Source: Neptunicoccus cionae (GTDB lineage Bacteria > Pseudomonadota > Alphaproteobacteria > Rhodobacterales > Rhodobacteraceae). Taken from it: a stretch of 64,000 bases of DNA. Shown piece by piece: positions 1-64,000 of this stretch. Below the pieces are notes generated by a model that was not told the origin of the DNA, did no database searches, and worked only from the letters and a program-made list of their open reading frames with translations. The DNA is taken from positions 1 through 64,000 of the forward strand of contig NZ_PKOJ01000010.1 of the NCBI RefSeq assembly GCF_002860325.1, in the 5' to 3' direction. The number at the start of each line of letters is the position of its first letter. The stretch's first letter is position 1. Both the position numbers and the translations under genes were made by a program.

Positions 1-140
<140 letters not shown>

Positions 141-385
141 TTACCACAAGACCCGTAGAGATGCGACTGCACCCCGATTCCGATTTGCTGTCAGGTAATT
201 GGCCTGAACACAAAAATCAACCGTCAAATTGGGGAAAACACGTCGCATCCCCAGTCTGTCAGGGTGAAATCCGTACCCGAGCTCTGTTCCCGCCGTCAAC
301 CCGCCGGTTTTGCCCTGAAACTGTCCAAGCAAACCTCTGGAAGCAGCGGCGGTTTGGCCTATACTAAGCCTATAGGAGCCTGATT

Positions 386-1759
386 ATGCCTGACGGAACC
401 CGCCCCCCTGCCCTGCCGCCCAAGGTCGAACTTGTGAAACAGCCGTTGGGGATTTTACAGACCCTTCGCAAGGCGCGGGAGAACCTGATCGAAATCATTC
501 CCGAAATTGCCACCAAACAGCCGATCATCACCGGTAAGACAGGTATTATCCGCTGGCATATGGTGATGGACCCGGAAGCAAACCGGCGCATCCTGAAGGA
601 AAAGCTGGATGTCTATCCGAAGTCCGATGTGACCAAGAATATCCTGCGCCCTGCCATCGGCGACAGCCTGTTCATTGCGGAAGGAGCGCACTGGCGCTGG
701 CAGCGCCGTGCTGCGGCACCGGTGTTTTCCCATCGCAACATCGCTGCCCTTGCGCCGATCATGTCGGCCAGCGCAGAGGCGGTTTGCCAGCGGCTTGAAA
801 ACTGTGGCGGTCAGGCAGATGTGTTCGACGAAATGGTCCGCGCCACATTTGAAGTGATTTCCGATGTCACCTTTTCGGGCACCGGCACAATGGACAGCAG
901 TGGTGTTCACAAAGCGATTGATGCCTATATCGACCAGACCGCGCGGGTCTCCCTATTTGATGTGCTGGGTGTGCCGACATGGGTGCCGCGCTGGTCACGG
1001 ATCTTTGGCCCGAATTCCCTCGGAAATATGAAATCCATCGCGGACGAAAGCATCAACGCCCGCCGTGCCAGTGGCCCCAAACCTGTGCCGGACCTGCTGG
1101 ACCTGCTGCTCGAAGGATCTGATCCGGAAACCGGCCGCCAGATGAACAGCGCAGAATTGCGGGACAATTTGCTGACCTTTATCGTAGCGGGCCATGAAAC
1201 GACCGCCCTGACCCTAAGCTGGGCGCTTTACCTCTGCGCGTTCGATCCCGAAGTTCAGGACAAGCTACGGGCAGAGGCGCAATCTGTACTGCAGGGCCGG
1301 ATCGCAACTGGCGCCGATACTGAACGGATGCCCTATTGCACGCAAGTCATCAAAGAGACACTGCGGCTCTATCCCCCTGCGGCCTTCCTGTCCCGCACGG
1401 CGCAGGCTGCGGACACATTGTGCGGCCGCGAAATCCGGCGCAAGGATACAGTGATGCTGCCGGTCTATGCCCTGCACCGCAACACATTGCTCTGGGACGA
1501 GCCGGATGCTTTCAAACCGGAGCGTTTCGGCCCTGATGCCAGCCACGACCGCTATAGCTGGCTGCCCTTTGGCGACGGCCCCCGCATCTGTATCGGCAGC
1601 CATTTCGCGATGGTCGAAGCCACTATCATCCTGTCCACGCTGGTTTCCCGCTTCCGTTTCGAACGCATGGAAGGGCGCGATCCGAAACCTGTGCTGGTTG
1701 TCACCTTGCGCCCCGAAGGCGGTGTTCCGCTGCGCATCTCCGCCGCCCCGCAGAGCTGA
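386..1759 (+). CDS. Cytochrome P450 monooxygenase
   Basis: Heme-thiolate monooxygenase, probably cytoplasmic and soluble since there is no N-terminal membrane anchor. At 457 residues it has the usual P450 landmarks in order: the I-helix oxygen-activation motif AGHETT (residues 268-273), the K-helix ExxR as ETLR (324-327), the FKPERF segment near 376, and the heme loop FGDGPRICIG (395-404) with Cys402 as axial ligand. The start is set by AGGAG about eight bases before the ATG. No ferredoxin or ferredoxin reductase gene adjoins it, so its electron donor is encoded elsewhere. The substrate is unknown; the wording of the conserved motifs resembles fatty-acid or terpenoid-type P450s but this is not enough to name one. 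Confidence 0.93.
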   Translation: MPDGTRPPALPPKVELVKQPLGILQTLRKARENLIEIIPEIATKQPIITGKTGIIRWHMVMDPEANRRILKEKLDVYPKSDVTKNILRPAIGDSLFIAEGAHWRWQRRAAAPVFSHRNIAALAPIMSASAEAVCQRLENCGGQADVFDEMVRATFEVISDVTFSGTGTMDSSGVHKAIDAYIDQTARVSLFDVLGVPTWVPRWSRIFGPNSLGNMKSIADESINARRASGPKPVPDLLDLLLEGSDPETGRQMNSAELRDNLLTFIVAGHETTALTLSWALYLCAFDPEVQDKLRAEAQSVLQGRIATGADTERMPYCTQVIKETLRLYPPAAFLSRTAQAADTLCGREIRRKDTVMLPVYALHRNTLLWDEPDAFKPERFGPDASHDRYSWLPFGDGPRICIGSHFAMVEATIILSTLVSRFRFERMEGRDPKPVLVVTLRPEGGVPLRISAAPQS

Positions 1760-1920
1760 CACGGATTTTCTTGTTTCAGACCTGAAAGAGTCCTAGGCTT
1801 TGGCATTCGCTTTGCCCTGGCTATGGGGGTTTCACAAGACTGTCACACCCTCGTGCTAGGTGCGCGGCATATCCGGCCCCTATCGGTCGGACCCTGCCAA
1901 CAGCCAACGGGAGTAACACC

Positions 1921-3900
1921 ATGACACGACCTTTTACCCAGATGAATCGCCGCAGTTTTCTAGGGGCCGGCGCGGCCTCCACCGCCTTGCTGGCGCTGCA
2001 TCCTTTCTCTGCCAACGCGGCCGCCAATCAGGCCCATTTGCGGATCATGGAAACCACCGATCTGCACGTCCACGTCTTTCCTTACGACTATTACGCCGAC
2101 CGTCCGGCGGATAATGTTGGTCTGGCCCGCACAGCCGCCCATATCGACACGATCCGCGCGGAATCCACCAACTCCATGCTGGTTGACAACGGTGACTTTC
2201 TTCAAGGCAACCCGATGGGAGATTACATCGCCTACGAGCGGGGCATGAAAGAGGGCGACACCCATCCGATCATCACGGCGATGAACACGCTCGGATATGA
2301 GGCATCGACCCTTGGCAACCATGAGTTCAACTACGGTCTGGACTTCCTCATGAAATCCCTTGCCGGTGCTGAATTCCCTGTGGTCAGCGCCAATGTGGTG
2401 ACAGAAAAAGGCGCCAATCCCCGTGCGGACAAGGGTCTGGTGAAACCCTATGTGATCCTCGACAAGGAAATCACCGACGGGTCCGGTGAAACCCACAGCC
2501 TAAAAATCGGGCTGATCGGCTTTGTACCGCCCCAGATCATGAACTGGGACCGCCGCCATCTGGAAGGCAAGGTTCAGGCCCGCGATATTCTGGAAACCGC
2601 CCGCGCCTGGGTGCCGGAAATGAAAGAGAAAGGGGCCGATATTATCATCGCGCTGTCCCATTCCGGCATCGGGGCGGCACAGGAAACTGACGGCATGGAA
2701 AACGCCTCTGTGCCGCTGGCCGCAGTGGAAGGGATCGACGCGCTGATGACAGGTCACAGCCATCTGGTCTTCCCGAGCGAGAAATACGCAGGCTTTGCCG
2801 CAGTTGACGCGGACAAAGGCACCATCCACGGCAAACCCGCAACGATGGGCGGCTTCTGGGGATCGCACCTTGGCGTGATCGACCTGATGCTGGAGAAATC
2901 CGGCAACGAATGGCAGGTGGTCACATCCTCCACCGAAACCCGCCCGATTTCCGAACGGGACGAAAACCGCAAAACGGTGGCGCTGGTGGACAGTGTCGCC
3001 ATGGTGGAAAACAGCGTTCAGGCGGAACATGATGCAACGCTTGCCTATGTACGCCGCTCGGTCGGGAAAACCGATGCGCCGTTGCATTCCTATTTTGCGC
3101 TGGTGGCGGATGATCCTTCGGTGCAGATCGTTTCCCAGGCCCAGACCTGGTATATCACCGAGATGATGAAGGGCACCGAATACGAAGCCCTGCCGATCCT
3201 CTCTGCCGCAGCCCCGTTTAAGGCGGGTGGTCGGGGCGGACCGGAGTATTACACAGATGTGCCAAAAGGCGATGTCGCGATCAAGAACGTGTCGGATCTT
3301 TACCTGTACCCCAACACGGTGCGCGCGGTGAAGGTGAACGGCGCACAGGTGCGGGGCTGGTTGGAACGGTCTGCCGGTATGTTCAACCGTGTTGAACCGG
3401 GAAAGGCGGATCAGGTTCTGCTGAACCCCGAATTTCCATCCTACAACTTTGATGTGATGGACGGTGTGACCTACAAAATCGACCTGTCCCAGCCTTCAAA
3501 ATTCGACGCGAAAGGGGTGGTGATCAATCCCGAAGCCAGCCGGATTGTGGATCTCATGTATCAGGGGAAACCTGTCACGGATGATATGGAATTCATCGTG
3601 GCCACCAACAATTATCGCGCCAGCGGCGGCGGTGCTTTCCCGGGTGCGATGGGCGATACGATTGTCTTTGAGGGTCCGGACACCAACCGCGATGTGATCG
3701 TGCGCTACATCGTGGAACAGGGAACCATCAACCCGACAGCCGATGGCAATTGGGGTTTTGCGCCGCTTGAAAACACCAGCGTCCTGTTTGACACCGGCCC
3801 GAAAGGGGCGGAGCGGATTTCCGATGTGAAGGGCGTCCAGCTTGAACAGGCCGGCGACGGACCAGACGGGTTTGCACGCTACCGCATCACACTCGGGTAG
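1921..3900 (+). CDS. cpdB: 2',3'-cyclic-nucleotide 2'-phosphodiesterase/3'-nucleotidase, Tat-exported
   Basis: Periplasmic enzyme that opens 2',3'-cyclic nucleotides and dephosphorylates 3'-nucleotides, allowing RNA breakdown products to be used as phosphate and nucleoside source. Residues 10-15 are RRSFLG followed by a hydrophobic stretch and an alanine-rich cleavage region, a twin-arginine signal. The calcineurin-like metallophosphatase domain shows TTDLHVH (45-51), DNGDFLQG (89-96), GNHEF (132-136), SHSG and TGHSH. The C-terminal 5'-nucleotidase domain carries YLYPNTVRAVKVNGAQV and FIVATNNYRASGGGAFPG. Length 659 matches the family. The start has GGGAG six bases upstream. A strong hairpin follows the stop. 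A plain 5'-nucleotidase is the alternative, but the C-terminal wording is CpdB-like. Confidence 0.92.
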   Translation: MTRPFTQMNRRSFLGAGAASTALLALHPFSANAAANQAHLRIMETTDLHVHVFPYDYYADRPADNVGLARTAAHIDTIRAESTNSMLVDNGDFLQGNPMGDYIAYERGMKEGDTHPIITAMNTLGYEASTLGNHEFNYGLDFLMKSLAGAEFPVVSANVVTEKGANPRADKGLVKPYVILDKEITDGSGETHSLKIGLIGFVPPQIMNWDRRHLEGKVQARDILETARAWVPEMKEKGADIIIALSHSGIGAAQETDGMENASVPLAAVEGIDALMTGHSHLVFPSEKYAGFAAVDADKGTIHGKPATMGGFWGSHLGVIDLMLEKSGNEWQVVTSSTETRPISERDENRKTVALVDSVAMVENSVQAEHDATLAYVRRSVGKTDAPLHSYFALVADDPSVQIVSQAQTWYITEMMKGTEYEALPILSAAAPFKAGGRGGPEYYTDVPKGDVAIKNVSDLYLYPNTVRAVKVNGAQVRGWLERSAGMFNRVEPGKADQVLLNPEFPSYNFDVMDGVTYKIDLSQPSKFDAKGVVINPEASRIVDLMYQGKPVTDDMEFIVATNNYRASGGGAFPGAMGDTIVFEGPDTNRDVIVRYIVEQGTINPTADGNWGFAPLENTSVLFDTGPKGAERISDVKGVQLEQAGDGPDGFARYRITLG

Positions 3901-3907
3901 ATACAAT

Positions 3908-3941
3908 GGGCGGGGGCGAACCCGAAATTCGCCCCCTGCCC
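3908..3941 (+). terminator. Hairpin after cpdB
   Basis: A 9-bp perfect stem GGGGGCGAA/TTCGCCCCC with a CCCGAAA loop is extended by GGGC/GCCC around a one-base bulge. It lies eight bases after the cpdB stop. There is no immediate T-run, so this may act with Rho or only as a 3' stabiliser. Confidence 0.6.
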
Positions 3942-4035
3942 TATCTGCTCGCAAAAATTTGAAAAAAATTGCGACGGAAAGCGAGCAGCCGCACGTACCA
4001 GCTTTGAGAATACCAAAAAGCGGACGTGACGATTG

Positions 4036-5223
4036 ATGACTCCCTCCCGAAGTATCACAGCAAAACTTGTTGCAGCGCTGATCGTTGGGGCCACGCCCCT
4101 TCATGCCCATGACGCGCACAATCATGGCGGAGACCTCAATTTTTCAGGTTTGACCCAACCGGTACAAATTCAGGATTGCACACTCGCGAACGGTGACAGC
4201 GCCCAGTGTGCGCGGATCATTGTGAATTACAAACCTGCCGATCTGGAAATCGGCCCCTTCTGCCCGTCTACGCTGGATCAGAAAGGCGGGATCTGGGACT
4301 GGGACGGCGAGAACGCGGGGCTTTACCGTGTTGATGGCGACTACCTGAAGATGCTGGCCGAACTTGGCTATAAAATGTTTGATGACGCGGGCAACGTATT
4401 TACCTCTGACATCTCTGTCGCTGAACCGGTGCAAGAACATACCTGCATCAATGTCGCGCCGGATGAAACCGTCAGGATCACCGCACTACTACCCTCTGAC
4501 CCTGTTATGGCAGACAAGCCCATGCAGCTTGGGGTCGTGGGCAAAGTCGGCATAGCCCTGAATGGCGTGCCGGTTTTCTCGGACGCCCCTTCGGTCCACC
4601 ACACCGGACATATGCCAGCGCTCGATACTTGCGGCGGACATATCGACCCTGGCGGCTGGTATCATTGGCACGCGGCCTCAAGCGATATCGAGACCACTTT
4701 CAAAACCGAAGGCGTGGACGCCGAATGCGCACTCACCCAAGATCCTACGGCCCGTTTCGGCTTTGCTTTTGACGGATTTTCCATTTACGGCAGTCAGGAT
4801 GCTGACGGAAGTGCTCCCGAAGGGCTGGATGCCTGCAACGGACACACAGGTAGAACTGCCCATTCCGAAAAGCCGGTCTATCACTATCACGCCAGCACCG
4901 ATTTTCCGAATCTGCCGCCTTGTCTGGCAGGTGTTGTGGCTCAAGACAATTTCAGCACAACGGCACAAGTCGGGGTCGGAGCCAATCCGCCCGAAGGAAC
5001 CGTAATTACCCGCCATGACCCGCCAGGGGGTGGACAGGGCCAGCGAGGATTGCCGCCAGGCTTCGAAGAAGCTGCAAAATCCTTAGGGATTGCACCTGAA
5101 AAACTCGGTGAGGTACTCGAAGCAAATGGCGGCCCCAAACTGGATTTCACGGCTGCTGCCAAGGCGCTCGGCAATCGTGAAAGCGCCTTGCGGGAAGCTC
5201 TGCCTCCACCTCCCGACCGGTAA
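4036..5223 (+). CDS. Secreted YHYH-domain protein
   Basis: Predicted exported protein of 395 residues with the YHYH domain (PF14240). The N-terminus is a signal peptide (cleavage likely after LHAH). The family signature is present as YHYHAS near residue 285, preceded by a His/Cys-rich region HTGHMPALDTCGGHIDPGG and WYHWHAAS, and by GFAFDGFSIYG. The many histidines and paired cysteines suggest metal binding, but the family has no established function. The last 60 residues, rich in Pro and Gly, form a separate tail. An upstream in-frame TTG at 4033 could also initiate; the ATG at 4036 is preferred although its ribosome site (GGACG) is weak. It follows cpdB on the same strand but is separated by a hairpin. 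Confidence 0.85.
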   Translation: MTPSRSITAKLVAALIVGATPLHAHDAHNHGGDLNFSGLTQPVQIQDCTLANGDSAQCARIIVNYKPADLEIGPFCPSTLDQKGGIWDWDGENAGLYRVDGDYLKMLAELGYKMFDDAGNVFTSDISVAEPVQEHTCINVAPDETVRITALLPSDPVMADKPMQLGVVGKVGIALNGVPVFSDAPSVHHTGHMPALDTCGGHIDPGGWYHWHAASSDIETTFKTEGVDAECALTQDPTARFGFAFDGFSIYGSQDADGSAPEGLDACNGHTGRTAHSEKPVYHYHASTDFPNLPPCLAGVVAQDNFSTTAQVGVGANPPEGTVITRHDPPGGGQGQRGLPPGFEEAAKSLGIAPEKLGEVLEANGGPKLDFTAAAKALGNRESALREALPPPPDR

Positions 5224-5265
5224 CCGGGCCAAAGGCTCCAGTCACACCCGACAGACAGTCAGCGC

Positions 5266-6381
5266 CTAGTCGCAAATGTTTTGCAGAGCGCGCCATTCTG
5301 ACGGGTTGAGAACCGGTGTAAACGGACCGTCGCCTATGGCATCAGCGGCACGGGCCGCATCGGCGCGGCCTTGCAGGTCCGGATGGCTCGCCAGATGGGA
5401 CATGAAACCTGCTGTATCGCCGTGTTCTTCTCGCAAGGTGATAAAGAATTGCGCAAAAGAATTGGCAGGCAACCCCGCCGCCGCCAACCGTTCGTGGGCA
5501 AACACATCGGCACCGGTTTCCGCCTGTTGAGAGTATTTTGCCGAAATCATCTGTTCCGCCAGCACCAGCGCCAGTGCGCCACCGGCAAAATCACCGAACA
5601 CCATACCAAGTATCCCCACCGATCCGGCAGAGCGCAGCATAAGCCGTGTCGGATCACGGTTTACCACATGGCCGACTTCATGTCCCAGAACCCCCGCCAC
5701 CTCTTCGGGCGATTGGGCTGCATCGATTAATCCGCGAAACAGCACCACCTGACCACCGGGCACTGCAAAAGCGTTTATCATCTCGTGATCGAACACTTTC
5801 ACTTTCAAATCGTAAGGCACCTCTGCCTCCCCGACGATCCGCGCAGTCATCTTGCGTAGTGCGTCTGATCCCTCAGGGCTTTCACAGGTCATTTCCGCTT
5901 CGTCGCCCCCCAGAAATGTACTGATCTGGGCCAGCGCTGTACGTCCCAGGGCGGCCTCTTTATCAGGCGGGATCATTGTCGCTAGCTGGTTGGCCAGAGA
6001 GGGCAGGATCACAACCATAATAATCACCACAGACGCCACGGCCCCGCAGCTCCACAGGGCCAGCTGACGGAACTTGGAACGGGACACTCTCACCTTACCC
6101 AGATTGGGCGCAATAGCGCGGATGATTTCTTCGGCAGGGCCATGGGGCAGGATCAGACGGGCGATCCCGTCCTGTCCCTGCCGCAAGACAATCCCTTCAT
6201 CCCGCGCCTGATCCGTGACCTCGCGCAGCTCCGACACTGGCCAGATGATGTCCGCGCCATTTTCGGGCCGGATCACCAGAACCTCGGTTCCGTGAAGATG
6301 GTCGCGATGCACCAGAACACGGTGCTGACGCGCCGATGCGCCATCGAAATACTTACCCTTGGCCGGTTCTTCCGTTTTCAC
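5266..6381 (-). CDS. M48-family zinc metallopeptidase, membrane-anchored
   Basis: A 371-residue zinc peptidase of the HtpX/Ste24-like M48 family. One membrane segment spans about residues 108-128. The catalytic HExxH is HEVGH at 234-238, followed by a downstream QAETGADVFA segment that supplies the third zinc ligand. The N-terminal 100 residues look cytoplasmic, so the peptidase domain would face the periplasm. It lies 17 bases downstream of the DUF898 gene on the same strand and is probably co-transcribed; this pairing recurs in bacteria and suggests that the peptidase works with or on the DUF898 membrane protein. The substrate is unknown. Confidence 0.88.
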   Translation of the reverse strand: MKTEEPAKGKYFDGASARQHRVLVHRDHLHGTEVLVIRPENGADIIWPVSELREVTDQARDEGIVLRQGQDGIARLILPHGPAEEIIRAIAPNLGKVRVSRSKFRQLALWSCGAVASVVIIMVVILPSLANQLATMIPPDKEAALGRTALAQISTFLGGDEAEMTCESPEGSDALRKMTARIVGEAEVPYDLKVKVFDHEMINAFAVPGGQVVLFRGLIDAAQSPEEVAGVLGHEVGHVVNRDPTRLMLRSAGSVGILGMVFGDFAGGALALVLAEQMISAKYSQQAETGADVFAHERLAAAGLPANSFAQFFITLREEHGDTAGFMSHLASHPDLQGRADAARAADAIGDGPFTPVLNPSEWRALQNICD

Positions 6382-6398
6382 AACCGTCCCTTTCGTTG

Positions 6399-7694
6399 TT
6401 AGATCGCAGCGCCCACATCCAGCGCATCTGCGAAGCCTTCGGCTTCGACCATTTCGTCACGGCTGCGTTGCTGAATGTCGTCCAGCGCGGCAGGGTTCAG
6501 GATTTGCGTCTCCTGCACGTAATGCTCCAGAACGGGTTGGCGCACAAAGATCAGGGCAAACACCCCGTAAAGCACCAGCATCATGATATAGCCCACAAAG
6601 ACCATGAAGATGCCGATCGCCTCGGCCAGCCCGAAGTCTGCCAGTCCGTCGAATTCGGTCAGGTCTTCGACTGCGAACAAATCGGAAGAGCCAAGGAAAT
6701 TCCCCGCTATGATGAAAAAGGCCGAGAACACCATCCCCGCACAGGTTGACGACAAAAGACCGCCCAGAACATAGGTCCAGAACACTTTGGCGCCACGCGG
6801 GGTCGACGTGAACTGCACCGTATTGCCGAGCCGCTTTGTCTCCGCCATGATCCGGAAAGACGCGACCGAATAGTAAACGACCGCATAGTAGAACCACAAA
6901 GCGCCAAAAAACGTTAGCACCAGCCAGACCGGCTGGCCGCTGGAGGCGGCAAGCAAGGCAGGGATCGCCATCGCGGCCGCCGCTATGAAGTAGTGTTTCA
7001 TCGCGGGATACAGGCTCTGCCAGCGGCCATGCTGTTCAAACCGCGCATTGCCGTACCACGTCCGGTCGATCTTGTATTTCTCCAGCAGGAAGGTCTGACG
7101 CGGCAGCAAAAGGCCAAGGGACAGGATCGTCAGAATCCAGTGCCCCGTGGCCCGCCAGACATAGCCCCAAGCCGCCGGTTCCACCCCGAACCGCACCCCG
7201 CGCCAGCGGGTGCGGGACAGGATATAACGACGTGCGCGGTACTGGGCATAAAAGATAAAGGGAAAGACCGCCACCAGCGTGGCCTGACTCGCCGCAATCT
7301 GCAGCGCCGTATCCTGCCCGCTGCCCGAACCGGACAACAGGGACAGCCCCGCGAACATCAAAAGCAGTTGGAACAGCCCCAGATAAACCGCCAGAAACGC
7401 CACCGCGATCAGAAAGCCCAGAAGTTTTTCCAGCCCGTTGCCGGTATATTCCATCGGATCACCACCCGGTGCCGTAGCCGACCAGAAGTATTTGCGCACG
7501 CGGGTTTTGGCCCAAAAGCGGTAAAGGCCAAGCGTCACAAGCGTTAACAAGGCGGTTTTCAGGCCAAGCCGGAACAGCGGCCCCTGTGTCCCGCGATAAT
7601 CCACCTGCATGGGCGGATCAGTCGGTCCGTCAGACGGGCTGTCCGCATGGGCTGTCAGGCGGGAAAACGGGTCATTCGGCGTTGCGCTGCTCAT
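6399..7694 (-). CDS. DUF898 (YjgN-family) inner-membrane protein
   Basis: Polytopic inner-membrane protein of 431 residues. The DUF898 signature occurs after a short hydrophilic head, as TLGLYRFWAKTRVRKYFW, and again in weaker form as YRARRYILSRTRWRGVRF. At least seven hydrophobic segments can be seen. The family is found widely in proteobacteria and has no defined biochemical role. The gene sits directly upstream of, and almost certainly in one operon with, the M48 peptidase. The start ATG at 7694 has only a weak ribosome site (AAAGG). Confidence 0.85.
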   Translation of the reverse strand: MSSATPNDPFSRLTAHADSPSDGPTDPPMQVDYRGTQGPLFRLGLKTALLTLVTLGLYRFWAKTRVRKYFWSATAPGGDPMEYTGNGLEKLLGFLIAVAFLAVYLGLFQLLLMFAGLSLLSGSGSGQDTALQIAASQATLVAVFPFIFYAQYRARRYILSRTRWRGVRFGVEPAAWGYVWRATGHWILTILSLGLLLPRQTFLLEKYKIDRTWYGNARFEQHGRWQSLYPAMKHYFIAAAAMAIPALLAASSGQPVWLVLTFFGALWFYYAVVYYSVASFRIMAETKRLGNTVQFTSTPRGAKVFWTYVLGGLLSSTCAGMVFSAFFIIAGNFLGSSDLFAVEDLTEFDGLADFGLAEAIGIFMVFVGYIMMLVLYGVFALIFVRQPVLEHYVQETQILNPAALDDIQQRSRDEMVEAEGFADALDVGAAI

Positions 7695-7786
7695 AATGGC
7701 CTTTCAGAAAATCTTTGGCTTTGGGGGATAATGCACGGCCAGCGCGAAACAGGAAAGCTGTATTCCACGGTCATCCGAGGATGGCA

Positions 7787-7818
7787 AACAACCGGCACGT
7801 GATCCCGCGCCGGCTGTT
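7787..7818 (-). terminator. Terminator of parC
   Basis: On the minus strand, six bases after the parC stop, AACAGCCGGC pairs with GCCGGTTGTT (one G-T pair) around a 12-base loop and is followed by TTTG. It fits an intrinsic terminator for parC. Confidence 0.6.
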
Positions 7819-7824
7819 CTGATC

Positions 7825-10152
7825 TTAATCGGTGAACTTGTTGTCCCGCGGGAACCCGCGCGGCGCCATGCGGCCAGCGCTTGCCCGTTTGCCGATCCAT
7901 TCGTCCAGTTCAAGCTGGGTGCGGGTGCGCCCTGCCGGATCAAGCCAGCTAAGACCTTCGGCCAGATTGAAGGTTTTGGCGTCACTCAGCCCGCCGTCCT
8001 TGTATTTTTGCAGGCGGACACCCTTGCCACGGCCAAGTTCGGGCAGTTCGCTGACAGGGAAGACCAAAACCTTGCGGTTTTCACCGACACAGGCCACGTG
8101 GTCCCCTTCGACAGGGGTGCAGACCAGTGCCTTTACGTCGTTGCGCACATTCAGAACCTGCCGCCCCGTGCGGGTCTGTGCGATCACATCATCCTCTGCC
8201 ACAACAAAACCGTCGCCTGCACTGCTGGCCACCAGCAGTTTGCGGCCCGGTTTGTGCAGGAACATCGTGACCATTTCCACCTCGTTGGGCAGTTCCACCA
8301 TCAGGCGCACAGGTTCCCCCATGCCGCGCCCCCCGGGCAGAGCATTACAGCCGAGCGTGTAAAACCGTCCGTTCGAGCCCAGCAGCAAAAGCCGGTCCGT
8401 GGTTTCCGCATGGAACAGGAAGCGGCCCTCGTCTCCATCCTTGAACTTCAGGTCCTGCTTGAGGTCGATATGCCCCTTCATCGCCCTGATCCAGCCCATC
8501 GCGGAACAGACCACCGTGATCGGCTCCCGCTCGATCATGGCTTCCAGCGGCACTTCCTCAAACTCCGGCGCATCCTCCAGCAAGGTGCGACGCTGCCCGC
8601 CCGGAGACTTCTTGCCAAAGCGGGTGCGTGTCTCTTTCAGCTCTTCGACGATCCGCTCCCATTGCAGGTCTTCCGAACCGATCAGTTTTTCGAGCGCATC
8701 CAGTTCGGCCCAGAGTTCCTCGCGCTCCTTGCGCAGTTCCATTTCTTCCAGACGGCGCAAGCTGCGCAGACGCATGTTCAGAATGGCTTCGGACTGGGGT
8801 TCGGTCAGTTGTTCGGCGTCCGGTGCGATCACATCGGACGGCGCGATATAATCCGCCTCGCTCATGGCTTTGGGATGGTCCTTGGACCAGTCCTCTAGCA
8901 AGAGTGCGGCCTTGGGGTCATCATCATAGCGGATGATGTCGATCACACGGTCGAGGTTCAGGAAGGCAATAATAAAGCCTTCCAGCACTTCCAAACGCTT
9001 TTCGATCTTGTCGAGCCGGAATTGCGACCGGCGCAGCAACACATCGCGGCGGTGGTCTACAAAAGCGCGCAACACTTCTTTCAGGCTGCACACTTTGGGG
9101 GTGCGGCCGTCAATCAGCACGTTCATGTTCATGGAAAACCGCGTTTCCAGATCGGACTGGCGGAACAGGGTTTCCATCAGAACGACCGGATCAACAGTCT
9201 TGCTGCGCGGTTCCAGAACCAGCCGGATGTCATCCGCACTTTCGTCGCGCACATCCGCCAGAATCGGTATTTTCTTCGCGTTGATCAGTTCTGCGATCTT
9301 CTCGATCAGCTTGGACTTTGCCACCTGATAAGGAATTTCGGTGACAACAATCTGCCACTGGCCCCGCGTCAGTTCCTCTTTCTCCCAACGCGCCCGCACC
9401 CGAAACGCGCCGCGCCCTGTCTTATAGGCCTGCGCAATATTCTCGCGCGGCTCTACCAATACGCCACCTGTCGGGAAATCCGGACCCGGCACATAGTCGA
9501 GCAGTTTTTCATCCGTTGTGCCCGGCACCTTCACCAGACGGATCGCGGCGGAACACAGTTCCTCAATGTTGTGGGGCGGGATGTTCGTCGCCATCCCCAC
9601 CGCAATACCGGTAGAGCCGTTGGCCAGAAGGTTCGGGAAAGAGGCAGGCAGAACCGAAGGTTCGGTCAGGCGGCCGTCATAGTTGTCCCGAAAATCAACG
9701 GCGTTTTCTTCCATGCCTTCTAGCATGGCTTCGGCCACGGCTGTCATCCGCGCTTCGGTGTAACGGGCCGCCGCAGGGTTATCACCGTCGATGTTCCCGA
9801 AGTTGCCCTGACCGTCCACCATCGGATAGCGGACGTTGAAATCCTGCGCCAGACGGGCCATCGCATCATAGATCGCCGCATCGCCGTGGGGATGGAAATC
9901 CCCCATCGTGTCGCCGCTGATCTTGGCAGATTTCAGATATTTGCCGTTGGAGGCCAGTTTCAACCGGCTCATCGCATAGAGAATCCGGCGGTGCACAGGT
10001 TTCAACCCGTCGCGGGCATCCGGCAGGGCGCGGTGCATAATGGTGGACAGCGCGTAGGTCAGATACCTGTCGCCAATCGCACGGCGCAGGGTTTCTACGG
10101 CAGTGCCACCACCATTTGCAATTGAATCGGGATCATCAAAAGTATCAGACAT
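7825..10152 (-). CDS. parC: DNA topoisomerase IV subunit A
   Basis: DNA-cleaving subunit of topoisomerase IV, which unlinks daughter chromosomes. From the chosen ATG at 10152 the protein has 775 residues and starts MSDTFDDPDS. The catalytic tyrosine is Tyr131 in AAARYTEARM. The winged-helix and tower regions are followed by a C-terminal beta-pinwheel lacking a GyrA box, which distinguishes ParC from GyrA. A GTG at 10194 is in frame upstream but the extension has no family character. In the quinolone-resistance region HPHGDAAIYDAM, the position of E. coli Ser80 is Ala92 and that of Glu84 is Asp96. The gene is alone on its strand here; parE is not in the window. Confidence 0.93.
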   Translation of the reverse strand: MSDTFDDPDSIANGGGTAVETLRRAIGDRYLTYALSTIMHRALPDARDGLKPVHRRILYAMSRLKLASNGKYLKSAKISGDTMGDFHPHGDAAIYDAMARLAQDFNVRYPMVDGQGNFGNIDGDNPAAARYTEARMTAVAEAMLEGMEENAVDFRDNYDGRLTEPSVLPASFPNLLANGSTGIAVGMATNIPPHNIEELCSAAIRLVKVPGTTDEKLLDYVPGPDFPTGGVLVEPRENIAQAYKTGRGAFRVRARWEKEELTRGQWQIVVTEIPYQVAKSKLIEKIAELINAKKIPILADVRDESADDIRLVLEPRSKTVDPVVLMETLFRQSDLETRFSMNMNVLIDGRTPKVCSLKEVLRAFVDHRRDVLLRRSQFRLDKIEKRLEVLEGFIIAFLNLDRVIDIIRYDDDPKAALLLEDWSKDHPKAMSEADYIAPSDVIAPDAEQLTEPQSEAILNMRLRSLRRLEEMELRKEREELWAELDALEKLIGSEDLQWERIVEELKETRTRFGKKSPGGQRRTLLEDAPEFEEVPLEAMIEREPITVVCSAMGWIRAMKGHIDLKQDLKFKDGDEGRFLFHAETTDRLLLLGSNGRFYTLGCNALPGGRGMGEPVRLMVELPNEVEMVTMFLHKPGRKLLVASSAGDGFVVAEDDVIAQTRTGRQVLNVRNDVKALVCTPVEGDHVACVGENRKVLVFPVSELPELGRGKGVRLQKYKDGGLSDAKTFNLAEGLSWLDPAGRTRTQLELDEWIGKRASAGRMAPRGFPRDNKFTD

Positions 10153-10248
10153 GCAGATCGTGATATAGCCCCGTTGAATCCGCGTCCAGATCACAGTTCA
10201 TCTTGACGCGAATTACTTGTCAGGGCGAATCCGCTGCCTGCTGCTGGG

Positions 10249-11061
10249 TCAGGAAACTTCGCTGAGAAAGTCGCGGTGCATCCAGACCTCAAGTCCGCTG
10301 TCCTGAACGATCACGCGGGACCAGTTTCCCTCACGCTCTCCGGTATCCTCTACGATCGCGCCACGCTTGAGCTGGTCCAGAACTGCATTGCCGGTGCCGG
10401 GTCCGGAACGGGCGTTCACCACATTGCCGGAAACGCTCCACAGCTTGGCAGGCGCAGGCTCCGCCACCTGTTCTGTTGTCACAGGTGTTTCTACCGCTGA
10501 GTCTTCGGTTTGCGGTGCAGCACTTGCAGATGCTTCACCCTGCTGTTCTGTTTCTACAGTCACAACGGCTTTTGACGGCTTCACAGGATCGGACACGATC
10601 ACGGTTTCGATTTCTTTATCCGCCTGAACAACAGCTTCGGCAGATGCGGCAGCCAACACCGGCTGGTTGTCCGCTCGGGTATCTGCTGCCTGCACTACGG
10701 CAGGGCTGGCAACAGCTTGCGCGGGCTGCCAGCTTGCCGCCATCACCGTGAACGGGGTGCGTGCGGGATTGGAGGCCATGATATACCGGACATCATTGGA
10801 ACGGGGCGCAGGACTCGCAGCAGCAGTTTGGACCATTGTATCGCCCGAGCCTGCAACAGCGTCCCTCGCAGCGCGTGCCACTTCTTCTGCTGCAAGGGGT
10901 GAAACAGCCTCTGCTTCAGCCATCGACGCCAGTTCGGCATCCGCACCGCCGGAAGCTTTCGCTGCCTGCACTGAAGCCACCGGCGTTTCCGGTGTTTCGC
11001 TCCGGACGTAAAAAACCGCCGCCAAACACACAATAAATACGATGTTAAAAAAACGTGTCAT
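10249..11061 (-). CDS. Membrane-anchored or secreted SH3-domain protein
   Basis: A 270-residue exported protein. Residues 4-18 form an uncleaved anchor or signal peptide. Residues 30-205 are low-complexity, rich in Ala, Glu, Val and Thr, and probably disordered. The C-terminal 65 residues are a bacterial SH3 (SH3b) domain, with the hallmark NVVNARSGPGTGNAVLDQL and WSRVIVQD. Such domains bind cell-wall peptides or serve as envelope tethers. The start has AAGGGGGA before the ATG. No catalytic domain is attached, so it is likely a structural or adaptor protein of the envelope. It lies upstream of parC on the same strand with a 96-base gap and is not clearly co-transcribed. Confidence 0.8.
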   Translation of the reverse strand: MTRFFNIVFIVCLAAVFYVRSETPETPVASVQAAKASGGADAELASMAEAEAVSPLAAEEVARAARDAVAGSGDTMVQTAAASPAPRSNDVRYIMASNPARTPFTVMAASWQPAQAVASPAVVQAADTRADNQPVLAAASAEAVVQADKEIETVIVSDPVKPSKAVVTVETEQQGEASASAAPQTEDSAVETPVTTEQVAEPAPAKLWSVSGNVVNARSGPGTGNAVLDQLKRGAIVEDTGEREGNWSRVIVQDSGLEVWMHRDFLSEVS

Positions 11062-11243
11062 GAGTCCCCCTTCCAGAACAGTTTCAGCAAAAACCCGCTA
11101 CCCGACAGGTTAGGGATTGACATGGCGCAGTTGTGACCTGTTTCAAGAAAAACATAACAAAACATAGATTTTTTCCGACCCGCTGGACCCAACCGACCCG
11201 CGCGGTTAAGGAAGGTTGTTCGACTTCAAGCAGGATTTTGCCC

Positions 11244-12077
11244 ATGCCTTCCAGATCCATACTCATCACCGGTTGTTCTTCGGGGATCGGCTACGATGCG
11301 GCGCACACCCTGCACAAAAGGGGCTGGCAGGTCTTCGCGACATGCCGCGCACAAGAGGATTGTGACAGGCTGCAATCCGAAGGTCTGAACAGCTTCCGGC
11401 TGGATTACGCGGACGAGGACTCTATCACCGCTGCCCTGCAAACCTGCCTGGACCAGAGCGGCGGAACGCTGGACGCCCTGTTCAACAATGGCGCTTTTGC
11501 CATCCCTGCCCCTGTAGAAGATCTTAGCCGCGATGCGTTACGCCATATTTTTGAAGCAAATTTCTTCGGACATTTTGATCTTATTCGACAGGTAATCCCC
11601 GTGATGCGCAAACAGGGACACGGGCGAATTGTGAACTGCTCTTCCGTGCTCGGCTTCGCCGCGATGCGGTATCGCGGAGCTTACAATTCAACAAAATTCG
11701 CTCTGGAGGGCATGACGGATACCCTGCGGCTGGAACTGAACGGGACCGGCATCCGCACAATCCTGATTGAACCCGGACCGATCCGTACCGATTTCCGCAA
11801 GAACGCGATCAAACAGTTCGAGCGCTGGATCGACTGGGAAAACAGCGAAATACGTGATCAGTATGAAATCGAGTTGCTGGATAAGCTGAAGAAAACAGGA
11901 AGCAAACCGGATCGCGGCGAACTCGGCCCCGAAGCTGTGACTGCGAAACTGATCCACGCGATTGAGAGCCCGAATCCCAAGCCTCGCTACTTTGTTACAT
12001 GGCCGACCCATGCTGCCGGCGCACTCCGGCGTCTGCTGCCGACCCGTGCGCTCGACGGGATATTTGGACGCATGTAG
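11244..12077 (+). CDS. Short-chain dehydrogenase/reductase
   Basis: Classical SDR oxidoreductase of 277 residues, NAD(P)-dependent and cytoplasmic. Motifs: the cofactor loop TGCSSGIG (residues 7-14), NNGAF in the position of the usual NNAG, the catalytic serine in NCSSVLGF, and the active-site YNSTK within GAYNSTKFALEG. The proline-glycine turn IEPGPIRTDF follows. The start was placed at the ATG at 11244, just before the cofactor domain, with AGGA upstream; the longer frame to 11133 adds residues unlike any SDR. Closest in style to the SDRs annotated as uncharacterised oxidoreductases acting on lipids or sterol-like substrates; the substrate is not predictable. Confidence 0.88.
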   Translation: MPSRSILITGCSSGIGYDAAHTLHKRGWQVFATCRAQEDCDRLQSEGLNSFRLDYADEDSITAALQTCLDQSGGTLDALFNNGAFAIPAPVEDLSRDALRHIFEANFFGHFDLIRQVIPVMRKQGHGRIVNCSSVLGFAAMRYRGAYNSTKFALEGMTDTLRLELNGTGIRTILIEPGPIRTDFRKNAIKQFERWIDWENSEIRDQYEIELLDKLKKTGSKPDRGELGPEAVTAKLIHAIESPNPKPRYFVTWPTHAAGALRRLLPTRALDGIFGRM

Positions 12078-12139
12078 CAAAAACCGGTGGCCCCCGCGCC
12101 CGAAGCGATTATGTCTAAAGCAAAGAGAGGCCTTTGCTT

Positions 12140-12340
12140 ATGACAGTCTTTTACTACATCGTAATCTTCGCGATCCTCGCCGTGTTCATCGTGCTGATGA
12201 TCGGACTGGGATCCTTTACTTCGGGCGGAGATTTCAACCGCAAATACGGCAACAAGCTGATGCGCTACCGGATTATTGCGCAGGCTATTGCTATCATCCT
12301 GATCCTGCTGTTTGTTATCCTGCGCGGAACAGGGGGATGA
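12140..12340 (+). CDS. Twin transmembrane (HIG1-like) small membrane protein
   Basis: A 66-residue protein made of two membrane helices (about residues 3-22 and 44-62) joined by a polar loop containing GGDFNRKYGNKLMRYRIIAQ. That loop, with NKLMRxRxxxQ, is the signature of the bacterial HIG1-domain or twin transmembrane proteins common in alphaproteobacteria; mitochondrial HIG1 proteins attach to respiratory complexes, but the bacterial role here is inference. GAGAGG precedes the ATG at 12140. Its stop is separated by a single base from the next start, so it is translationally coupled to the cobalamin adenosyltransferase gene. Confidence 0.8.
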   Translation: MTVFYYIVIFAILAVFIVLMIGLGSFTSGGDFNRKYGNKLMRYRIIAQAIAIILILLFVILRGTGG

Positions 12341-12341
12341 T

Positions 12342-12914
12342 ATGGTTGTACTAAACAAGATTTACACCCGAACAGGCGACAGCGGGGACACAGCGCTTGG
12401 AAACGGAGCAAGGGTTGCAAAACACTCTGCACGGGTAAATGCCTATGGCACCGTCGACGAAACCAATGCCACGGTCGGCATGGCCCGCCTGCACGCAACC
12501 GGTGATCTGGCCGAAGCCCTGTCCCGTATCCAGAATGATCTGTTCGATCTCGGTGCCGATTTGTGTCGCCCCGAAATGGAAAAAGACGCGGATGCGGAAT
12601 ACCCCCCCCTGCGGGTCAATGACGAACAGGTGGACCGGCTGGAACGCGAAATCGACGGGATGAACAGCGACCTTTCGCCCCTGCGCAGCTTTATCCTGCC
12701 CGGTGGCTCGGCTTTGGCAGCCCATCTGCACCTGTGCCGGACCGTGTCGCGACGGGCCGAGCGGCTGGCGGTCGAACTGTCTACCGTCGAAAGCGTGAAC
12801 CCTGCGGCGGTAAAATATCTGAACCGTCTGTCGGACTGGTTTTTTGTGGCCGGACGGGTCGAGAACAATAACGGTGCGGATGATATTTTATGGGTGCCCG
12901 GTGCGAACCGCTAG
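12342..12914 (+). CDS. Cob(I)yrinic acid a,c-diamide adenosyltransferase, PduO type
   Basis: ATP:cob(I)alamin adenosyltransferase of the PduO family, which makes adenosylcobalamin in the cytoplasm. The 190-residue protein opens with the ATP-binding KIYTRTGDSGDTAL and later shows PGGSALAAHLHLCRTVSR, with the conserved arginine-rich RxxRRAER helix, as in this family. The start at 12342 is one base after the preceding stop, with GGGGGA overlapping the end of the upstream gene. It is unrelated in fold to the CobO/BtuR enzyme at 16467, so the organism carries both types within 4 kb. PduO-type enzymes usually serve a B12-dependent mutase or corrinoid salvage. Confidence 0.92.
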   Translation: MVVLNKIYTRTGDSGDTALGNGARVAKHSARVNAYGTVDETNATVGMARLHATGDLAEALSRIQNDLFDLGADLCRPEMEKDADAEYPPLRVNDEQVDRLEREIDGMNSDLSPLRSFILPGGSALAAHLHLCRTVSRRAERLAVELSTVESVNPAAVKYLNRLSDWFFVAGRVENNNGADDILWVPGANR

Positions 12915-12976
12915 GAAATTCACAGCGCTCCGCGCGGGGATATTTGAAGAAAATGGACCCGCAGGCAGCGGTGTAT

Positions 12977-12998
12977 ACCACGGTCCGGCCGTGGTTTT
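12977..12998 (+). terminator. Terminator after the adenosyltransferase gene
   Basis: ACCACGG/CCGTGGT, a perfect 7-bp stem with loop TCCGG, is followed by TTTT. It lies 60 bases after the stop and should end the 12140-12914 transcript before etfB. Confidence 0.6.
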
Positions 12999-13157
12999 CG
13001 CTGCGTTACGGAACGTTTTCGCCATAATAACTTGGCGTAAAACGCGGCCGCCGCGTCGATTTATCTCTATCGTTACTGACAGGTTTTTCGTAAATCCATT
13101 CGGGACGATTCTTAATCCTGCTCCAATCCCGGAGCAATACAAACAGGAGAAACGCAT

Positions 13158-13919
13158 ATGAAGGTACTGGTACCTGTCAAACGCGTGATCGACTATAACG
13201 TGAAAGTCCGCGTGAAAGCGGACGGCAGCGGTGTTGATCTGGCGAATGTCAAAATGTCCATGAACCCTTTCGACGAAATCGCTGTAGAAGAAGCGATCCG
13301 TCTGAAAGAGGCTGGCAAAGCAGAGGAAATCGTAGCGGTTTCCATCGGCGTCAAGCAATCCCAAGAGACCCTGCGTACAGCGCTGGCGATGGGTGCAGAC
13401 CGCGCGATTCTGGTTGTGGCTGCGGATGATGTTCACACAGACATCGAGCCTCTGGCCGTTGCAAAAATCCTGAAAGCCGTGATCGACGAAGAACAGCCCG
13501 GTCTGGTTCTCGCAGGCAAACAGGCGATCGACAACGACATGAACGCGACAGGCCAGATGCTGGCTGCGCTGACAGGTTGGTCCCAAGGCACATTTGCTTC
13601 CGAGCTGGACATTGATGGCGACCAAGCCACCGTGACCCGCGAAGTAGACGGCGGCCTGCAGACCATCAAGATCAAGATGCCTGCGATTGTTACTGTTGAC
13701 CTGCGTTTGAACGAGCCGCGTTATGCGTCCCTGCCAAACATCATGAAAGCCAAGAAGAAGCCGCTGGACGAGAAAACAGCTGCTGATTACGACGTGGATG
13801 TGACACCTCGTCTGACTGTTGTCAGCACCGCTGAACCTGCTGCGCGCGCGGCTGGTGTGATGGTTGCCGATGTGGCCGAACTGGTTGCGAAACTCAAAGA
13901 CGAAGCGGGGGTTATCTAA
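13158..13919 (+). CDS. etfB: Electron transfer flavoprotein subunit beta
   Basis: Beta subunit of the ETF heterodimer, which collects electrons from acyl-CoA and other flavin dehydrogenases and passes them to ETF-ubiquinone oxidoreductase. The 253-residue protein begins [19 protein letters not shown] and includes the typical [16 protein letters not shown], the AMP/adenine-nucleotide site region with [10 protein letters not shown] and [15 protein letters not shown], and the docking segment [14 protein letters not shown] with the recognition-loop lysines. AGGAG precedes the ATG. The stop TAA overlaps the etfA start by one base, so the two are coupled. In this neighbourhood it would serve beta-oxidation-type and dimethylglycine-type dehydrogenases. 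Confidence 0.97.
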
Positions 13920-14845
13920 TGGCTGTACTTCTTCTTGCCGAAATCAACGATGGCGAGCTTGCGCTGGACCAGACTGCCAAGGCAGTTTCTGCGGCGACGT
14001 CTCTTGGTGAAGTAACTGTTCTGGCTTGTGGCGCAACCTGCGCGGATGCCGCTGCCGAAGCTGGTAAAATCGCAGGCGTGTCCAAAGTGCTTTGCGCCGA
14101 GGATGCGATCTACGGTCACCGTCTGGCCGAAGCCACTGCCGATCTGATCGTTTCCCTTGCTGGCGATTACAGCCACATCGTAGCCCCTGCCACAACAGAC
14201 GCCAAAAATATCCTGCCCCGCGTTGCGGCCCTGCTGGATGCAATGGTGATTTCCGATGTGACCGGCGTTGTGGATGCTGACACATTCGAGCGTCCGATCT
14301 ATGCGGGCAACGCGATCCAGACTGTAAAATCAGGCGACGAAAAGAAGGTTATCACCTTCCGCACCGCCGGTTTTGATGCAGCTGGCGACGGCGGTTCTGC
14401 CTCTGTTGAAACCATCGCAGCAGCAGGCGGCAACGACCTGTCCGAATGGGTTGAAGACAAGGTTCAGGAATCCGACCGCCCCGACCTGACATCTGCGAAG
14501 ATCGTCGTGTCCGGTGGTCGTGGTGTTGGCTCCGAAGAAAGCTTTGCCATCATCGAAGCGCTGGCTGACAAGCTCGGTGCGGCTGTTGGCGCCTCTCGCG
14601 CTGCGGTGGATTCAGGCTATGCCCCGAACGACTGGCAGGTTGGTCAGACAGGTAAGGTGGTTGCACCGGATCTTTATATCGCTTGCGGTATCTCCGGCGC
14701 CATCCAGCACCTTGCAGGGATGAAAGACTCCAAAGTGATCGTTGCGATCAACAAAGACGAAGAAGCCCCGATCTTCCAGGTTGCGGATTACGGCCTTGTG
14801 GCCGACCTCTTCGACGCTGTGCCAGCGCTGACAGAAGCGCTCTGA
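13919..14845 (+). CDS. etfA: Electron transfer flavoprotein subunit alpha
   Basis: FAD-carrying alpha subunit of ETF, 308 residues. The C-terminal FAD domain is clear: [20 protein letters not shown], then [40 protein letters not shown] and [18 protein letters not shown]. The first 190 residues form the pseudosymmetric partner of EtfB. The start overlaps the etfB stop by one base (TAATG). A strong intrinsic terminator follows directly, so etfBA is a two-gene operon; its promoter must lie in 12999-13157. Confidence 0.97.
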
Positions 14846-14865
14846 TCCGGTATCAAATGTTTTGG

Positions 14866-14893
14866 AAAAGCCCGCCCCTGTGGCGGGCTTTTT
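14866..14893 (+). terminator. Intrinsic terminator of etfBA
   Basis: AAAAGCCCGCC pairs perfectly with GGCGGGCTTTT around a five-base loop, and the right arm ends in a five-T run. This is a textbook Rho-independent terminator 20 bases after etfA. Confidence 0.93.
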
Positions 14894-14982
14894 CGTTCGC
14901 GGGGATGACGTGGCGTTTTCTCCCCAGATCGAACAGGCGCGGCTAGGCTGGGGCAAACAGCCAGAACCAACAGAGGCCCGCC

Positions 14983-15393
14983 ATGCATATCGACCCGACC
15001 CGCGCCCAGTTCGACGCCTTCAAATCCCTGCCACGGGACCAGCCTGTCAGCATGTTGAATCTCGTGAAACTGCGAGAACAAGCGCAATACAAGGACGGGC
15101 GGAAAGCGACAGGCGAAGAAGCCTATAAATCCTACGGTGCGGAGAGCGGCCCGATCTTTGCCCGCGTTGGCGGAGAGATCATCTGGCGCGGCAGCCCGAA
15201 GGGAATGCTGATCGGGCCTGACAATGAAAGCTGGGATATTGCCTTTATCGCCCGTTATCCCACGCTTGGCGCATTTCTGGAGATGGTCACTGACCCCGCC
15301 TATCAGGCGATCGTCTTTCACCGGCAGGCCGCTGTGGCCGACAGCCGCCTGATCCCCCATCACGAGTTGGAGGGCGGCACCGGTTTCGGCTGA
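14983..15393 (+). CDS. DUF1330-family protein
   Basis: A 136-residue cytoplasmic protein with the ferredoxin-like DUF1330 fold. Family wording is seen in VSMLNLVKLREQAQY, YGAESGPIFARVGGEIIWRG, WDIAFIARYPTLGAFLEMV and DPAYQAIVFHRQAAVADSRL. The first of these is close to the usual hNhhkF pattern and the last is the conserved tail. The biochemical role of the family is not known. AGAGG lies before the ATG. It stands between the etfBA terminator and the 3-hydroxybutyryl-CoA dehydrogenase gene, with 63 bases to the latter, and may share its transcript. Confidence 0.85.
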   Translation: MHIDPTRAQFDAFKSLPRDQPVSMLNLVKLREQAQYKDGRKATGEEAYKSYGAESGPIFARVGGEIIWRGSPKGMLIGPDNESWDIAFIARYPTLGAFLEMVTDPAYQAIVFHRQAAVADSRLIPHHELEGGTGFG

Positions 15394-15456
15394 GCAATCG
15401 CTTGAAGCTTTCCGCGCAATGTGTAGATTGCTGCGCAGCAGCATAGAGGAAGCTTC

Positions 15457-16332
15457 ATGGAAATCAAAACAGTCAGCGTGATCGGTGCAGGCCAGATGGG
15501 CAACGGCATCGCCCATGTTTTCGCACTCGCCGGTTATCAGGTGCGCCTGTACGACATCTCGCGTGAGGCACTGGACGCAGGCATGGCCGCGATCAGCAAG
15601 AACCTGGACCGTGCGATTGCCCGCTCCCTGATCACCGAAGATGACAAAGCCCGCACGCTAAAAAACCTCTCACCCGTCAGCACGCTTCAGGAATGTGGCG
15701 ATGTGGATCTGGTGATCGAAGCCGCAACAGAGCGGGAAGCCATCAAACAGGCGATCTTCGAGGATCTTCTACCGCACCTGCGCAAGAACACCATCCTGAC
15801 CTCGAACACGTCGTCCATTTCCATCACACGTCTGGCATCGCGCACGGACCGCCCCGAACAATTCATGGGTCTGCACTTCATGAATCCGGTGCCTGTGATG
15901 CAACTGGTCGAACTGATCCGCGGGATTGCCACGGACGAAGAAACCTTCCGCGCTGTGGAAGATGTGGTCGCCAAGATCGGCAAGACCAGCAGCACCGCCG
16001 AAGACTTCCCTGCCTTTATCGTGAACCGCATCCTGATGCCGATGATCAACGAAGCGATTTACACCCTGTACGAAGGCGTCGGGAACGTGAAGTCGATTGA
16101 TACGTCGATGAAGCTCGGGGCCAATCACCCTATGGGGCCGCTGGAACTGGCGGATTTCATCGGGCTGGATACCTGTCTGGCGATTATGAACGTTCTGCAT
16201 GACGGTCTGGCCGACACAAAATACCGCCCCTGCCCGCTGCTGACCAAATACGTTGAGGCCGGATGGCTAGGTCGCAAATCCAAACGCGGCTTTTACGACT
16301 ATCGCGGGGACGAGCCGGTTCCGACCCGCTAA
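15457..16332 (+). CDS. 3-hydroxybutyryl-CoA dehydrogenase
   Basis: NAD(P)-dependent enzyme interconverting 3-hydroxybutyryl-CoA and acetoacetyl-CoA, used in beta-oxidation and short-chain acyl-CoA metabolism. The 291-residue protein has the Rossmann loop GAGQMGNG (residues 10-17), the catalytic histidine in GLHFMNPVPVMQLVEL, the conserved SNTSSISIT, and the C-terminal domain with FIVNRILMPMINEAI and LGANHPMGPLELADFIGLDT. Length matches stand-alone HbdA/PaaH. AGGAAG precedes the ATG. Next to etfBA it fits a shared role in acyl-CoA oxidation, although the etfA terminator separates the transcripts. The gene symbol hbdA would be reasonable but is not certain. Confidence 0.94.
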   Translation: MEIKTVSVIGAGQMGNGIAHVFALAGYQVRLYDISREALDAGMAAISKNLDRAIARSLITEDDKARTLKNLSPVSTLQECGDVDLVIEAATEREAIKQAIFEDLLPHLRKNTILTSNTSSISITRLASRTDRPEQFMGLHFMNPVPVMQLVELIRGIATDEETFRAVEDVVAKIGKTSSTAEDFPAFIVNRILMPMINEAIYTLYEGVGNVKSIDTSMKLGANHPMGPLELADFIGLDTCLAIMNVLHDGLADTKYRPCPLLTKYVEAGWLGRKSKRGFYDYRGDEPVPTR

Positions 16333-16466
16333 TCCGCCGCGCTACGCTTTAAACCTGTCGCTGTGCAATGGTACAGGGACAGGAAAAGCGGCAATCATGC
16401 TGCAATGACACGCCGGACCCGTGCCGGTTGCGCCCCGATTGGACCGGGGGCTGAGGAGGAACTGCA

Positions 16467-17075
16467 ATGACTGAAGATACCGAACGCCACGCGATGAAAA
16501 TGGCAAAGAAAAAGGCCGCCCGCGACAAGATCATGGCCACCAAGACCGAAAAGAAGGGTCTGGTGATTGTTCACACCGGCAAGGGCAAGGGGAAATCCTC
16601 GGCTGCTTTCGGGATGATCTTCCGCTGCATCGCCCATGACATGAAATGCGGCGTTGTGCAGTTCATCAAAGGCGGCATGAGCACGGGCGAGCGGGATTTG
16701 ATCCTGTCAAAATTCACCGACATCTGTTCTTTCCACACAATGGGCGAGGGCTTTACCTGGGAAACACAGGACAAGACCCGCGACACGGAAATGGCGCAGG
16801 CCGCTTGGGAACAGGCCAAGACCCTGATCCGCGACGAAAGCAATCACATGGTGCTGCTCGACGAGATCAACATCGCCTTGCGCTATGACTATATCGATGT
16901 GAACGAAGTGGTGGAGTTCCTTACCAACGAGAAACCGGAAATGACCCATGTGGTTCTGACCGGACGCAATGCCAAGGAAGAATTGATTGAACTGGCTGAT
17001 CTGGTGACGGAAATGGAACTGGTGAAACACCCGTTCCGCTCTGGTATCAAGGCGCAGATCGGCGTGGAATACTAA
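16467..17075 (+). CDS. cobO: Cob(I)yrinic acid a,c-diamide adenosyltransferase, CobO/BtuR type
   Basis: Corrinoid adenosyltransferase of the CobA/CobO/BtuR P-loop family, part of B12 biosynthesis and salvage. The P-loop is HTGKGKGKSSAAFG near residues 36-49; VVQFIKGG, HTMGEGFTWETQD, the LLDEINIAL Walker-B-like segment and VVLTGRNAKEELIELADLVTEM follow in the family order. Length 202 is normal. GGAGGA lies six bases before the ATG. The first 28 residues are lysine-rich and cover the usual N-terminal arm. No other cob gene adjoins it, so it appears detached from the main B12 cluster. No cobalamin riboswitch was seen in the 134 bases upstream. Confidence 0.95.
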   Translation: MTEDTERHAMKMAKKKAARDKIMATKTEKKGLVIVHTGKGKGKSSAAFGMIFRCIAHDMKCGVVQFIKGGMSTGERDLILSKFTDICSFHTMGEGFTWETQDKTRDTEMAQAAWEQAKTLIRDESNHMVLLDEINIALRYDYIDVNEVVEFLTNEKPEMTHVVLTGRNAKEELIELADLVTEMELVKHPFRSGIKAQIGVEY

Positions 17076-17085
17076 CGCCGTCCTA

Positions 17086-17128
17086 TGTTTCACGGGGCTG
17101 TTTCACGGCAAGCGTTTTACGTGAAACA
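17086..17128. promoter_or_regulatory. Cluster of parS-like half-sites in a convergent gap
   Basis: Two copies of TGTTTCACG (17086-17094, 17099-17107) are followed by the 16-mer CGTTTTACGTGAAACA (17113-17128), which matches the consensus ParB site TGTTTCACGTGAAACA at 14 of 16 positions. The second copy and the end of the 16-mer also form a perfect 9-bp inverted repeat, so it could instead be a hairpin ending cobO. There is no T-run. Confidence 0.35.
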
Positions 17129-17133
17129 ATCGC

Positions 17134-18033
17134 TCAAAGCATTTCAGGATAAACCGGGCGCCGGATGGTGCGAATATTCTCCATCCGGTCAATGTAGTAA
17201 TTATCATCGTCGTAGGCGTTTGAAAGCGCCTCTACCAGCTCCACCGGCCAGACATCCGGCACGAAATCAACCGCCTTGGCCGGAAATTTTTCCTCAAACT
17301 TATGCGCCAGTTTGCGCAGTTTAGGCTCTTCACTGGTCGGATGCTCTGCCAGATACGCCTGCATCAGCATGGCCCCTTTCAGAGACATTTCCGGCTGGGC
17401 GTTGCCCTCTGCCGCCACAAGATCCTCTTTGTTGCCCACGCCTGAAAACGCCTGTGCCACGCTGCGCCAGATGTAGGGGAAATCCTCGTAGGACCAGACG
17501 GTCAAGGGCAGTTCGCTTTCCTTGCCCTGTACACGGTGCAGATATTCGGACCAGCGCAGGTCCGAAGGGTCGGACTGATAGGCGAAATCCTGAAAGCTCT
17601 GTTTCGGATCGGCCTGCACCACCAGATTGTAACAGGCCGGCAGAAAACTCGCCGGATTGCGTGTCGCAAAGTAAAGCTGCACCTTGTCAGCCCCCACCAG
17701 ACGGGTCAGTTGAACGGCGGTGGAACTGCCGCGTGGATAAAGCGTGCCTTCTTTTGTCGGACGCATCCACGAGCCGCTGATCGCCGGACGGATGACCAGA
17801 AGCCGCTTGCAGGCCACACCGCCGGACAGTTCGGCCATCAGCGTTGCAGCTGTGGTTTCATCGGCATTGCCCTTGCGCAAAGCCTTGATCGCAGCATTCA
17901 CTGCGACTTCGGCAATTTCTGCGGCGGGCATGATAATACCCTGCTCTGCTAACAGATCGCTGTTCTGCTCCAGATGGGCCCGCAACTGTTCCTGTGCAGT
18001 TTGATGGGCGCCATATAAGATGCGAAGTTCCAA
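17134..18033 (-). CDS. Sulfotransferase-like protein of a glycan cluster
   Basis: A 299-residue protein with no sure family. The N-terminus ELRILYGAHQTAQEQLRAHL, followed by NSDLLAEQGI, has the layout of sulfotransferases of the hxGxxKTGTTSLQ type (strand, loop, helix, then an NxxxLxxxGI segment), but the 5'-phosphosulfate loop residues are altered. YFATRNPASFLPACYNLV resembles the second PAPS-binding segment (RNPxxxxxSxYN). So it may be a diverged or inactive sulfotransferase. The start is a TTG at 18033 with AGGA eight bases upstream; the next ATG is 35 codons in and would remove the N-terminal motif. It is the last gene of the minus-strand glycan cluster, 44 bases after the two-domain glycosyltransferase. 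Confidence 0.6.
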   Translation of the reverse strand: MELRILYGAHQTAQEQLRAHLEQNSDLLAEQGIIMPAAEIAEVAVNAAIKALRKGNADETTAATLMAELSGGVACKRLLVIRPAISGSWMRPTKEGTLYPRGSSTAVQLTRLVGADKVQLYFATRNPASFLPACYNLVVQADPKQSFQDFAYQSDPSDLRWSEYLHRVQGKESELPLTVWSYEDFPYIWRSVAQAFSGVGNKEDLVAAEGNAQPEMSLKGAMLMQAYLAEHPTSEEPKLRKLAHKFEEKFPAKAVDFVPDVWPVELVEALSNAYDDDNYYIDRMENIRTIRRPVYPEML

Positions 18034-18077
18034 TGGATATTCCTGTTCACTGGGTCCGGCGGCCTCAGCTGCAAAAG

Positions 18078-20342
18078 TTAATGGTTCGTCTCGCCCCGTT
18101 CAATGGTGAAAAAGAACTCCTCCTCAGGGCCTTTCGCGACCACCTCGTCGGGCACGCAATCTGGTCCGTTCAGAAACACATTTGCTCCGAAATGGGAATG
18201 GAGCCTTGAAAGTTTACGCAGGCGCGGGCCGGTCAGTTCCTTGTAAAAGATGGTATATTTCTCTGTCTCGCGCAACGCGTCAATCTTGGCGCGGTGCCGT
18301 TTTACAGCTTCCGCATGAATCGCCGCGATTTCGGGATCGGCCAGCAGCTTGTCATACTCCACCCGCAGCTTGGGCAACATCCGCTTGATCGAGGTTTCCT
18401 CTTCGGCGTTGTTGTTCATGCGGAACCAATAGGCCAGCCCCTGATCTCGGTCTACATGGTTTACCCGCCCGCGGTCCCGTTTGACCAAGAAGCTTTCGGC
18501 ACTGCGCACGGCGTAGTGGTTCAGCGACACCAGATCATAGCCGTAAGTGTCCGTCGTGGAACGCCACGCATTGCGATAGATGTCCTTGGGCAACCGTTTT
18601 CCAGAGCCGTTGACCCAGTTGATCTGCTCCCAAAGCTGCGGGTTCAGACCTTTGGGGCGGTGCACCCCCATCTTTTTGAACAGGCCAACGTTCTGGTAGA
18701 GCGTTTTGAACCCCCACGCCTGATGGGGCTTATTGGCAAACTCCGGTGCGCAGCGGTCAAACCGTTCGGTAATCAGCTCGTCGCGGTATTCGTCCACGTC
18801 AGCATTGCCGAACAACCGCCAAGTCATTGCGATCATATTGGCGTCAGGCACTGCCTTGAACAGCGCATCAAGCGTCCCGTCCCCGCATTTGATGTTGATG
18901 AACTCGTCCACATCCATGCAGACCAGCCAGCCCGCCTTTTGCATGACCTCTTCGCTTTCGGCGGCTTGCAAGGCTGCGTGCTGGGGTTTCAAACCGCTTT
19001 CCTTAAACGGGTTGTCCCGATGCTGCACCAGCCCGCGCTTTTGCAGCAGGTCCAGCATGGTGTCGGTTCCGTCCGTACAATCGTTGGTATAGACCAGAAA
19101 ATCGTCAAACCCGATGGCGCGGTGATAGGCCAGCCACTCCAGAATGAACGGACCTTCATTCTTCATACAAGTGACAATCGCCGCGCGGCCCCGTCCGGCG
19201 TCTTTCTCCGGCTTGATTTCGGGCATGCGAACCGGCTTGGCGCCAAAGCGTATGCGGGCCAGTTCTATAAGGGGTTTATGTTCTACGAGGCTGGATTTCG
19301 GGACAATCTTTGCCACAGATGGCGTCGGGTGGCGCAGGGACATATAGCGATAGAACAGGCGCACGGCTTTTACATCCGTGGCCACATTGCCCACGCGGAT
19401 AAGCCGCCAGATCGCGCTGTCACTGGCCTGCGCAGGCGCAATACACCACCGCTGCTTCAGCTTTCGCGCATCAAATTGCACACAGATATGATCCCCGAAC
19501 GTCGCGGGCGCGTTCTTGCGGGTGCGCCACGGATACACATGCCGTCCGGCCAGTGGAATACAGCCCGAAGGGGCCGCGACCGCCGCATCAAACAAGGTCT
19601 CAGACCCCTCGCCTTCGACCATCAAATCATAAACGTCGATATTTGCAACCGCACGGGCCGCCCCCAGAAAACGGTTGCGGATTTGCTCGTAGATCAGAAC
19701 CTCCCGCAGGGGTGCTGCCCAAGGGTCGGACGGGGGGATTTCCATGCGGTCCTTGCCAGGCGCATCAGGTGCGCAGAAGGGATGGGATTCCGCAGGGCGA
19801 TCAGGATGGCCAAGCGGCGTTGCCCCGTCAAGCAGCAGCACAGTGCAGGGCTGTGGCAGGTTCTTCACCCCGTCCCGCAGCTTGCGAAGAAACCCCTTGT
19901 CAGTTCCTGGCGCAGCCCGATCCAGTATAACCGCCCCCTGCAAGCCGTGGTGGTTGACGTGGTAAGCCAGCCAGTCCAGCACCGCGCCGGCGGTTTCGCC
20001 GTTGCGAATCGACACAAAGCAGTTCTTCTGGCCAAAAATTTCCGTTTCCTGCGGTGCCGGATCAATCACAACCGGCGTGTCGGCAAAGACCATCTTAAGC
20101 GGCCCCGTGCTTGATTCTGCTTCGCAGGTCCACCACATCGCCCCGCCGATGCTACGGGTTTCTAGAACGCGCATCCCTTCGCCGGGAAACACCCGCAGCG
20201 TGTCTGCGTCGCTGCGAAAGAACAGCTGCACGATGCGTTTGCCATCGCGGATTTGCGAAACCGCGTCCAGCAGGACAATCCCTTCAGCCTCAACCACGCC
20301 AAGGCTGCGTTGGATCAACTTGTTTCCGGCGGGATTACCCAT
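18078..20342 (-). CDS. Two-domain glycosyltransferase (family 2-like, tandem)
   Basis: A 754-residue cytoplasmic protein. The C-terminal half is a Glyco_tranf_2_4 (PF13704) glycosyltransferase: IVTCMKNEGPFILEWLAYHR, NDCTDGTDTMLDLL, and the metal-binding CMDVDEFIN, followed by the family tail with LNHYAVRSAESFLVKRDRG. The N-terminal 390 residues carry a similar but eroded segment, CFVSIRNGETAGAVLDWLAY with GAVILDRA, which looks like a second, non-catalytic copy. The start at 20342 overlaps the previous stop by eight bases, giving translational coupling; a longer reading frame upstream lies inside the neighbouring gene. It is probably involved in adding sugars to a surface glycan, acceptor unknown. 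Confidence 0.82.
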   Translation of the reverse strand: MGNPAGNKLIQRSLGVVEAEGIVLLDAVSQIRDGKRIVQLFFRSDADTLRVFPGEGMRVLETRSIGGAMWWTCEAESSTGPLKMVFADTPVVIDPAPQETEIFGQKNCFVSIRNGETAGAVLDWLAYHVNHHGLQGAVILDRAAPGTDKGFLRKLRDGVKNLPQPCTVLLLDGATPLGHPDRPAESHPFCAPDAPGKDRMEIPPSDPWAAPLREVLIYEQIRNRFLGAARAVANIDVYDLMVEGEGSETLFDAAVAAPSGCIPLAGRHVYPWRTRKNAPATFGDHICVQFDARKLKQRWCIAPAQASDSAIWRLIRVGNVATDVKAVRLFYRYMSLRHPTPSVAKIVPKSSLVEHKPLIELARIRFGAKPVRMPEIKPEKDAGRGRAAIVTCMKNEGPFILEWLAYHRAIGFDDFLVYTNDCTDGTDTMLDLLQKRGLVQHRDNPFKESGLKPQHAALQAAESEEVMQKAGWLVCMDVDEFINIKCGDGTLDALFKAVPDANMIAMTWRLFGNADVDEYRDELITERFDRCAPEFANKPHQAWGFKTLYQNVGLFKKMGVHRPKGLNPQLWEQINWVNGSGKRLPKDIYRNAWRSTTDTYGYDLVSLNHYAVRSAESFLVKRDRGRVNHVDRDQGLAYWFRMNNNAEEETSIKRMLPKLRVEYDKLLADPEIAAIHAEAVKRHRAKIDALRETEKYTIFYKELTGPRLRKLSRLHSHFGANVFLNGPDCVPDEVVAKGPEEEFFFTIERGETNH

Positions 20343-21375
20343 TGTATTGCATCGCTTTAATCTGGTGTTGGATATAAATCTGCGCCCGCCTCCGTGGCGG
20401 TGGTGTGCTGCCCGCCAGCAGGCCAAGCCGCCAGATCAGCCGGATATTGTCCAGATCTTCAAGCATCCGGTCAATCCGCCGCTGGTGTTCCGCACCACAA
20501 GCAGCGTGAAGCCGCGCCACATCAGGCAGGGCGCAGAGCTGGTCGCGCTGCAGCGTTGTCATTGGGGCCATCCGCGCGATGCTGTCGTCCGTTACCGTGT
20601 TAAAATTCCGTTCCGCCCAATAGGACAGGTCAATGGCGCGATCCATGTGGTTGGGCAGACCCCGCTGCGCCTTGAGCATGAATTCCTGCGCCGAGCGCAC
20701 AGAATAGTGGTTCAGATAGGCAATCGGCGCATCGGTGTCTAACAGACCGTAGAGCGAGATTGCCTTGTCGTTGGCCGCCACCCCTTCGGGCAGGGGCTGG
20801 CCGCTGGACACAAACCAGCGCGGCACGCGGTCTTTCTTGTTGCGCGGGCGATGCACCCCAAGCTGGCGAAAGGATTTCGGGCGGAATAGCGTCTTGTAAA
20901 GATTGGCCAGTGGATAGTGGATGTCCCGTGGCGCGGCCTGCACAAACCGTTCTGTCACCGGTGCAGTGTCAAACCGTTCCTGCCCCGCCGCCCCGAACAG
21001 CCGCCACGGAAAGGCAATCGCCTCGGCATCCGGCAGGGTCGCCACCAAGTCTTTCAGGCTTTTATGAGGTTCGGGCAGGTTCAGATATTCGTCGCAATCA
21101 AAGAACATCACCCAATCCGCAGATTTCACCAGCGGATGGGTTTTGGCAATGTTCAGCGCCTGCCATTGCACGGTTTTCTCTGCGGTATAGTCGAACGGCA
21201 AATGGGTGATCCGTCCGTCAGCGGCCAGAGCCTGCAACAGCTCCGCACTCCCGTCATCGCAATCATGGGTCAGCACCAGCATGTGATCGAACCCTGAAGC
21301 CAGATGATGGGCCAGCCAGTCCACCACATATGGACCCTCGTTGCGCAGACAGGTAACGCCGAGAAGACCGCTCAT
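20335..21375 (-). CDS. Glycosyltransferase family 2-like (Glyco_tranf_2_4)
   Basis: A 346-residue single-domain glycosyltransferase of the PF13704 type. LGVTCLRNEGPYVVDWLAHH opens the nucleotide-sugar fold, THDCDDGSAELLQAL follows, and FFDCDEYLNL supplies the DxD-like metal site. The conserved end LNHYSVRSAQEFMLKAQRGL is nearly the same as in its neighbour at 18078, so the two probably arose by duplication. The start overlaps the upstream gene by four bases (ATGA) and its own stop overlaps the next start by eight. Sugar donor and acceptor cannot be inferred. Confidence 0.85.
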   Translation of the reverse strand: MSGLLGVTCLRNEGPYVVDWLAHHLASGFDHMLVLTHDCDDGSAELLQALAADGRITHLPFDYTAEKTVQWQALNIAKTHPLVKSADWVMFFDCDEYLNLPEPHKSLKDLVATLPDAEAIAFPWRLFGAAGQERFDTAPVTERFVQAAPRDIHYPLANLYKTLFRPKSFRQLGVHRPRNKKDRVPRWFVSSGQPLPEGVAANDKAISLYGLLDTDAPIAYLNHYSVRSAQEFMLKAQRGLPNHMDRAIDLSYWAERNFNTVTDDSIARMAPMTTLQRDQLCALPDVARLHAACGAEHQRRIDRMLEDLDNIRLIWRLGLLAGSTPPPRRRAQIYIQHQIKAMQYNG

Positions 21376-22280
21376 GTGGATTGCTCCGATTCCAGACGCT
21401 TGCGCCGGTTGCGAAAGGCTTTTTGCAACTTGGGAACCCAGACATCGCGGCCCCGCCGCCGCATGTAATTTTCCATCTGTGTCTTGTAGAGATACACCGC
21501 CCCGCGATTGCGGATCATCCGGGCAAAGCCTTCGGCATCCAGCGTGCCGATGACACCTTCCCCCATCACGGGTTTCAGCGCGCCAAGCCTGCGCAGAAAC
21601 AGGGCAGAGCGATGGCCAAAGCCGTAGGCCCGCAGATGCACAACATTGTCACCCGTCAAACGGGCCGCATGTTGGCTGTCAGTGGGTTCGTAAGGATCAT
21701 AAATCACATAGACCTTGCCAGCGGCTTCCAACCCCGCCGCCCCGTCCGCGTAAGGCAGGGACCAGTCGTATTCCTTCCCCTTGGCGTAGCGGTTTTCCCA
21801 AGGGGCAAGATCTTCAATCAGGGTGGATTGCGGGCTGAAGGCGATCACGTTCGCCCCGGGTATAAGGGCGGAAAATACCAGTGCACCAAAGCCCCCCATA
21901 GAGGCCCCTGCCAGCGTGACATAGTTGAACTGCGCAAAGAACCCGTCGTCCCGCAGCTTTTCCAGTCGGGCAATCAACCGTTCATCGCGAAACCAGCTTG
22001 GCCCCTGCGCAAAAATCCCGAGATGGGACCAGTTGTTATAATTGCAAAACCCCGAGGCCCAAGCTTCACGGTCATAGCCGTCATGTCCGGCCTCTGCCAG
22101 ATTGTCGAAGGTGATAACAAGCTGCCCGAGGCTGCGCTCTACATAGCACAGGGAATGGCTGCCGAGTTTTTCATAAAAGCCGTCCCGTTCTCCGTCCGGA
22201 TAGATGTCACGGTACCAGTCGGGGATTATCCCCCGCTCGACCTCCCGTTCCATCTCTTCGGATTGGATTTCTTCAGACAT
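21372..22280 (-). CDS. Alpha/beta-hydrolase-like protein of the glycan cluster
   Basis: A 302-residue soluble protein without a firm family name. GASMGGFGALVFSAL near residue 128 is a nucleophile elbow (GxSxGG) typical of alpha/beta hydrolases; VYVIYDPYEPTDSQHA and LRAYGFGHRSALFLRRLG could supply the acid and histidine of the triad. The N-terminal 20 residues are strongly acidic. Placed between two glycosyltransferase genes with a five-base gap on one side and a four-base overlap on the other, it could be an esterase or acyltransferase modifying the same glycan, but no substrate can be read off. In related bacteria similar proteins are sometimes labelled PAPS reductase, which the sequence does not support. 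Confidence 0.65.
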   Translation of the reverse strand: MSEEIQSEEMEREVERGIIPDWYRDIYPDGERDGFYEKLGSHSLCYVERSLGQLVITFDNLAEAGHDGYDREAWASGFCNYNNWSHLGIFAQGPSWFRDERLIARLEKLRDDGFFAQFNYVTLAGASMGGFGALVFSALIPGANVIAFSPQSTLIEDLAPWENRYAKGKEYDWSLPYADGAAGLEAAGKVYVIYDPYEPTDSQHAARLTGDNVVHLRAYGFGHRSALFLRRLGALKPVMGEGVIGTLDAEGFARMIRNRGAVYLYKTQMENYMRRRGRDVWVPKLQKAFRNRRKRLESEQST

Positions 22281-22285
22281 GGGAA

Positions 22286-23944
22286 TTACCGTTTCTGGAC
22301 AACCATCAACTGGTCTTTCCGGGATTTGTTAAAACCGACCTGATAAATAAAACATCCCGAAATATGTTCCCTCAGGGCGTTCAATTCGTCCGCGATTACA
22401 GCGTCGGAATGGCTGAATGCGCCGTCTTTCTGATAGCCGTAGAACAGATCGGCGGTCTTGGTGAAACCCGGCTTTTCCATATGCTTGGGCTGCCAGCGCA
22501 GGTTTTCGATGGTGTAAAACCCGCCCGACGCCAGTTTCGGGAACAGCTCCAGAAACGCAAATTGCTGGTGATGGGACGCATGGCTGGCGTCATCCACGAT
22601 AATATCCATCTGCGGCAGGTCTTTGACCGCAGCGTTGATATTTTCACGGCTGTCCATATCGCAATTCACATAGGTAAAGCGCGGATCATCAAGCCAGCTG
22701 AAATCCGAAATATCCAGACCGTAAACCTGCGCTTTCGGGAAATATTCCAGCCACATGCGGACGGAAGGGGCATCATTGGTGATCCGCTCTGCCGCGACTT
22801 CATGTTCGGGCCCGCTGTTCAGCAGCCCCATTTCCAGCAGGTTCAGCTTGCGCCCGCGCAGGGGCAGGAACAGCATCTGGTAAAGTTCCGTGTAGCGGTG
22901 TTTCGCAGAGCCTTTGTCCGTGCTGTATTTATTGGCGATGTCGGTCAGATTAACCTGCCCGATACCCGCCCGCGCTGAAGGGTCCAGCGGCGCCACCTTG
23001 GAGGCAGCGGGTGCTACGGGTTTCTTCGGCTTGGCGGGTTTCTCTGCCGGTTTGGCCTTGGCTTCCGATTTTACTTTCGCACCTTTGGGCGCTTTCGCTG
23101 CCGCCTGTTGCGCCTTTGACATCGGCAACGGTGCCTGCGCAGGGTCGATACCGTGCTTTTTGATCAACTGCCCCAGCAGGCTTTTTGGGTGGGGTTCGCC
23201 GCCTTCCTTTTCCACCAGACGGGCCCGCATCCGGCGGCCGTATAGATGGATGGAATAGGTGTTTTCGGTCACATAAGGTGTGGTGTCAAAGTTGCGCTTT
23301 AGCATCATCCGGCGGTCTTTGTAGGTGAAAGGATAAAGCCCTTCCTGCGGCAGGGCGTATTTTGCCTCGCCGGTTTTGTGCAGGAAATGCGTCACCGCAT
23401 GGGGGCCCCAAACACCCCAGGGCTGTTCGGAGGCGTGGACCGGATTACCGGCATCGCGGGCTTCTTCCAGTTCGCGGGTGTAGTCATCACCGTACCATGT
23501 GGGAATTGCGAATTCATCCGCCGTAAACTCCAGCAATTCGCGCAGGGTTTCACTGTCCGACGGCAGGCCGAGCACACCACCGTTGATGTGTTTGTCCGAT
23601 TCCCAACCGTAGAAATGGCCGTTCGGCGTTTCAAACCGCTTCATGCAATAGGCATCGGTATCCGCCCAGATGGTATCCTTGTTCTGCTCGAGCATCTTGT
23701 AGCGGAACAGATCGGAGTGCAGCGCAGGTGAACCTGTGCGGGCATGGGCCAGAAAATCGGTTCGGGGCAGAACCTCAGCCGCATCGGCGAGCTCCATACC
23801 ATCGGGTACATTCCGCAAGGGTCCATAGTGGTAAAGCTTCACGTGATGGCCTGCATCCACAAAGGATTTCAGGCACAACTGTTCCAGAAAGCTGAGACTG
23901 CCTTCCATCCACAATGCTGCAATTTGATAGTCTTTGCCTGCCAC
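22286..23944 (-). CDS. Glycosyltransferase-methyltransferase fusion
   Basis: A 552-residue two-enzyme protein, first gene of the glycan cluster. Residues 1-265 form a GT-A-like domain with WADTDAYC (93-100, a DxD motif) and GWESDKHINGGVLGLPS. Residues 270-325 are a Lys/Ala/Pro linker. Residues 330-552 form a MycE/CmcI-like SAM-dependent O-methyltransferase: NKYSTDKGSAKHRYTELYQM, motif I LNLLEMGLLNSGPE (368-380), VYGLDIS and the metal/acid site IVDDASHASHHQ. A sugar transferase joined to a sugar O-methyltransferase suggests transfer and capping of one residue. The start is taken as GTG at 23944 with AAGGGA upstream; ATG at 23989 or 24013 would add residues without family character. Confidence 0.8.
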   Translation of the reverse strand: MAGKDYQIAALWMEGSLSFLEQLCLKSFVDAGHHVKLYHYGPLRNVPDGMELADAAEVLPRTDFLAHARTGSPALHSDLFRYKMLEQNKDTIWADTDAYCMKRFETPNGHFYGWESDKHINGGVLGLPSDSETLRELLEFTADEFAIPTWYGDDYTRELEEARDAGNPVHASEQPWGVWGPHAVTHFLHKTGEAKYALPQEGLYPFTYKDRRMMLKRNFDTTPYVTENTYSIHLYGRRMRARLVEKEGGEPHPKSLLGQLIKKHGIDPAQAPLPMSKAQQAAAKAPKGAKVKSEAKAKPAEKPAKPKKPVAPAASKVAPLDPSARAGIGQVNLTDIANKYSTDKGSAKHRYTELYQMLFLPLRGRKLNLLEMGLLNSGPEHEVAAERITNDAPSVRMWLEYFPKAQVYGLDISDFSWLDDPRFTYVNCDMDSRENINAAVKDLPQMDIIVDDASHASHHQQFAFLELFPKLASGGFYTIENLRWQPKHMEKPGFTKTADLFYGYQKDGAFSHSDAVIADELNALREHISGCFIYQVGFNKSRKDQLMVVQKR

Positions 23945-24017
23945 GATGCTGTCCCTTTGTAGACCTTTGGTTCTTGTTTTCCATACCATAAACGGCACGG
24001 CAGCATGGTACAATCAC

Positions 24018-24046
24018 ACAGCCATTACCAGCGCCAATATGGCTGT
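24018..24046. repeat. Inverted repeat ahead of the glycan cluster
   Basis: ACAGCCAT and ATGGCTGT are perfect 8-bp arms separated by 13 bases, between the divergent glycan cluster and the FMN reductase gene. It could be an operator or a leader hairpin of the glycan operon. Confidence 0.4.
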
Positions 24047-24151
24047 TAATGTTGTAATAAGGCAAAACCGTGAACAAACTGTCGCTTGCGCAAAAAGGCT
24101 GGACATATGTGTTTGTCATCGTATGTGAGGGCAAACAAAAAAGGAAAGACC

Positions 24152-24688
24152 ATGGCTGACCCGAAACTCCTTGTCATTTGCGGCTCTTTGCGCGCCGGAT
24201 CACTGAACCGGAAGCTGTTGGATCTGGCTGTTAACGCCTTCGGTCCTGCAGAAGTGACCTATGCCAACATCCGCTTCCCGCTCTATGACGGCGATCTGGA
24301 AGACGCAGAAGGTATTCCGGCTGCGGTACAGACCCTCCATGCTCAAATGCAGGACGCGGATGCGATTGTGATTGCGACGCCGGAATACAATGGCAACATC
24401 TCGGGAGTGCTGAAAAATGCGCTGGATTGGGTCAGCCGCGTGAAACCGATGCCAATGGGGAACACGCCTGTGGCTATCATGTCCGCCACCGGCGGGCGGA
24501 CCGGCGGCGTAATGACACAGAACTCCCTACGCCAGTGTTTGACACCCTTCCAGCCAATGGTTCTGCAAGGTCCCCCCGTCGCCGTAGCACTGGCCGCAGG
24601 TGCTTTCGAGGAAGATGGGACGTTAAAGGATGAACGCTATACCAAAGCGGTACAAAAGCTGATGGACAAGCTGCGCGCGATCATCTGA
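24152..24688 (+). CDS. NADPH-dependent FMN reductase family protein
   Basis: Flavodoxin-fold NAD(P)H:FMN/quinone oxidoreductase of 178 residues. The FMN phosphate loop is CGSLRAGSLNRKLLDLA at the N-terminus, and the flavin contact is ATPEYNGNISGVLKNALDWVSR, the standard PEYN motif. The glycine-rich SATGGRTGGVM follows. Such enzymes reduce quinones, azo dyes or chromate and protect against oxidative stress; the physiological substrate is open. AAGGAAAG precedes the ATG at 24152. An intrinsic terminator follows the gene and overlaps the end of the convergent DUF1801 gene. Confidence 0.9.
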   Translation: MADPKLLVICGSLRAGSLNRKLLDLAVNAFGPAEVTYANIRFPLYDGDLEDAEGIPAAVQTLHAQMQDADAIVIATPEYNGNISGVLKNALDWVSRVKPMPMGNTPVAIMSATGGRTGGVMTQNSLRQCLTPFQPMVLQGPPVAVALAAGAFEEDGTLKDERYTKAVQKLMDKLRAII

Positions 24689-24763
24689 ACGGCGGGGAAT
24701 GAAAGGTTCCCACCGAACCGACGCACTGCACCCTCTTGTATTTTGGAATCGTTCCCCGGAATC

Positions 24764-24794
24764 AATGAAGCGTCTTTCTTGACGCTTCATTTTT
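24764..24794 (+). terminator. Terminator shared by convergent genes
   Basis: AATGAAGCGTC pairs perfectly with GACGCTTCATT around TTTCTT and continues into TTTT. It ends the FMN reductase transcript. The right arm contains the stop codon of the convergent gene at 24787. Confidence 0.85.
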
Positions 24795-25215
24795 GCAGGT
24801 TCATCTGCGCAACTGTCAGACGCGCTTTAGGCGCACGTTTATATTGCAACCCGTGCAGGATCAGAAAGCGCAGCTTCTCAAGCTCGTCCGCCCCCAACTG
24901 GTCCAGATAGACGGCGCGGTTCCCGTCCAGTTCGAAATCCGTTCCGAATGCCGTGGCGAAATTGCTGATGATACTGCTTTGGCAATGGGCGAAGATCGCG
25001 GCCAGTCCCGTTTTCCCAATCCCCAACCGTAGACTGCTACCCTGTTTCACCAGATAGGCCGGCTGCCCCCAACGCAGGGTTTCCGTGACGGTGCCAGCCT
25101 CGACCGAAGCGGCACAGTCCAGAATAAGTTGCCGTACCAGCATTAACTTCTCCCGCTCGACTGCGGGAAAACTGTCGTAGACGGCCTGAACCTCTGGTGG
25201 GGGCAATCGGGTCAT
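24787..25215 (-). CDS. DUF1801 domain protein
   Basis: A 142-residue cytoplasmic protein with the DUF1801 (YdhG/YjdI-like) fold. Recognisable wording: AVYDSFPAVEREKLMLVRQLIL, ETLRWGQPAYL, SLRLGIGKTGLAAIFAHCQ and RAVYLDQLGADELEKLRFLI. The TLRWGxPxY segment is the family hallmark. Function is unknown; the fold resembles steroid-isomerase and iron-chaperone-like proteins. AAGGAA lies before the ATG at 25215; the frame is open further upstream but there overlaps the divergent regulator. It is divergent from a WYL-type regulator, which probably controls it through the shared 76-base gap. Confidence 0.82.
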   Translation of the reverse strand: MTRLPPPEVQAVYDSFPAVEREKLMLVRQLILDCAASVEAGTVTETLRWGQPAYLVKQGSSLRLGIGKTGLAAIFAHCQSSIISNFATAFGTDFELDGNRAVYLDQLGADELEKLRFLILHGLQYKRAPKARLTVAQMNLQK

Positions 25216-25250
25216 GTTGAATTCCTTTTTCCGCCATACCAACACAGACC

Positions 25251-25271
25251 TGCTGTCAACTTCTGTCAGCA
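25251..25271. promoter_or_regulatory. Probable operator of the WYL regulator
   Basis: TGCTGTCA-ACTTC-TGTCAGCA is an imperfect palindrome with 8-bp arms and one mismatch pair. It sits in the middle of the 76-base divergent gap, where the regulator at 25292 would be expected to bind. Inference from position and symmetry. Confidence 0.45.
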
Positions 25272-25291
25272 TTATGTAGTATCCCATTAAT

Positions 25292-26008
25292 ATGGCAAAA
25301 TCCGAACGCATACTCCAGTTGATGCAGCTTTTACGGCTGCTCCCCCCACCGGTGCAGGCGGCGCAACTGTCTGCCGAACTTGGTGTATCGCTGCGCACGG
25401 TTTATCGTGACGTGGACAGTCTGCGCCGTGCGGGGGCGATCATCGACGGGGCGGCGGGCTTTGGCTACACACTGGTCGAAGATACAGCCATGCCGCCGAT
25501 GCTGTTCAACACGGACGAAACCGAAGCGCTGGTGCTTGGACTGCGCGAAGTGATTGAAATCGGCGATCCGGTCCTTGCGGATGCGGCCCGAAACGCGTTG
25601 GCCAAACTGGCAGCGAGCCTGCCGGACCGCCTGTCACGCCAGATGCAGAACAGCGTGCTGAGCGCAAAACGCTTTCACAGCCGCCCCGAGATCACCGTCG
25701 ATGTGGCCACGATCCGACAGGCCGCCCGCGATGAACAGGCAATTCATATCCATTACGGCGATGCCAAGGGCGCGCAGACCGAACGCACAATCTGGCCCCT
25801 GTCGATAATCTTTATGGACCAGACTTTGATGCTGCTGGCGAAATGCCAGCTCCGGCAGGACTTTCGCGCTTTTCGTGTAGACCGGATCCGGAAACTGTCC
25901 CTGACCGATCAATCCTTCCGCCCACATCGCACAAGCCTGTTGCGGGATGCGCTGGCCACCATCGAGTCTGAAGAGGCAACAGATCGCCCACCACCCTATC
26001 GCGCGTAA
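25292..26008 (+). CDS. YafY-type HTH/WYL transcriptional regulator
   Basis: DNA-binding regulator of 238 residues. The N-terminal winged helix is RILQLMQLLRLLPPPVQAAQ with LSAELGVSLRTVYRDVDSLR, the HTH_11 pattern with its typical TVYRDVxxLR. The C-terminal WYL domain is present but the W-Y-L triplet itself is changed; IHYGDAKGAQTERTIWPLSI and FRAFRVDRIRKLSLTDQSF match the domain. WYL domains bind small ligands or nucleic acids. It is transcribed away from the DUF1801 gene and likely controls that gene and itself. No strong ribosome site precedes the ATG. Confidence 0.88.
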   Translation: MAKSERILQLMQLLRLLPPPVQAAQLSAELGVSLRTVYRDVDSLRRAGAIIDGAAGFGYTLVEDTAMPPMLFNTDETEALVLGLREVIEIGDPVLADAARNALAKLAASLPDRLSRQMQNSVLSAKRFHSRPEITVDVATIRQAARDEQAIHIHYGDAKGAQTERTIWPLSIIFMDQTLMLLAKCQLRQDFRAFRVDRIRKLSLTDQSFRPHRTSLLRDALATIESEEATDRPPPYRA

Positions 26009-26079
26009 TTCTTCTTTTGAAAAAGGGTTTTCCCCGTTATGCTTGGCAAAAAATAGGGCGATCAGAGCAGGAGCATCGC

Positions 26080-27342
26080 ATGCTAAAATACGGATTAAAA
26101 TTTGTGGCCGCACTGGCGTTTATTCCCAGTCTGGCTTTCGGAGCCGCTGTGGAGACATCTCCGCCGCCACCAGCCAAACCGGATCAGGGGGTCCTGATGG
26201 CGCAAACACAATCGGGCTTTGAACAATGGGTGCGCAGTTTCAAGGCGCGCGCGCTGGCGAACGGGATCTCATCGCGCACTTACGACCGCGCGTTTCAAGG
26301 CGTTAGGCTGAATTCGCGGGTCATCGCATCCGACCGCAAACAGGCAGAATTCTCACGCGAGATCTGGGATTATCTGGACACCGCCACTTCTCCGAAACGG
26401 GTCAAGAATGGCAAGGCGATGGTGCGCAAGCACAAATCCAAACTGCGCCGGATCGAAAACACTTACGGGGTGGAATGGTCCGTGGTTGTTGCCATTTGGG
26501 GGCTCGAGAGTTCCTACGGTGAGAACATGGGCGATATCAATATCATCGAGGCGCTGGCCACCCTTGCCTATGAAGGGCGCCGCCGGAAGTTCGGAGAACA
26601 GCAACTCCTGACTGCCTTGAAGATTATTCAAAACGGCGACATCACCCCGAACCGGATGATGGGCAGCTGGGCCGGTGCAATGGGTCATACGCAGTTCATC
26701 CCCACCAGCTATGACGCGCTGGCGGTGGATTTCACCGGCGACGGCAAACGGGATGTCTGGGACCAGCGCGATCCGTCCGATGCGCTGGCATCCACCGCAA
26801 ATTACCTGCGCCGCAACGGTTGGGTCAAAGGGCAGCCTTGGGGCATCGAAGTTCAGCTGCCCAGAGGCTTTAACTATGGCAATGCCTCTTTGAAAGTGAA
26901 AGCAACGCCGGCCCGCTGGACCGAACTTGGCGTGCGCACAATGTCGGGCGGGAAAATCCCGAACTACGGCAGTGCAGCCATCCTGCTTCCTGCAGGTGCA
27001 GACGGTCCGGCCTTTGCGGTATTCAAAAACTTCTTCGTCATCAAGCGCTACAACAATGCCAATTCCTACGCGATGGCGGTGGGGCATCTAGCGGACAAAA
27101 TCAACGGCGGCGGCGAATTTATACGGGACTGGCCCCGTGGTCCGGGTGCATTGCGCCTGCCCGAAAAGCTGGAGGTACAGGAACTGCTGATCAAGGCGGG
27201 CTACGATATTGGCGAACCTGACGGGATCATCGGCCCTAAAACTCTGGATGCAATCAGTGATGTGCAGCGCCGTGCCGGACGCCAGCCTACAGGTAAGGCG
27301 GATCAGGAAGTTCTGAAATTCCTCCGCCAAGCCATTCGCTAA
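26080..27342 (+). CDS. Lytic murein transglycosylase, MltB type
   Basis: Periplasmic enzyme cleaving the glycan strands of peptidoglycan with formation of 1,6-anhydro ends. The 420-residue protein has a signal peptide (residues 1-22), the MltB/SltB catalytic domain with the active glutamate Glu143 in WGLESSYGE, GAMGHTQFIPTSY and ANYLRRNGW, and a C-terminal peptidoglycan-binding domain (about 350-415) with LLIKAGYDIGEPDGIIGPKT. No lipobox is seen, so it is the soluble rather than lipoprotein form. GCAGGAG precedes the ATG at 26080. It stands alone and ends in a strong terminator. Confidence 0.92.
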   Translation: MLKYGLKFVAALAFIPSLAFGAAVETSPPPPAKPDQGVLMAQTQSGFEQWVRSFKARALANGISSRTYDRAFQGVRLNSRVIASDRKQAEFSREIWDYLDTATSPKRVKNGKAMVRKHKSKLRRIENTYGVEWSVVVAIWGLESSYGENMGDINIIEALATLAYEGRRRKFGEQQLLTALKIIQNGDITPNRMMGSWAGAMGHTQFIPTSYDALAVDFTGDGKRDVWDQRDPSDALASTANYLRRNGWVKGQPWGIEVQLPRGFNYGNASLKVKATPARWTELGVRTMSGGKIPNYGSAAILLPAGADGPAFAVFKNFFVIKRYNNANSYAMAVGHLADKINGGGEFIRDWPRGPGALRLPEKLEVQELLIKAGYDIGEPDGIIGPKTLDAISDVQRRAGRQPTGKADQEVLKFLRQAIR

Positions 27343-27366
27343 GCCGGAAATTTGCAACAAGCCTTC

Positions 27367-27397
27367 AAACGCGCGGCATACCCTGCCGCGCGTTTTT
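27367..27397. terminator. Bidirectional terminator between convergent genes
   Basis: AAACGCGCGGCA pairs perfectly with TGCCGCGCGTTT around TACCC, with T-runs available in the plus direction and AAA on the other side. It separates the lytic transglycosylase gene from the convergent LysR gene. Confidence 0.88.
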
Positions 27398-27405
27398 GCT
27401 TCTGG

Positions 27406-28278
27406 CTAAGCTTCGGCACGGGAGCAAAGCCAGTTCTTTACTGTCTCTACTGCGGGATTAACGGCCCGACGGCGTTGCGACAGAAGATAGAAATCCTGCG
27501 CGCCATTCATCGTATCCGGCACCACCTGAACCAAAGCACCACTCGCAAGCTCCCGCTCCACAAGGAACCGGCTGACGAGCGCAACACCCTGCCCTGAAAC
27601 AGCCGCGTCAATCGCAAGGGCCGTCTGGCTCATCCGCAAGCTTCTTTTGGATTTATCCGCTGCCCCGAGGTGATCCAGAAACTCCGGCCAAAGATCATGG
27701 GCATCGTGCAGCTTTGCTGCCTGCGCCAGCGCGTCCCCACGAAACGGCACAGTCATATCCGCGACGAAAGACGGGGCGGCCACCGCAATAATCTGTTGTT
27801 TGAAAAGCCTTATAGCCTCTATCGCGGCACCGAAAGGCGGGCTGGCCTGCCGCACGGCAATATCTATGCCATCCCCATGGAAACTGGAGGTTTTTTCAGT
27901 AGCAAGTACACGCAGGTCAATCTCGGGGTGGCTTTTGGAAAACTCGGGCAGGTTCGGGATCAGCCATTTTGCGGCAAAGGTCGGCGTGACGCTGACCAGC
28001 ACCTTTCCGGGCTCAGGGCGCAGAACTTCAGTGGCGGCGCGCAACTCGGCGAAGGCTGCGGCGATCCGGTTGTGATAGGCCCGCCCCGCCGCCGTGAAAG
28101 CCACACCTTTGGACTGTCGCTCAAACACAGCAACGCCGAGATGAGACTCCAGCAAACGCACCTGCTGCGCCACAGCGCCTTGGGTCACGCCCATCTCTTC
28201 TGCGGCAGCCCGAAAGTTTAGATGCCGGCCGGCAGCTTCAAAAGCGCGCAGCGCGTTCAAGGGTGGAAGATTGCTCAT
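27406..28278 (-). CDS. LysR-family transcriptional regulator, GcvA type
   Basis: A 290-residue LysR regulator. The helix-turn-helix lies in residues 1-65: LNALRAFEAAGRHLNFRAAA with ELGVT replaced by EMGVTQGAVAQQVRLLE, and GVAFTAAGRAYHNRI ends the linker. The effector domain opens with VLVSVTPTFAAKWLIPNLPE, the GcvA-like signature. It is divergent from the DUF6552 gene with about 100 bases between them, which makes that gene the likely target. The ligand is unknown. GcvA-like proteins regulate varied targets, so glycine cleavage should not be assumed. Confidence 0.9.
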   Translation of the reverse strand: MSNLPPLNALRAFEAAGRHLNFRAAAEEMGVTQGAVAQQVRLLESHLGVAVFERQSKGVAFTAAGRAYHNRIAAAFAELRAATEVLRPEPGKVLVSVTPTFAAKWLIPNLPEFSKSHPEIDLRVLATEKTSSFHGDGIDIAVRQASPPFGAAIEAIRLFKQQIIAVAAPSFVADMTVPFRGDALAQAAKLHDAHDLWPEFLDHLGAADKSKRSLRMSQTALAIDAAVSGQGVALVSRFLVERELASGALVQVVPDTMNGAQDFYLLSQRRRAVNPAVETVKNWLCSRAEA

Positions 28279-28381
28279 CTGCCAATAGTATTTCTACAGT
28301 CTCAAAAGATCAATTCTGGCGTGAACGGACACCGGCAACAAAGTAAACCGATACTAACAGTTACCAGAGAAAGTCATTGCC

Positions 28382-28672
28382 ATGACACATGTTCCACTTT
28401 GCACAAGCGACGCCAATGGGCCACGACAGGTTGCACAGCCTTCGCGGTCCGGTCACGACCGTGCAGCCTTCTTGATCAAGTGGGGCGCCTCGGTGATCCA
28501 GATACTCGGTTATACGGCTACTGGTTTTGGCTGGACACCGTGGAACCTCTATCTCTTTCTCGCCGGTGTGCTTGGCTGGTTTCTGGTCGGCATACTTTGG
28601 AACGATCGGGCAATCATGTTAATCCACATCGTGGCATTAGGTGCGATGCTTGCTGGAATGAGCCGCGCCTGA
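28382..28672 (+). CDS. DUF6552 small membrane protein
   Basis: A 96-residue membrane protein. After a 30-residue polar head come three hydrophobic stretches: AFLIKWGASVIQILGYTATG, PWNLYLFLAGVLGWFLVGIL and AIMLIHIVALGAMLAGM. The wording fits the DUF6552 family of Rhodobacterales, which is of unknown function. It is divergent from, and probably controlled by, the GcvA-type LysR regulator, a pairing common in the group. A GAGAAAG ribosome site lies before the ATG. Confidence 0.75.
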   Translation: MTHVPLCTSDANGPRQVAQPSRSGHDRAAFLIKWGASVIQILGYTATGFGWTPWNLYLFLAGVLGWFLVGILWNDRAIMLIHIVALGAMLAGMSRA

Positions 28673-28707
28673 GTCCCTGTCCTGAAACTGCAACATGTCC
28701 TGCTGGA

Positions 28708-31700
28708 TCACGTCTTGTCCAGTTCGGACAGGTCTAGCCCCTTTTTCACCGCGAACTCCCGTGCCGCACGGGCGTTTTCCGCAGCACCGATCAAGTGACC
28801 GGCCACTGTGCGCAGCAGGCTGGTGGCAACATTGGTATCGTTCTCTATCACAGCCAGAAGCTCTGACGCACCGATCCGCAGGAACAACGACTCCTCGAGC
28901 GCGATCAGGTCCATCGCCCGTTTTTCGTTGAGAATGATGGCCAAATCTCCGATCAGGCGGCCCGGTTCGATTTCGGATATCAAGCGGTTTTCGTCACCTT
29001 CAATGTCCCAGTAAAGCCCTGCCTTGCCTTTCACGCAGAGATAGGCCGCATCCGGTGCCTGATCCCGTGCAAAAATAACCTGTCCCGCCCTCGCCGGAAA
29101 CCACTGCGCACTAAACGCGAGTAGTCTTTGCTGTTTCTGGTCGAGATTGGCGAAGAGACCGGTTTGTGCCACCACCCGCAGCTTGCGTTTAAGATCCTGC
29201 TTCGCGTCTTCATCTGCCGGTTCCTCGGCCCGCCGCACACCGTCGATGCGCCCGTCCACGATCTCGACATATAGGTCGTAAAGGTCTGGGTTGGAGAAAT
29301 GGTTCTCGATGAAAATCTTCGTGGTGTCAGGCATCAACTTGCCGATACGCTCGCGCATTTGCGCCCGTTTGGCGGAATCATGACTTGCCAGCGCATTACC
29401 AAGGATCAGAATATCAGGCTTCTTCAATCCGGCACGGCTAAACGCGATGCGCTCGCGGAAGACCCGGGGCAGGTTCTGGCCCCCCGGACCCGTGACCAGA
29501 TCATAGATTGATTGGGCCGCGAGACGCCGCAATCCGTGTTCGTTCAGCACCTCGACGACAAGATCTTCAACCTCCCGTTCGCGGGCACCGGCCATTCGCG
29601 AGATCCGCCCGAAGATTGCATTCCCGAGCACTGACATGACCGGCATGTACCGGCTCGGGTGGATGGTTTCGAACAACCCTTCAAGTTCGGCAACCATATG
29701 CTCGGCATTCTGCATGCGGATATCAAGAACCCGCTTCTTGAAGCTTTCCTTAAAGGCAGGCCCGATCTGTTCGGCGCTAAAGGCAAAGGGTACGGTCAGC
29801 ATCAAGGCAAACTCTTCCGGCGTCAGCGCGTCATTGCCTTGCCGACGTCGCTTTTTCGTGACCATGCGCAGCTTGTGATAAAGCGCATCTTCCATATTCA
29901 ATTGCCGGAACAGCGGGTGGTCTGTCGCATCTTCGCCAAAGGTGGTTGCAATCCCCTCGATCAGGCTGGCGGACATCTCCGCCACTTCATCTACAATATT
30001 TTCCTTTTTCAGGATGCTGAAAAATTTGCTCTGCTCTGCAAGATTTTCCTGCGTCAGCATCCGCGTTGGCACCGCATAAAGCAGGTTGCTGCCCAGTGGC
30101 GACACGGGGTTAAATTTGTTGGGATCGAAATGGTGCACAATATCCCCGAGCCCGGCCTGCTCCAGTCGGCGGGCGATTTCGGGGCGCAGTTCCACAATCT
30201 TTTCGGCCAGTTCGCTCTGATTTACGGGATCAAGCCGGTGACGCAATGCGCGGCGAACCATGAACTCGTCAATCCCCATAGCTTCGCCCAGATTGAACCA
30301 CCAGTCGCGGATCTCATCCTCGCTCTTGAACCCCGCCAGCGCAGGATCAAGCCAGTTCACCCCAAGCGGATCGTCACTGTTTCCTGCGCGGCGCGCCTCT
30401 TCCTGCCAGCGGTACATCTCGGGTGGTACATCGCTGTCAATCAAGGGTTTCCGGCGGAACGGCATCAGCAGATTATCCCCCATCGTCCCCTGAAAAATCT
30501 GGGGGACGGGGCTGGCATAGCCAATACGGTTTGCCACGACGGTTTGATGCAGGCTGTTCAGGTCGTGCCCGGCCACCCGCACCCTGCCCCGCGCCGGAAC
30601 AACCTCCCGCGTTAGAAGATCGGCAAAGGCCAGCGCGGCGGTTTCGTTGGTTGTCTGAATCGCCACCCGCGCGCCTTTGGGAATGGTCAGATTGATGTCT
30701 TCCAGAACAATATCACCAGAGTCATCGCGCACCGTAACATCGTTCAGTTCGATATCGCCTTTCAGGCTCGGGATGGAGTCGGGCTCGCCCTCAAACAGGC
30801 TGTCATCAACCAGCGTTTTCGGCGCAAAACGTTCCGTTACAATCTCCCAGCGCAGCCCCATATCCTGCACCTGATTGTAATAGGTCAGCAGTTCCTTCCA
30901 AGGGGATGATAAATCCTTATAGGCCGCAAGGGCTGCCACCAGCGCGCCCACAGTGATCTGCCCTTTGATCGCCAGATAGCCGCCAACCGAATAGAAAAAG
31001 AACGGCGTCAGCTGATTGATGAAGTTGTTCAGAAACTTCATGAAGAATTTTTTCTGGTAGATATCGAAACGAATATCAAACAGCTTTCCCAACCGGTCCG
31101 AGAACTGCGCCGCACGGTAGCGCAAGCCCCCGTTGGTCCGAATGTCACTGACACCTGCAGCAGTATCCCCGATGTCGGAAGCCAGATGGCGCACTTCTTC
31201 GATACGGGATTTGTTCAGCAGGTTGATCTGTCGTTGCAGTCTCGGAATCAGCCACGCCTGCAGCGGGATCAGCGCCACAGAGGCCAGCCCGAACCAAAAG
31301 CTTTGGGCGAAGAGGAAGGCCAGAATGGTGATCATCTGCCCTGCCTGAAAAACCGGCTGGGAAATCATATCCCCCATAAGGCCGCCCATCGGCTCGGCTT
31401 CTGATGTGACCATCGCCACCAGTTCGCCCTGGCTTGTCTGGCGGAAGTAGGGGCGCGGAAACCGCATCATTCGGGTCAGAAGCTGGAAACGGAACCGGCG
31501 CAAAAGCCGCTCTGCAAGCACACCTTTCATGGTGTTAAGCCGCATTTTCAGCAATCCGTTGGCCAGCACCGCGATCAGAAAGCCGAAACACAGGATCATC
31601 AGAAACTGGGTCTGGGTGAAGGTAAAGCCGAAGTAGGTTATATCCTCGCCACTGCCACCAATCGCGTCATTGATAATCCGCTTTGGCAGTTCGAGACTGA

Positions 31701-31797
31701 TGTAAAGGACAGGAAAAGTTATTATTGTCAGCGCCAGTAATAGCAACTGACTGCGTTTGGAGTACTTCCAGATGTATCGAAACAGGCTTTTTTCCAT
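28708..31797 (-). CDS. ABC exporter-like protein with degenerate ATPase and cNMP-type domain
   Basis: A 1029-residue inner-membrane protein. Residues 1-320 are an ABC exporter membrane domain with about six helices. Residues 348-855 look like a nucleotide-binding domain by layout, but its key motifs are eroded: AIQTTNETAALAF (379-391) stands where Walker A should be and lacks GxxGxGK[ST]; the Q-loop region GYASPVPQIFQGTMGDNLL (426-444) is kept; the signature is GPGGQ (770-774); Walker B is ILILGNALASHD (796-807) without the DE pair; an H-loop-like ENHFS remains (831-835). Some 320 extra residues lie between Q-loop and signature. Residues 875-985 resemble a Crp-type cyclic-nucleotide-binding fold (EIEPGRLIGDLAIILNEKRA). 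The start at 31797 has AAGGGA upstream. Function unknown. Confidence 0.82.
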   Translation of the reverse strand: MEKSLFRYIWKYSKRSQLLLLALTIITFPVLYISLELPKRIINDAIGGSGEDITYFGFTFTQTQFLMILCFGFLIAVLANGLLKMRLNTMKGVLAERLLRRFRFQLLTRMMRFPRPYFRQTSQGELVAMVTSEAEPMGGLMGDMISQPVFQAGQMITILAFLFAQSFWFGLASVALIPLQAWLIPRLQRQINLLNKSRIEEVRHLASDIGDTAAGVSDIRTNGGLRYRAAQFSDRLGKLFDIRFDIYQKKFFMKFLNNFINQLTPFFFYSVGGYLAIKGQITVGALVAALAAYKDLSSPWKELLTYYNQVQDMGLRWEIVTERFAPKTLVDDSLFEGEPDSIPSLKGDIELNDVTVRDDSGDIVLEDINLTIPKGARVAIQTTNETAALAFADLLTREVVPARGRVRVAGHDLNSLHQTVVANRIGYASPVPQIFQGTMGDNLLMPFRRKPLIDSDVPPEMYRWQEEARRAGNSDDPLGVNWLDPALAGFKSEDEIRDWWFNLGEAMGIDEFMVRRALRHRLDPVNQSELAEKIVELRPEIARRLEQAGLGDIVHHFDPNKFNPVSPLGSNLLYAVPTRMLTQENLAEQSKFFSILKKENIVDEVAEMSASLIEGIATTFGEDATDHPLFRQLNMEDALYHKLRMVTKKRRRQGNDALTPEEFALMLTVPFAFSAEQIGPAFKESFKKRVLDIRMQNAEHMVAELEGLFETIHPSRYMPVMSVLGNAIFGRISRMAGAREREVEDLVVEVLNEHGLRRLAAQSIYDLVTGPGGQNLPRVFRERIAFSRAGLKKPDILILGNALASHDSAKRAQMRERIGKLMPDTTKIFIENHFSNPDLYDLYVEIVDGRIDGVRRAEEPADEDAKQDLKRKLRVVAQTGLFANLDQKQQRLLAFSAQWFPARAGQVIFARDQAPDAAYLCVKGKAGLYWDIEGDENRLISEIEPGRLIGDLAIILNEKRAMDLIALEESLFLRIGASELLAVIENDTNVATSLLRTVAGHLIGAAENARAAREFAVKKGLDLSELDKT

Positions 31798-31911
31798 CAG
31801 GGAATCCCTTAAGCGGCGGTGGCCGACTAACAAGACACAGGTCGCAGAGCCCCCCAAACAAGGGACACTTTACCTGATCAGCAGAACAGAGCAATCAAAC
31901 GGTTGCGTGAA

Positions 31912-32985
31912 CTATGGTTTACCCCAGTCCGCGCTCATCATTTCGCGCAGGCGACTGGCGGTACGTTCGAATTCGAATGCGCCCTCGCCCTCCTCGTAGA
32001 GCTTTTCCGGTATGGTTGCTGCACTGGCGATTAGTTTGGTTCGCGCCTCATAAAGGGCATCGACCAGCGTGACAAACCTTTTCGCCTCGTTGTTGTTGGC
32101 ACGGCCCAACCTTGGAATATCCTTGAGGATCAGTACGCGGATTGCCTCAACGATAGCAAGGTAATCTCCCGGACCAAGCGGCTGGCCGCAAAGATCGCGA
32201 AACGTCGCCATGGCGACACCGTTATGATAGGCAGGCAGGCGAATTTCACGGGATTTGTGGTGCAGCACCAACGGCTCCGCCTTGCTGCCCGCCACATCCG
32301 TCCAGACCCGCTGGATCGCCATTTCTGCCGCGTTGTCTATCGGCGTAAAATAGGTCTTGTGGCCTTGCAGACGGTTCTGGCGATGGTCCGTCTCACTGTC
32401 GAGGTTGTAGACTTCCATCCGCTGTTTGATCAGTTCGATAAACGGCAGGAACAGGTTCCGGTTCAGCCCGTTTTTATAGAGATCGTCAGGATGCCGGTTT
32501 GATGTGGTTACGATCACAACGCCGGCCTCGAACAGCTTTTCAAACAAGCGGCCAACAATCATCGCATCCGTAATGTCGGTAATTTGCATCTCGTCAAAAC
32601 ACAGGACACGGGCGGATTTGATGACCTCTGCTGCCACCGGATCTATCGCATCTTCCACACCGTTCTTGCGGGCTTCGTGCATCAGGTTGTGGATTTCCTG
32701 CATGAAAGCATGAAAATGGACGCGACGTTTTTTCGGCTCTTCCAGAGAGTCAAAGAACAGGTCCATCAACATGGACTTGCCCCGCCCGACCCCGCCATAG
32801 AGGTAGAGCCCGCGCACCGGTTCAACCGACTTGGAAAACAGGCCACGCAGGCCTTTTTTCGCTGTGCCAGAGGACAGACGTGCCGCAACATCCTCAAACA
32901 GTTTCAACACGGCGAGTTGCGCCGGATCCTCGTGCAGGGCACCGCTGGAAACCCGCTTTTTATAAATATCCGTGATGCTGCCCAT
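31912..32985 (-). CDS. zapE: Cell division protein ZapE (AFG1-like ATPase)
   Basis: P-loop ATPase of 357 residues that in E. coli acts at the Z-ring late in division; mitochondrial AFG1 is a homologue. Walker A is GGVGRGKS (64-71), Walker B is RVLCFDEMQITDITDAMIVG, and VVTTSNRHPDDLYKNGLNR is the highly conserved sensor region of the family. The FxAFM segment HFHAFMQEIH follows Walker A. The start was set at 32985 with AAGGG upstream; the 24 residues further upstream are not conserved-looking. It is separated from the ABC-like gene by 114 bases with no clear terminator. Confidence 0.94.
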   Translation of the reverse strand: MGSITDIYKKRVSSGALHEDPAQLAVLKLFEDVAARLSSGTAKKGLRGLFSKSVEPVRGLYLYGGVGRGKSMLMDLFFDSLEEPKKRRVHFHAFMQEIHNLMHEARKNGVEDAIDPVAAEVIKSARVLCFDEMQITDITDAMIVGRLFEKLFEAGVVIVTTSNRHPDDLYKNGLNRNLFLPFIELIKQRMEVYNLDSETDHRQNRLQGHKTYFTPIDNAAEMAIQRVWTDVAGSKAEPLVLHHKSREIRLPAYHNGVAMATFRDLCGQPLGPGDYLAIVEAIRVLILKDIPRLGRANNNEAKRFVTLVDALYEARTKLIASAATIPEKLYEEGEGAFEFERTASRLREMMSADWGKP

Positions 32986-33073
32986 TACAATTCTGCCCTT
33001 GCACAGATTGGTCGATTTTGCTCTGTCACCCCTAACAAGACGCCACGGGCTGCGCAACGCAGTATGGATTCCG

Positions 33074-34327
33074 ATGAAACAACAATCTCAACCACTGTTT
33101 ACCCCGATCCTGATCGCCGGGTGTCTGATCCTGATGACCGGATTTTCCCTGCGGGCCAGTTTTGGTGTCTTCCAGATTCCAATTGCCACGGAATTCGGCT
33201 GGCTCCGTTCCGAGTTTTCCATGGCCATTGCCATTCAGAACCTTGCATGGGGCATCGGCCAGCCCATATTCGGCGCAATTGCTGAAAAATTCGGGGACAG
33301 GAAAGCCATTTTCTTGGGCGTGCTCTGCTATGCTGCGGGATTGTTGCTCAGCAGCACTGCCACCACTCCCGGCGCGCACCAGCTTTACGAGATCATCATC
33401 GGCTTTGGTATTGCAGGCACCGGCTTTGGCGTCATTCTGGCGGTCATCGGACGGGCCGCCAGCGACGAGAACCGCTCTCTGACGCTGGGCATCGGGACGG
33501 CGGCAGGGTCTTTGGGACAAGTGATCGGCCCGCCGCTGGCTGCGATCCTGCTGGCCTATATGAACTGGTCGCAGGTTTTTGTGATCTTTGCCGCGATCAT
33601 CATGATGGTTCTGTTGCTGTTGCCCATGCTGCGAGCACCCGAAGCCGCCAACACCGCAGAACTGGAAGAGACCATGTCCCAGATCCTGCTCAAAGCCTTC
33701 AAGGACCCGTCTTATTCGCTGATTTTTCTCGGGTTCTTTTCCTGCGGCTTTCAACTGGCCTTTATCACCGCCCATTTTCCCGCATTCGTGACCGAGATGT
33801 GTGGCCCCATCGGACAGGACAGCCTTCTGGCCGGAATGGGGATTACCAGCACCTCTGCACTCGGCGCGGTATCCATCGGGGTGATCGGGCTGGCCAATAT
33901 CATCGGGACGGTTACGGCGGGTCTGCTGGGCAAACGGCTGAGCAAGAAATACCTGCTGACCTATATCTACATTGGCCGGACCGTGCTGGCCGCATGGTTC
34001 ATCCTGACGCCCATTACGCCCGTGACCGTGCTGATGTTCAGCTTTCTGATGGGGCTGTTGTGGCTGGCCACCGTGCCGCTGACCTCGGGGCTGGTGGGTC
34101 ATATCTACGGGATGCGTTACATGGGAACACTCTACGGGATCATCTTCTTCAGCCACCAGCTTGGCGGTTTTCTCGGCGTCTGGCTGGGCGGTGCCCTTTA
34201 TGATCTTTATGGCAATTACAACATGGTCTGGTGGGTGGGCGTCGGTGTCGGCGCGTTTTCCGCCATCGTGCATCTGCCGGTGAAGGAAATACCGCTAAAG
34301 CTGCGCGCCTCTGCAGCGGCGGGCTGA
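33074..34327 (+). CDS. Major facilitator superfamily transporter
   Basis: A 417-residue secondary transporter with about 12 membrane helices. The MFS motif A between helices 2 and 3 is GAIAEKFGDRKAIFLG, and helix 4-5 shows GFGIAGTGFGVILAVIGRA. The second half repeats the pattern with GLLGKRLSKKYLLTYIYIGR. It resembles the oxalate/formate-antiporter-like and monocarboxylate-like MFS subgroups, but the substrate cannot be named. The start at 33074 puts the first helix at residues 10-30; the frame is open upstream but that part overlaps the divergent zapE promoter region. No neighbour suggests a pathway. Confidence 0.88.
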   Translation: MKQQSQPLFTPILIAGCLILMTGFSLRASFGVFQIPIATEFGWLRSEFSMAIAIQNLAWGIGQPIFGAIAEKFGDRKAIFLGVLCYAAGLLLSSTATTPGAHQLYEIIIGFGIAGTGFGVILAVIGRAASDENRSLTLGIGTAAGSLGQVIGPPLAAILLAYMNWSQVFVIFAAIIMMVLLLLPMLRAPEAANTAELEETMSQILLKAFKDPSYSLIFLGFFSCGFQLAFITAHFPAFVTEMCGPIGQDSLLAGMGITSTSALGAVSIGVIGLANIIGTVTAGLLGKRLSKKYLLTYIYIGRTVLAAWFILTPITPVTVLMFSFLMGLLWLATVPLTSGLVGHIYGMRYMGTLYGIIFFSHQLGGFLGVWLGGALYDLYGNYNMVWWVGVGVGAFSAIVHLPVKEIPLKLRASAAAG

Positions 34328-34358
34328 GTATTTTCAGAACATTAAAGCCGGTGGCGGG

Positions 34359-35267
34359 TTAAGAACCGATATGCTGTTTGCCGCGTTTTTCGGCTAGGGC
34401 CACCTGTTTCTGACGTTCGCGAAAGCGTTCCTTACGCTCTTCGGAGTGGCTGTCGATACACTGGTGGCAGGAGACGCCTTTTTCATACTCGGGACGCGCG
34501 AAATCTTCGGGCGCCAGAGGCATCCGGCAGGCATAGCAGAGTTCGTATTTACCCTCTTCCAGCCCGTGTTTCACGGATACGCGGCTGTCAAAAACAAAGC
34601 ATTCGCCGTTCCAGGTGCTGTTCTCTTCCGGCACATTTTCCAGATATTTCAGAATGCCGCCTTTGAGGTGATAAACGTCCTCGACGCCCTCGTTCAGCAG
34701 GAAATTGGTGGATTTCTCGCAGCGGATGCCGCCAGTGCAAAACATGGCCACTTTCTTGTTGTGGAAGCGGTCCTTGTTTTCTTCCCACCATGCAGGAAAT
34801 TCGCCAAAGGATTTGGTTTTCGGGTCTACGGCACCTTCAAACGTGCCGATGGCGACCTCGTAATCGTTGCGGGTGTCGATCACCACCACATCGTCGCAGG
34901 TGATCAGATCGTTCCAGTCCTGTGCTTCAACGTAGTTTCCCACATTAACGGTCGGGTCCACATCGGGCTGACCCATTGTGACGATCTCTTTTTTCAGTTT
35001 TACCTTCATGCGCAGGAAAGGCATTTCCGAAGCAAAACTTTCCTTGTGTTCAAAATCCGCGCAGCCCGGCAAGCTGCGAATGTGGGCGAGCACAGCGTCA
35101 ATTCCGGCCCGTGGCCCGGCAATCGTGCCGTTGATCCCTTCAAAGGCCAGCAGCAGCGATCCTTTGACGCCTCCCGCATCGCAGACAGCCTGAAGCGGCG
35201 CTTGCAAGGATTTGTAATCCTCAAAACGGGTGAAATGGTACAGGGCTGCGACAACGATCTTTGACAT
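34359..35267 (-). CDS. trhO: tRNA uridine(34) hydroxylase TrhO (rhodanese-like)
   Basis: Oxygen-dependent hydroxylase that makes 5-hydroxyuridine at the wobble position of tRNA, formerly YceA. The 302-residue protein has the N-terminal acylphosphatase-like domain ([26 protein letters not shown]), then a rhodanese domain with [20 protein letters not shown] and the active-site loop [14 protein letters not shown] (Cys177, Cys183), and a C-terminal cysteine-rich segment ([15 protein letters not shown]) that probably binds zinc. The start at 35267 removes 40 residues of non-conserved upstream frame. Confidence 0.93.
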
Positions 35268-35371
35268 GGCGCGCATATAGCCTTGTCTGGCAGGAAATTC
35301 CAGTGGCAAAGCAGCGCGGTTGACGAAGCGCCCGCCGCACCACATAAATTCGGGATAACAGGGAGACAGCC

Positions 35372-35980
35372 ATGCTACAGGCCACAAGCACCGCTTTGAT
35401 TATGATCGACATACAGAATGATTTCTGTCCGGGCGGGAGCCTTGCCGTGGAAGGCGGAGACCAGATTATCGAGACTGTGAATGCCCTGCAGGACGATTAT
35501 CCCGTCCGTGTGCTCACGCAGGACTGGCATCCGGCGGATCACAGTTCGTTTGCGGATAATCACGAAGGCGCAGCCCCTTTCAGCATGACGGAAATGCCCT
35601 ATGGCCCTCAGGTGCTCTGGCCACGACACTGTGTGCAGGGCACAGCAGGGGCAGCGTTTAAAAGCGGATTGGACACAGACAAGGCAGACCTGATTATCCG
35701 CAAAGGCTATAATCCGAAAATCGACAGCTATTCCGCCTTCTTCGAGAATGACCACAAAACCCCGACCGGACTGGAAGGGTACCTGCGGGAGCGGGGTGTC
35801 AAAAAACTGGTGATGGTCGGGCTGGCAACAGATTTCTGCGTCCGCTTTTCCGCAGTCGACGCCGTGAAACTCGGGTTTCAGGTTACGGTACTTCAGGACG
35901 CCTGCCGCGCCATCGATATGGACGGCTCTCTTGCGGTTGCACTTGAAGAAATGGACAGCCTCGGCGTGTTGCTCAAGTAG
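35372..35980 (+). CDS. pncA: Nicotinamidase/pyrazinamidase
   Basis: Hydrolyses nicotinamide to nicotinate, the first step of NAD salvage through the Preiss-Handler route. The 202-residue protein has the catalytic triad of the isochorismatase fold: Asp13 in MIDIQNDF, Lys111 in IIRKGY and Cys156 in [12 protein letters not shown]. The metal site is [13 protein letters not shown] (Asp51, His53, His57). A GGGAG site lies before the ATG. It is followed, after a 101-base gap holding an inverted repeat, by pncB, the next enzyme of the route. Confidence 0.95.
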
Positions 35981-35998
35981 GTCGGGCTTCAGCCCGAC
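35981..35998. repeat. GTCGGGCT inverted repeat between pncA and pncB
   Basis: GTCGGGCT-TC-AGCCCGAC is a perfect 8-bp palindrome beginning at the base after the pncA stop. There is no T-run. It looks like a REP-type extragenic element or a 3' hairpin that protects pncA mRNA. Confidence 0.5.
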
Positions 35999-36081
35999 AT
36001 CCACCCCGACACACCCCCGACAGGCTGGACAAGCTGCCAAACCCCTGTTTTAACACAGTTCGGACAACCGGAGCCCGTATT

Positions 36082-37374
36082 ATGGTCGATATCGCCACCA
36101 GAGTTTATAACCACAAATGGAAGATCGACCCGATCGTCCGCTCCCTGATCGACACGGATTTCTACAAACTGCTGATGTGCCAATCGGTATTCCGGTACAA
36201 ACCGGACGCCCAAGTCACCTTCAGTCTGATCAACCGGACCAAAACCATCCGGCTCGCGGATATTGTAGACGAAGGCGTATTGCGCGAGCAATTGGACCAT
36301 GTCCGCTCCTTGCGGCTTTCACGGGGGGAAAGCACCTGGCTGCGGGGCAATATGTTCTACGGCAAGCGGCAGATGTTCCGTTCCGATTTTATGGAGTGGT
36401 TCGAAAAGCTGCAACTGCCCCCTTATCACCTAGAGAAAGTGGACGGACAGTATGAACTGACCTTTGAAGGGTCATGGCCCGAAGTCATGCTTTGGGAGAT
36501 TTCTGCACTGTCCATCCTTATGGAACTGCGCTCTCGTGCGGTGCTTAAGGGCATGGGCAAGTTCGAGTTGCAGGTCCTTTATGCCCGCGCCATGACCAAA
36601 CTGTGGGAAAAGATCGAGCGACTGCGCGAGGTAGAACACCTGAACGTTGCAGATTTTGGCACACGGCGCCGGCACTCTTTCATGTGGCAGGACTGGTGTG
36701 TGCAGGCCATGCACGAAGGATTGGGCGAACGTTTCACAGGTACATCAAACTGCCTGATCGCCATGCGCCGGGAGGTTGAGGCGATCGGGACCAACGCCCA
36801 CGAATTGCCCATGGTATATTCCGCGCTGGCTGATAGCGACGAAGAACTGGCGCAAGCCCCCTATCAGGTTCTGGCGGACTGGCAGGACGAACACGACAGC
36901 AACCTGCTGATAATGCTGCCGGACACCTACGGAACCGAAGGGTTTCTGGCGCGCGCGCCCGAATGGCTCGACAAATGGACCGGTATCCGCATTGACAGCG
37001 GCGATCCGGCCACGGGTGCAGAACTGGCGATCAACTGGTGGAAATCCCGCGGGCAGGATCCCCGCGAAAAGCGGATTATCTTCTCTGACGGGCTGGACGA
37101 TTACAAGATCATCGAACTGGCAAACCAATTCAACGGCCGTGTGCGTGTCGCATTTGGCTGGGGCACCATGCTGACCAACGACTTTCGCGGACTGGTACCG
37201 GATGATGCGCTGGCGCCGTTTTCGCTGGTGTGTAAGGCGGTTGCGGCCAACGGGCGCCCGACAGTGAAACTGTCGGACAACCCCCGCAAGGCAATGGGAC
37301 CGGCCGATGAGATTGCGCGTTACAAACGGGTTTTCGGCGTTGGCGAGCAGACAGAGATGGACGTGGTTGTGTAA
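36082..37374 (+). CDS. pncB: Nicotinate phosphoribosyltransferase
   Basis: Converts nicotinate and PRPP to nicotinate mononucleotide, with ATP. The 430-residue protein shows SLIDTDFYKLLMCQSVFR at the N-terminus, the phosphohistidine-site region ADFGTRRRHSF, the FTGTSNCLIAMRREVEAIGTNAH segment split across two conserved stretches, GIRIDSGDPATGAELA, and IIFSDGLDDYKIIELANQF. The DSGDP motif binds PRPP. GGAG lies before the ATG. Together with pncA it forms a nicotinamide-salvage pair, so the host can use external nicotinamide for NAD. Confidence 0.95.
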   Translation: MVDIATRVYNHKWKIDPIVRSLIDTDFYKLLMCQSVFRYKPDAQVTFSLINRTKTIRLADIVDEGVLREQLDHVRSLRLSRGESTWLRGNMFYGKRQMFRSDFMEWFEKLQLPPYHLEKVDGQYELTFEGSWPEVMLWEISALSILMELRSRAVLKGMGKFELQVLYARAMTKLWEKIERLREVEHLNVADFGTRRRHSFMWQDWCVQAMHEGLGERFTGTSNCLIAMRREVEAIGTNAHELPMVYSALADSDEELAQAPYQVLADWQDEHDSNLLIMLPDTYGTEGFLARAPEWLDKWTGIRIDSGDPATGAELAINWWKSRGQDPREKRIIFSDGLDDYKIIELANQFNGRVRVAFGWGTMLTNDFRGLVPDDALAPFSLVCKAVAANGRPTVKLSDNPRKAMGPADEIARYKRVFGVGEQTEMDVVV

Positions 37375-37383
37375 CCTCGGGGG

Positions 37384-37797
37384 TTACTCTTCCACCTTGC
37401 CACGCAGTTTTTTTACCGCGCCCCGCTGCTTCTTGCCTTCCAGACGGCGGCGTTTACTGCCAAGCGTGGGGCGGGTCTTGATCCGGCGTTTGGGCACTTC
37501 GGTGGCTTTCCGGATCAGTTCTGCCAGTTTCTCGCGGGCGTCATCGCGGTTCATCTGCTGGCTGCGGTGGGATTCCGATGTGACGATTACCGCTCCATCC
37601 TTTGTCCAGCGCCGCCCCGCCAGCCGTTTCAGCCGCGCTTTCACAGCGCCGGTCAGGTTCGGAGACCGTTCTGCCTCAAAGCGCAATTCCACCGCGCTTG
37701 AGGTTTTATTCACATGTTGCCCCCCGGGCCCCGACGCCCGGTGAAAGCTTTCGGTGAGTTCCCATTCCTCAATTGTAATGCTATCGTTGATGTACAT
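37384..37797 (-). CDS. arfB: Alternative ribosome-rescue factor ArfB
   Basis: Peptidyl-tRNA hydrolase of the YaeJ/ICT1 type that frees ribosomes stalled without a stop codon. The 137-residue protein has the GGQ motif in FHRASGPGGQHVNKTSSAVE, the release-factor domain 3, and a basic C-terminal tail (PKRRIKTRPTLGSKRRR) that enters the empty mRNA channel. It lacks a codon-recognition domain, which separates it from RF1/RF2. It converges with pncB across nine bases. Since smpB is also encoded in this window at 44908, both trans-translation and its backup are present. Confidence 0.94.
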   Translation of the reverse strand: MYINDSITIEEWELTESFHRASGPGGQHVNKTSSAVELRFEAERSPNLTGAVKARLKRLAGRRWTKDGAVIVTSESHRSQQMNRDDAREKLAELIRKATEVPKRRIKTRPTLGSKRRRLEGKKQRGAVKKLRGKVEE

Positions 37798-37952
37798 TGT
37801 TTAAGCCGCGCTGCCCTTTGTTTCGCTACGCATTCACGCGTCTTTCGTTCCATGAAACCACATCACTTTATTGATAACAACCGTGTGTGGTCGCAGTGCA
37901 GAACCGCTCCTACATGTAATCCATCGCAAGACGGAAACGAAAGGAATGAGAC

Positions 37953-38300
37953 ATGAAAACGCTTATTACAACAACAGCAGCTGCAGCAATCATGGCATCG
38001 GTAACTGCCGTACATGCACAAGATAACGACAACGCACGTTACGATGCTATTACACCGGAAACCGAACTGAACGATACCAACGTCAAGATTGACGACAATG
38101 CACGCTACGATTCAGTGACACCAGACCAAAAACTGAACGATACAACGGCAACCGTACAATCTAACGAGCGGTACAAGGCAGTGACTCCGGGTACAGAAGA
38201 AGATGTATCCCGCAACTCGGGCACAGAATTTGAACGTTTGAACGGTCACTCCGACGAACACATGACACGTTCTGAATACTTGAAAGAAACACTTCGCTAA
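37953..38300 (+). CDS. Small secreted protein with three imperfect repeats
   Basis: A 115-residue exported protein not recognised as a named family. A signal peptide ends at AVHA-QD. The mature part has three copies of a roughly 22-residue unit: DNARYDAITPETELNDT, then DNARYDSVTPDQKLNDT, then a weaker SNERYKAVTPGTEEDV, each with a conserved RYxxxTP core. The rest is acidic and polar. AAGGAA precedes the ATG. It has its own terminator. Base use is less G+C-rich than in its neighbours. It lies beside two small periplasmic EF-hand proteins, so a role in the envelope is likely, but no function can be assigned. Confidence 0.75.
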   Translation: MKTLITTTAAAAIMASVTAVHAQDNDNARYDAITPETELNDTNVKIDDNARYDSVTPDQKLNDTTATVQSNERYKAVTPGTEEDVSRNSGTEFERLNGHSDEHMTRSEYLKETLR

Positions 38301-38322
38301 TATCTGGCGACTTAGTTCAAAT

Positions 38323-38351
38323 AGGCCGGTCCATCAGGACCGGCCTTTTTT
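38323..38351. terminator. Terminator between convergent small genes
   Basis: AGGCCGGTCC pairs perfectly with GGACCGGCCT around ATCA and is followed by six T on the plus strand. It ends the repeat-protein gene and lies just downstream of the convergent EF-hand gene. The arms GGCCGGTCC recur in the hairpin at 38761. Confidence 0.9.
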
Positions 38352-38357
38352 GTGCAA

Positions 38358-38600
38358 TCAGTTGTTTGCCAGAACACCGTCTTCAGCTGTAGCGGCTTCA
38401 TATTCGGACGGGTCGATCATTCCGTCTTCATTTGTATCAATGTCAGCAAAAATTTCAGCATCGACTTCTGCATGTCCGGCAACGAATTCTTCCATGCTCA
38501 GAACACCATCAGCATCTGTGTCCAGTTCGGCCAGATCTGCGGCCTGCGCAAGCGAAGCCGTAGCAAGGATAGCTGCAAGGGTCATTGTCAGTTTACGCAT
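38358..38600 (-). CDS. Periplasmic EF-hand protein (copy 1)
   Basis: An 80-residue exported protein: signal peptide MRKLTMTLAAILATASLAQA then a 60-residue mature chain with two canonical EF-hand loops, DTDADGVLSMEE and DTNEDGMIDPSE, both with acidic residues at positions 1, 3 or 5 and 12 and Gly at 6. It should bind Ca2+ in the periplasm. It is clearly a paralogue of the protein at 38816 (same length, signal, loop spacing and C-terminus AATAEDGVLA). The start at 38600 is set by GGAG seven bases upstream; an earlier in-frame ATG lies inside that ribosome site. A promoter of ECF type is seen at 38657. Confidence 0.88.
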   Translation of the reverse strand: MRKLTMTLAAILATASLAQAADLAELDTDADGVLSMEEFVAGHAEVDAEIFADIDTNEDGMIDPSEYEAATAEDGVLANN

Positions 38601-38656
38601 CTTAATCTCCATTTATTCAGTCCGGAGCAACGCTTCTTGCGTGCTCTACAGATCAA

Positions 38657-38682
38657 GACGTTTTCGAAGGCTTCTTTATTCC
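38657..38682 (-). promoter_or_regulatory. ECF-type promoter of EF-hand copy 1
   Basis: On the minus strand GGAATA, a 16-base spacer and CGTC, 57 bases before the start. The same elements with the same spacing precede copy 2. The GGAAxx/CGTC pattern is typical of ECF sigma factor promoters; assignment to the sigma gene at 39279 is inference. Confidence 0.55.
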
Positions 38683-38760
38683 ATTGATTGTTTTGCAACG
38701 GCGGAAAATGGCTCAGGCTGGTGATGGTTTGGAAATCCGGGGATCGCACTTGAACAAAGA

Positions 38761-38790
38761 AAAGGGCCGGTCCAACCGGACCGACCCTTT
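38761..38790 (-). terminator. Terminator of EF-hand copy 2
   Basis: AAAGGGCCGGTCC and GGACCGACCCTTT pair around AACC with one non-pair. On the minus strand it follows the 38816 gene and runs into TTTTCTTT. Confidence 0.8.
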
Positions 38791-38815
38791 CTGCTGATCA
38801 TCAAGGGAGGGGATA

Positions 38816-39058
38816 TCAGCTTTTCGCCAGCACGCCATCTTCTGCTGTGGCAGCTTCATATTCCGAAGGATCAATCAGACCATCCTCGTTAGTGTCAACT
38901 TCGGTAAAGACAGCCGGATCAACACCTTCATGTCCAGCTGTGAATTCTTCCACGCTCAGGGCGCCATCGGCGTTCGTGTCCATTTCGGCCAAATCCGCAG
39001 CTTGTGCAAAGGAAGCAGTGGCAAGGATGGCGGCGAAGGTCATTGTTGTTTTACGCAT
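38816..39058 (-). CDS. Periplasmic EF-hand protein (copy 2)
   Basis: An 80-residue paralogue of the protein at 38358. Signal peptide MRKTTMTFAAILATASFAQA, then EF-hand loops DTNADGALSVEE and DTNEDGLIDPSE. The two copies are alike along the whole length, including the promoter region, so a tandem duplication of the complete transcription unit is the simplest explanation. The mature chain is too short for anything beyond a Ca2+-binding module. It is divergent from the ECF sigma factor gene with a 220-base gap that holds its ECF-type promoter and a 16-base palindrome. Confidence 0.88.
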   Translation of the reverse strand: MRKTTMTFAAILATASFAQAADLAEMDTNADGALSVEEFTAGHEGVDPAVFTEVDTNEDGLIDPSEYEAATAEDGVLAKS

Positions 39059-39118
39059 TGGTATAACTCCTGTTCGTTTTCGTCATAAGAGGCGCGGATT
39101 GCGCTCTCTACAGACAAG

Positions 39119-39144
39119 GACGAATTCGGCGGGTTGTTTATTCC
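39119..39144 (-). promoter_or_regulatory. ECF-type promoter of EF-hand copy 2
   Basis: On the minus strand GGAATA, a 16-base spacer and CGTC, 61 bases before the start of the 38816 gene. The flanks (TGGAATAAA, and CTGTAGAG downstream) are shared with the copy-1 promoter. Confidence 0.55.
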
Positions 39145-39172
39145 ACAGCTCAATTCATGGTGGCAGAAAACG

Positions 39173-39188
39173 GCCAATGCCCATTGGC
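39173..39188. repeat. Perfect 16-base palindrome between EF-hand copy 2 and the sigma gene
   Basis: GCCAATG-CC-CATTGGC, in the divergent gap. A candidate binding site for a dimeric regulator; no such site precedes EF-hand copy 1. Confidence 0.35.
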
Positions 39189-39278
39189 GGGATTTGGCCA
39201 TGGGCGAGAACCCACCTAACGACTTTTCCAAAATAAAGCGTAGCTAATAAGGGTAGCAAACCAACCCGGAGCATTCGC

Positions 39279-39743
39279 ATGAATCGCGATAAACTGTTTG
39301 ACCATCTTGAAGATCTTCTTGTCTACGCCCATCACCTGACCCGCAACCGCGATCAGGCCGAAGATCTTGTACAGGACGTCGTTCTACACGTTCTGAGCCG
39401 TGACACCTGCCTGTCCGATGTAGAGCATCCGCGCCGCTATATGGCCGTGATCCTGCGGAACCTGTTTCTGGACCAGACCCGCAAAAAGGGCCGCGCGCCC
39501 TCCCATGTGCCGATTGAAGACCATGACCCCGAGGACGAAAACGCTGATGTCTACGGGGCGCTTGCCTGCGCACAGACGTTGGCCGCTATTGGCAGATTGC
39601 CCGAAGAATACCGCACAGTCATGCGTCTGCGTGTGGAAGCGGGCCTGTCCTATTCGGACATGGCGCAACAACTGGAACTGCCGATTGGCACCGTCATGTC
39701 CCGCATGAGCCGCGCGCGCTCCAAATTGCGGGAATATCTGTAA
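39279..39743 (+). CDS. ECF-type RNA polymerase sigma factor
   Basis: A 154-residue sigma-70 family protein of the ECF class, with only regions 2 and 4. Region 2 shows YAHHLTRNRDQAEDLVQDVV and the core -10 recognition segment HPRRYMAVILRNLFLDQTRK. Region 4 shows IGRLPEEYRTVMRLRVEAGL followed by SYSDMAQQLELPIGTVMSRM, the -35 recognition helix. No anti-sigma gene lies beside it; the next genes are a structured gap and a transporter on the other strand. The two EF-hand genes upstream have ECF-like promoters and are the obvious candidate targets. GGAG precedes the ATG. Confidence 0.92.
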   Translation: MNRDKLFDHLEDLLVYAHHLTRNRDQAEDLVQDVVLHVLSRDTCLSDVEHPRRYMAVILRNLFLDQTRKKGRAPSHVPIEDHDPEDENADVYGALACAQTLAAIGRLPEEYRTVMRLRVEAGLSYSDMAQQLELPIGTVMSRMSRARSKLREYL

Positions 39744-39766
39744 ATCCGTCTGCCTTAGAAACGGAA

Positions 39767-39796
39767 AGAGCCCTGCCGAAGCACTGGCAGGGCTCT
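39767..39796 (+). terminator. Hairpin after the ECF sigma gene
   Basis: AGAGCCCTGCC pairs perfectly with GGCAGGGCTCT around an eight-base loop, 23 bases after the stop. No T-run follows, only CCTC. The first of several hairpins in the 317-base gap 39744-40060. Confidence 0.6.
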
Positions 39797-39819
39797 CCTC
39801 GAGAGTTGGAGGTGGCAAG

Positions 39820-39837
39820 CAAGATTGGAAAATCTTG
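39820..39837. repeat. CAAGATT hairpin in the 39744-40060 gap
   Basis: CAAGATT-GGAA-AATCTTG, a perfect 7-bp stem with a four-base loop. On the minus strand it lies 3' of the 18-codon ORF and could be part of that RNA. Confidence 0.4.
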
Positions 39838-39853
39838 AAACCGGATGTGTGAA

Positions 39854-39871
39854 TAGAAGGGCTGCCTTCTA
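39854..39871 (-). repeat. Hairpin containing the stop of the 18-codon ORF
   Basis: On the minus strand TAGAAGG-CAGC-CCTTCTA, a perfect 7-bp stem whose first three bases are the TAG stop codon of the small ORF at 39869. Confidence 0.45.
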
Positions 39872-39925
39872 AACGCTCACCTCGCTTTTAACCTTAACCA
39901 GCTGCTCCTGTTTCCCAATAATCAT
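39869..39925 (-). CDS. Possible 18-residue peptide or leader ORF
   Basis: A short ORF encoding MIIGKQEQLVKVKSEVSV. It is preceded by AAAGGAGGTG, an almost complete anti-Shine-Dalgarno match, three bases before the ATG, far better than most ribosome sites in the window. A GGGTTG hairpin lies upstream and a hairpin overlaps its stop. It matches no family I know. It could be a leader peptide, a small regulatory protein or a chance frame; it is not near enough to the transporter gene (which lies upstream on the same strand) to be its leader. Protein-level evidence is lacking. Confidence 0.4.
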   Translation of the reverse strand: MIIGKQEQLVKVKSEVSV

Positions 39926-39955
39926 TGGCACCTCCTTTCTGATTGTTTCACGCGT

Positions 39956-39971
39956 GGGTTGTTTTCAACCC
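39956..39971 (-). repeat. GGGTTG hairpin 5' of the 18-codon ORF
   Basis: GGGTTG-AAAA-CAACCC on the minus strand, a perfect 6-bp stem with a four-base loop about 30 bases before the small start codon. It would sit in the 5' leader of the small mRNA. Confidence 0.4.
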
Positions 39972-40060
39972 CGCACTAGAATCGTGCCACGACTTTTGGA
40001 AAACACAAAGCATTTTTTGCATCTTCAACCAGATTTTGTGGTTAAACGGTTTGCTCCTGC

Positions 40061-40690
40061 CTAAATATTGGCCTTCTTACCAGTGAGCATTACGGCAAGG
40101 TAACGGAAGGGTATCAGCGCAATTACGGCAAGCGACAGCTTCACGAACCAGTCGGCAACCCCAAGGCTGACCCAAAGCGGCGCAACCGGACCGACCCCCA
40201 GCAAGGGCAACATCTCACCGGCCCAAGACACATCATTTGAAGGTTCAAGGAAGGTCAGGCTGCCGGCAAAGGCGATTGTAAAGAACAAAACTGTATCCAG
40301 CGAAGACCCGACCAGCGTAGAGGCCAGCGGCGCCCGCCACCATGCGCCCTCGCGCAGACGGTTAAACACGAATACATCCACAAGTTGTGCGACAAGAAAC
40401 GCTGTCCCGGAGGCGATAGCGATGCGAAGCGTAACCAGCGGCCCGAATTCTCCGATGATTTGCGTTCCGATGAAGGAACAAAGGATACCTACGGCAAAAC
40501 CGGCCAGCACGACTTTGCGTGCGGCTTTGGCGCCATACACTCGGTTGGTCAGATCGGTAACAAGAAATGCCAGAGGATAGGTAAATGCGCCCCAAGTCAG
40601 CCAATTGCCGAACAGGAATTGCACAAGAATATTGGAAGCGACGACAACTGCCGCCATGGCGAGAACGCCAAGAATAAGGCCACGAGACAT
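40061..40690 (-). CDS. yhhQ: Queuosine precursor transporter (VUT family)
   Basis: Inner-membrane carrier of 209 residues with about six helices, taking up queuine precursors (preQ0/preQ1) for tRNA modification. The family wording is SNILVQFLFGNWLTWGAFTY, then PLAFLVTDLTNRVYGAKAAR, and LVAQLVDVFVFNRLR with WWRAPLASTLVGSSLDTVLF. CGGAG lies six bases before the ATG. The leader upstream is G+C-rich and can form alternative hairpins (40728-40770). No other queuosine gene adjoins it. Confidence 0.9.
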   Translation of the reverse strand: MSRGLILGVLAMAAVVVASNILVQFLFGNWLTWGAFTYPLAFLVTDLTNRVYGAKAARKVVLAGFAVGILCSFIGTQIIGEFGPLVTLRIAIASGTAFLVAQLVDVFVFNRLREGAWWRAPLASTLVGSSLDTVLFFTIAFAGSLTFLEPSNDVSWAGEMLPLLGVGPVAPLWVSLGVADWFVKLSLAVIALIPFRYLAVMLTGKKANI

Positions 40691-40727
40691 GTTTTTCTCC
40701 GTTTTGAAAAGGTAGCGGACACTTTTT

Positions 40728-40770
40728 CCCCTTTATTGGGGCTGGCGGGGCATACCCCCTCGGGGCTGGC
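40728..40770 (-). promoter_or_regulatory. Structured leader of the queuosine precursor transporter
   Basis: Three short G/C stems share arms: CCCC(40728-40731)/GGGG(40738-40741), GGGG(40747-40750)/CCCC(40755-40758) and CCCC(40756-40759)/GGGG(40762-40765). The last two exclude each other. GGGGCTGGC occurs twice, at 40738 and 40762. A regulatory RNA is possible, but it does not match the preQ1 classes I know. Confidence 0.3.
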
Positions 40771-40876
40771 TTGGCAAGGGACAGATTGAAATCCGGGAAA
40801 TGCCATGCCGGAGCACTTGGCATGACCATATGATCTACTATGATAGGGCAACTGTCATCCGCGCTGGGAATGAAAC

Positions 40877-41539
40877 GTGAGCAATTGGACTTTACATTGG
40901 CTGGATGCCACGGGCGATCTGAGCGCGTGGAAAGACCGGATTACAGGACAGATCAGTGACGCCTACCAGCTGATGTCCCCCTTCGTGCGCCCTTCACAGA
41001 TGGACGTGCTGATCGAGCGGGGCAATGAAACCGTGACGCCGGAAACAGGCATGTCTGCCCATGTAAGCCGCCCGAACCTCTGCACTCTGATCTTCGATCC
41101 CTATAACGAAAATTTTGCCGGCACGCTGACAAGCGGTCTGGTGCAGCGGCAGATGGTAAACACTGCCCATCTTGCCATGCGCGCAGCGGGACCGGGTTAC
41201 GGCTTCACGCTGGGGGGCGCCATGGTCAGCGAAGGACTTGCCGCCCAATTCGTGAGACTTGTGTTCGATTCCCCGCGTGAACCGTGGGATTGCGCCTTTG
41301 ACGACGATGAGCTGGTTAAACTCTGGCCGGATCAACGCACGATGATGTCCCCGAAGTTCGACCACGCGGAGTGGTTTTCCGGTGCAGGCGCCTATCCCCG
41401 CTGGCTCGGCTTCACAATGGGTTCGCGGATTGTCGAAAACTGGCTGCTCAGCGGGGCGGAACTAACGCCGGAACGCCTGATAAACGTTCCGGCCCCGAAA
41501 GTCCTGAACGCCGTGGCGGCTCAGGCTTTGGTTTCGTAA
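40877..41539 (+). CDS. DUF2268-like protein lacking the zinc-protease motif
   Basis: A 220-residue cytoplasmic protein opening SNWTLHWLDATGDLSAWKDR, from a GTG start. The layout LVxxExxHCxRxxGPGYG...LVSEGLA of rhodobacterial DUF2268 (predicted Zn-dependent protease) proteins is kept in AMRAAGPGYGFTLGGAMVSE with GLAAQFVRLVFDSPREPWD, but the HExxH position reads VNTAHLAMR, so the catalytic glutamate and one metal histidine are gone. It is therefore probably not an active protease. The 3' end overlaps the convergent DUF1772 gene by 19 bases. The ribosome site is poor (GGGAA). Confidence 0.65.
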   Translation: MSNWTLHWLDATGDLSAWKDRITGQISDAYQLMSPFVRPSQMDVLIERGNETVTPETGMSAHVSRPNLCTLIFDPYNENFAGTLTSGLVQRQMVNTAHLAMRAAGPGYGFTLGGAMVSEGLAAQFVRLVFDSPREPWDCAFDDDELVKLWPDQRTMMSPKFDHAEWFSGAGAYPRWLGFTMGSRIVENWLLSGAELTPERLINVPAPKVLNAVAAQALVS

Positions 41540-42018
41540 AGCGCCAATACCGCAAGGACCATCGCTAACAGACACACGCTCATGCGGAATGTATTGAGCG
41601 GCGTCCAGTCCTGCGAATAAGTCCTCCACACCTCTGATGCCCCTACCCCCAAAACCGGACCGTCGACTACGGCCAAAGCTTCATTCATCGGAATGTGATA
41701 AAACACTGTTACGGCAAAACCACCCGCCAGATACAGAACTGCGCTTGCACCCAGATAATAGGCCGCGCGGCGACAACCGGTAAAAACCGCAACCCCTGCG
41801 AAAGCAAATGCGAACACCGGTGTCAGAAAGAATGGCACAAAGAAGTAGGCATTTCGGACCGCCGTGTTAATGCCTTGCATCGCCTCGATCGCCGCTACTC
41901 CGCTTATTAGGTCCAGACCCGGCATCGTGACGAAGGAAAAGGAAAAGAAAAAACCGCCCAGAATACCGAACAGCAGAACAACCCAAAGAATACCGGTTTG
42001 TAATAATTTTATCATCAT
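41521..42018 (-). CDS. DUF1772 (anthrone oxygenase-like) membrane protein
   Basis: A 165-residue membrane protein with four helices, in the DUF1772 family: FSFSFVTMPGLDLISGVAAI, EAMQGINTAVRNAYFFVPFF, and VFYHIPMNEALAVVD. The NxPxN-like segment with HIPMNEAL is the family hallmark. Members are often called anthrone oxygenase-like, but the activity is rarely tested. The start at 42018 has AAGGTGG upstream. It is divergent from a TetR regulator, with a palindrome in the shared gap, so repression by that regulator is likely. Confidence 0.85.
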   Translation of the reverse strand: MMIKLLQTGILWVVLLFGILGGFFFSFSFVTMPGLDLISGVAAIEAMQGINTAVRNAYFFVPFFLTPVFAFAFAGVAVFTGCRRAAYYLGASAVLYLAGGFAVTVFYHIPMNEALAVVDGPVLGVGASEVWRTYSQDWTPLNTFRMSVCLLAMVLAVLALYETKA

Positions 42019-42050
42019 ATTCCACCTTAAAATGTACATAAGTTTACGGA

Positions 42051-42079
42051 TTGATTATTTTCGTACTCTTTTGTACGTT
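42051..42079 (+). promoter_or_regulatory. Promoter and operator in the TetR/DUF1772 gap
   Basis: TTGATT, 17 bases, then TACGTT reads toward the TetR gene. Between and overlapping lies the palindrome CGTAC-TCTTTT-GTACG (42062-42077), placed where a repressor would block the polymerase. A second short palindrome ATGTACAT lies at 42032. Inference. Confidence 0.5.
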
Positions 42080-42103
42080 CTCAGTCAAGCTTGTGAGGAA
42101 ACT

Positions 42104-42709
42104 ATGGAAACTGCGAAGCAAAAAGAACGCCGCGTCCGCATAGAAAAGGCCGCCTACGATGTTTTGGAAAAGAAGGGTTACAAAGGCGCTTCCATGTTGG
42201 ACATCGCGCGGCAGGCGGGGTGTTCGAATGAGACCCTTTATCGCTGGTACGGGAACAAACAGGCGTTGTTTGCCAGTCTGGTCGCAGCCAATGCAGCCGC
42301 GGTAAAAACACAATTAGAGAAGTCAATTCAAGAGGATGGCGACACGATCGAAGAATTGCGGCTGCTTGGGCCACAGCTGCTGGAGCTTGTCACCAGTCGC
42401 CGTGCTATTGCGCTGAACCGCGCCGCGGCAGGTGATGTATATCACACCGGAACTTTGGGCGAAGCAATCGCGCGGGAAGGCAAAAACACCGTTGCACCAC
42501 TCGTTGAACGTCTGGTCCGTGTCGGGTTGGATCGCAAATTGCTGCATCGCGGCAATTCTGATGAAATCGCGGGCTTGTTTCTCATGGTTCTCATCGGAGA
42601 CACCCAGATCCAACGGGTGATAGGCGTGATTCCCGAACTGACAGAAGCCCAAAAAGAAGACCGCACAGACAGGGCCTGCGCGGTCATCCAGAAACTTTAT
42701 GGCGCCTAG
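42104..42709 (+). CDS. TetR/AcrR-family transcriptional regulator
   Basis: A 201-residue regulator. The N-terminal helix-turn-helix is clear: RIEKAAYDVLEKKGYKGASM with LDIARQAGCSNETLYRWYGNKQALFASLV, the TetR pattern. The C-terminal half is a ligand-binding helical domain with TIEELRLLGPQLLELVTSRR, similar to the AefR-like TetR_C groups. Start set at 42104, with GAGGAA before the ATG. It probably represses itself and the divergent DUF1772 gene through the palindrome between them; the inducer is unknown. Confidence 0.9.
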   Translation: METAKQKERRVRIEKAAYDVLEKKGYKGASMLDIARQAGCSNETLYRWYGNKQALFASLVAANAAAVKTQLEKSIQEDGDTIEELRLLGPQLLELVTSRRAIALNRAAAGDVYHTGTLGEAIAREGKNTVAPLVERLVRVGLDRKLLHRGNSDEIAGLFLMVLIGDTQIQRVIGVIPELTEAQKEDRTDRACAVIQKLYGA

Positions 42710-42712
42710 GGC

Positions 42713-43897
42713 CTAGCCGCCGACAGCAACAACCGCCTTGGCGATCTTTGGTATCGAGGCTTCGGACAATCCGGCCACGTTGAACCGGCTGTCACCGATC
42801 ATGTAGATACCGTGGTCTTCGCGCAGTTTTGCAACCTGCTCTTCGCTCAGACCAAGCCGGGAGAACATGCCGCGATGTTCAGCAATAAAGCCGTAGCGGT
42901 CGGAACCGGTTTCCTCGCGCAGCGCATCCGCCAGCTTCTTGCGCAGCCCCAACATGCTGGTGCGAACCTCTTCCAGTTCGGCCTCCCAGTCGGCCCGCAG
43001 TTCCGGATCGCTCAGCACCATCGTCACCAGCCGTGCGCCGTGATCCGGTGGAAAGCTGAAGTTCAGACGGTTCAGGCTGGACAGCATACCCTGTGTCAGA
43101 CCGGCGTTTTCGGAATTCCGCGAAATGGCAATCACCAGACCGCAGCGCTCGCGGTAGATGCCGAAGTTTTTCGAACAGCTTGCCGAGATCAGAACCTCGG
43201 GGCATTTTTCTGCCAGCAACCGGACGCCATAGGCATCTTTTTGCAAACCGTCACCAAAGCCCTGATAGGCGATATCCACAAAGGGGACCGCTTCTTTTTC
43301 AAGCAGCAGATCCGCAACCTGTTGCCATTGGGTTTCGTTCAGGTTTGCCCCGGTCGGGTTATGGCAGCAGCCGTGCAGGATCACAACATCACCGGCTTTG
43401 GCCTCTGCCAGATCAGCCATCATCCCGTCGAAATTCACTGCGCCGGTATCCGCATCGAAATAGCGATAGGTCCGCATCGGGATACCAACGCCTTTGACCA
43501 TCGCAGGGTGGTTCGGCCATGTGGGATCGGACATCCACACCGTCGCATCCGGAGAAGCCACTTTGATCAGTTCCAGAATCTGGCGGATCGCACCTGTACC
43601 ACCGGGCGCATGAGCAAAGGACAGACGCTCTGCCTCCACCGTATCGCCCAGCACCAGATCGGCCATCACCTTGTGAAAGGCACCATCCCCGATCAGCGCG
43701 GTGTAGCTTTTGGTGGTCTCTGTGTCCCACAGCAACTGTTCAGCCTTTTTCACTGCCCGCATAATCGGCGTGTTGCCGTTGGCATCTTTGTAGACGCCGA
43801 CACCAAGGTCGATCTTTTCAGGGCGCGGGTCGGCGCGGAACATGCCGCTAAGCATGATAATCTTGTCAGGCGGTTGCTGCGTCAGGTTTTCGAGCAT
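42713..43897 (-). CDS. Aromatic amino acid aminotransferase
   Basis: PLP-dependent class I aminotransferase of the TyrB/AspC group, 394 residues. N-terminal KIDLGVGVYKDANGNTPIM is the TyrB/AspC opening. The domain includes TVWMSDPTWPNHPAMVKG, ILHGCCHNPTGANL with the PLP-contacting Asn, VPFVDIAYQGFGDGL, the Schiff-base lysine in SASCSKNFGIYRERCG, and the substrate arginine region near SRFNVAGLSE. It transfers the amino group between tyrosine, phenylalanine or aspartate and 2-oxoglutarate. It lies 21 bases downstream of the sulfurtransferase gene and is probably co-transcribed. It could supply 3-mercaptopyruvate from cysteine for that enzyme. Confidence 0.93.
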   Translation of the reverse strand: MLENLTQQPPDKIIMLSGMFRADPRPEKIDLGVGVYKDANGNTPIMRAVKKAEQLLWDTETTKSYTALIGDGAFHKVMADLVLGDTVEAERLSFAHAPGGTGAIRQILELIKVASPDATVWMSDPTWPNHPAMVKGVGIPMRTYRYFDADTGAVNFDGMMADLAEAKAGDVVILHGCCHNPTGANLNETQWQQVADLLLEKEAVPFVDIAYQGFGDGLQKDAYGVRLLAEKCPEVLISASCSKNFGIYRERCGLVIAISRNSENAGLTQGMLSSLNRLNFSFPPDHGARLVTMVLSDPELRADWEAELEEVRTSMLGLRKKLADALREETGSDRYGFIAEHRGMFSRLGLSEEQVAKLREDHGIYMIGDSRFNVAGLSEASIPKIAKAVVAVGG

Positions 43898-43918
43898 TGT
43901 CGTATCCTTAATCGGGCC

Positions 43919-44770
43919 TTAGCCCTGTTCTACTTTCAAGTCGTTGTAACTGCCCCATTCAGCCCAGGAGCCGTCATAGAGCGAATGGTCCCGATGGCCG
44001 ATCATCTCCAGCGCAAGGGACAGGACAGCCGCTGTCACACCGGACCCGCAGGTGGTGATCACGGGGCGGTTCAGATCGACGCCAGCTTCTGTAAAGACGG
44101 CGCGGATTTCGTCGGGTGATTTAAAGGTGCTGTCTTCGTTCAGCAGGGTTTTGAACGGTACATTTTTAGAGTTCGGAATATGACCGGAACGCAGGCCCTT
44201 GCGGGGTTCTTCCACTTCACCGCGAAAGCGTTCGGCGGCACGGGCATCGACAATTTCTGCCTGATCCAGCTTGGAGGCCAACGCTACCTGCGTCACGTCC
44301 TTTACCAGTGTTGCATCGCGCCGCGCAGTCATGTGACGGTCGCGGATTACAGGGGGCAGGTCTTCGGTAGGGTGGCCTTCGGCAATCCATTTTGGCAAGC
44401 CACCGTCCAGCACGGCCACATCCGTCTGTCCCATATGCCGGAACAACCACCAGACACGGGCGGCCGAAAACAGGCCTTCGCTGTCATAAACAACCACGCG
44501 GTGCCCGTCGCCAACACCAAGGGCACGCATACGGGACATGAATTTTTCGGTCGGCGGTGCCATATGGGGAAGGTCGGAATTGCTGTCTGACACATCGTCT
44601 ATGTCGAAAAAGCGCGCGCCGGGAATATGGGCAGCGTCATAATTCGCCCGTGCATCGCGGGGATCACCGGGCAGATAGGCTGTCGCATCCAGAATACGCA
44701 GGTCCGGTGCATCCAGATGCTGTGCCAACCAGTCGGTTGATACGATGGTTGATTGATCGCTTTGTGCCAT
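43919..44770 (-). CDS. sseA: 3-mercaptopyruvate sulfurtransferase
   Basis: Two-domain rhodanese of 283 residues. The N-terminal inactive domain shows LRILDATAYLPGDPRDARAN and HIPGARFFDIDDVSD. The C-terminal domain has the catalytic loop TTCGSGVTAAVLSLAL, where CGSGVT marks mercaptopyruvate sulfurtransferase rather than thiosulfate sulfurtransferase (CRKGVT). It desulfurates 3-mercaptopyruvate to pyruvate. It is the first gene of a two-gene minus-strand unit with the aminotransferase, which can make 3-mercaptopyruvate from cysteine; the pair would form a transamination route of cysteine breakdown. Confidence 0.94.
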   Translation of the reverse strand: MAQSDQSTIVSTDWLAQHLDAPDLRILDATAYLPGDPRDARANYDAAHIPGARFFDIDDVSDSNSDLPHMAPPTEKFMSRMRALGVGDGHRVVVYDSEGLFSAARVWWLFRHMGQTDVAVLDGGLPKWIAEGHPTEDLPPVIRDRHMTARRDATLVKDVTQVALASKLDQAEIVDARAAERFRGEVEEPRKGLRSGHIPNSKNVPFKTLLNEDSTFKSPDEIRAVFTEAGVDLNRPVITTCGSGVTAAVLSLALEMIGHRDHSLYDGSWAEWGSYNDLKVEQG

Positions 44771-44907
44771 TAAAATACCTCTGCGCTGTTCCCTCGGGAT
44801 TATCCTTGCCTGTAACAGGTTTCAAGTGTCGGGTTTAATAAGAAAACACACGCGAAGCTTTGCCAAGGGGAGATTTGCCCCCCTGACACTTTGGATCACA
44901 TTCGGGC

Positions 44908-45390
44908 CTAGCTGTTGTCCCGCAGCAGACGTGCCTTTTGCTTTTGCCAGTCCCGCTTTTTCTCTGTCTCGCGCTTGTCGGCAAGGCGTTTACCCTTGGC
45001 GATACCAATCAGCAGTTTCGCCAGACCCTTGTCGTTAAAATAGAGCTTGAGCGGAACAAGGGTCATCCCCTGCCGCCCGATGCTCTGCCACATCTTCGCC
45101 AGTTCCCGCTTGGAGGCGAGCAACTTGCGGCGGCGGCGTTCTTCGTGGTTGAAGGATTTGGCCTGTGCGTAGGGCTGGATTGCGCTGTTCACCAGCCACA
45201 ATTCCCCATCTTCGATTGATGCATAGCTTTCGGCAATATTGGCCGAGCCGAGCCGGAGGGATTTCACCTCGGAACCGTGCAGGACCATGCCGCATTCCAC
45301 CGTATCCTCCACGGCATAATCATAGCGCGCGCGGCGGTTCTCCGCGACGAGCTTGTTGTTCGGGTCGGCTTTCTTCTTCTTTGCGGCCAT
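44908..45390 (-). CDS. smpB: SsrA-binding protein
   Basis: tmRNA partner protein needed for trans-translation of stalled ribosomes. The 160-residue protein opens [20 protein letters not shown] and carries the typical [37 protein letters not shown], and [18 protein letters not shown]. The basic tail with [19 protein letters not shown] is usual. The start at 45390 shares one base with the stop of the upstream kinase-like gene, so the two are coupled. No ssrA gene was seen in the window; in alphaproteobacteria tmRNA is encoded in two pieces elsewhere. Confidence 0.96.
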
Positions 45391-45908
45391 CAGTCTGTTA
45401 TCCTGACACCGTGTAAACGGTGCATTTCTTCTTCGCTCGGGGCTTCCCACATGGCGTTGATCCCGTCGAACATCTCTCTCGTGACCTCGAACTGAAAGGT
45501 CTCGGCCTGTTCGGCGTTGCGCTTCAACACCCGCTGCCAGCGTATTTCGGTTGGAACATCTACATAATGTAATTGCGTGGAAAAACCATGCTCTTCTGCC
45601 CAGTTTTCAAAAATGCCCCGCTCAAGACTGTTGGTCAATCCGCAGTCGAAAATCACCGGCACACTCAGCGGCACCAGTTGCTCGGCCATTTTGCGCATCT
45701 GATGGCAGTTCCGCTGTACCCTCTCGTAAAACCATTCGAACCGCAGTTCTTCGGGTTTGTCCTGATTGTGCAGCCGCTCCATCCATTCATCTATGGCAAA
45801 ACGGACGCCGCCGATGTCTTTGGCCAGACGGAAGGCATAAGTGGATTTACCTGCACCTGTGCAGCCGCAAATCAGATGAACGTCACGGATTTTTTGTATC
45901 GCAGTCAA
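45390..45908 (-). CDS. P-loop ATPase/kinase of the AAA_33 type
   Basis: A 172-residue cytoplasmic P-loop protein. Walker A is [17 protein letters not shown] (residues 13-29), followed by [35 protein letters not shown] and [18 protein letters not shown]. This layout, with an Asp after the second strand and the late RxxxR, fits small-molecule kinases such as AAA_33 and zeta-toxin-like proteins; the substrate is unknown. It lies between dapA and smpB, overlapping smpB by one base. That conserved pairing suggests a housekeeping rather than toxin role, and no antitoxin gene is present. Confidence 0.82.
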
Positions 45909-45924
45909 AGTATCAATCCATCAA

Positions 45925-45961
45925 ACAGAAAACGGCGGCAGCATTTCACGCCCCCGCCGTT
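45925..45961 (-). terminator. Hairpin between dapA and the kinase gene
   Basis: On the minus strand AACGGCGG pairs with CCGCCGTT around a 15-base loop and is followed by TTCTGTTT. It probably terminates dapA. Confidence 0.6.
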
Positions 45962-46006
45962 CAATTTCAAAAAAAAGCCTTGCGCATCAGCGCCGGACAG
46001 ACCGGA

Positions 46007-46879
46007 TCAGTCGATCAGACCGGCCGAACGCATGGCAGCGTCCATTTTGGCCTCTGTCTCTGGCAGCAAGGACGTCAGGGGCAGACGCACCTCTGCAGAG
46101 CAACGGCCCAGTTTGGACACACCGTATTTTGCACCCACAAGACCCGGCTCTGTAAAGACAGCATTGTGCAACGGCATCAGCTTGTCCTGAATCTCCAGCG
46201 CTTTGGCATAGTCCCCCGCAAGGGTGGCCTCTTGCAGTTGCGCACAAAGCTTGGGTGCAACGTTCGCTGTGACCGAGATACAGCCGACGCCGCCTTGGGC
46301 GTTAAACCCGTGGGCAGTGGCATCTTCGCCGGACATCTGGATAAAGTCTGTACCACAGTGAATGCGTTGCGCGCAGACACGGGACAGATCGGCAGTGGCA
46401 TCTTTCACCCCGACAATATTGTCCAGCTTTGCCAGTTGGCCCATGGTTTCCGGTGTCATATCCACCACGCTGCGCGGCGGGATGTTGTAGATCACGATTG
46501 GCAAGCCAACCTCGTTCACCGCTTCGAAATGGGCGATCAATCCGCGCTGCGTCGGCTTGTTGTAGTATGGCGTCACCACCAGCGCACCATCCGCGCCGAT
46601 GTCTTTGGCGTATTGGGTAAACCGCAGGGCTTCGTCGGTGTTATTCGAACCGGCACCGGCAATCACCGGCACACGGCCAGCAGCGGTTTCCACTACAACC
46701 TTGATCACATGCTCGTGCTCTTCATGTGTCAGGGTCGGGCTTTCGCCGGTTGTACCTACGGGAACCAGACCGTGGGTGCCTTCGGCAATCTGCCATTCGA
46801 CCAAGCCCTTAAGCGCCTTGTCATCCACCTTACCGTTCGAAAACGGGGTGATAAGCGCGACATAGGAACCTTTAAACAT
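46007..46879 (-). CDS. dapA: 4-hydroxy-tetrahydrodipicolinate synthase
   Basis: Condenses pyruvate with aspartate semialdehyde, the first committed step to lysine and diaminopimelate. The 290-residue TIM barrel shows [46 protein letters not shown], the [14 protein letters not shown] loop, [14 protein letters not shown] with the catalytic tyrosine region, and the Schiff-base lysine in [13 protein letters not shown]. Length is standard. It is divergent from the soluble lytic transglycosylase gene and upstream of the kinase-smpB pair. With dapE at 57063, two of the lysine/peptidoglycan precursor genes are in the window. Confidence 0.97.
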
Positions 46880-47027
46880 GGGCTTGGCCTCCGGTTGGGA
46901 TGAATTGAGTCGGGTTCAATTAGCAGGGAAATTCAAAGAACGGAACGACGAAAAATTGAATTGCAACGCCAAAGGGGTGAAATACTGTTGGTACACGCTA
47001 TCATTAAGGCATCTTTGGGGGTGTTGT

Positions 47028-48983
47028 ATGCGTTTATTGATTATTCTGACGGTCTCGCTGCTGGCGTTTAACGCGCCGCGTGCTGCGGTGTCCCAGCCTG
47101 CAACCGCAGTGGACACAACCGGTGTAGAGCAGGCTCTTGCCGCGATTGCCGCGCGCAAATGGGAGCAGCTTGACGATCTGATGAACGGTATCAGCGATCC
47201 GATTGCGCGGGATTTGCTGGAATGGCAACGGTTGCGGCGCGACAACGGTAAATGGTCGGACTATGTGGCTTTTCTGACAGAGCATCCCGACTGGCCGGGT
47301 CTGAAATCCCTGCGCGCCAAGGGCGAAGTAAAAATCCCCTCGGACGCTGATCCGCAAGAGGTAATCGCCTATTTCATTGCCGAACAACCCCAGACAGGCC
47401 TTGGGGCGGTGCGGCTTGTCAGTGCCTATGAACGATCAGGACAATCCGACAAGGCCCGCGCCGAGGCGATCCGCGCATGGACCACCCTGTCGCTGTCCTC
47501 CACTTTGGAAACCGCCCTGCTGTCAGAGTATGAAGATACACTGGAGCCCCATCATATTGCGCGGCAGGATATGTTGCTGTGGCGGGGACGCATTACAGCA
47601 GCGCGGCGAATGATGCCGCTTGTGCCGGAAGGACACCAGAATCTGGCGCTCGCGCGGATTGCCTTGCAGGAAACAGCCGACGGCGTGGATGCAGCAATTG
47701 CCAAAGTGCCAAAGGAATTACAGTTGCACGGCGGACTGGCCTATGACCGATTTATCTGGCGCGTAAAGAAAAACCGTTGGGACGACGCCGAAGAACTTCT
47801 GGCCGAGCAATCTGCCGATGTATCCAATCTGGGCCGTGCCGAAGAATGGGGCAACCGCCGCCGCACCTATGCGCGCCGCGCCATGCGGGCGGGTGATCCG
47901 GATCTGGCCTATTGGCTCGCCAGCCAGCACGGGCTGAGCGAGGGCAGCGATTATGCGGATCTGGAATGGATTGCAGGCTATGTCGCCTTGCAGAAACTCG
48001 ACGCGCCAGAACAGGCAGCTATCCATTTCGAGAACCATTTTAATGCGGTCCGCACGCCGATCAGTCTCGGGCGGGCGGGCTACTGGCGGGGCCGCGCTGC
48101 AGAAGCACTGGGCGATTTTGACAAAGCGGCAGATTATTTCCGGCAGGGCGCTGAACACCAGACCAGCTTTTACGGACAACTGGCGGCGGAAAGGATCGCG
48201 GCCGATCCCGACCCGCTGCTGACAGGTCTGGGTGAAACAACGGATTGGGAGAACAGCGCTCTTGCCGCCTCCGGTCCGGTGCGCGCGGGGCTGCTGCTCC
48301 ATGCGATCGACCGCCAGTATCTCATGCGCTGGTTCTTTTCCCATGTGGCAGAAACCGCGCCCGAAGACCAAACCGCACAACTGGCTGATCTGGCCCTGTC
48401 GCTGGACCGGCCCTATGTGGCGCTGGCCGTGGCCAAGGAGGCTGCACAACGGGGTATCATCCTGCCCCGCGCCTATTTTCCTGTGACCGAACTGGCCAAA
48501 CATTCCGGCGATGTCGCCCCCGAACTGGCGCTCGCCATTGCACGCCGCGAGAGCGAGCTGAACCCCGAAGCCGTTTCCCCGGTAGGCGCGCGCGGGTTGA
48601 TGCAGGTCATGCCCGCCACCGCACAGCAGGTGGCAAAGGAGATCGGAGTCGAATATTCGAAATCCCGCCTCTCTGACGACTGGCGATATAATGCGCAGCT
48701 TGGCACGGCGTATCTTGCCTCCATGCTGGAACGCTACAACGGGTCTTACATCCTTGCCTTTGTCGCCTATAACGCCGGCCCCCACCGCGCCGACCGCTGG
48801 ATCGAGGAATACGGCGATCCCCGTGATCCGGACATCGACCAGATCGACTGGATAGAGCACATACCCTTTCGTGAAACCCGCAATTATGTGATGCGGGTTA
48901 GCGAGGCGCTGTTCGTCTACCGGATGCGGCTGAGCGGCACAGCCAAACCCCTGCGCCTTAGCAAGGATCTGGTCGGCGGTTGA
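47028..48983 (+). CDS. Soluble lytic transglycosylase (Slt70-like)
   Basis: Periplasmic peptidoglycan lytic transglycosylase of 651 residues. The signal peptide is MRLLIILTVSLLAFNAPRA. A long alpha-helical superhelix (about residues 35-480) forms the doughnut typical of Slt70. The C-terminal SLT domain is clear: ALAIARRESELNPEAVSPVG with the catalytic Glu in RRESELN, ARGLMQVMPATAQQVAKE, and FVAYNAGPHRADRWIEE. The start at 47028 places the signal peptide at the N-terminus; the frame open to 46878 overlaps dapA's leader. GGGGGTG lies before the ATG. Divergence from dapA is a common alphaproteobacterial arrangement. Confidence 0.93.
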   Translation: MRLLIILTVSLLAFNAPRAAVSQPATAVDTTGVEQALAAIAARKWEQLDDLMNGISDPIARDLLEWQRLRRDNGKWSDYVAFLTEHPDWPGLKSLRAKGEVKIPSDADPQEVIAYFIAEQPQTGLGAVRLVSAYERSGQSDKARAEAIRAWTTLSLSSTLETALLSEYEDTLEPHHIARQDMLLWRGRITAARRMMPLVPEGHQNLALARIALQETADGVDAAIAKVPKELQLHGGLAYDRFIWRVKKNRWDDAEELLAEQSADVSNLGRAEEWGNRRRTYARRAMRAGDPDLAYWLASQHGLSEGSDYADLEWIAGYVALQKLDAPEQAAIHFENHFNAVRTPISLGRAGYWRGRAAEALGDFDKAADYFRQGAEHQTSFYGQLAAERIAADPDPLLTGLGETTDWENSALAASGPVRAGLLLHAIDRQYLMRWFFSHVAETAPEDQTAQLADLALSLDRPYVALAVAKEAAQRGIILPRAYFPVTELAKHSGDVAPELALAIARRESELNPEAVSPVGARGLMQVMPATAQQVAKEIGVEYSKSRLSDDWRYNAQLGTAYLASMLERYNGSYILAFVAYNAGPHRADRWIEEYGDPRDPDIDQIDWIEHIPFRETRNYVMRVSEALFVYRMRLSGTAKPLRLSKDLVGG

Positions 48984-48989
48984 AGGTGA

Positions 48990-49901
48990 TCAGGTACCGG
49001 TGGTCCCGGCCTGCGCTTTAGCCCGCAACGCCGCGCGCCGCGCACGGTTCTCGCGCCAGAGCGTGAACACACCGGCCGCAACAATAACAGCCGCACCGAT
49101 TGCGGTGGAAAACGGCAGATGCTCTCCGAAGATCAGAACGCCGATGAACGACACAAAGACAAGCTGCATGAAGGCAAAGGGCTGGACGATACTGGCCTGT
49201 GCCATTTCATAAGACTTGATCAGCAGATAATGGCCCAGCGCACCTGTCACACAAAGCACCGCCAGCCAGATCTGATCTTCGGGCAACATCGGTTCCCAGA
49301 AGAACGGACCGATGGCCGTCATCACAATAAATCCGCTGATTGCAGTCCAGAAAAAGCTGGTCTCGGCACTGTCCTTGGCCGCGGCCATCCGTGTCATCAG
49401 ATGATAGATCGCAAACAGAAGCGCACCGGCAAAAGACACGAGCGAAAGCGGCGAGAACACCTTCACACCCGGTTGCAGGATAATCAGCATACCGACAAAG
49501 CCGACCCCGATCGCCGCCCAGCGCCGCCAGCCGACTTTTTCCTTCAGAACAGGGCCGGACAGGGCCGCAATCAAAAGCGGGTAAACGGCGAAAATGGCAT
49601 GGGCCTCGATCAGGCCCAGCAGCGTGAAGGACAGGATCGTGACAAGGATTTCAAAAGCCAGAATAAAGCCGCGAAAGAACTGCAGCACCGGCTGTGTGGT
49701 CCGCGCATCCCCGAACAGGCTACCGCTACGATAACGGGACACGCCCATAAGCACCAACAGGATGAACCAGTAGCGCACCATAACAATCATGAAGACGTTG
49801 TATGTATCCGCAAGATGACGGGAAATGCCGTCCTGTGCTGCAAATACAAAGGTTGCAGCAATCATCAGCCAGATACCGGCGCGCGGGTTGTCTTTGGTCA
49901 T
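48990..49901 (-). CDS. DMT-superfamily (EamA) transporter
   Basis: A 303-residue inner-membrane carrier with ten helices and two EamA repeats. The first repeat begins GIWLMIAATFVFAAQDGISR and the second includes LLFAIYHLMTRMAAAKDSAE. A basic tail (RENRARRAALRAKA) follows the last helix. EamA carriers export amino acids, nucleobases or other metabolites; the substrate is unknown. It lies four bases after the mnmD stop and is probably co-transcribed with it, though no functional link is apparent. Confidence 0.88.
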   Translation of the reverse strand: MTKDNPRAGIWLMIAATFVFAAQDGISRHLADTYNVFMIVMVRYWFILLVLMGVSRYRSGSLFGDARTTQPVLQFFRGFILAFEILVTILSFTLLGLIEAHAIFAVYPLLIAALSGPVLKEKVGWRRWAAIGVGFVGMLIILQPGVKVFSPLSLVSFAGALLFAIYHLMTRMAAAKDSAETSFFWTAISGFIVMTAIGPFFWEPMLPEDQIWLAVLCVTGALGHYLLIKSYEMAQASIVQPFAFMQLVFVSFIGVLIFGEHLPFSTAIGAAVIVAAGVFTLWRENRARRAALRAKAQAGTTGT

Positions 49902-49905
49902 TGGT

Positions 49906-50589
49906 CTATCCGGATTCTAGGGAACCTCGGGTCATATGCCGCTTGCGGCCATACCCTTTGCTCCTTTTGACGGTAAACCCGCCCGATGCCAAGGCCCGAC
50001 GCACATGGCCTGCAGCGGTATAGGTGGCAAAGCTGCCCCCCTGCACCGTATGCCGCGCCACCTCTGCCATCAGATCCGCGCCCCAGAGTTCCGGATTTTT
50101 GGCCGGAGAAAACCCGTCAAGAAACCACGCGTCTGCGGTTCCCGACCAGCGTGGCAGAGTCGCACGGGCATCCCCTGCAACCACTTCAGCCTGAAGTGTC
50201 TTGTATTCAATCCGCCCAATTTCGTGATCCCAAAGCTGTGCAAATCGCGTGGCATATTCAGTCAGTTCCGGCCAGGCGGCCTGCGCCTGTGCGATGTCTG
50301 CGGGGGCCATCGGGAAAGCTTCGAAACTGGTGTAGCGCAAGGGCGTCGTGTGACCTGCCTCCTCCCAAGCCTTCCACGCGCACAGCAGGTTTAACCCTGT
50401 GCCAAAACCCAGTTCGGCAATGTGGAATCCTGCTTTGAACCTTTCGGGCAGGCCGTTACCGGCAAGAAATACATGGGCCGTTTCGGCGATGCCGTTCTCC
50501 AGAGAGAAATAGGGATCGTCAAACCGCGTCGCGACAGGAATTTTTCCGTCCCGCCAGCTCAGCTCTGCATATTCATTCTGGTCGCTCAT
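49906..50589 (-). CDS. mnmD: tRNA (mnm5s2U34)-methyltransferase, stand-alone
   Basis: SAM-dependent methyltransferase for the last step of wobble-uridine modification, converting nm5s2U34 to mnm5s2U34 in tRNA. The 227-residue protein has the ELGFGTGLNLLCAWKAWEEA motif I, YTSFEAFPMAPADI, and DAWFLDGFSPAKNPELWGAD, a highly conserved segment of MnmC1/MnmD. In E. coli this domain is fused to an FAD oxidase in MnmC; here it stands alone and a MnmC2-like oxidoreductase is encoded divergently 57 bases away. The start at 50589 leaves off 85 unconserved upstream codons. Confidence 0.92.
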   Translation of the reverse strand: MSDQNEYAELSWRDGKIPVATRFDDPYFSLENGIAETAHVFLAGNGLPERFKAGFHIAELGFGTGLNLLCAWKAWEEAGHTTPLRYTSFEAFPMAPADIAQAQAAWPELTEYATRFAQLWDHEIGRIEYKTLQAEVVAGDARATLPRWSGTADAWFLDGFSPAKNPELWGADLMAEVARHTVQGGSFATYTAAGHVRRALASGGFTVKRSKGYGRKRHMTRGSLESG

Positions 50590-50646
50590 ACCCGATTGCT
50601 TTAGGTCAAGCGCCAGACGAAAGAAAGGCACGATAGGAGTGTGCGC

Positions 50647-51726
50647 ATGCGGGTGAGTGTTGTGGGGGCGGGAATATGGGGACTGGCCAGCGCATATGCC
50701 TGCGCGCTGCGGGGCGATGAGGTCACCGTGTACGAAGCCGGAGAAGTCGGTTGTGGCGCCAGTGGCGGAATCGTTGGGGCGCTTGCCCCGCTGGTGCCTG
50801 ATCAGTGGACACCGAAAAAGCAGTTCCAGTTCGAATCGCTCCACAGTGCCGCGAATTTCTGGGCCGAAGTGGATAAAAAGTCCGGCCAGCTTTCAGGATA
50901 TGGACGGATCGGGCGCGTACAGCCCTTGCAGACCGAACGGGCAAAAGAACTGGCCGTAGCCCGCGCCGAAGAATCCCGCACTCTTTGGCAGGGAAAGTAC
51001 CAATGGACGCTTCACTCCTGCCCCGAATTCATCGCGCCAGAGGTAGCCCCGTTGGGCGTTATCCATGACACACTTTCAGCCCGCATCTTTCCCGCACAGG
51101 CGGCCCGTTCCCTTGCACTGGCCTGCAAAACCCTTGGTGTGAAAATTCTGGAAAACCACCGCGTAGAGAGCTTGCATCCGGACGGCTTTAGCGGTGCCTT
51201 CGGCAGGGTAAAATCGGATGCGGTGATCCTCTCTGCCGGATCGGAAGGATTTCGCATGATGGACCCCTATGTGCCGATCCATGAGACAACCGGCGTCAAG
51301 GGACAGGCCGCCCTGCTTGATGCCGATCTGACCGGACAGCCTCAGGTCTATGCCGGAGGGGTTTATGTGATCCCCCATGCCAACGGCACCGTCGCGATCG
51401 GCTCCACATCCGAGACAAGCTGGGACTATCCGGAACCCGACGGCAAGCTGGATGCGGTAATCGCACAGGCCCGTGCGATGGTGCCAGCGCTGGCCGATGC
51501 GCCGGTGCTGCAAAGGTGGGCCGGCATCCGCCCCAAGGCGCGACGGCGCGACCCGATGGTTGGAAAACTGCCGGAACTGGAACGGGTCTTTACGGTATCA
51601 GGGGCCTTCAAAATCGGCTTTGGCCTTGCCCACAGCCTTGGAGAGGTCATGGCGCGAATGATCCGCGACGAACCCTACTCGATCCCCGAAAGTTTCACAG
51701 TAGAGTGGCATCTGGCAGGCGGGTAA
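50647..51726 (+). CDS. FAD-dependent oxidoreductase, MnmC2-like (DAO family)
   Basis: A 359-residue D-amino-acid-oxidase-fold flavoenzyme. The FAD loop is VSVVGAGIWGLASAYACALR at the N-terminus; VYEAGEVGCGASGGIVGALA matches the MnmC C-domain pattern CGxSGxxxGxLxP. GVYVIPHANGTVAIGSTSET and RWAGIRPKARRRDPMVGKLP follow, also typical of MnmC2 (RxGxRxxxxDxxPxxG). It is divergent from mnmD, so it is the likely oxidase converting cmnm5s2U to nm5s2U, giving a split MnmC. The start is ATG at 50647, with GGAG seven bases upstream; GTG at 50641 is too close to that site. A glycine/sarcosine oxidase role is the alternative. Confidence 0.82.
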   Translation: MRVSVVGAGIWGLASAYACALRGDEVTVYEAGEVGCGASGGIVGALAPLVPDQWTPKKQFQFESLHSAANFWAEVDKKSGQLSGYGRIGRVQPLQTERAKELAVARAEESRTLWQGKYQWTLHSCPEFIAPEVAPLGVIHDTLSARIFPAQAARSLALACKTLGVKILENHRVESLHPDGFSGAFGRVKSDAVILSAGSEGFRMMDPYVPIHETTGVKGQAALLDADLTGQPQVYAGGVYVIPHANGTVAIGSTSETSWDYPEPDGKLDAVIAQARAMVPALADAPVLQRWAGIRPKARRRDPMVGKLPELERVFTVSGAFKIGFGLAHSLGEVMARMIRDEPYSIPESFTVEWHLAGG

Positions 51727-51729
51727 ACC

Positions 51730-52545
51730 CTAGCCTGCTTTCGCGCTCATACACATACGGCCGTCCGATCCGCGCACCCAAAGCGCCAGCCCGTTGTCGC
51801 CTTCCGGGCGGGCGCAAAAAGTGGCTTCCTCAAAGTCGAACAGCGGTGCTGTCGCACGGAAGGAAAAGCGGGACAGCTCCCCCAACATCCCCTGCGCGAG
51901 GTTTACCAGCATCTGGGCAAGGATCGGTCCATGCACCACCAGCCCGGCATAGCCCTCGACCTGCATTGCATAATCGCGGTCGTAATGGATACGGTGACCG
52001 TTAAATGTCAGCGCGGAATAACGGAACAGATCAGTGGGCGAGAATTTCCGGCTTTGGCTCACGGTTTCGTCCGTAGGCGCAACCGGCGGCACCGGTTTGG
52101 GCGCATCTGGTGCAGCTTCTTCCCGATAAAGCAGGGACTGGGTCTCTGACAGGCACAACTCCCCCCACTGGGTGATCTTGTGGTCCAGCGTCACGACCGC
52201 CAGTTTGCCGCTGCGGGCGTCCTTTTCCTGAACATCTGTAATAGTGGTCCGTTTGACTGCCGGTTCGCCCAGCCGGATCGGTGTATGAAACTCCAGCGCG
52301 CCCCCTGCCCACATCCGCCGTGGAAGACCGAGATTGGGAATGAAATCCCCTGTCCGGGGATGCCCGTCACGTCCCAGATCAGCGGGGCGTTGCGGTTCCC
52401 AGAAATAGGCGTAATGCCAGAAGGGCGGCAAAGGATCGCGCGCCTCCGGCACAGGGCCAGCCAGATCCAGCGTAGCCTTCATCGCAGCCGCGCGGGCCGG
52501 ATCGAGCGTATCGGAGATTTCAACGGTTCTACCAAGTGCTTTCAT
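51730..52545 (-). CDS. MaoC/FAS1-like dehydratase domain protein
   Basis: A 271-residue double hot-dog protein. The N-terminal half contains GALEFHTPIRLGEPAVKRTT, as in FAS1-like dehydratase or HTD2 proteins. The C-terminal half holds the hydratase signature SALTFNGHRIHYDRDYA with Asn/His and Asp in the expected places, then EGYAGLVVHGPILAQML. This fits mesaconyl-C4-CoA hydratase and 3-hydroxyacyl-thioester dehydratase-like enzymes common in alphaproteobacteria. The substrate is likely a CoA thioester. Start set at 52545 with CAGG near; an ATG at 52581 is possible. It is convergent with the MnmC2-like gene, three bases apart. Confidence 0.85.
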   Translation of the reverse strand: MKALGRTVEISDTLDPARAAAMKATLDLAGPVPEARDPLPPFWHYAYFWEPQRPADLGRDGHPRTGDFIPNLGLPRRMWAGGALEFHTPIRLGEPAVKRTTITDVQEKDARSGKLAVVTLDHKITQWGELCLSETQSLLYREEAAPDAPKPVPPVAPTDETVSQSRKFSPTDLFRYSALTFNGHRIHYDRDYAMQVEGYAGLVVHGPILAQMLVNLAQGMLGELSRFSFRATAPLFDFEEATFCARPEGDNGLALWVRGSDGRMCMSAKAG

Positions 52546-52612
52546 AACCTGTTCATCGCCCGATTGAGCGGGTATAGGCAAGGGGTGAATTTATTAAGTC
52601 GGCGGATATTTC

Positions 52613-53014
52613 ATGACGAAACCGGAACTTACAGGCTTGGACCATCTGGTTCTTACGGTCGGGGATATGGACGAAACCGTTGCCTTTTATACCCGTGTTC
52701 TAGGGATGACAGAAGCGCGATTTACCGTGGCAGACGGCACCATCCGCAGTGCATTGGCCTTTGGCAGCATCAAGATCAACCTGCATCCGGCCGATGCGCC
52801 CTTTGCCCCCCACGCCCGCACACCGGCGCGCGGCTCTGCCGACCTGTGTTTGCTTACCAACGCGCCGCTCGACGACTGGATCGCGCATCTGCAGCACTGC
52901 GAGGTGGAGCTTCTGGACGGGCCTGTCCCCCGTACCGGAGCACGAGGCCCGATGACCTCTATTTACTTGCGGGACCCTGACGGCAACCTGATCGAGATCG
53001 CCTGCTATGACTGA
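52613..53014 (+). CDS. VOC-family (glyoxalase-like) protein
   Basis: A 133-residue vicinal-oxygen-chelate protein. ELTGLDHLVLTVGDMDETVA opens the fold with the first metal histidine in LDHLVLTV; VAFYTRVLGM, RTPARGSADLCLLTNAP and YLRDPDGNLIEIACYD with the final glutamate complete the metal site. The type suggests a dioxygenase, glyoxalase or resistance protein of unknown substrate. Its end overlaps the next gene by eight bases, so the two are coupled. Confidence 0.88.
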   Translation: MTKPELTGLDHLVLTVGDMDETVAFYTRVLGMTEARFTVADGTIRSALAFGSIKINLHPADAPFAPHARTPARGSADLCLLTNAPLDDWIAHLQHCEVELLDGPVPRTGARGPMTSIYLRDPDGNLIEIACYD

Positions 53015-53759
53015 ATTTTTTGCAGTGCTCGACATCAGCTTTGGCATTTGGTTCGCATGTTTTTGTGCGGTCACATTATCGTCGTTCATACAGCGCCTGT
53101 CCGGACAGGCCTTTGGCATTGTCGCAGCGCCGCTGATTGCGCTGGTGGCGCCGCAGTTCTTGCCTGCAGGCTTGCTGCTGCTGGGAATCTCGGTCGGTCT
53201 GACCTCTACCGCGGTGGACATTTCCGCGATCAACAAGGCCGAGATCATCCCCGGTTTCTTTGGCCGTGCGCTTGGCGCGGTGCTGGCCGCAATGGTGGCG
53301 GCGCAGATCACGGATGTGGACATGATTGCAGGGCTGACAGGACTGGTGGTTCTGGCCGGCATCGCGCTCAGCCTGTCGGGTATCCGCGTGCGGATTGCGC
53401 CTGTGTCGCTAACACTGGCGGGCATTGCTGCGGGACTAATGGGCACGATCACGGCTGTCGGTGCGCCGCCAATGGCGCTGTTGTACCAGCACGAGCCTGC
53501 AAAACGGTCCCGCGCGATGCAGAACGCGTTCTTCTTCTGGGGCATGTGCGTATCGGTGCTTGCACTGGCGTGGCAGGGACTGGTGACAGGGCGGCATCTG
53601 GTCTTTGCCCTGTCCCTTATCCCCGCAATTGTTCTGGGGCTGTCCACTTCCATGCCGCTGGCCAGACGGATGGAGCGCAAGGCGCTACGACCCTATGCGC
53701 TCGGTCTGTCTGCTTTTGCGGCGACCACTCTGATCCTGCGGCTGATACTCTCGCATTAG
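53007..53759 (+). CDS. TSUP-family (TauE/SafE) membrane protein
   Basis: A 250-residue polytopic membrane protein with about eight helices. GFWFACFCAVTLSSFIQRLS-like opening and LSGQAFGIVAAPLIALVAPQ resemble the TauE/SafE family of sulfite or sulfonate exporters, and GTITAVGAPPMALLYQHEPA is the conserved second-repeat motif (GxGxPP). The start overlaps the VOC gene by eight bases. The substrate is open; sulfur oxyanion export is the family guess. Confidence 0.85.
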   Translation: MTEFFAVLDISFGIWFACFCAVTLSSFIQRLSGQAFGIVAAPLIALVAPQFLPAGLLLLGISVGLTSTAVDISAINKAEIIPGFFGRALGAVLAAMVAAQITDVDMIAGLTGLVVLAGIALSLSGIRVRIAPVSLTLAGIAAGLMGTITAVGAPPMALLYQHEPAKRSRAMQNAFFFWGMCVSVLALAWQGLVTGRHLVFALSLIPAIVLGLSTSMPLARRMERKALRPYALGLSAFAATTLILRLILSH

Positions 53760-53783
53760 GCAGGTGTCAGGGGGCAAGCGGAT

Positions 53784-56003
53784 CTAACGCTTTTTCTTGC
53801 GCCCCTTGACCAGTTTGCGCTTCTTGCTGGGTGCACGGCGGCCGCTTTCGCCTTTGGGCATGGGCTTACCGCCCACTTCGATCAGTTCCAGCAACAGACC
53901 ACCCGTCATCGGCGCAGCTTCGGCCAGACGCACGGTTGCGGGCATCCCGACAGAGATCACCCTACCGGAGCGGTCGCCCCTCAGGGACTTGTTTTCGTGA
54001 TCGTAGACCCAGTATTCGCGACCCAGATTGGACAGAGGGATCATCCCGTCTGCGCCGGTTTCGTCCAGCTTCACGAACAATCCGAACCGCGCGATACCAG
54101 ACACGCGGCCTGAAAACTCGTTCCCGACCCGTTCGGACAGGAAAGCCGCAAGGTAGCGGTCCGTTGTATCCCGTTCCGCCAGCATGGAGCGCCGTTCCGT
54201 CTGGGAAATCCAGTCGCCGGTATCCGACAGCCCTTCGACATCCTCGGGACGCAATCCGTCATCGCCCCAGCCGTGGGCCGAGATCAATGCGCGGTGCACC
54301 AGAAGATCGGCATAACGCCGGATCGGAGAGGTGAAATGCGCATAGCGTTTCAGGTTCAGACCGAAATGCCCGAAATTATCCGTGCCGTAATAGGCCTGTG
54401 TCATGGAACGCAGCACAGTCAGGTTGATCACCTCTGCATCCTCTGTGCCCGCCGCCGCATCCAGCAGTTTGTTAAGGTTGGAGGTTTTCAGCACCTGACC
54501 TTTAGGCAAAGACAAACCCGCGCTTTCAGCAGTTTCGCGCAGGGATTCCAGCTTCTCTGGTGAAGGTTCTTCGTGCACGCGGTACAACAACGGCTGGCGC
54601 TTCTGCTCCAGCGTTTCTGCGGCACAAACATTGGCCGTCACCATGAATTCTTCAACCAGCTTGTGGGCATCGAACCTTTCACGGAAGGCGACACTTGTGA
54701 CGACGCCTTCATCCGACAGAACGATCTGGCGTTCGGGCAGGTCAAGGTTCAGGGGCTGGCGTTCGTTGCGCGCCTTTGTAGCACTCGCATAGGCGGCGAA
54801 CAGGTCGTTGATCGGTCCGGCCAGCGGTTCTGTCGCGCTGTCATAGGTGCCTTTTGAAGCGGCCTGCGCCTGCTCGTAAGACAGCGACGCGGGGGAGCGC
54901 ATCAGCCCGCGATGGAATTCGTGGTGCAACCGGCGGCCCTTGGCGTTCAGCACAATCCGCACAGCGATACAGGCGCGGTCCACACCTTCGTGAAGCGAAC
55001 ACAGATCCCCCGAAAGCGCATCGGGCAGCATCGGCACAACACGGTCGGGAAAATAGCTGGAATTGCCCCGCTTGCGGGCCTCTTTGTCCAGTTGCGAACC
55101 GGGGCGCACGTAATGTGCCACATCGGCAATCGCCACCCAGACCACATGGCCGCCCTCATTCTTCGGGTCGTCATCAGGGATGGCACAGATCGCGTCGTCA
55201 TGGTCCCGTGCATCAGACGGGTCGATGGTAAACAGCGGCAGGTGACGCAGGTCTTTGCGCTTGCCCAGCGCCACCGGCTTGGCGGCTTCTGCTTCGGCAA
55301 TCACATCATCAGGGAAGTGGTCAGGAATGCCGTGCTGGTGAATCGCAATCAGTGATATGGATTTGGGCGCCATGGGATCGCCGAGACGTTCGACAATCCG
55401 CGCCTTTCCAAGCCCCGCGTGGCGCTGCTTGCCTATCTGCTCGGCCTCGACCAGTTCGCCGTCCTTGGCACCGCCAGCCTCTGCCCCCGGCACGATAAAT
55501 TCACGGTCTGCTTTCTTGTCCACCGGAACCAGCCGCCCGCCTTCAGAGCCGACACGGTAAATCCCGAGTATGCGCTGCGGACCGGACCCGATGCGCCGGA
55601 TCAAACGGCCCTCATATTTCACATCAGGATCGTTTGACGGAGACAGGCGCAACAGCACCTGATCATTGGCCCCAAGGGCCGGATCACCCTTCTTGGCCAT
55701 GATCAACGCGCGGGGGCCATCGCCCTCTCCGTCCCATTCCAGCGGCTTGGCAAACAGATCGCCGTTTTCATCCGGTGGCAGCACCATCATGACGGACACA
55801 GGGGGCAATTCGCCCGCGCCTGTGTAATTGCGTTTCTTCTTTTCGATATGACCTTCTTCGGTCAGGTCCTTAAGAATCCGCTTAAGTTCTATCCGGTCGC
55901 TGCCTTTGATCCCAAAGGCCCGCGCCACGTCCCGTTTGCTCGATTTGCCGGGGTTGTCCTTGATCCATTCAAGGACTTGTTCTTTTGTAGGTAGTTGTTT
56001 CAT
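53784..56003 (-). CDS. rnr: Ribonuclease R
   Basis: 3'-5' exoribonuclease that degrades structured RNA, 739 residues. The N-terminal HTH_12 domain (residues 1-60: DVARAFGIKGSDRIELKRIL) is followed by cold-shock and RNB domains. The catalytic cluster is FTIDPSDARDHDDAICAI, and VVWVAIADVAHYVRPGSQLD and YAHFTSPIRRYADLLVHRAL are RNB hallmarks. An S1 domain (FSGRVSGIARFGLFVKLDET) precedes a basic tail. Start taken at 56003. It follows the dapE-GNAT-GT run after 56 bases on the same strand. In some bacteria RNase R works with SmpB-tmRNA; smpB is 9 kb away. Confidence 0.95.
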   Translation of the reverse strand: MKQLPTKEQVLEWIKDNPGKSSKRDVARAFGIKGSDRIELKRILKDLTEEGHIEKKKRNYTGAGELPPVSVMMVLPPDENGDLFAKPLEWDGEGDGPRALIMAKKGDPALGANDQVLLRLSPSNDPDVKYEGRLIRRIGSGPQRILGIYRVGSEGGRLVPVDKKADREFIVPGAEAGGAKDGELVEAEQIGKQRHAGLGKARIVERLGDPMAPKSISLIAIHQHGIPDHFPDDVIAEAEAAKPVALGKRKDLRHLPLFTIDPSDARDHDDAICAIPDDDPKNEGGHVVWVAIADVAHYVRPGSQLDKEARKRGNSSYFPDRVVPMLPDALSGDLCSLHEGVDRACIAVRIVLNAKGRRLHHEFHRGLMRSPASLSYEQAQAASKGTYDSATEPLAGPINDLFAAYASATKARNERQPLNLDLPERQIVLSDEGVVTSVAFRERFDAHKLVEEFMVTANVCAAETLEQKRQPLLYRVHEEPSPEKLESLRETAESAGLSLPKGQVLKTSNLNKLLDAAAGTEDAEVINLTVLRSMTQAYYGTDNFGHFGLNLKRYAHFTSPIRRYADLLVHRALISAHGWGDDGLRPEDVEGLSDTGDWISQTERRSMLAERDTTDRYLAAFLSERVGNEFSGRVSGIARFGLFVKLDETGADGMIPLSNLGREYWVYDHENKSLRGDRSGRVISVGMPATVRLAEAAPMTGGLLLELIEVGGKPMPKGESGRRAPSKKRKLVKGRKKKR

Positions 56004-56059
56004 ACCCTGCGATACCACGGCGCAATGCAAAGGTCATTGGCAAAACGCTGCTCGGCGGT

Positions 56060-56650
56060 CTATGGCGCAGTGACTGTGGCAAGGTCAGAGGCACGGTCCA
56101 CATCCTGCAATTCCGCCACCATCGCACAGGACAGCCCGCGCAGGGTTGCAAGGGTATCGGCGCGGGCGTGTTCACTGCTCCAGCGCACGCCTTTGAACAG
56201 TTCGCGCGGTGCAGGGCGGGCGTTTTTCAACCCCACCAGCCAGTAACCGCCATCTGGCGCCGGACCAAGCACAGCATCATGATCGCCCAGCGCCTTGAAC
56301 GCATCGGCAATATGGCGCGGAGTAATGCCCGGAATATCCGCCCCGATCACCAGAACCGGCCCCGGAACAGGGCTGCGCAAGGCACGGCCCATCCGGTCCC
56401 CGAGATCGCCGCCCCCTTGGGCAAAACGGGGCAGATGGGACGGCCAGATGCGGCTGTGCACCCCTGCATGATCAGGAGACACCGCCAACACCGTCTGCCA
56501 GCGCGGGTCCGCAGAGAGGCGGCGAATTAACCGGCGGGTCTGATGGCGGAACCACCATGTGGCTGGGATCGTTCCGATATCCCCGCCCAGCCGCGTTTTC
56601 ACACGGCCCGGTCGGGGTTCTTTCACCATTATGTAAAGTTGCGGCGTCAC
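56060..56650 (-). CDS. TIGR04282-type glycosyltransferase (DUF2064)
   Basis: A 196-residue GT-A-fold protein of the DUF2064/TIGR04282 family, linked to arsenosugar-type glycosyltransfer in name. It shows YIMVKEPRPGRVKTRLG at the N-terminus (the nucleotide-binding PxxGxxKTRL), GGGDLGDRMGRAL, VLVIGADIPGITPRHIADAF and VLGPAPDGGYWLVGL. The GTG start overlaps the stop of the GNAT gene by four bases (GTGA), giving coupling. The donor and acceptor are not known, and no arsenic gene is nearby, so arsenosugar synthesis should not be assumed. Confidence 0.88.
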   Translation of the reverse strand: MTPQLYIMVKEPRPGRVKTRLGGDIGTIPATWWFRHQTRRLIRRLSADPRWQTVLAVSPDHAGVHSRIWPSHLPRFAQGGGDLGDRMGRALRSPVPGPVLVIGADIPGITPRHIADAFKALGDHDAVLGPAPDGGYWLVGLKNARPAPRELFKGVRWSSEHARADTLATLRGLSCAMVAELQDVDRASDLATVTAP

Positions 56651-57063
56651 AGCCCCCGCTCCATCATCAAATGGGGGATCCCCGCATCGTCGAACACATC
56701 GCCGTAGCTCGCATAACCGAGCCGCTCGTAAAACGACAACGCCCGCGTCTGTGCCGACAGGATCACCCGAGTGGCACCAGTCGCGCGGGCGGCATCGTGA
56801 CAAGCTTCAAGCACAGCGATCCCGACAGCCTTTCCCCGAAATTGAGGGAGGACACAAACCCTCCCGATCCGCGCCGTTGTTCCGAACGGAAGCACCCGCG
56901 CGCATCCTGCCGGTATATCCCCTTGGCGGGCCAGCACATGAATGGCAGTTGCGTCCTTACCGTCAAACTCTTCTGCTTCCGAAATGCCTTGTTCGTCCAT
57001 GAACACCTTACGGCGCAGGGCGAAACAACTGTCCAGATCATCGGTCACTTCAACACGCAGCAT
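56647..57063 (-). CDS. GNAT N-acetyltransferase, ElaA-like
   Basis: A 138-residue acetyltransferase. The ElaA-style opening is FALRRKVFMDEQGISEAEEF, then ATAIHVLARQGDIPAGCARV, the acetyl-CoA loop RIGRVCVLPQFRGKAVGIAV (Q/RxxGxG/A) and the C-terminal SFYERLGYASYGDVFDDAGI. The substrate is unknown. The ATG shares one base with the dapE stop, and its stop overlaps the next gene by four bases, so it is embedded in a dapE-GNAT-GT operon. Confidence 0.88.
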   Translation of the reverse strand: MLRVEVTDDLDSCFALRRKVFMDEQGISEAEEFDGKDATAIHVLARQGDIPAGCARVLPFGTTARIGRVCVLPQFRGKAVGIAVLEACHDAARATGATRVILSAQTRALSFYERLGYASYGDVFDDAGIPHLMMERGL

Positions 57064-58214
57064 CAGGCGAAATAGTCCGTCAGGATGCGGGTATAGATGG
57101 ATTTCAACTGCTCGATCTGGGCCACTTCGACATGTTCATCCACTTGATGCATGGTTTTACCCACCAGCCCGAATTCTACTACCGGACAGTGGCTTTTGAC
57201 GAACCGTGCATCCGAGGTGCCGCCCGAGGTGGACATCACAGGCTCCACCCCTGTTTCTGCTTTTACAGACTTGGCAATCAGCGTGGATAACTCTCCCGGA
57301 GGGGTAAAGAAACTCTCGCCGGAGACTTTGACCTGCATGTCAAAAGAGATGTCGAACAGGCTCGCCACCCCGTCCATCTCGCGCTGCAGCCAGTTGGTCA
57401 GCGCGGTCGAGGTCCATGTGTCGTTGAACCGGATATTCACCGTTGCGCGGCATTGGGCCGGAATAACATTATTGGCCGGATTGCCTGTGTCGATGGTGGT
57501 CACGGCCAGGGTGGTCGGGTCAAAATGATCTGTTCCCTCATCCAGCGTATGGGCGGCGAGTGTGGCCATCAGTTGCGCCATGGCAGGCAGCGGGTTTTTG
57601 GCGCGGTGCGGATAGGCGGAATGGCCCTGCACACCGGTTGCGGTGAAAAACGCAGTCATGGACCCGCGCCGCCCGATTTTCATCATTTCGCCCATTTCAT
57701 TCGGGCAGGTCGGTTCCCCCACAAGGCAATGGTCGATCCGTTCGCCCTGTGCATCCATCCAGTCCAGCAGCGCGGTAGTTCCGTCCAGCGCATCGCCCTC
57801 TTCGTCGCCAGTAATCGCCAGCACAACGGAACCGTCCGGCGGGCTGTTGCGCACGAAATCAATCGCAGCGGCGGCAAAGGCGGCCACGCCGGATTTCATA
57901 TCCGTTGCCCCGCGCCCGTAGAGAATACCGTCCCTGATCTCCGCACCGAAAGGATCAACCGTCCAGGCGTCCACATCCCCGACAGGCACCACATCCGTAT
58001 GGCCGTTAAATCCGAAAGTCCGCCCGTTCGCCCCCTGCCCCCAGCGGGCAAACAGGTTTGACACGCCACCACGATCCACCCGCGTACAGGTAAACCCCGC
58101 ACCGGACAGCAGCCTGTCCAGCAGCACCAGCGCGCCGCCTTCATCAGGGGTTACGGAAGCGCATTTCACAAGGTCAGCTGTCAGTTTTACGGGATCAATC
58201 GGTTCGTGGGTCAT
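57063..58214 (-). CDS. dapE: Succinyl-diaminopimelate desuccinylase
   Basis: Zinc hydrolase of the M20 family that releases LL-diaminopimelate from its N-succinyl form, for lysine and peptidoglycan. The 383-residue protein has the metal ligands in [12 protein letters not shown] (His), [14 protein letters not shown] (Asp), [12 protein letters not shown] (Glu-Glu) and the late [18 protein letters not shown] (His). AAGGAGA lies before the ATG at 58214, a clear ribosome site that decides the start over the longer frame. It heads the minus-strand run with the GNAT and GT genes. Confidence 0.96.
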
Positions 58215-58266
58215 AGGGTCTTCTCCTTTGCGCACAGACCTACCTGCGCCACGGCGCGGCATCAAG

Positions 58267-58941
58267 TCAGGGGTTCGTGATTTCCCGTGCAAAGGTGCAA
58301 GGGGCCGTCGCGGTATAAGCCGCCCCGCTGCCGGGCAGATCACAGGTCAGTTGAGAGGCATGAAGATGCAGACGCGGGCTGCTTTCGGCCAGATCGGGCG
58401 CTGCATAAAACCTGTCGCCTACAATCGCATGCCCCATAAAGGCCATGTGCAGACGCAACTGGTGGCTGCGCCCTGTGAGGGGTGTCAACTCTACTAGCGT
58501 TGTGTGCGCCAGACGCCGCAACACCCGCCAGTCCGTGCGCGAAGGCTTCCCCGCCGGATCAATCTTTTGCAGCGGCCGGTTCGGCCAGTCCTTCATAAGG
58601 GGCGCGTCAACTGTGCCGCTGTCCTCCTGCGGGTGGCCCCCGATTTCCGCGATATAGGTTTTCGCTGCCTTTCGCGTTTCAAACTGTCGGTTCAACACCC
58701 GCTGTGCCGCCGCTGTCCGCGCAAACACCATCACGCCAGAGGTATCCATATCCAGCCGGTGAACCAGCCGCACTTCGGGATCGTCAGAGAGCAACCGGTT
58801 GAGCAGGCTGTCCTTATGCTCCGGCAATCGTCCGGGTACGGACAACAGGCCCGCAGGTTTGTCCACAAACAGCAGATCATCGTCACGATAGAGCACCGTT
58901 ACAGGGTCGGTGGGCGGAAGATAAAGGAACGGCGGTTTCAT
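58267..58941 (-). CDS. RluA-family pseudouridine synthase
   Basis: A 224-residue RNA pseudouridine synthase without an S4 domain. The catalytic motif is [19 protein letters not shown] with the active Asp, preceded by [16 protein letters not shown], and followed by [20 protein letters not shown] and IVGDRFYA. The size and lack of an S4 domain are like RluA itself, which modifies 23S rRNA and some tRNAs; the exact target cannot be told. The ATG is 46 bases above dapE's upstream gap and the gene reads the same way. Confidence 0.9.
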
Positions 58942-59046
58942 CGCCCCGCCATATACCCGATGCGGCCAAAGGGGAAGTTGCGCAAGGTCAGCCTTGCCCG
59001 AAATAACACAGCCCCCCTAAGCTGTCCGCAACAGAGGAGGACCCCC

Positions 59047-59457
59047 ATGCACCCGACAATCGAGAAGTTCAAGGAAATCGCCAGCAAGGGCGATGAGGCT
59101 GGAATGTTAACTATTCTGGCCGATCAGGTGGAATTCCGCCCGCCCACCTATTTCGCCACATGGACCGGCAAGGAACCTGTGGCCGCCGTGCTCGGCCATG
59201 TGGGGCAAGTGTTTGAGGATTTTAAATACCGCCGTGTGATGGGGGACTGCAAGGACTGGGCGCTGGAGTTCCAGTGCAAGATCGGCGAGCTCGACGCAGT
59301 GGGTGTGGACCTGCTGACGCTGGATGATGAGGGGAAGATCATCAACTTCGAGGTGGTCATGCGCCCGTATAAATCAATCGGTGCGCTGAAAGAAGCGATG
59401 ATGCAAAAGGTTCAGACCGACGCCCGTTTTCTGGAGTTCCGCAAAGCCCTGAGCTGA
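59047..59457 (+). CDS. NTF2-like (SnoaL-type) protein
   Basis: A 136-residue small cone-shaped protein of the NTF2/SnoaL-like superfamily: HPTIEKFKEIASKGDEAGML, then ILADQVEFRPPTYFATWTGK, AVLGHVGQVFEDFKYRRVM, and a C-terminal strand pattern LTLDDEGKIINFEVVMRPYK. These folds serve as isomerases, cyclases or ligand carriers; no activity can be named. AGGAGGA lies before the ATG, which is a strong ribosome site. It is divergent from the pseudouridine synthase gene. Confidence 0.8.
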   Translation: MHPTIEKFKEIASKGDEAGMLTILADQVEFRPPTYFATWTGKEPVAAVLGHVGQVFEDFKYRRVMGDCKDWALEFQCKIGELDAVGVDLLTLDDEGKIINFEVVMRPYKSIGALKEAMMQKVQTDARFLEFRKALS

Positions 59458-59567
59458 CCTTGACCAGTCGCAGCGATGACAGGTGACACAGGCAGGACAA
59501 CTGCCCTATAACTTAAGAACCGAGGTGCCGGAGGTGCACCGCCTTTTTCAGCCCGAGAGGTAATATT

Positions 59568-61043
59568 ATGGAAATTTCAGACGAAGTCCTTTCCCTTCTC
59601 GGCACAGACATAAACCGGCGCTGGAACATCGAAGCCCCGCTAGGCACACCCGTTGTTGTGACTTACAGCTTTCCAGCGGAACAGAATACCTATGACACCG
59701 GCGAGCGGCCCGGCTTTGCAGGCTTTACCGAAAGCCACATCGCACACATTGAACAGGCACTGACCACTTGGGGGAATGCCTCGGGCATTGATTTTGTGCG
59801 CGTACCTGAAAAGATCGGCGGCGATATCCAGATGGCGATGTTCGATATGACAGGGCATCTGAACTCTGTAGGCAATCAGGTGTCCGGCTGGGGGTATTAT
59901 CCGCAATATACTTTCTCGGAGTTCGTGGACGGGGAATGGCTTCTGGAGAACACCCACCACAATATGGGCGGCGATATCTTCATGAATGCCAATTTCTATC
60001 GGGCAGATGCAAGTTCCATGGCACCGGACATTCGCGGGTATTCGATTCTGATCCACGAAATCGGCCATGCCATCGGGTTAAAACACCCGTTCGAAGGCGA
60101 ACCGGTGATTGATGATGCTTATGACAGCGGATTTTACACCGTTATGTCCTATGACCGCTCCCGCTCGACGACAACACTTGGTATTTTCGACATTGAAGCC
60201 ACGCAACTGGTCTATGGCACCGCCGATCTGGAGGCTCGTTGGGTCGGCAAATACAAAGCGGTGGAACAGACCGGAACGAATGGCGGCGAGTGGCTTTTGG
60301 GGCGGGATATCAATGACATCGTGATCGCCAGAGGCGGTGATGATGTGATCCGCACTAAAGAAGGCAACGACCGGATTTATGACGGTTTTGGTAATGACAC
60401 TGTGGAGGCGGGTGCTGGCAAGGACATCGTCTTCGCAGGTGCTGGTAAAGACAGCTTTGACGGTGGTGACGGCGTTGACACCCTCTCCTTTGAAACCGCC
60501 CGTGGCGTGACGGTGAACCTTTTGACGGGCGACACGGGGCGCGGTGCGAAGGGGGACAGCATCACAGGTTTCGAGAATCTGGACGGTTCGGATAAGGGCA
60601 GTGACAAGCTGACCGGCACGGATGGGAAAAACACGCTGAAAGGGAACGGCGGCGATGACCGTCTGTTTGGCCTTGGAGGGCGCGACAAGCTTGACGGCGG
60701 CAATGGTGCAGACCGTCTGTTTGGCGGCAGTGGACATGACAAACTGATCGGCGGGGCAGGCCAGGACCGGCTGTCGGGGGACGGTGGCAAGGACAAGCTT
60801 GAAGGCGGCAGCGGCGCAGATGTTTTTGTTTTTGCACCGGATTTCGGCAAGGATGTCGTTCTGGATTTCGAGAATGACAAGGACAGCATCGACCTGTCCG
60901 GCTTTGGGCTCGGCTCGGTAGAAGAAGCTCTGGCCCGCGCCAGTCAGCAGGGCGATGACGTGGTGATAAAATTCCCCGCCCGCACTGTGCTGACGGTGAA
61001 AGACACCACTCTGGATGCACTGGCGGACGACCTGATCGTCTGA
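59568..61043 (+). CDS. Serralysin-like M10 metalloprotease with RTX repeats
   Basis: A 491-residue secreted protease. The metzincin zinc site is HEIGHAIGLKH (163-173) and the Met-turn is TVMSYD (191-196), as in serralysins. From about residue 255 to 400 come RTX calcium-binding nonapeptides (GGNGADRLFGGSGHDKL, GGAGQDRLSG). The C-terminal 70 residues, with ADVFVFAPDFGKDVVLDFE, form the usual type I secretion signal region. There is no N-terminal signal peptide, which agrees with type I secretion. No ABC/HlyD/TolC genes are next to it, so it relies on a secretion system elsewhere. GAGGTAATATT precedes the ATG. Confidence 0.92.
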   Translation: MEISDEVLSLLGTDINRRWNIEAPLGTPVVVTYSFPAEQNTYDTGERPGFAGFTESHIAHIEQALTTWGNASGIDFVRVPEKIGGDIQMAMFDMTGHLNSVGNQVSGWGYYPQYTFSEFVDGEWLLENTHHNMGGDIFMNANFYRADASSMAPDIRGYSILIHEIGHAIGLKHPFEGEPVIDDAYDSGFYTVMSYDRSRSTTTLGIFDIEATQLVYGTADLEARWVGKYKAVEQTGTNGGEWLLGRDINDIVIARGGDDVIRTKEGNDRIYDGFGNDTVEAGAGKDIVFAGAGKDSFDGGDGVDTLSFETARGVTVNLLTGDTGRGAKGDSITGFENLDGSDKGSDKLTGTDGKNTLKGNGGDDRLFGLGGRDKLDGGNGADRLFGGSGHDKLIGGAGQDRLSGDGGKDKLEGGSGADVFVFAPDFGKDVVLDFENDKDSIDLSGFGLGSVEEALARASQQGDDVVIKFPARTVLTVKDTTLDALADDLIV

Positions 61044-61052
61044 AGCTATGTG

Positions 61053-61080
61053 TCAGGCACCCCGTTCGCGGGATGCCTGA
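61053..61080. terminator. Hairpin between convergent genes
   Basis: TCAGGCA/TGCCTGA arms enclose CCCG-TTCG-CGGG with one mismatch, a stable stem with a UUCG-type loop. It lies between the serralysin gene and the convergent GcvT-family gene. No T-run. Confidence 0.65.
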
Positions 61081-61090
61081 TGTGATCCGG

Positions 61091-63538
61091 TTACGCCTTG
61101 GCCCGCTCGCCTTTCGGATCATACCAAGGGCGGGTTTGCGCCTCGGCCGCGAAACGTACACCGGCGACTTCGATCTCGAAACTGGATGCCAGAAGCTGGT
61201 CCAGCGTCTCGCCCTTGCAGGGCACATAGCCCATCCCGATCGCCGCGCCAAGCGTGTGCCCGTAGCTGCCCGACGACAGAAAGCCGACGATTTCGCCGTC
61301 CCGAATGATCGGTTCGTTATGGTAAAGGAGCGGTTCAGGGTCTTTCAGGCGGAATTGCACCATGCGAGCGTTCAACCCCGCCTCTTTCTTGGCCAGCACC
61401 GCATCGCGACCGATGAAATCGGGCTTGGACGTCTTCACAGCAAACCCCAGCCCCGCCTCCAGCACGTGATCCTCGCAGGTGATGTCATGCCCGAAATGCC
61501 GGAAGCCTTTTTCCAAGCGGCAACTGTCCATCATATGCATTCCGCACAGCTTCAGCCCCATGTCCTGACCCGCCGCATGCAGCGTTTCAAAAGCATGGCC
61601 TGCCATATCCGCAGACACATAGACCTCCCAGCCGAGCTCTCCCACGTAGGTGACGCGGTGCACCCGTGCCAGCCCCATGCCGAGTTCGATTTCTTGCGCT
61701 GTACCAAAAGGATTCACAGCGTTGGAAAAGTCGTTGGGAGAGACTTTTTCCAGAAGCGCACGGCTGTTCGGCCCCATGACCGCCAGCACACCTTCGCCGG
61801 CTGTCACATCTGTGATCACGACGCGGAAATCGCCGGTGTGACGTTCCATCCACGTCTGATCCGCCAGTCGGGTCGCCGCGGGTGTCACCACCAGATAGGC
61901 CGTTTCGGACAGGCGGGTGACAGTTACATCTGCTTCGATCCCCGCACGACTGTTGAGGAACTGGGTGTAGACGATTTTGCCAACCGGCACCGAATAATCG
62001 CCACCGCCGACGAAGTTCAGAAATGCCTCGGCATCCGGCCCCTCGACACGGATTTTCCCGAAGGAGGACATATCATACATGCCCACGTTTTCGCGGATGG
62101 CGCGGTGTTCGGCGGCGGAATTTTCAAACCAGTTCTGCCGCTTCCATGAATATTCATACTCCGCCTTCTGCCCTTCATTCGCAAACCAGTTGGCCCGTTC
62201 CCAACCTGCAATTTCCCCCATAACCGCGCCGTTCTCCAGCAGGTGATGGTGGAACGGCGTGCGCCGTACGCCCCGCGCGGTGGCCTTCTGACGATAGGGG
62301 AAGTGATCGGCATAGAGCAGCCCCAGCGTTTCCTTGGAGCGTTCAAACAGGTAGTGCTTATTGCCCTGAAACGGCTGCATCCGGCTGATGTCCACATCGC
62401 CCAGATCAAACGGTTTCTGCCCCTCGTCCATCCATTGCGCCAGCGCCATGCCCGCGCCACCCGCCGACTGGATACCGATAGAGTTAAAGCCCGCCGCGAC
62501 CCAGACGTTGTCCATCTCCGGTGCCAGCCCCAGATGATATGCATCATCGGGCGTAAAGCTTTCGGGCCCGTTAAAGAATGTGTGAATTCCCGCTTCGGCC
62601 AGCATCGGCAAGCGCGCACAGGCGGCCTCAAGGATCGGTTCGAAATGATCGAAATCCTCTGGCAATTGATCGAACTCGAAATTGTCGGGAATACCGTTCA
62701 TGCCCCAAGGCTTGGAATTCGGCTCAAACGCGCCGAGCAGATATTTCCCCGCGTCTTCCTTGTAATAGGCGCATTCATCCGGCACCCGCAGCACCGGCAT
62801 CTGGGTCAGTCCGGGGATCGCCTCGGTGACGATATAGAAATGTTCGCAGGCATGGAGCGGCACATTCACACCAGCCATACGACCCAGTTCATGCCCCCAC
62901 ATGCCACCACAATTTACCACCATATCCGCTTTGATATGCCCGTGGCTGCCATCCTCTGCCACCCAGTCCACACCGGTGATCTTGCGGCCCTGTTTGGTCA
63001 TTCCGGTGACTTTGGTACGCTCGACCACTTTCGCACCGCGATTGCGCGCGCCTTTGGCCAGTGCCAGTGCGATATTGGCCGGATCGCCCTGCCCGTCCAG
63101 CGGCAGCCAGACCCCTGCCTTTACGTCGTCAATGTTGAGATGTTCGTATTTGGCTTTTACTTCCTGAGGCGAGATTTCTTCAACCTCAACCCCGAAGGCC
63201 CGCGCCATGCTAGCCTGACGGAAGATCTCCTCGCGCCGCTCGTCGGTCAGGGCAACAGTGATCGAACCACAGCGTTTGAAGCCGGTGGCCACGCCTGTTT
63301 CTGCTTCCAGATTGCCGTAGAGTTCCTGCGAATATTTCGCCAGTTTTGTCATGTTTGCGGTCGCGCGAAGCTGGGCAATCAACCCTGCCGCATGCCATGT
63401 GGTGCCGCTGGTCAATTGCTTGCGCTCCAGCAGGACAACGTCTTTCCAGCCCAGTTTGGTCAGGTGATAAGCGACCGAGCAGCCGATCACACCGCCGCCG
63501 ATAATGACCACGCGGGCCTGATCCGGTAGATTGCTCAT
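61091..63538 (-). CDS. GcvT-family FAD oxidoreductase (dimethylglycine dehydrogenase-like)
   Basis: An 815-residue two-part enzyme. The N-terminal DAO domain has the FAD loop VIIGGGVIGCSVAYHLTKLG and SGTTWHAAGLIAQLR (His49, the residue that carries covalent FAD in sarcosine and dimethylglycine dehydrogenases). The C-terminal half is a GcvT folate-binding domain with YDMSSFGKIRVEGPDAEAFL and RAGIEADVTVTRL, and a tail with FVAxTSKPDFIGRDAVL-like wording. It should demethylate an N-methyl substrate such as dimethylglycine or sarcosine and pass C1 units to folate. Electrons may go to ETF, encoded at 13158-14845. It overlaps the PPOX-type gene by four bases. Confidence 0.9.
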   Translation of the reverse strand: MSNLPDQARVVIIGGGVIGCSVAYHLTKLGWKDVVLLERKQLTSGTTWHAAGLIAQLRATANMTKLAKYSQELYGNLEAETGVATGFKRCGSITVALTDERREEIFRQASMARAFGVEVEEISPQEVKAKYEHLNIDDVKAGVWLPLDGQGDPANIALALAKGARNRGAKVVERTKVTGMTKQGRKITGVDWVAEDGSHGHIKADMVVNCGGMWGHELGRMAGVNVPLHACEHFYIVTEAIPGLTQMPVLRVPDECAYYKEDAGKYLLGAFEPNSKPWGMNGIPDNFEFDQLPEDFDHFEPILEAACARLPMLAEAGIHTFFNGPESFTPDDAYHLGLAPEMDNVWVAAGFNSIGIQSAGGAGMALAQWMDEGQKPFDLGDVDISRMQPFQGNKHYLFERSKETLGLLYADHFPYRQKATARGVRRTPFHHHLLENGAVMGEIAGWERANWFANEGQKAEYEYSWKRQNWFENSAAEHRAIRENVGMYDMSSFGKIRVEGPDAEAFLNFVGGGDYSVPVGKIVYTQFLNSRAGIEADVTVTRLSETAYLVVTPAATRLADQTWMERHTGDFRVVITDVTAGEGVLAVMGPNSRALLEKVSPNDFSNAVNPFGTAQEIELGMGLARVHRVTYVGELGWEVYVSADMAGHAFETLHAAGQDMGLKLCGMHMMDSCRLEKGFRHFGHDITCEDHVLEAGLGFAVKTSKPDFIGRDAVLAKKEAGLNARMVQFRLKDPEPLLYHNEPIIRDGEIVGFLSSGSYGHTLGAAIGMGYVPCKGETLDQLLASSFEIEVAGVRFAAEAQTRPWYDPKGERAKA

Positions 63539-63993
63539 GGGTAAAACTCCGCAAATTTCGCCTTGTAAGTGGCGATCATGTCTTCTTCGGTTGCACCGTC
63601 GTCATAGGGCGGCGTGCTAAGCGGCTTGGCTTCGGACACAGGGATTTTCACGATCACATTAATCCGTGCGGCCAAATCGCCCCACAGGGCTTCCCAGTGG
63701 CCGATCAGACTGTCGAACTCCTCCGTCCCACGGCGCACCATTTGCGCATCGCCACGCAGGCGCACGCCCTTGCGGGTGAACTGGTCCACAAAGTTGACTT
63801 CCAGTTCCGGCATATTTGTCAGGTTGGTAATGGTCTGCGGCGAGCGGATTTCCCCGAAGGCAATGGTCTGTTCATCCAGCACCACGAATGTTCCTTTGGG
63901 CGACACATTAGGCCGCCCGCCTGCCGTTACGGTGGCCACGAAGCCAAGCCGCCACATTTCAATGGTCTCTACAGCGGATTTTGGCAGTTTCAT
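63535..63993 (-). CDS. Pyridoxamine 5'-phosphate oxidase-family protein
   Basis: A 152-residue split-barrel flavin-binding-type protein: KSAVETIEMWRLGFVATVTA, GRPNVSPKGTFVVLDEQTIA, FGEIRSPQTITNLTNMPELE and VNFVDQFTRKGVRLRGDAQM. The wording fits the PPOX/Putative_PNPOx family; flavin or F420 binding and substrate are unknown. It overlaps the GcvT-family gene by four bases (ATGA) and lies upstream of it, so the two are one unit. The start ATG at 63993 has CAGG at the very edge of the window. Confidence 0.85.
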   Translation of the reverse strand: MKLPKSAVETIEMWRLGFVATVTAGGRPNVSPKGTFVVLDEQTIAFGEIRSPQTITNLTNMPELEVNFVDQFTRKGVRLRGDAQMVRRGTEEFDSLIGHWEALWGDLAARINVIVKIPVSEAKPLSTPPYDDGATEEDMIATYKAKFAEFYP

Positions 63994-64000
63994 CCTGCAA

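What the first reader, a model, noticed from the sequence alone, without database searches (positions are those of the whole stretch)
28708..31797. ABC exporter-like protein with eroded ATPase motifs, a long insertion and a cNMP-type domain
Seen: an exporter-type membrane domain, then a nucleotide-binding domain in which Walker A (AIQTTNETAALAF), Walker B (ILILGNALASHD) and the signature (GPGGQ) all lack key residues, while the Q-loop and an H-loop-like ENHFS are kept; about 320 extra residues sit between Q-loop and signature; a Crp-type domain ends the protein. Established: ATP hydrolysis needs the lysine of Walker A and the Walker B acidic pair. Inference: a pseudo-ATPase that may act as a regulated scaffold, scramblase or sensor of a second messenger.
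Basis: partly seen in the sequence, partly recalled or inferred. Interest (0 to 1): 0.72.

Follow-up and report, generated by a model that had tools for sequence, protein, structure and literature searches.

The report
Dead-ATPase transporter wired to second messenger
This bacterial membrane protein has the shape of an ATP-powered exporter, but its ATP-binding machinery is ruined in every close relative examined while its membrane part and a cyclic-nucleotide-type sensor are strongly preserved, and it goes together with genes that look like surface sugar-chain makers, so it may be steered by a signal molecule rather than powered by ATP.

Summary
The 1029-aa protein is real: exporter membrane domain, split ATPase domain, ~290-residue insertion, C-terminal cNMP domain. 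Of 89 fused homologues none keeps the Walker A lysine, catalytic glutamate, Q-loop glutamine or switch histidine, while three cNMP-pocket residues are kept in 89 of 89. dN/dS is about 0.05. Conservation is inverted: the membrane domain exceeds the ATPase domain in 595 of 595 pairs, against 0 of 253 in ordinary exporters. Unfused relatives with part of the motifs carry a separate cNMP gene just downstream in 51 of 51 cases; fusion probably happened twice. The family goes with a glycosyltransferase cluster: 60 of 61 family genomes hold its marker gene, in 40 of them over 60 kb away or on another contig. Best reading: a cNMP-controlled, non-hydrolysing exporter-fold protein of a glycan pathway. 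Ligand, substrate and transport mode are unproven.

The parts
28708..31797 (-). whole gene, 1029 aa: exporter-type ABC pseudo-ATPase with fused cNMP domain
30823..31797 (-). transmembrane domain, residues 1-325, the most conserved part of the family
   Evidence: Pfam ABC_membrane; AF2 helices; conservation
30445..30765 (-). first half of the ATPase domain, residues 345-451
30631..30654 (-). former Walker A, residues 382-389 (TTNETAAL), no G or K
30508..30510 (-). former Q-loop glutamine position, P430
29506..30444 (-). stretch between Q-loop region and signature region that holds the insertion, residues 452-764 (about 290 residues more than PCAT1)
29962..30195 (-). internal repeat copy, residues 535-612
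   Evidence: hhalign 98.3% probability, 77 columns, to residues 691-767
29497..29727 (-). internal repeat copy, residues 691-767
29242..29505 (-). second half of the ATPase domain, residues 765-852
29458..29472 (-). former signature motif, residues 776-780 (LPRVF)
29395..29412 (-). former Walker B, residues 796-801 (ILILGN)
29302..29304 (-). former switch histidine position, N832
28837..29091 (-). cNMP-binding domain, residues 903-987
   Evidence: Pfam PF00027, E 7e-13
28915..28950 (-). phosphate-binding cassette, residues 950-961 (GDLAIILNEKRA); G, D/E and R kept in 89 of 89

Best explanation
The gene encodes an exporter-fold ABC protein (by analogy a homodimer) that no longer hydrolyses ATP. 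The degenerate ATPase domain, enlarged by a partly repeated helical insertion, survives as a structural coupling unit between the membrane domain and a C-terminal cNMP-type sensor. Ligand binding to the sensor would set the conformation of the membrane domain and so open, close or permit passage of a surface-glycan or glycolipid intermediate made by a conserved glycosyltransferase / histidine-phosphatase / deacetylase / methyltransferase cluster, without ATP as the fuel. Shown: fold (predicted model), family-wide motif loss, purifying selection, inverted conservation, constant pairing with a cNMP protein, co-occurrence with the cluster. Inferred: absence of ATPase activity, identity of the ligand, dimer state, substrate, that the cluster makes a surface glycan, and that the membrane domain passes something rather than only signalling.
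Against: No biochemistry. The AF2 model is a monomer, and parts of the membrane domain are poorly predicted (161-174 and 295-297 under pLDDT 50). Of 51 unfused relatives 33 keep at least one of five catalytic residues (K 24, catalytic E 24), so part of the wider family may still bind or hydrolyse ATP. cNMP-type domains do not always bind cyclic nucleotides: HetC's bound ppGpp and was not stabilised by cAMP (PMC10986499, passages); in the fused clade D replaces E in 86 of 89 and the residue after R is mostly not T/S. Co-occurrence was not corrected for phylogeny, and draft contigs can hide closeness. In most Roseobacters and in the window the gene is outside the cluster, 5 of 65 genomes have the marker without the gene and 1 of 61 the reverse. 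In rhizobia an importer-type ABC gene set also adjoins the glycosyltransferases. At L104 two ABC ATPase-domain matches lie directly upstream of a family gene fragment.
Confidence: 0.45

Rival explanations
1. Regulatory scaffold or sensor: the exporter fold moves nothing; like a sulfonylurea-receptor type ABC protein it transmits the sensor's signal to the glycosyltransferases or another partner.
For: Dead ATPase motifs with a kept sensor; in the window genome the gene lies far from the glycan genes yet co-occurs with them across genomes; in rhizobia another ABC gene set, annotated with a substrate-binding protein, adjoins the glycosyltransferases.
Against: The membrane domain is the most conserved part and has family-wide charged positions (of 73 rows K84 71, K294 69, D295 69, K301 67, E302 72), which suggests a membrane-domain function; in S. 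dubius the fused gene is the only exporter-type gene annotated in the cluster.
Confidence: 0.2
2. Secondary transporter driven by the proton gradient, as in SbmA/BacA, with the cNMP domain as an allosteric switch.
For: SbmA shows that an exporter-type membrane domain can run without ATP (PMC13316013, abstract); membrane-domain-only relatives exist; conserved K294-D295 and E302 in the last helix.
Against: The ATPase fold is kept and under purifying selection, unlike SbmA; no SbmA_BacA Pfam match; residues 295-297 are modelled at low confidence; proton coupling was not tested.
Confidence: 0.15
3. Still ATP-powered, either through a non-canonical site or as a heterodimer with an intact half-exporter.
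For: Heterodimeric exporters with one weak site are common (recalled); unfused relatives keep K in 24 of 51 and the catalytic E in 24 of 51; two ABC ATPase-domain matches lie upstream of a family gene fragment at L104; ordinary exporters exist elsewhere in the own genome.
Against: Lysine, catalytic glutamate, signature, Q-loop and H-loop residues are gone in the fused clade; one tblastn with an exporter ATPase domain found no second such domain in the window.
Confidence: 0.12
4. Non-functional decaying gene.
For: Many motifs lost at once.
Against: dN/dS 0.03-0.07 in every domain against the two nearest homologues; open frames over 1000 aa in 79 of the 80 loci L007-L086, the other being cut by its contig end; kept sensor pocket.
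Confidence: 0.01

Closest known systems
Type IV (ABCB-like) ABC exporters, e.g. MsbA, PCAT1, TmrAB, TM287/288
   Same: membrane-domain fold and ATPase-domain fold; K301 aligns with a lysine of E. coli MsbA in the last helix, which I take to be K299, recalled as a lipid A contact
   Different: no Walker A lysine, no Walker B acidic pair, no signature, Q-loop or H-loop residues; about 290-residue insertion; C-terminal cNMP domain; membrane domain more conserved than ATPase domain
HetC-type peptidase-containing exporter with cNMP domain (Nostoc)
   Same: cNMP-type domain on an ABC exporter, required for function (PMC10986499, passages)
   Different: HetC's domain is N-terminal, HetC has a C39 peptidase and needs its ATPase residue; its domain bound ppGpp
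SbmA/BacA (SLiPT)
   Same: exporter-type membrane domain working without ATP (PMC13316013, abstract)
   Different: SbmA has no ATPase domain and no cNMP domain (recalled in part); no Pfam SbmA_BacA match here
CFTR and SUR (recalled)
   Different: they still bind ATP and lack a cNMP domain (recalled); no further comparison was made

Membership tests
ABC exporter (type IV) | six-helix exporter membrane domain | tested here: met
ABC exporter (type IV) | ABC ATPase-domain fold | tested here: met
ABC exporter (type IV) | Walker A, Walker B, signature, Q-loop and H-loop catalytic residues | tested here: not met
   K, catalytic E, Q-loop Q and switch H each 0 of 89 fused homologues
ABC exporter (type IV) | ATP hydrolysis drives transport | not testable with these tools
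   no assay
cNMP-binding (CRP-like) domain | domain profile and phosphate-binding cassette residues G, E/D, R | tested here: met
   PF00027 E 7e-13; G 89, D 86 or E 3, R 89 of 89
cNMP-binding (CRP-like) domain | binds a cyclic nucleotide | not testable with these tools
   no assay; the T/S after R is mostly lost in fused members
SbmA/BacA | no ATPase domain; SbmA_BacA profile | tested here: not met
   ATPase fold present; no such Pfam match at E 1
HetC-type PCAT | C39 peptidase domain and N-terminal cNMP domain | tested here: not met
   Pfam: no peptidase match, cNMP is C-terminal
Heterodimeric exporter with one degenerate site | an intact partner half-transporter, encoded beside it or elsewhere | tested here: inconclusive
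   none found in the window by one tblastn; other exporters exist in the genome and were not tested as partners

The most novel reading that the evidence does not exclude
A class of ABC-derived membrane proteins in which control of an exporter-type membrane domain has passed from ATP to a cyclic-nucleotide (or related) sensor: a ligand-gated glycan or glycolipid flippase, scramblase or channel, widespread in Alphaproteobacteria.
Probability: 0.27. Interest if true: 0.9.

Novelty: new variant of a known kind. Interest (0 to 1): 0.72.

Why it matters
ABC exporters are defined by ATP-driven cycling. A conserved family that drops the catalytic residues, inverts the usual conservation between membrane and ATPase domain, and keeps a second-messenger-type pocket would show how an ATP-driven machine can be rewired to a regulatory ligand. 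It would also name a component of a glycosyltransferase cluster found from Roseobacters to rhizobia (a relative lies on Sinorhizobium meliloti 1021 pSymB), where knockouts are routine, and it offers a candidate effector for alphaproteobacterial cyclases. Fused members are recorded mostly as 'ABC transporter transmembrane domain-containing protein' and several rhizobial relatives as 'ABC transporter ATP-binding protein'; neither name hints at lost ATPase residues or at a sensor partner.

Tried and rejected

Selection of rows: one search kept the best 80 of 338 relatives, and searches gave at most 30 loci each, so the 89 fused and 51 unfused proteins lean towards the two queries. Five proteins (L024, L094, L155, L157, L158) were set aside before the counts, and L094 and L155. 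'Fused' was assigned by length (1000 aa or more); the pocket columns are filled in all 89. Of the 51 unfused, L095-L097 came from the full-length window query, the rest from L096, which has no cNMP domain. The pocket pattern search in the stand-alone cNMP proteins was crude: 43 of 51 gave a plausible pocket, five no match, three an unrelated stretch. One of the cNMP probes had about 38 spurious residues at its start; one search uses the other. Searches scored only a few candidates per genome (two and up to six), so a third copy can be missed (one is known in G178).

Full report

The motifs, corrected. The alignment to PCAT1 puts the Walker A lysine on A388, the signature LSEGQ on LPRVF (776-780), the Q-loop glutamine on P430 and the switch histidine on N832. 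Two anchors are 319 residues apart here and 29 in PCAT1, so the insertion is about 290 residues.

Family-wide loss. From 165 fetched loci I took 145 distinct homologues. Of 89 fused members, K 0, catalytic E 0, Q-loop Q 0, switch H 0; Walker B D 52. Of 51 unfused members, K 24, R 15; the residue after it is E or D in 45 and S in 2; Walker B D 7; catalytic E 24; Q-loop Q 9; signature Q 48; switch H 16. Of five key residues the unfused keep 0 in 18, 1 in 5, 2 in 17, 3 in 10, 4 in 1 and 5 in 0. The fused clade sits at the far end of a graded erosion. dN/dS is 0.053 and 0.045 against the two nearest homologues (0.034-0.068 in the ATPase halves) and 0.091 against L009; beyond that dS is saturated.

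Inverted conservation. In 23 canonical exporters (homologues of L002) mean pairwise identity is 0.217 in the membrane domain and 0.601 in the ATPase domain, and in 0 of 253 pairs is the membrane domain the more conserved; the nine closest give 0.374 and 0.694, 0 of 36. In this family it is 0.737 against 0.556 (35 fused, 595 of 595 pairs) and 0.519 against 0.411 (36 unfused, 601 of 630). Selection rests on the membrane domain. Relatives with the membrane domain alone exist: L010 9610-10821, L102, L103 and L163 (382-437-aa frames) and L098, L099 and L105 (333-347-aa frames); tblastn with an exporter ATPase domain found none in those seven loci, whereas it found two beside a fragment of a full-type relative at L104. 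Family-wide charged positions of 73 rows include K84 (71), K294 (69), D295 (69), K301 (67) and E302 (72); K301 aligns with a lysine of MsbA.

The sensor. In the fused clade the pocket G950, D/E951 and R960 are kept in 89 of 89, although the domain as a whole is only 0.518 identical. Among 51 unfused relatives a cNMP gene follows on the same strand in 51, within 300 bp in 50; in L096 a methyltransferase gene lies between. A Methyltransf_17-like gene is seen downstream in 21 of 51, a lower bound since most of these loci reach only about 1.5 kb. A second fusion, L155/L157/L158, stands apart in the tree (100*; the main fused clade has support 66); its full form in one genome, L207 7941-11252, 1103 aa, has GKS, VVDEG and a canonical-looking pocket. 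Repeated fusion of the same partners argues for one working unit. The own genome has two Guanylate_cyc genes, so a cyclic-nucleotide source may exist; the ligand itself is unknown, and HetC's cNMP domain bound ppGpp rather than cAMP.

Pathway context. In 8 of 8 unfused loci that I chose for wide flanks, and in L013, L022 and L023, glycosyltransferases of two kinds lie within about 6 kb, in 7 of the 8 with a histidine phosphatase and a deacetylase-like gene (Pfam and NCBIfam; the deacetylase-like gene has no Pfam match and is named). Annotated records agree: R. johnstonii 3841 pRL11 and R. etli p42e (three glycosyltransferases, ABC, cNMP, with an importer-type ABC set upstream); S. dubius (nucleotide-sugar dehydrogenase, four glycosyltransferases, histidine phosphatase, deacetylase, fused gene); S. 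meliloti. In most Roseobacters examined and in the window the gene lies elsewhere, but the window genome carries the cluster on contig C1: seven genes at 40-63% identity to those of L013 or, for the methyltransferase, L194, without the transporter gene. In 295 same-family genomes the transporter is found in 61 (E 1e-100) and one cluster glycosyltransferase in 65 (E 1e-40), 60 shared; of the 60, 8 have them within 20 kb, 12 at 20-60 kb, 9 further apart and 31 only on different contigs (Fisher p 1.7e-55, not corrected for phylogeny).

Mechanism. The evidence favours a protein whose membrane domain does the work, whose ATPase domain has become a mechanical coupler, and whose input is the cNMP-site ligand, serving a glycan pathway. 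Whether it passes a substrate downhill, uses the proton gradient as SbmA does (PMC13316013, abstract) or only signals cannot be decided from sequence.

Novelty. Eight literature searches showed no description of this family that I recognised; the library lacks most subscription papers. I rate it a new variant of a known kind.

Noticed in passing
L010 9610-10821; L102, L103, L163; L098, L099, L105: Stand-alone relatives of the membrane domain with no ATPase domain found in their loci; L102 and L103 sit beside what look by eye like copper/cupredoxin and cytochrome c genes.
   Followed up: partly
unfused relatives, e.g. L107-L127: Walker A reads GxxGxG[KR][ED] in many: the magnesium-binding S/T after the lysine position is replaced by an acidic residue in 45 of 51 proteins.
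   Followed up: partly
L213 3929-10257 (own genome, contig C1): A seven-gene glycan cluster (four glycosyltransferases, histidine phosphatase, deacetylase-like, Methyltransf_17) without the transporter gene.
   Followed up: yes
L011, L012 (Moritella), L015-L019, L021, L022, L045, L064 (Granulosicoccus-like or other Gammaproteobacteria): Gammaproteobacterial records carry the fused protein at 65-72% identity, above most Roseobacters, which suggests horizontal transfer.
   Followed up: no
family f1 genomes: Many genomes hold two copies, at about 55-60% and about 50% identity to the window protein.
   Followed up: no
L206 3744-5093: In S. meliloti an adenylate/guanylate cyclase gene lies about 12 kb from the transporter and cNMP genes.
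   Followed up: no
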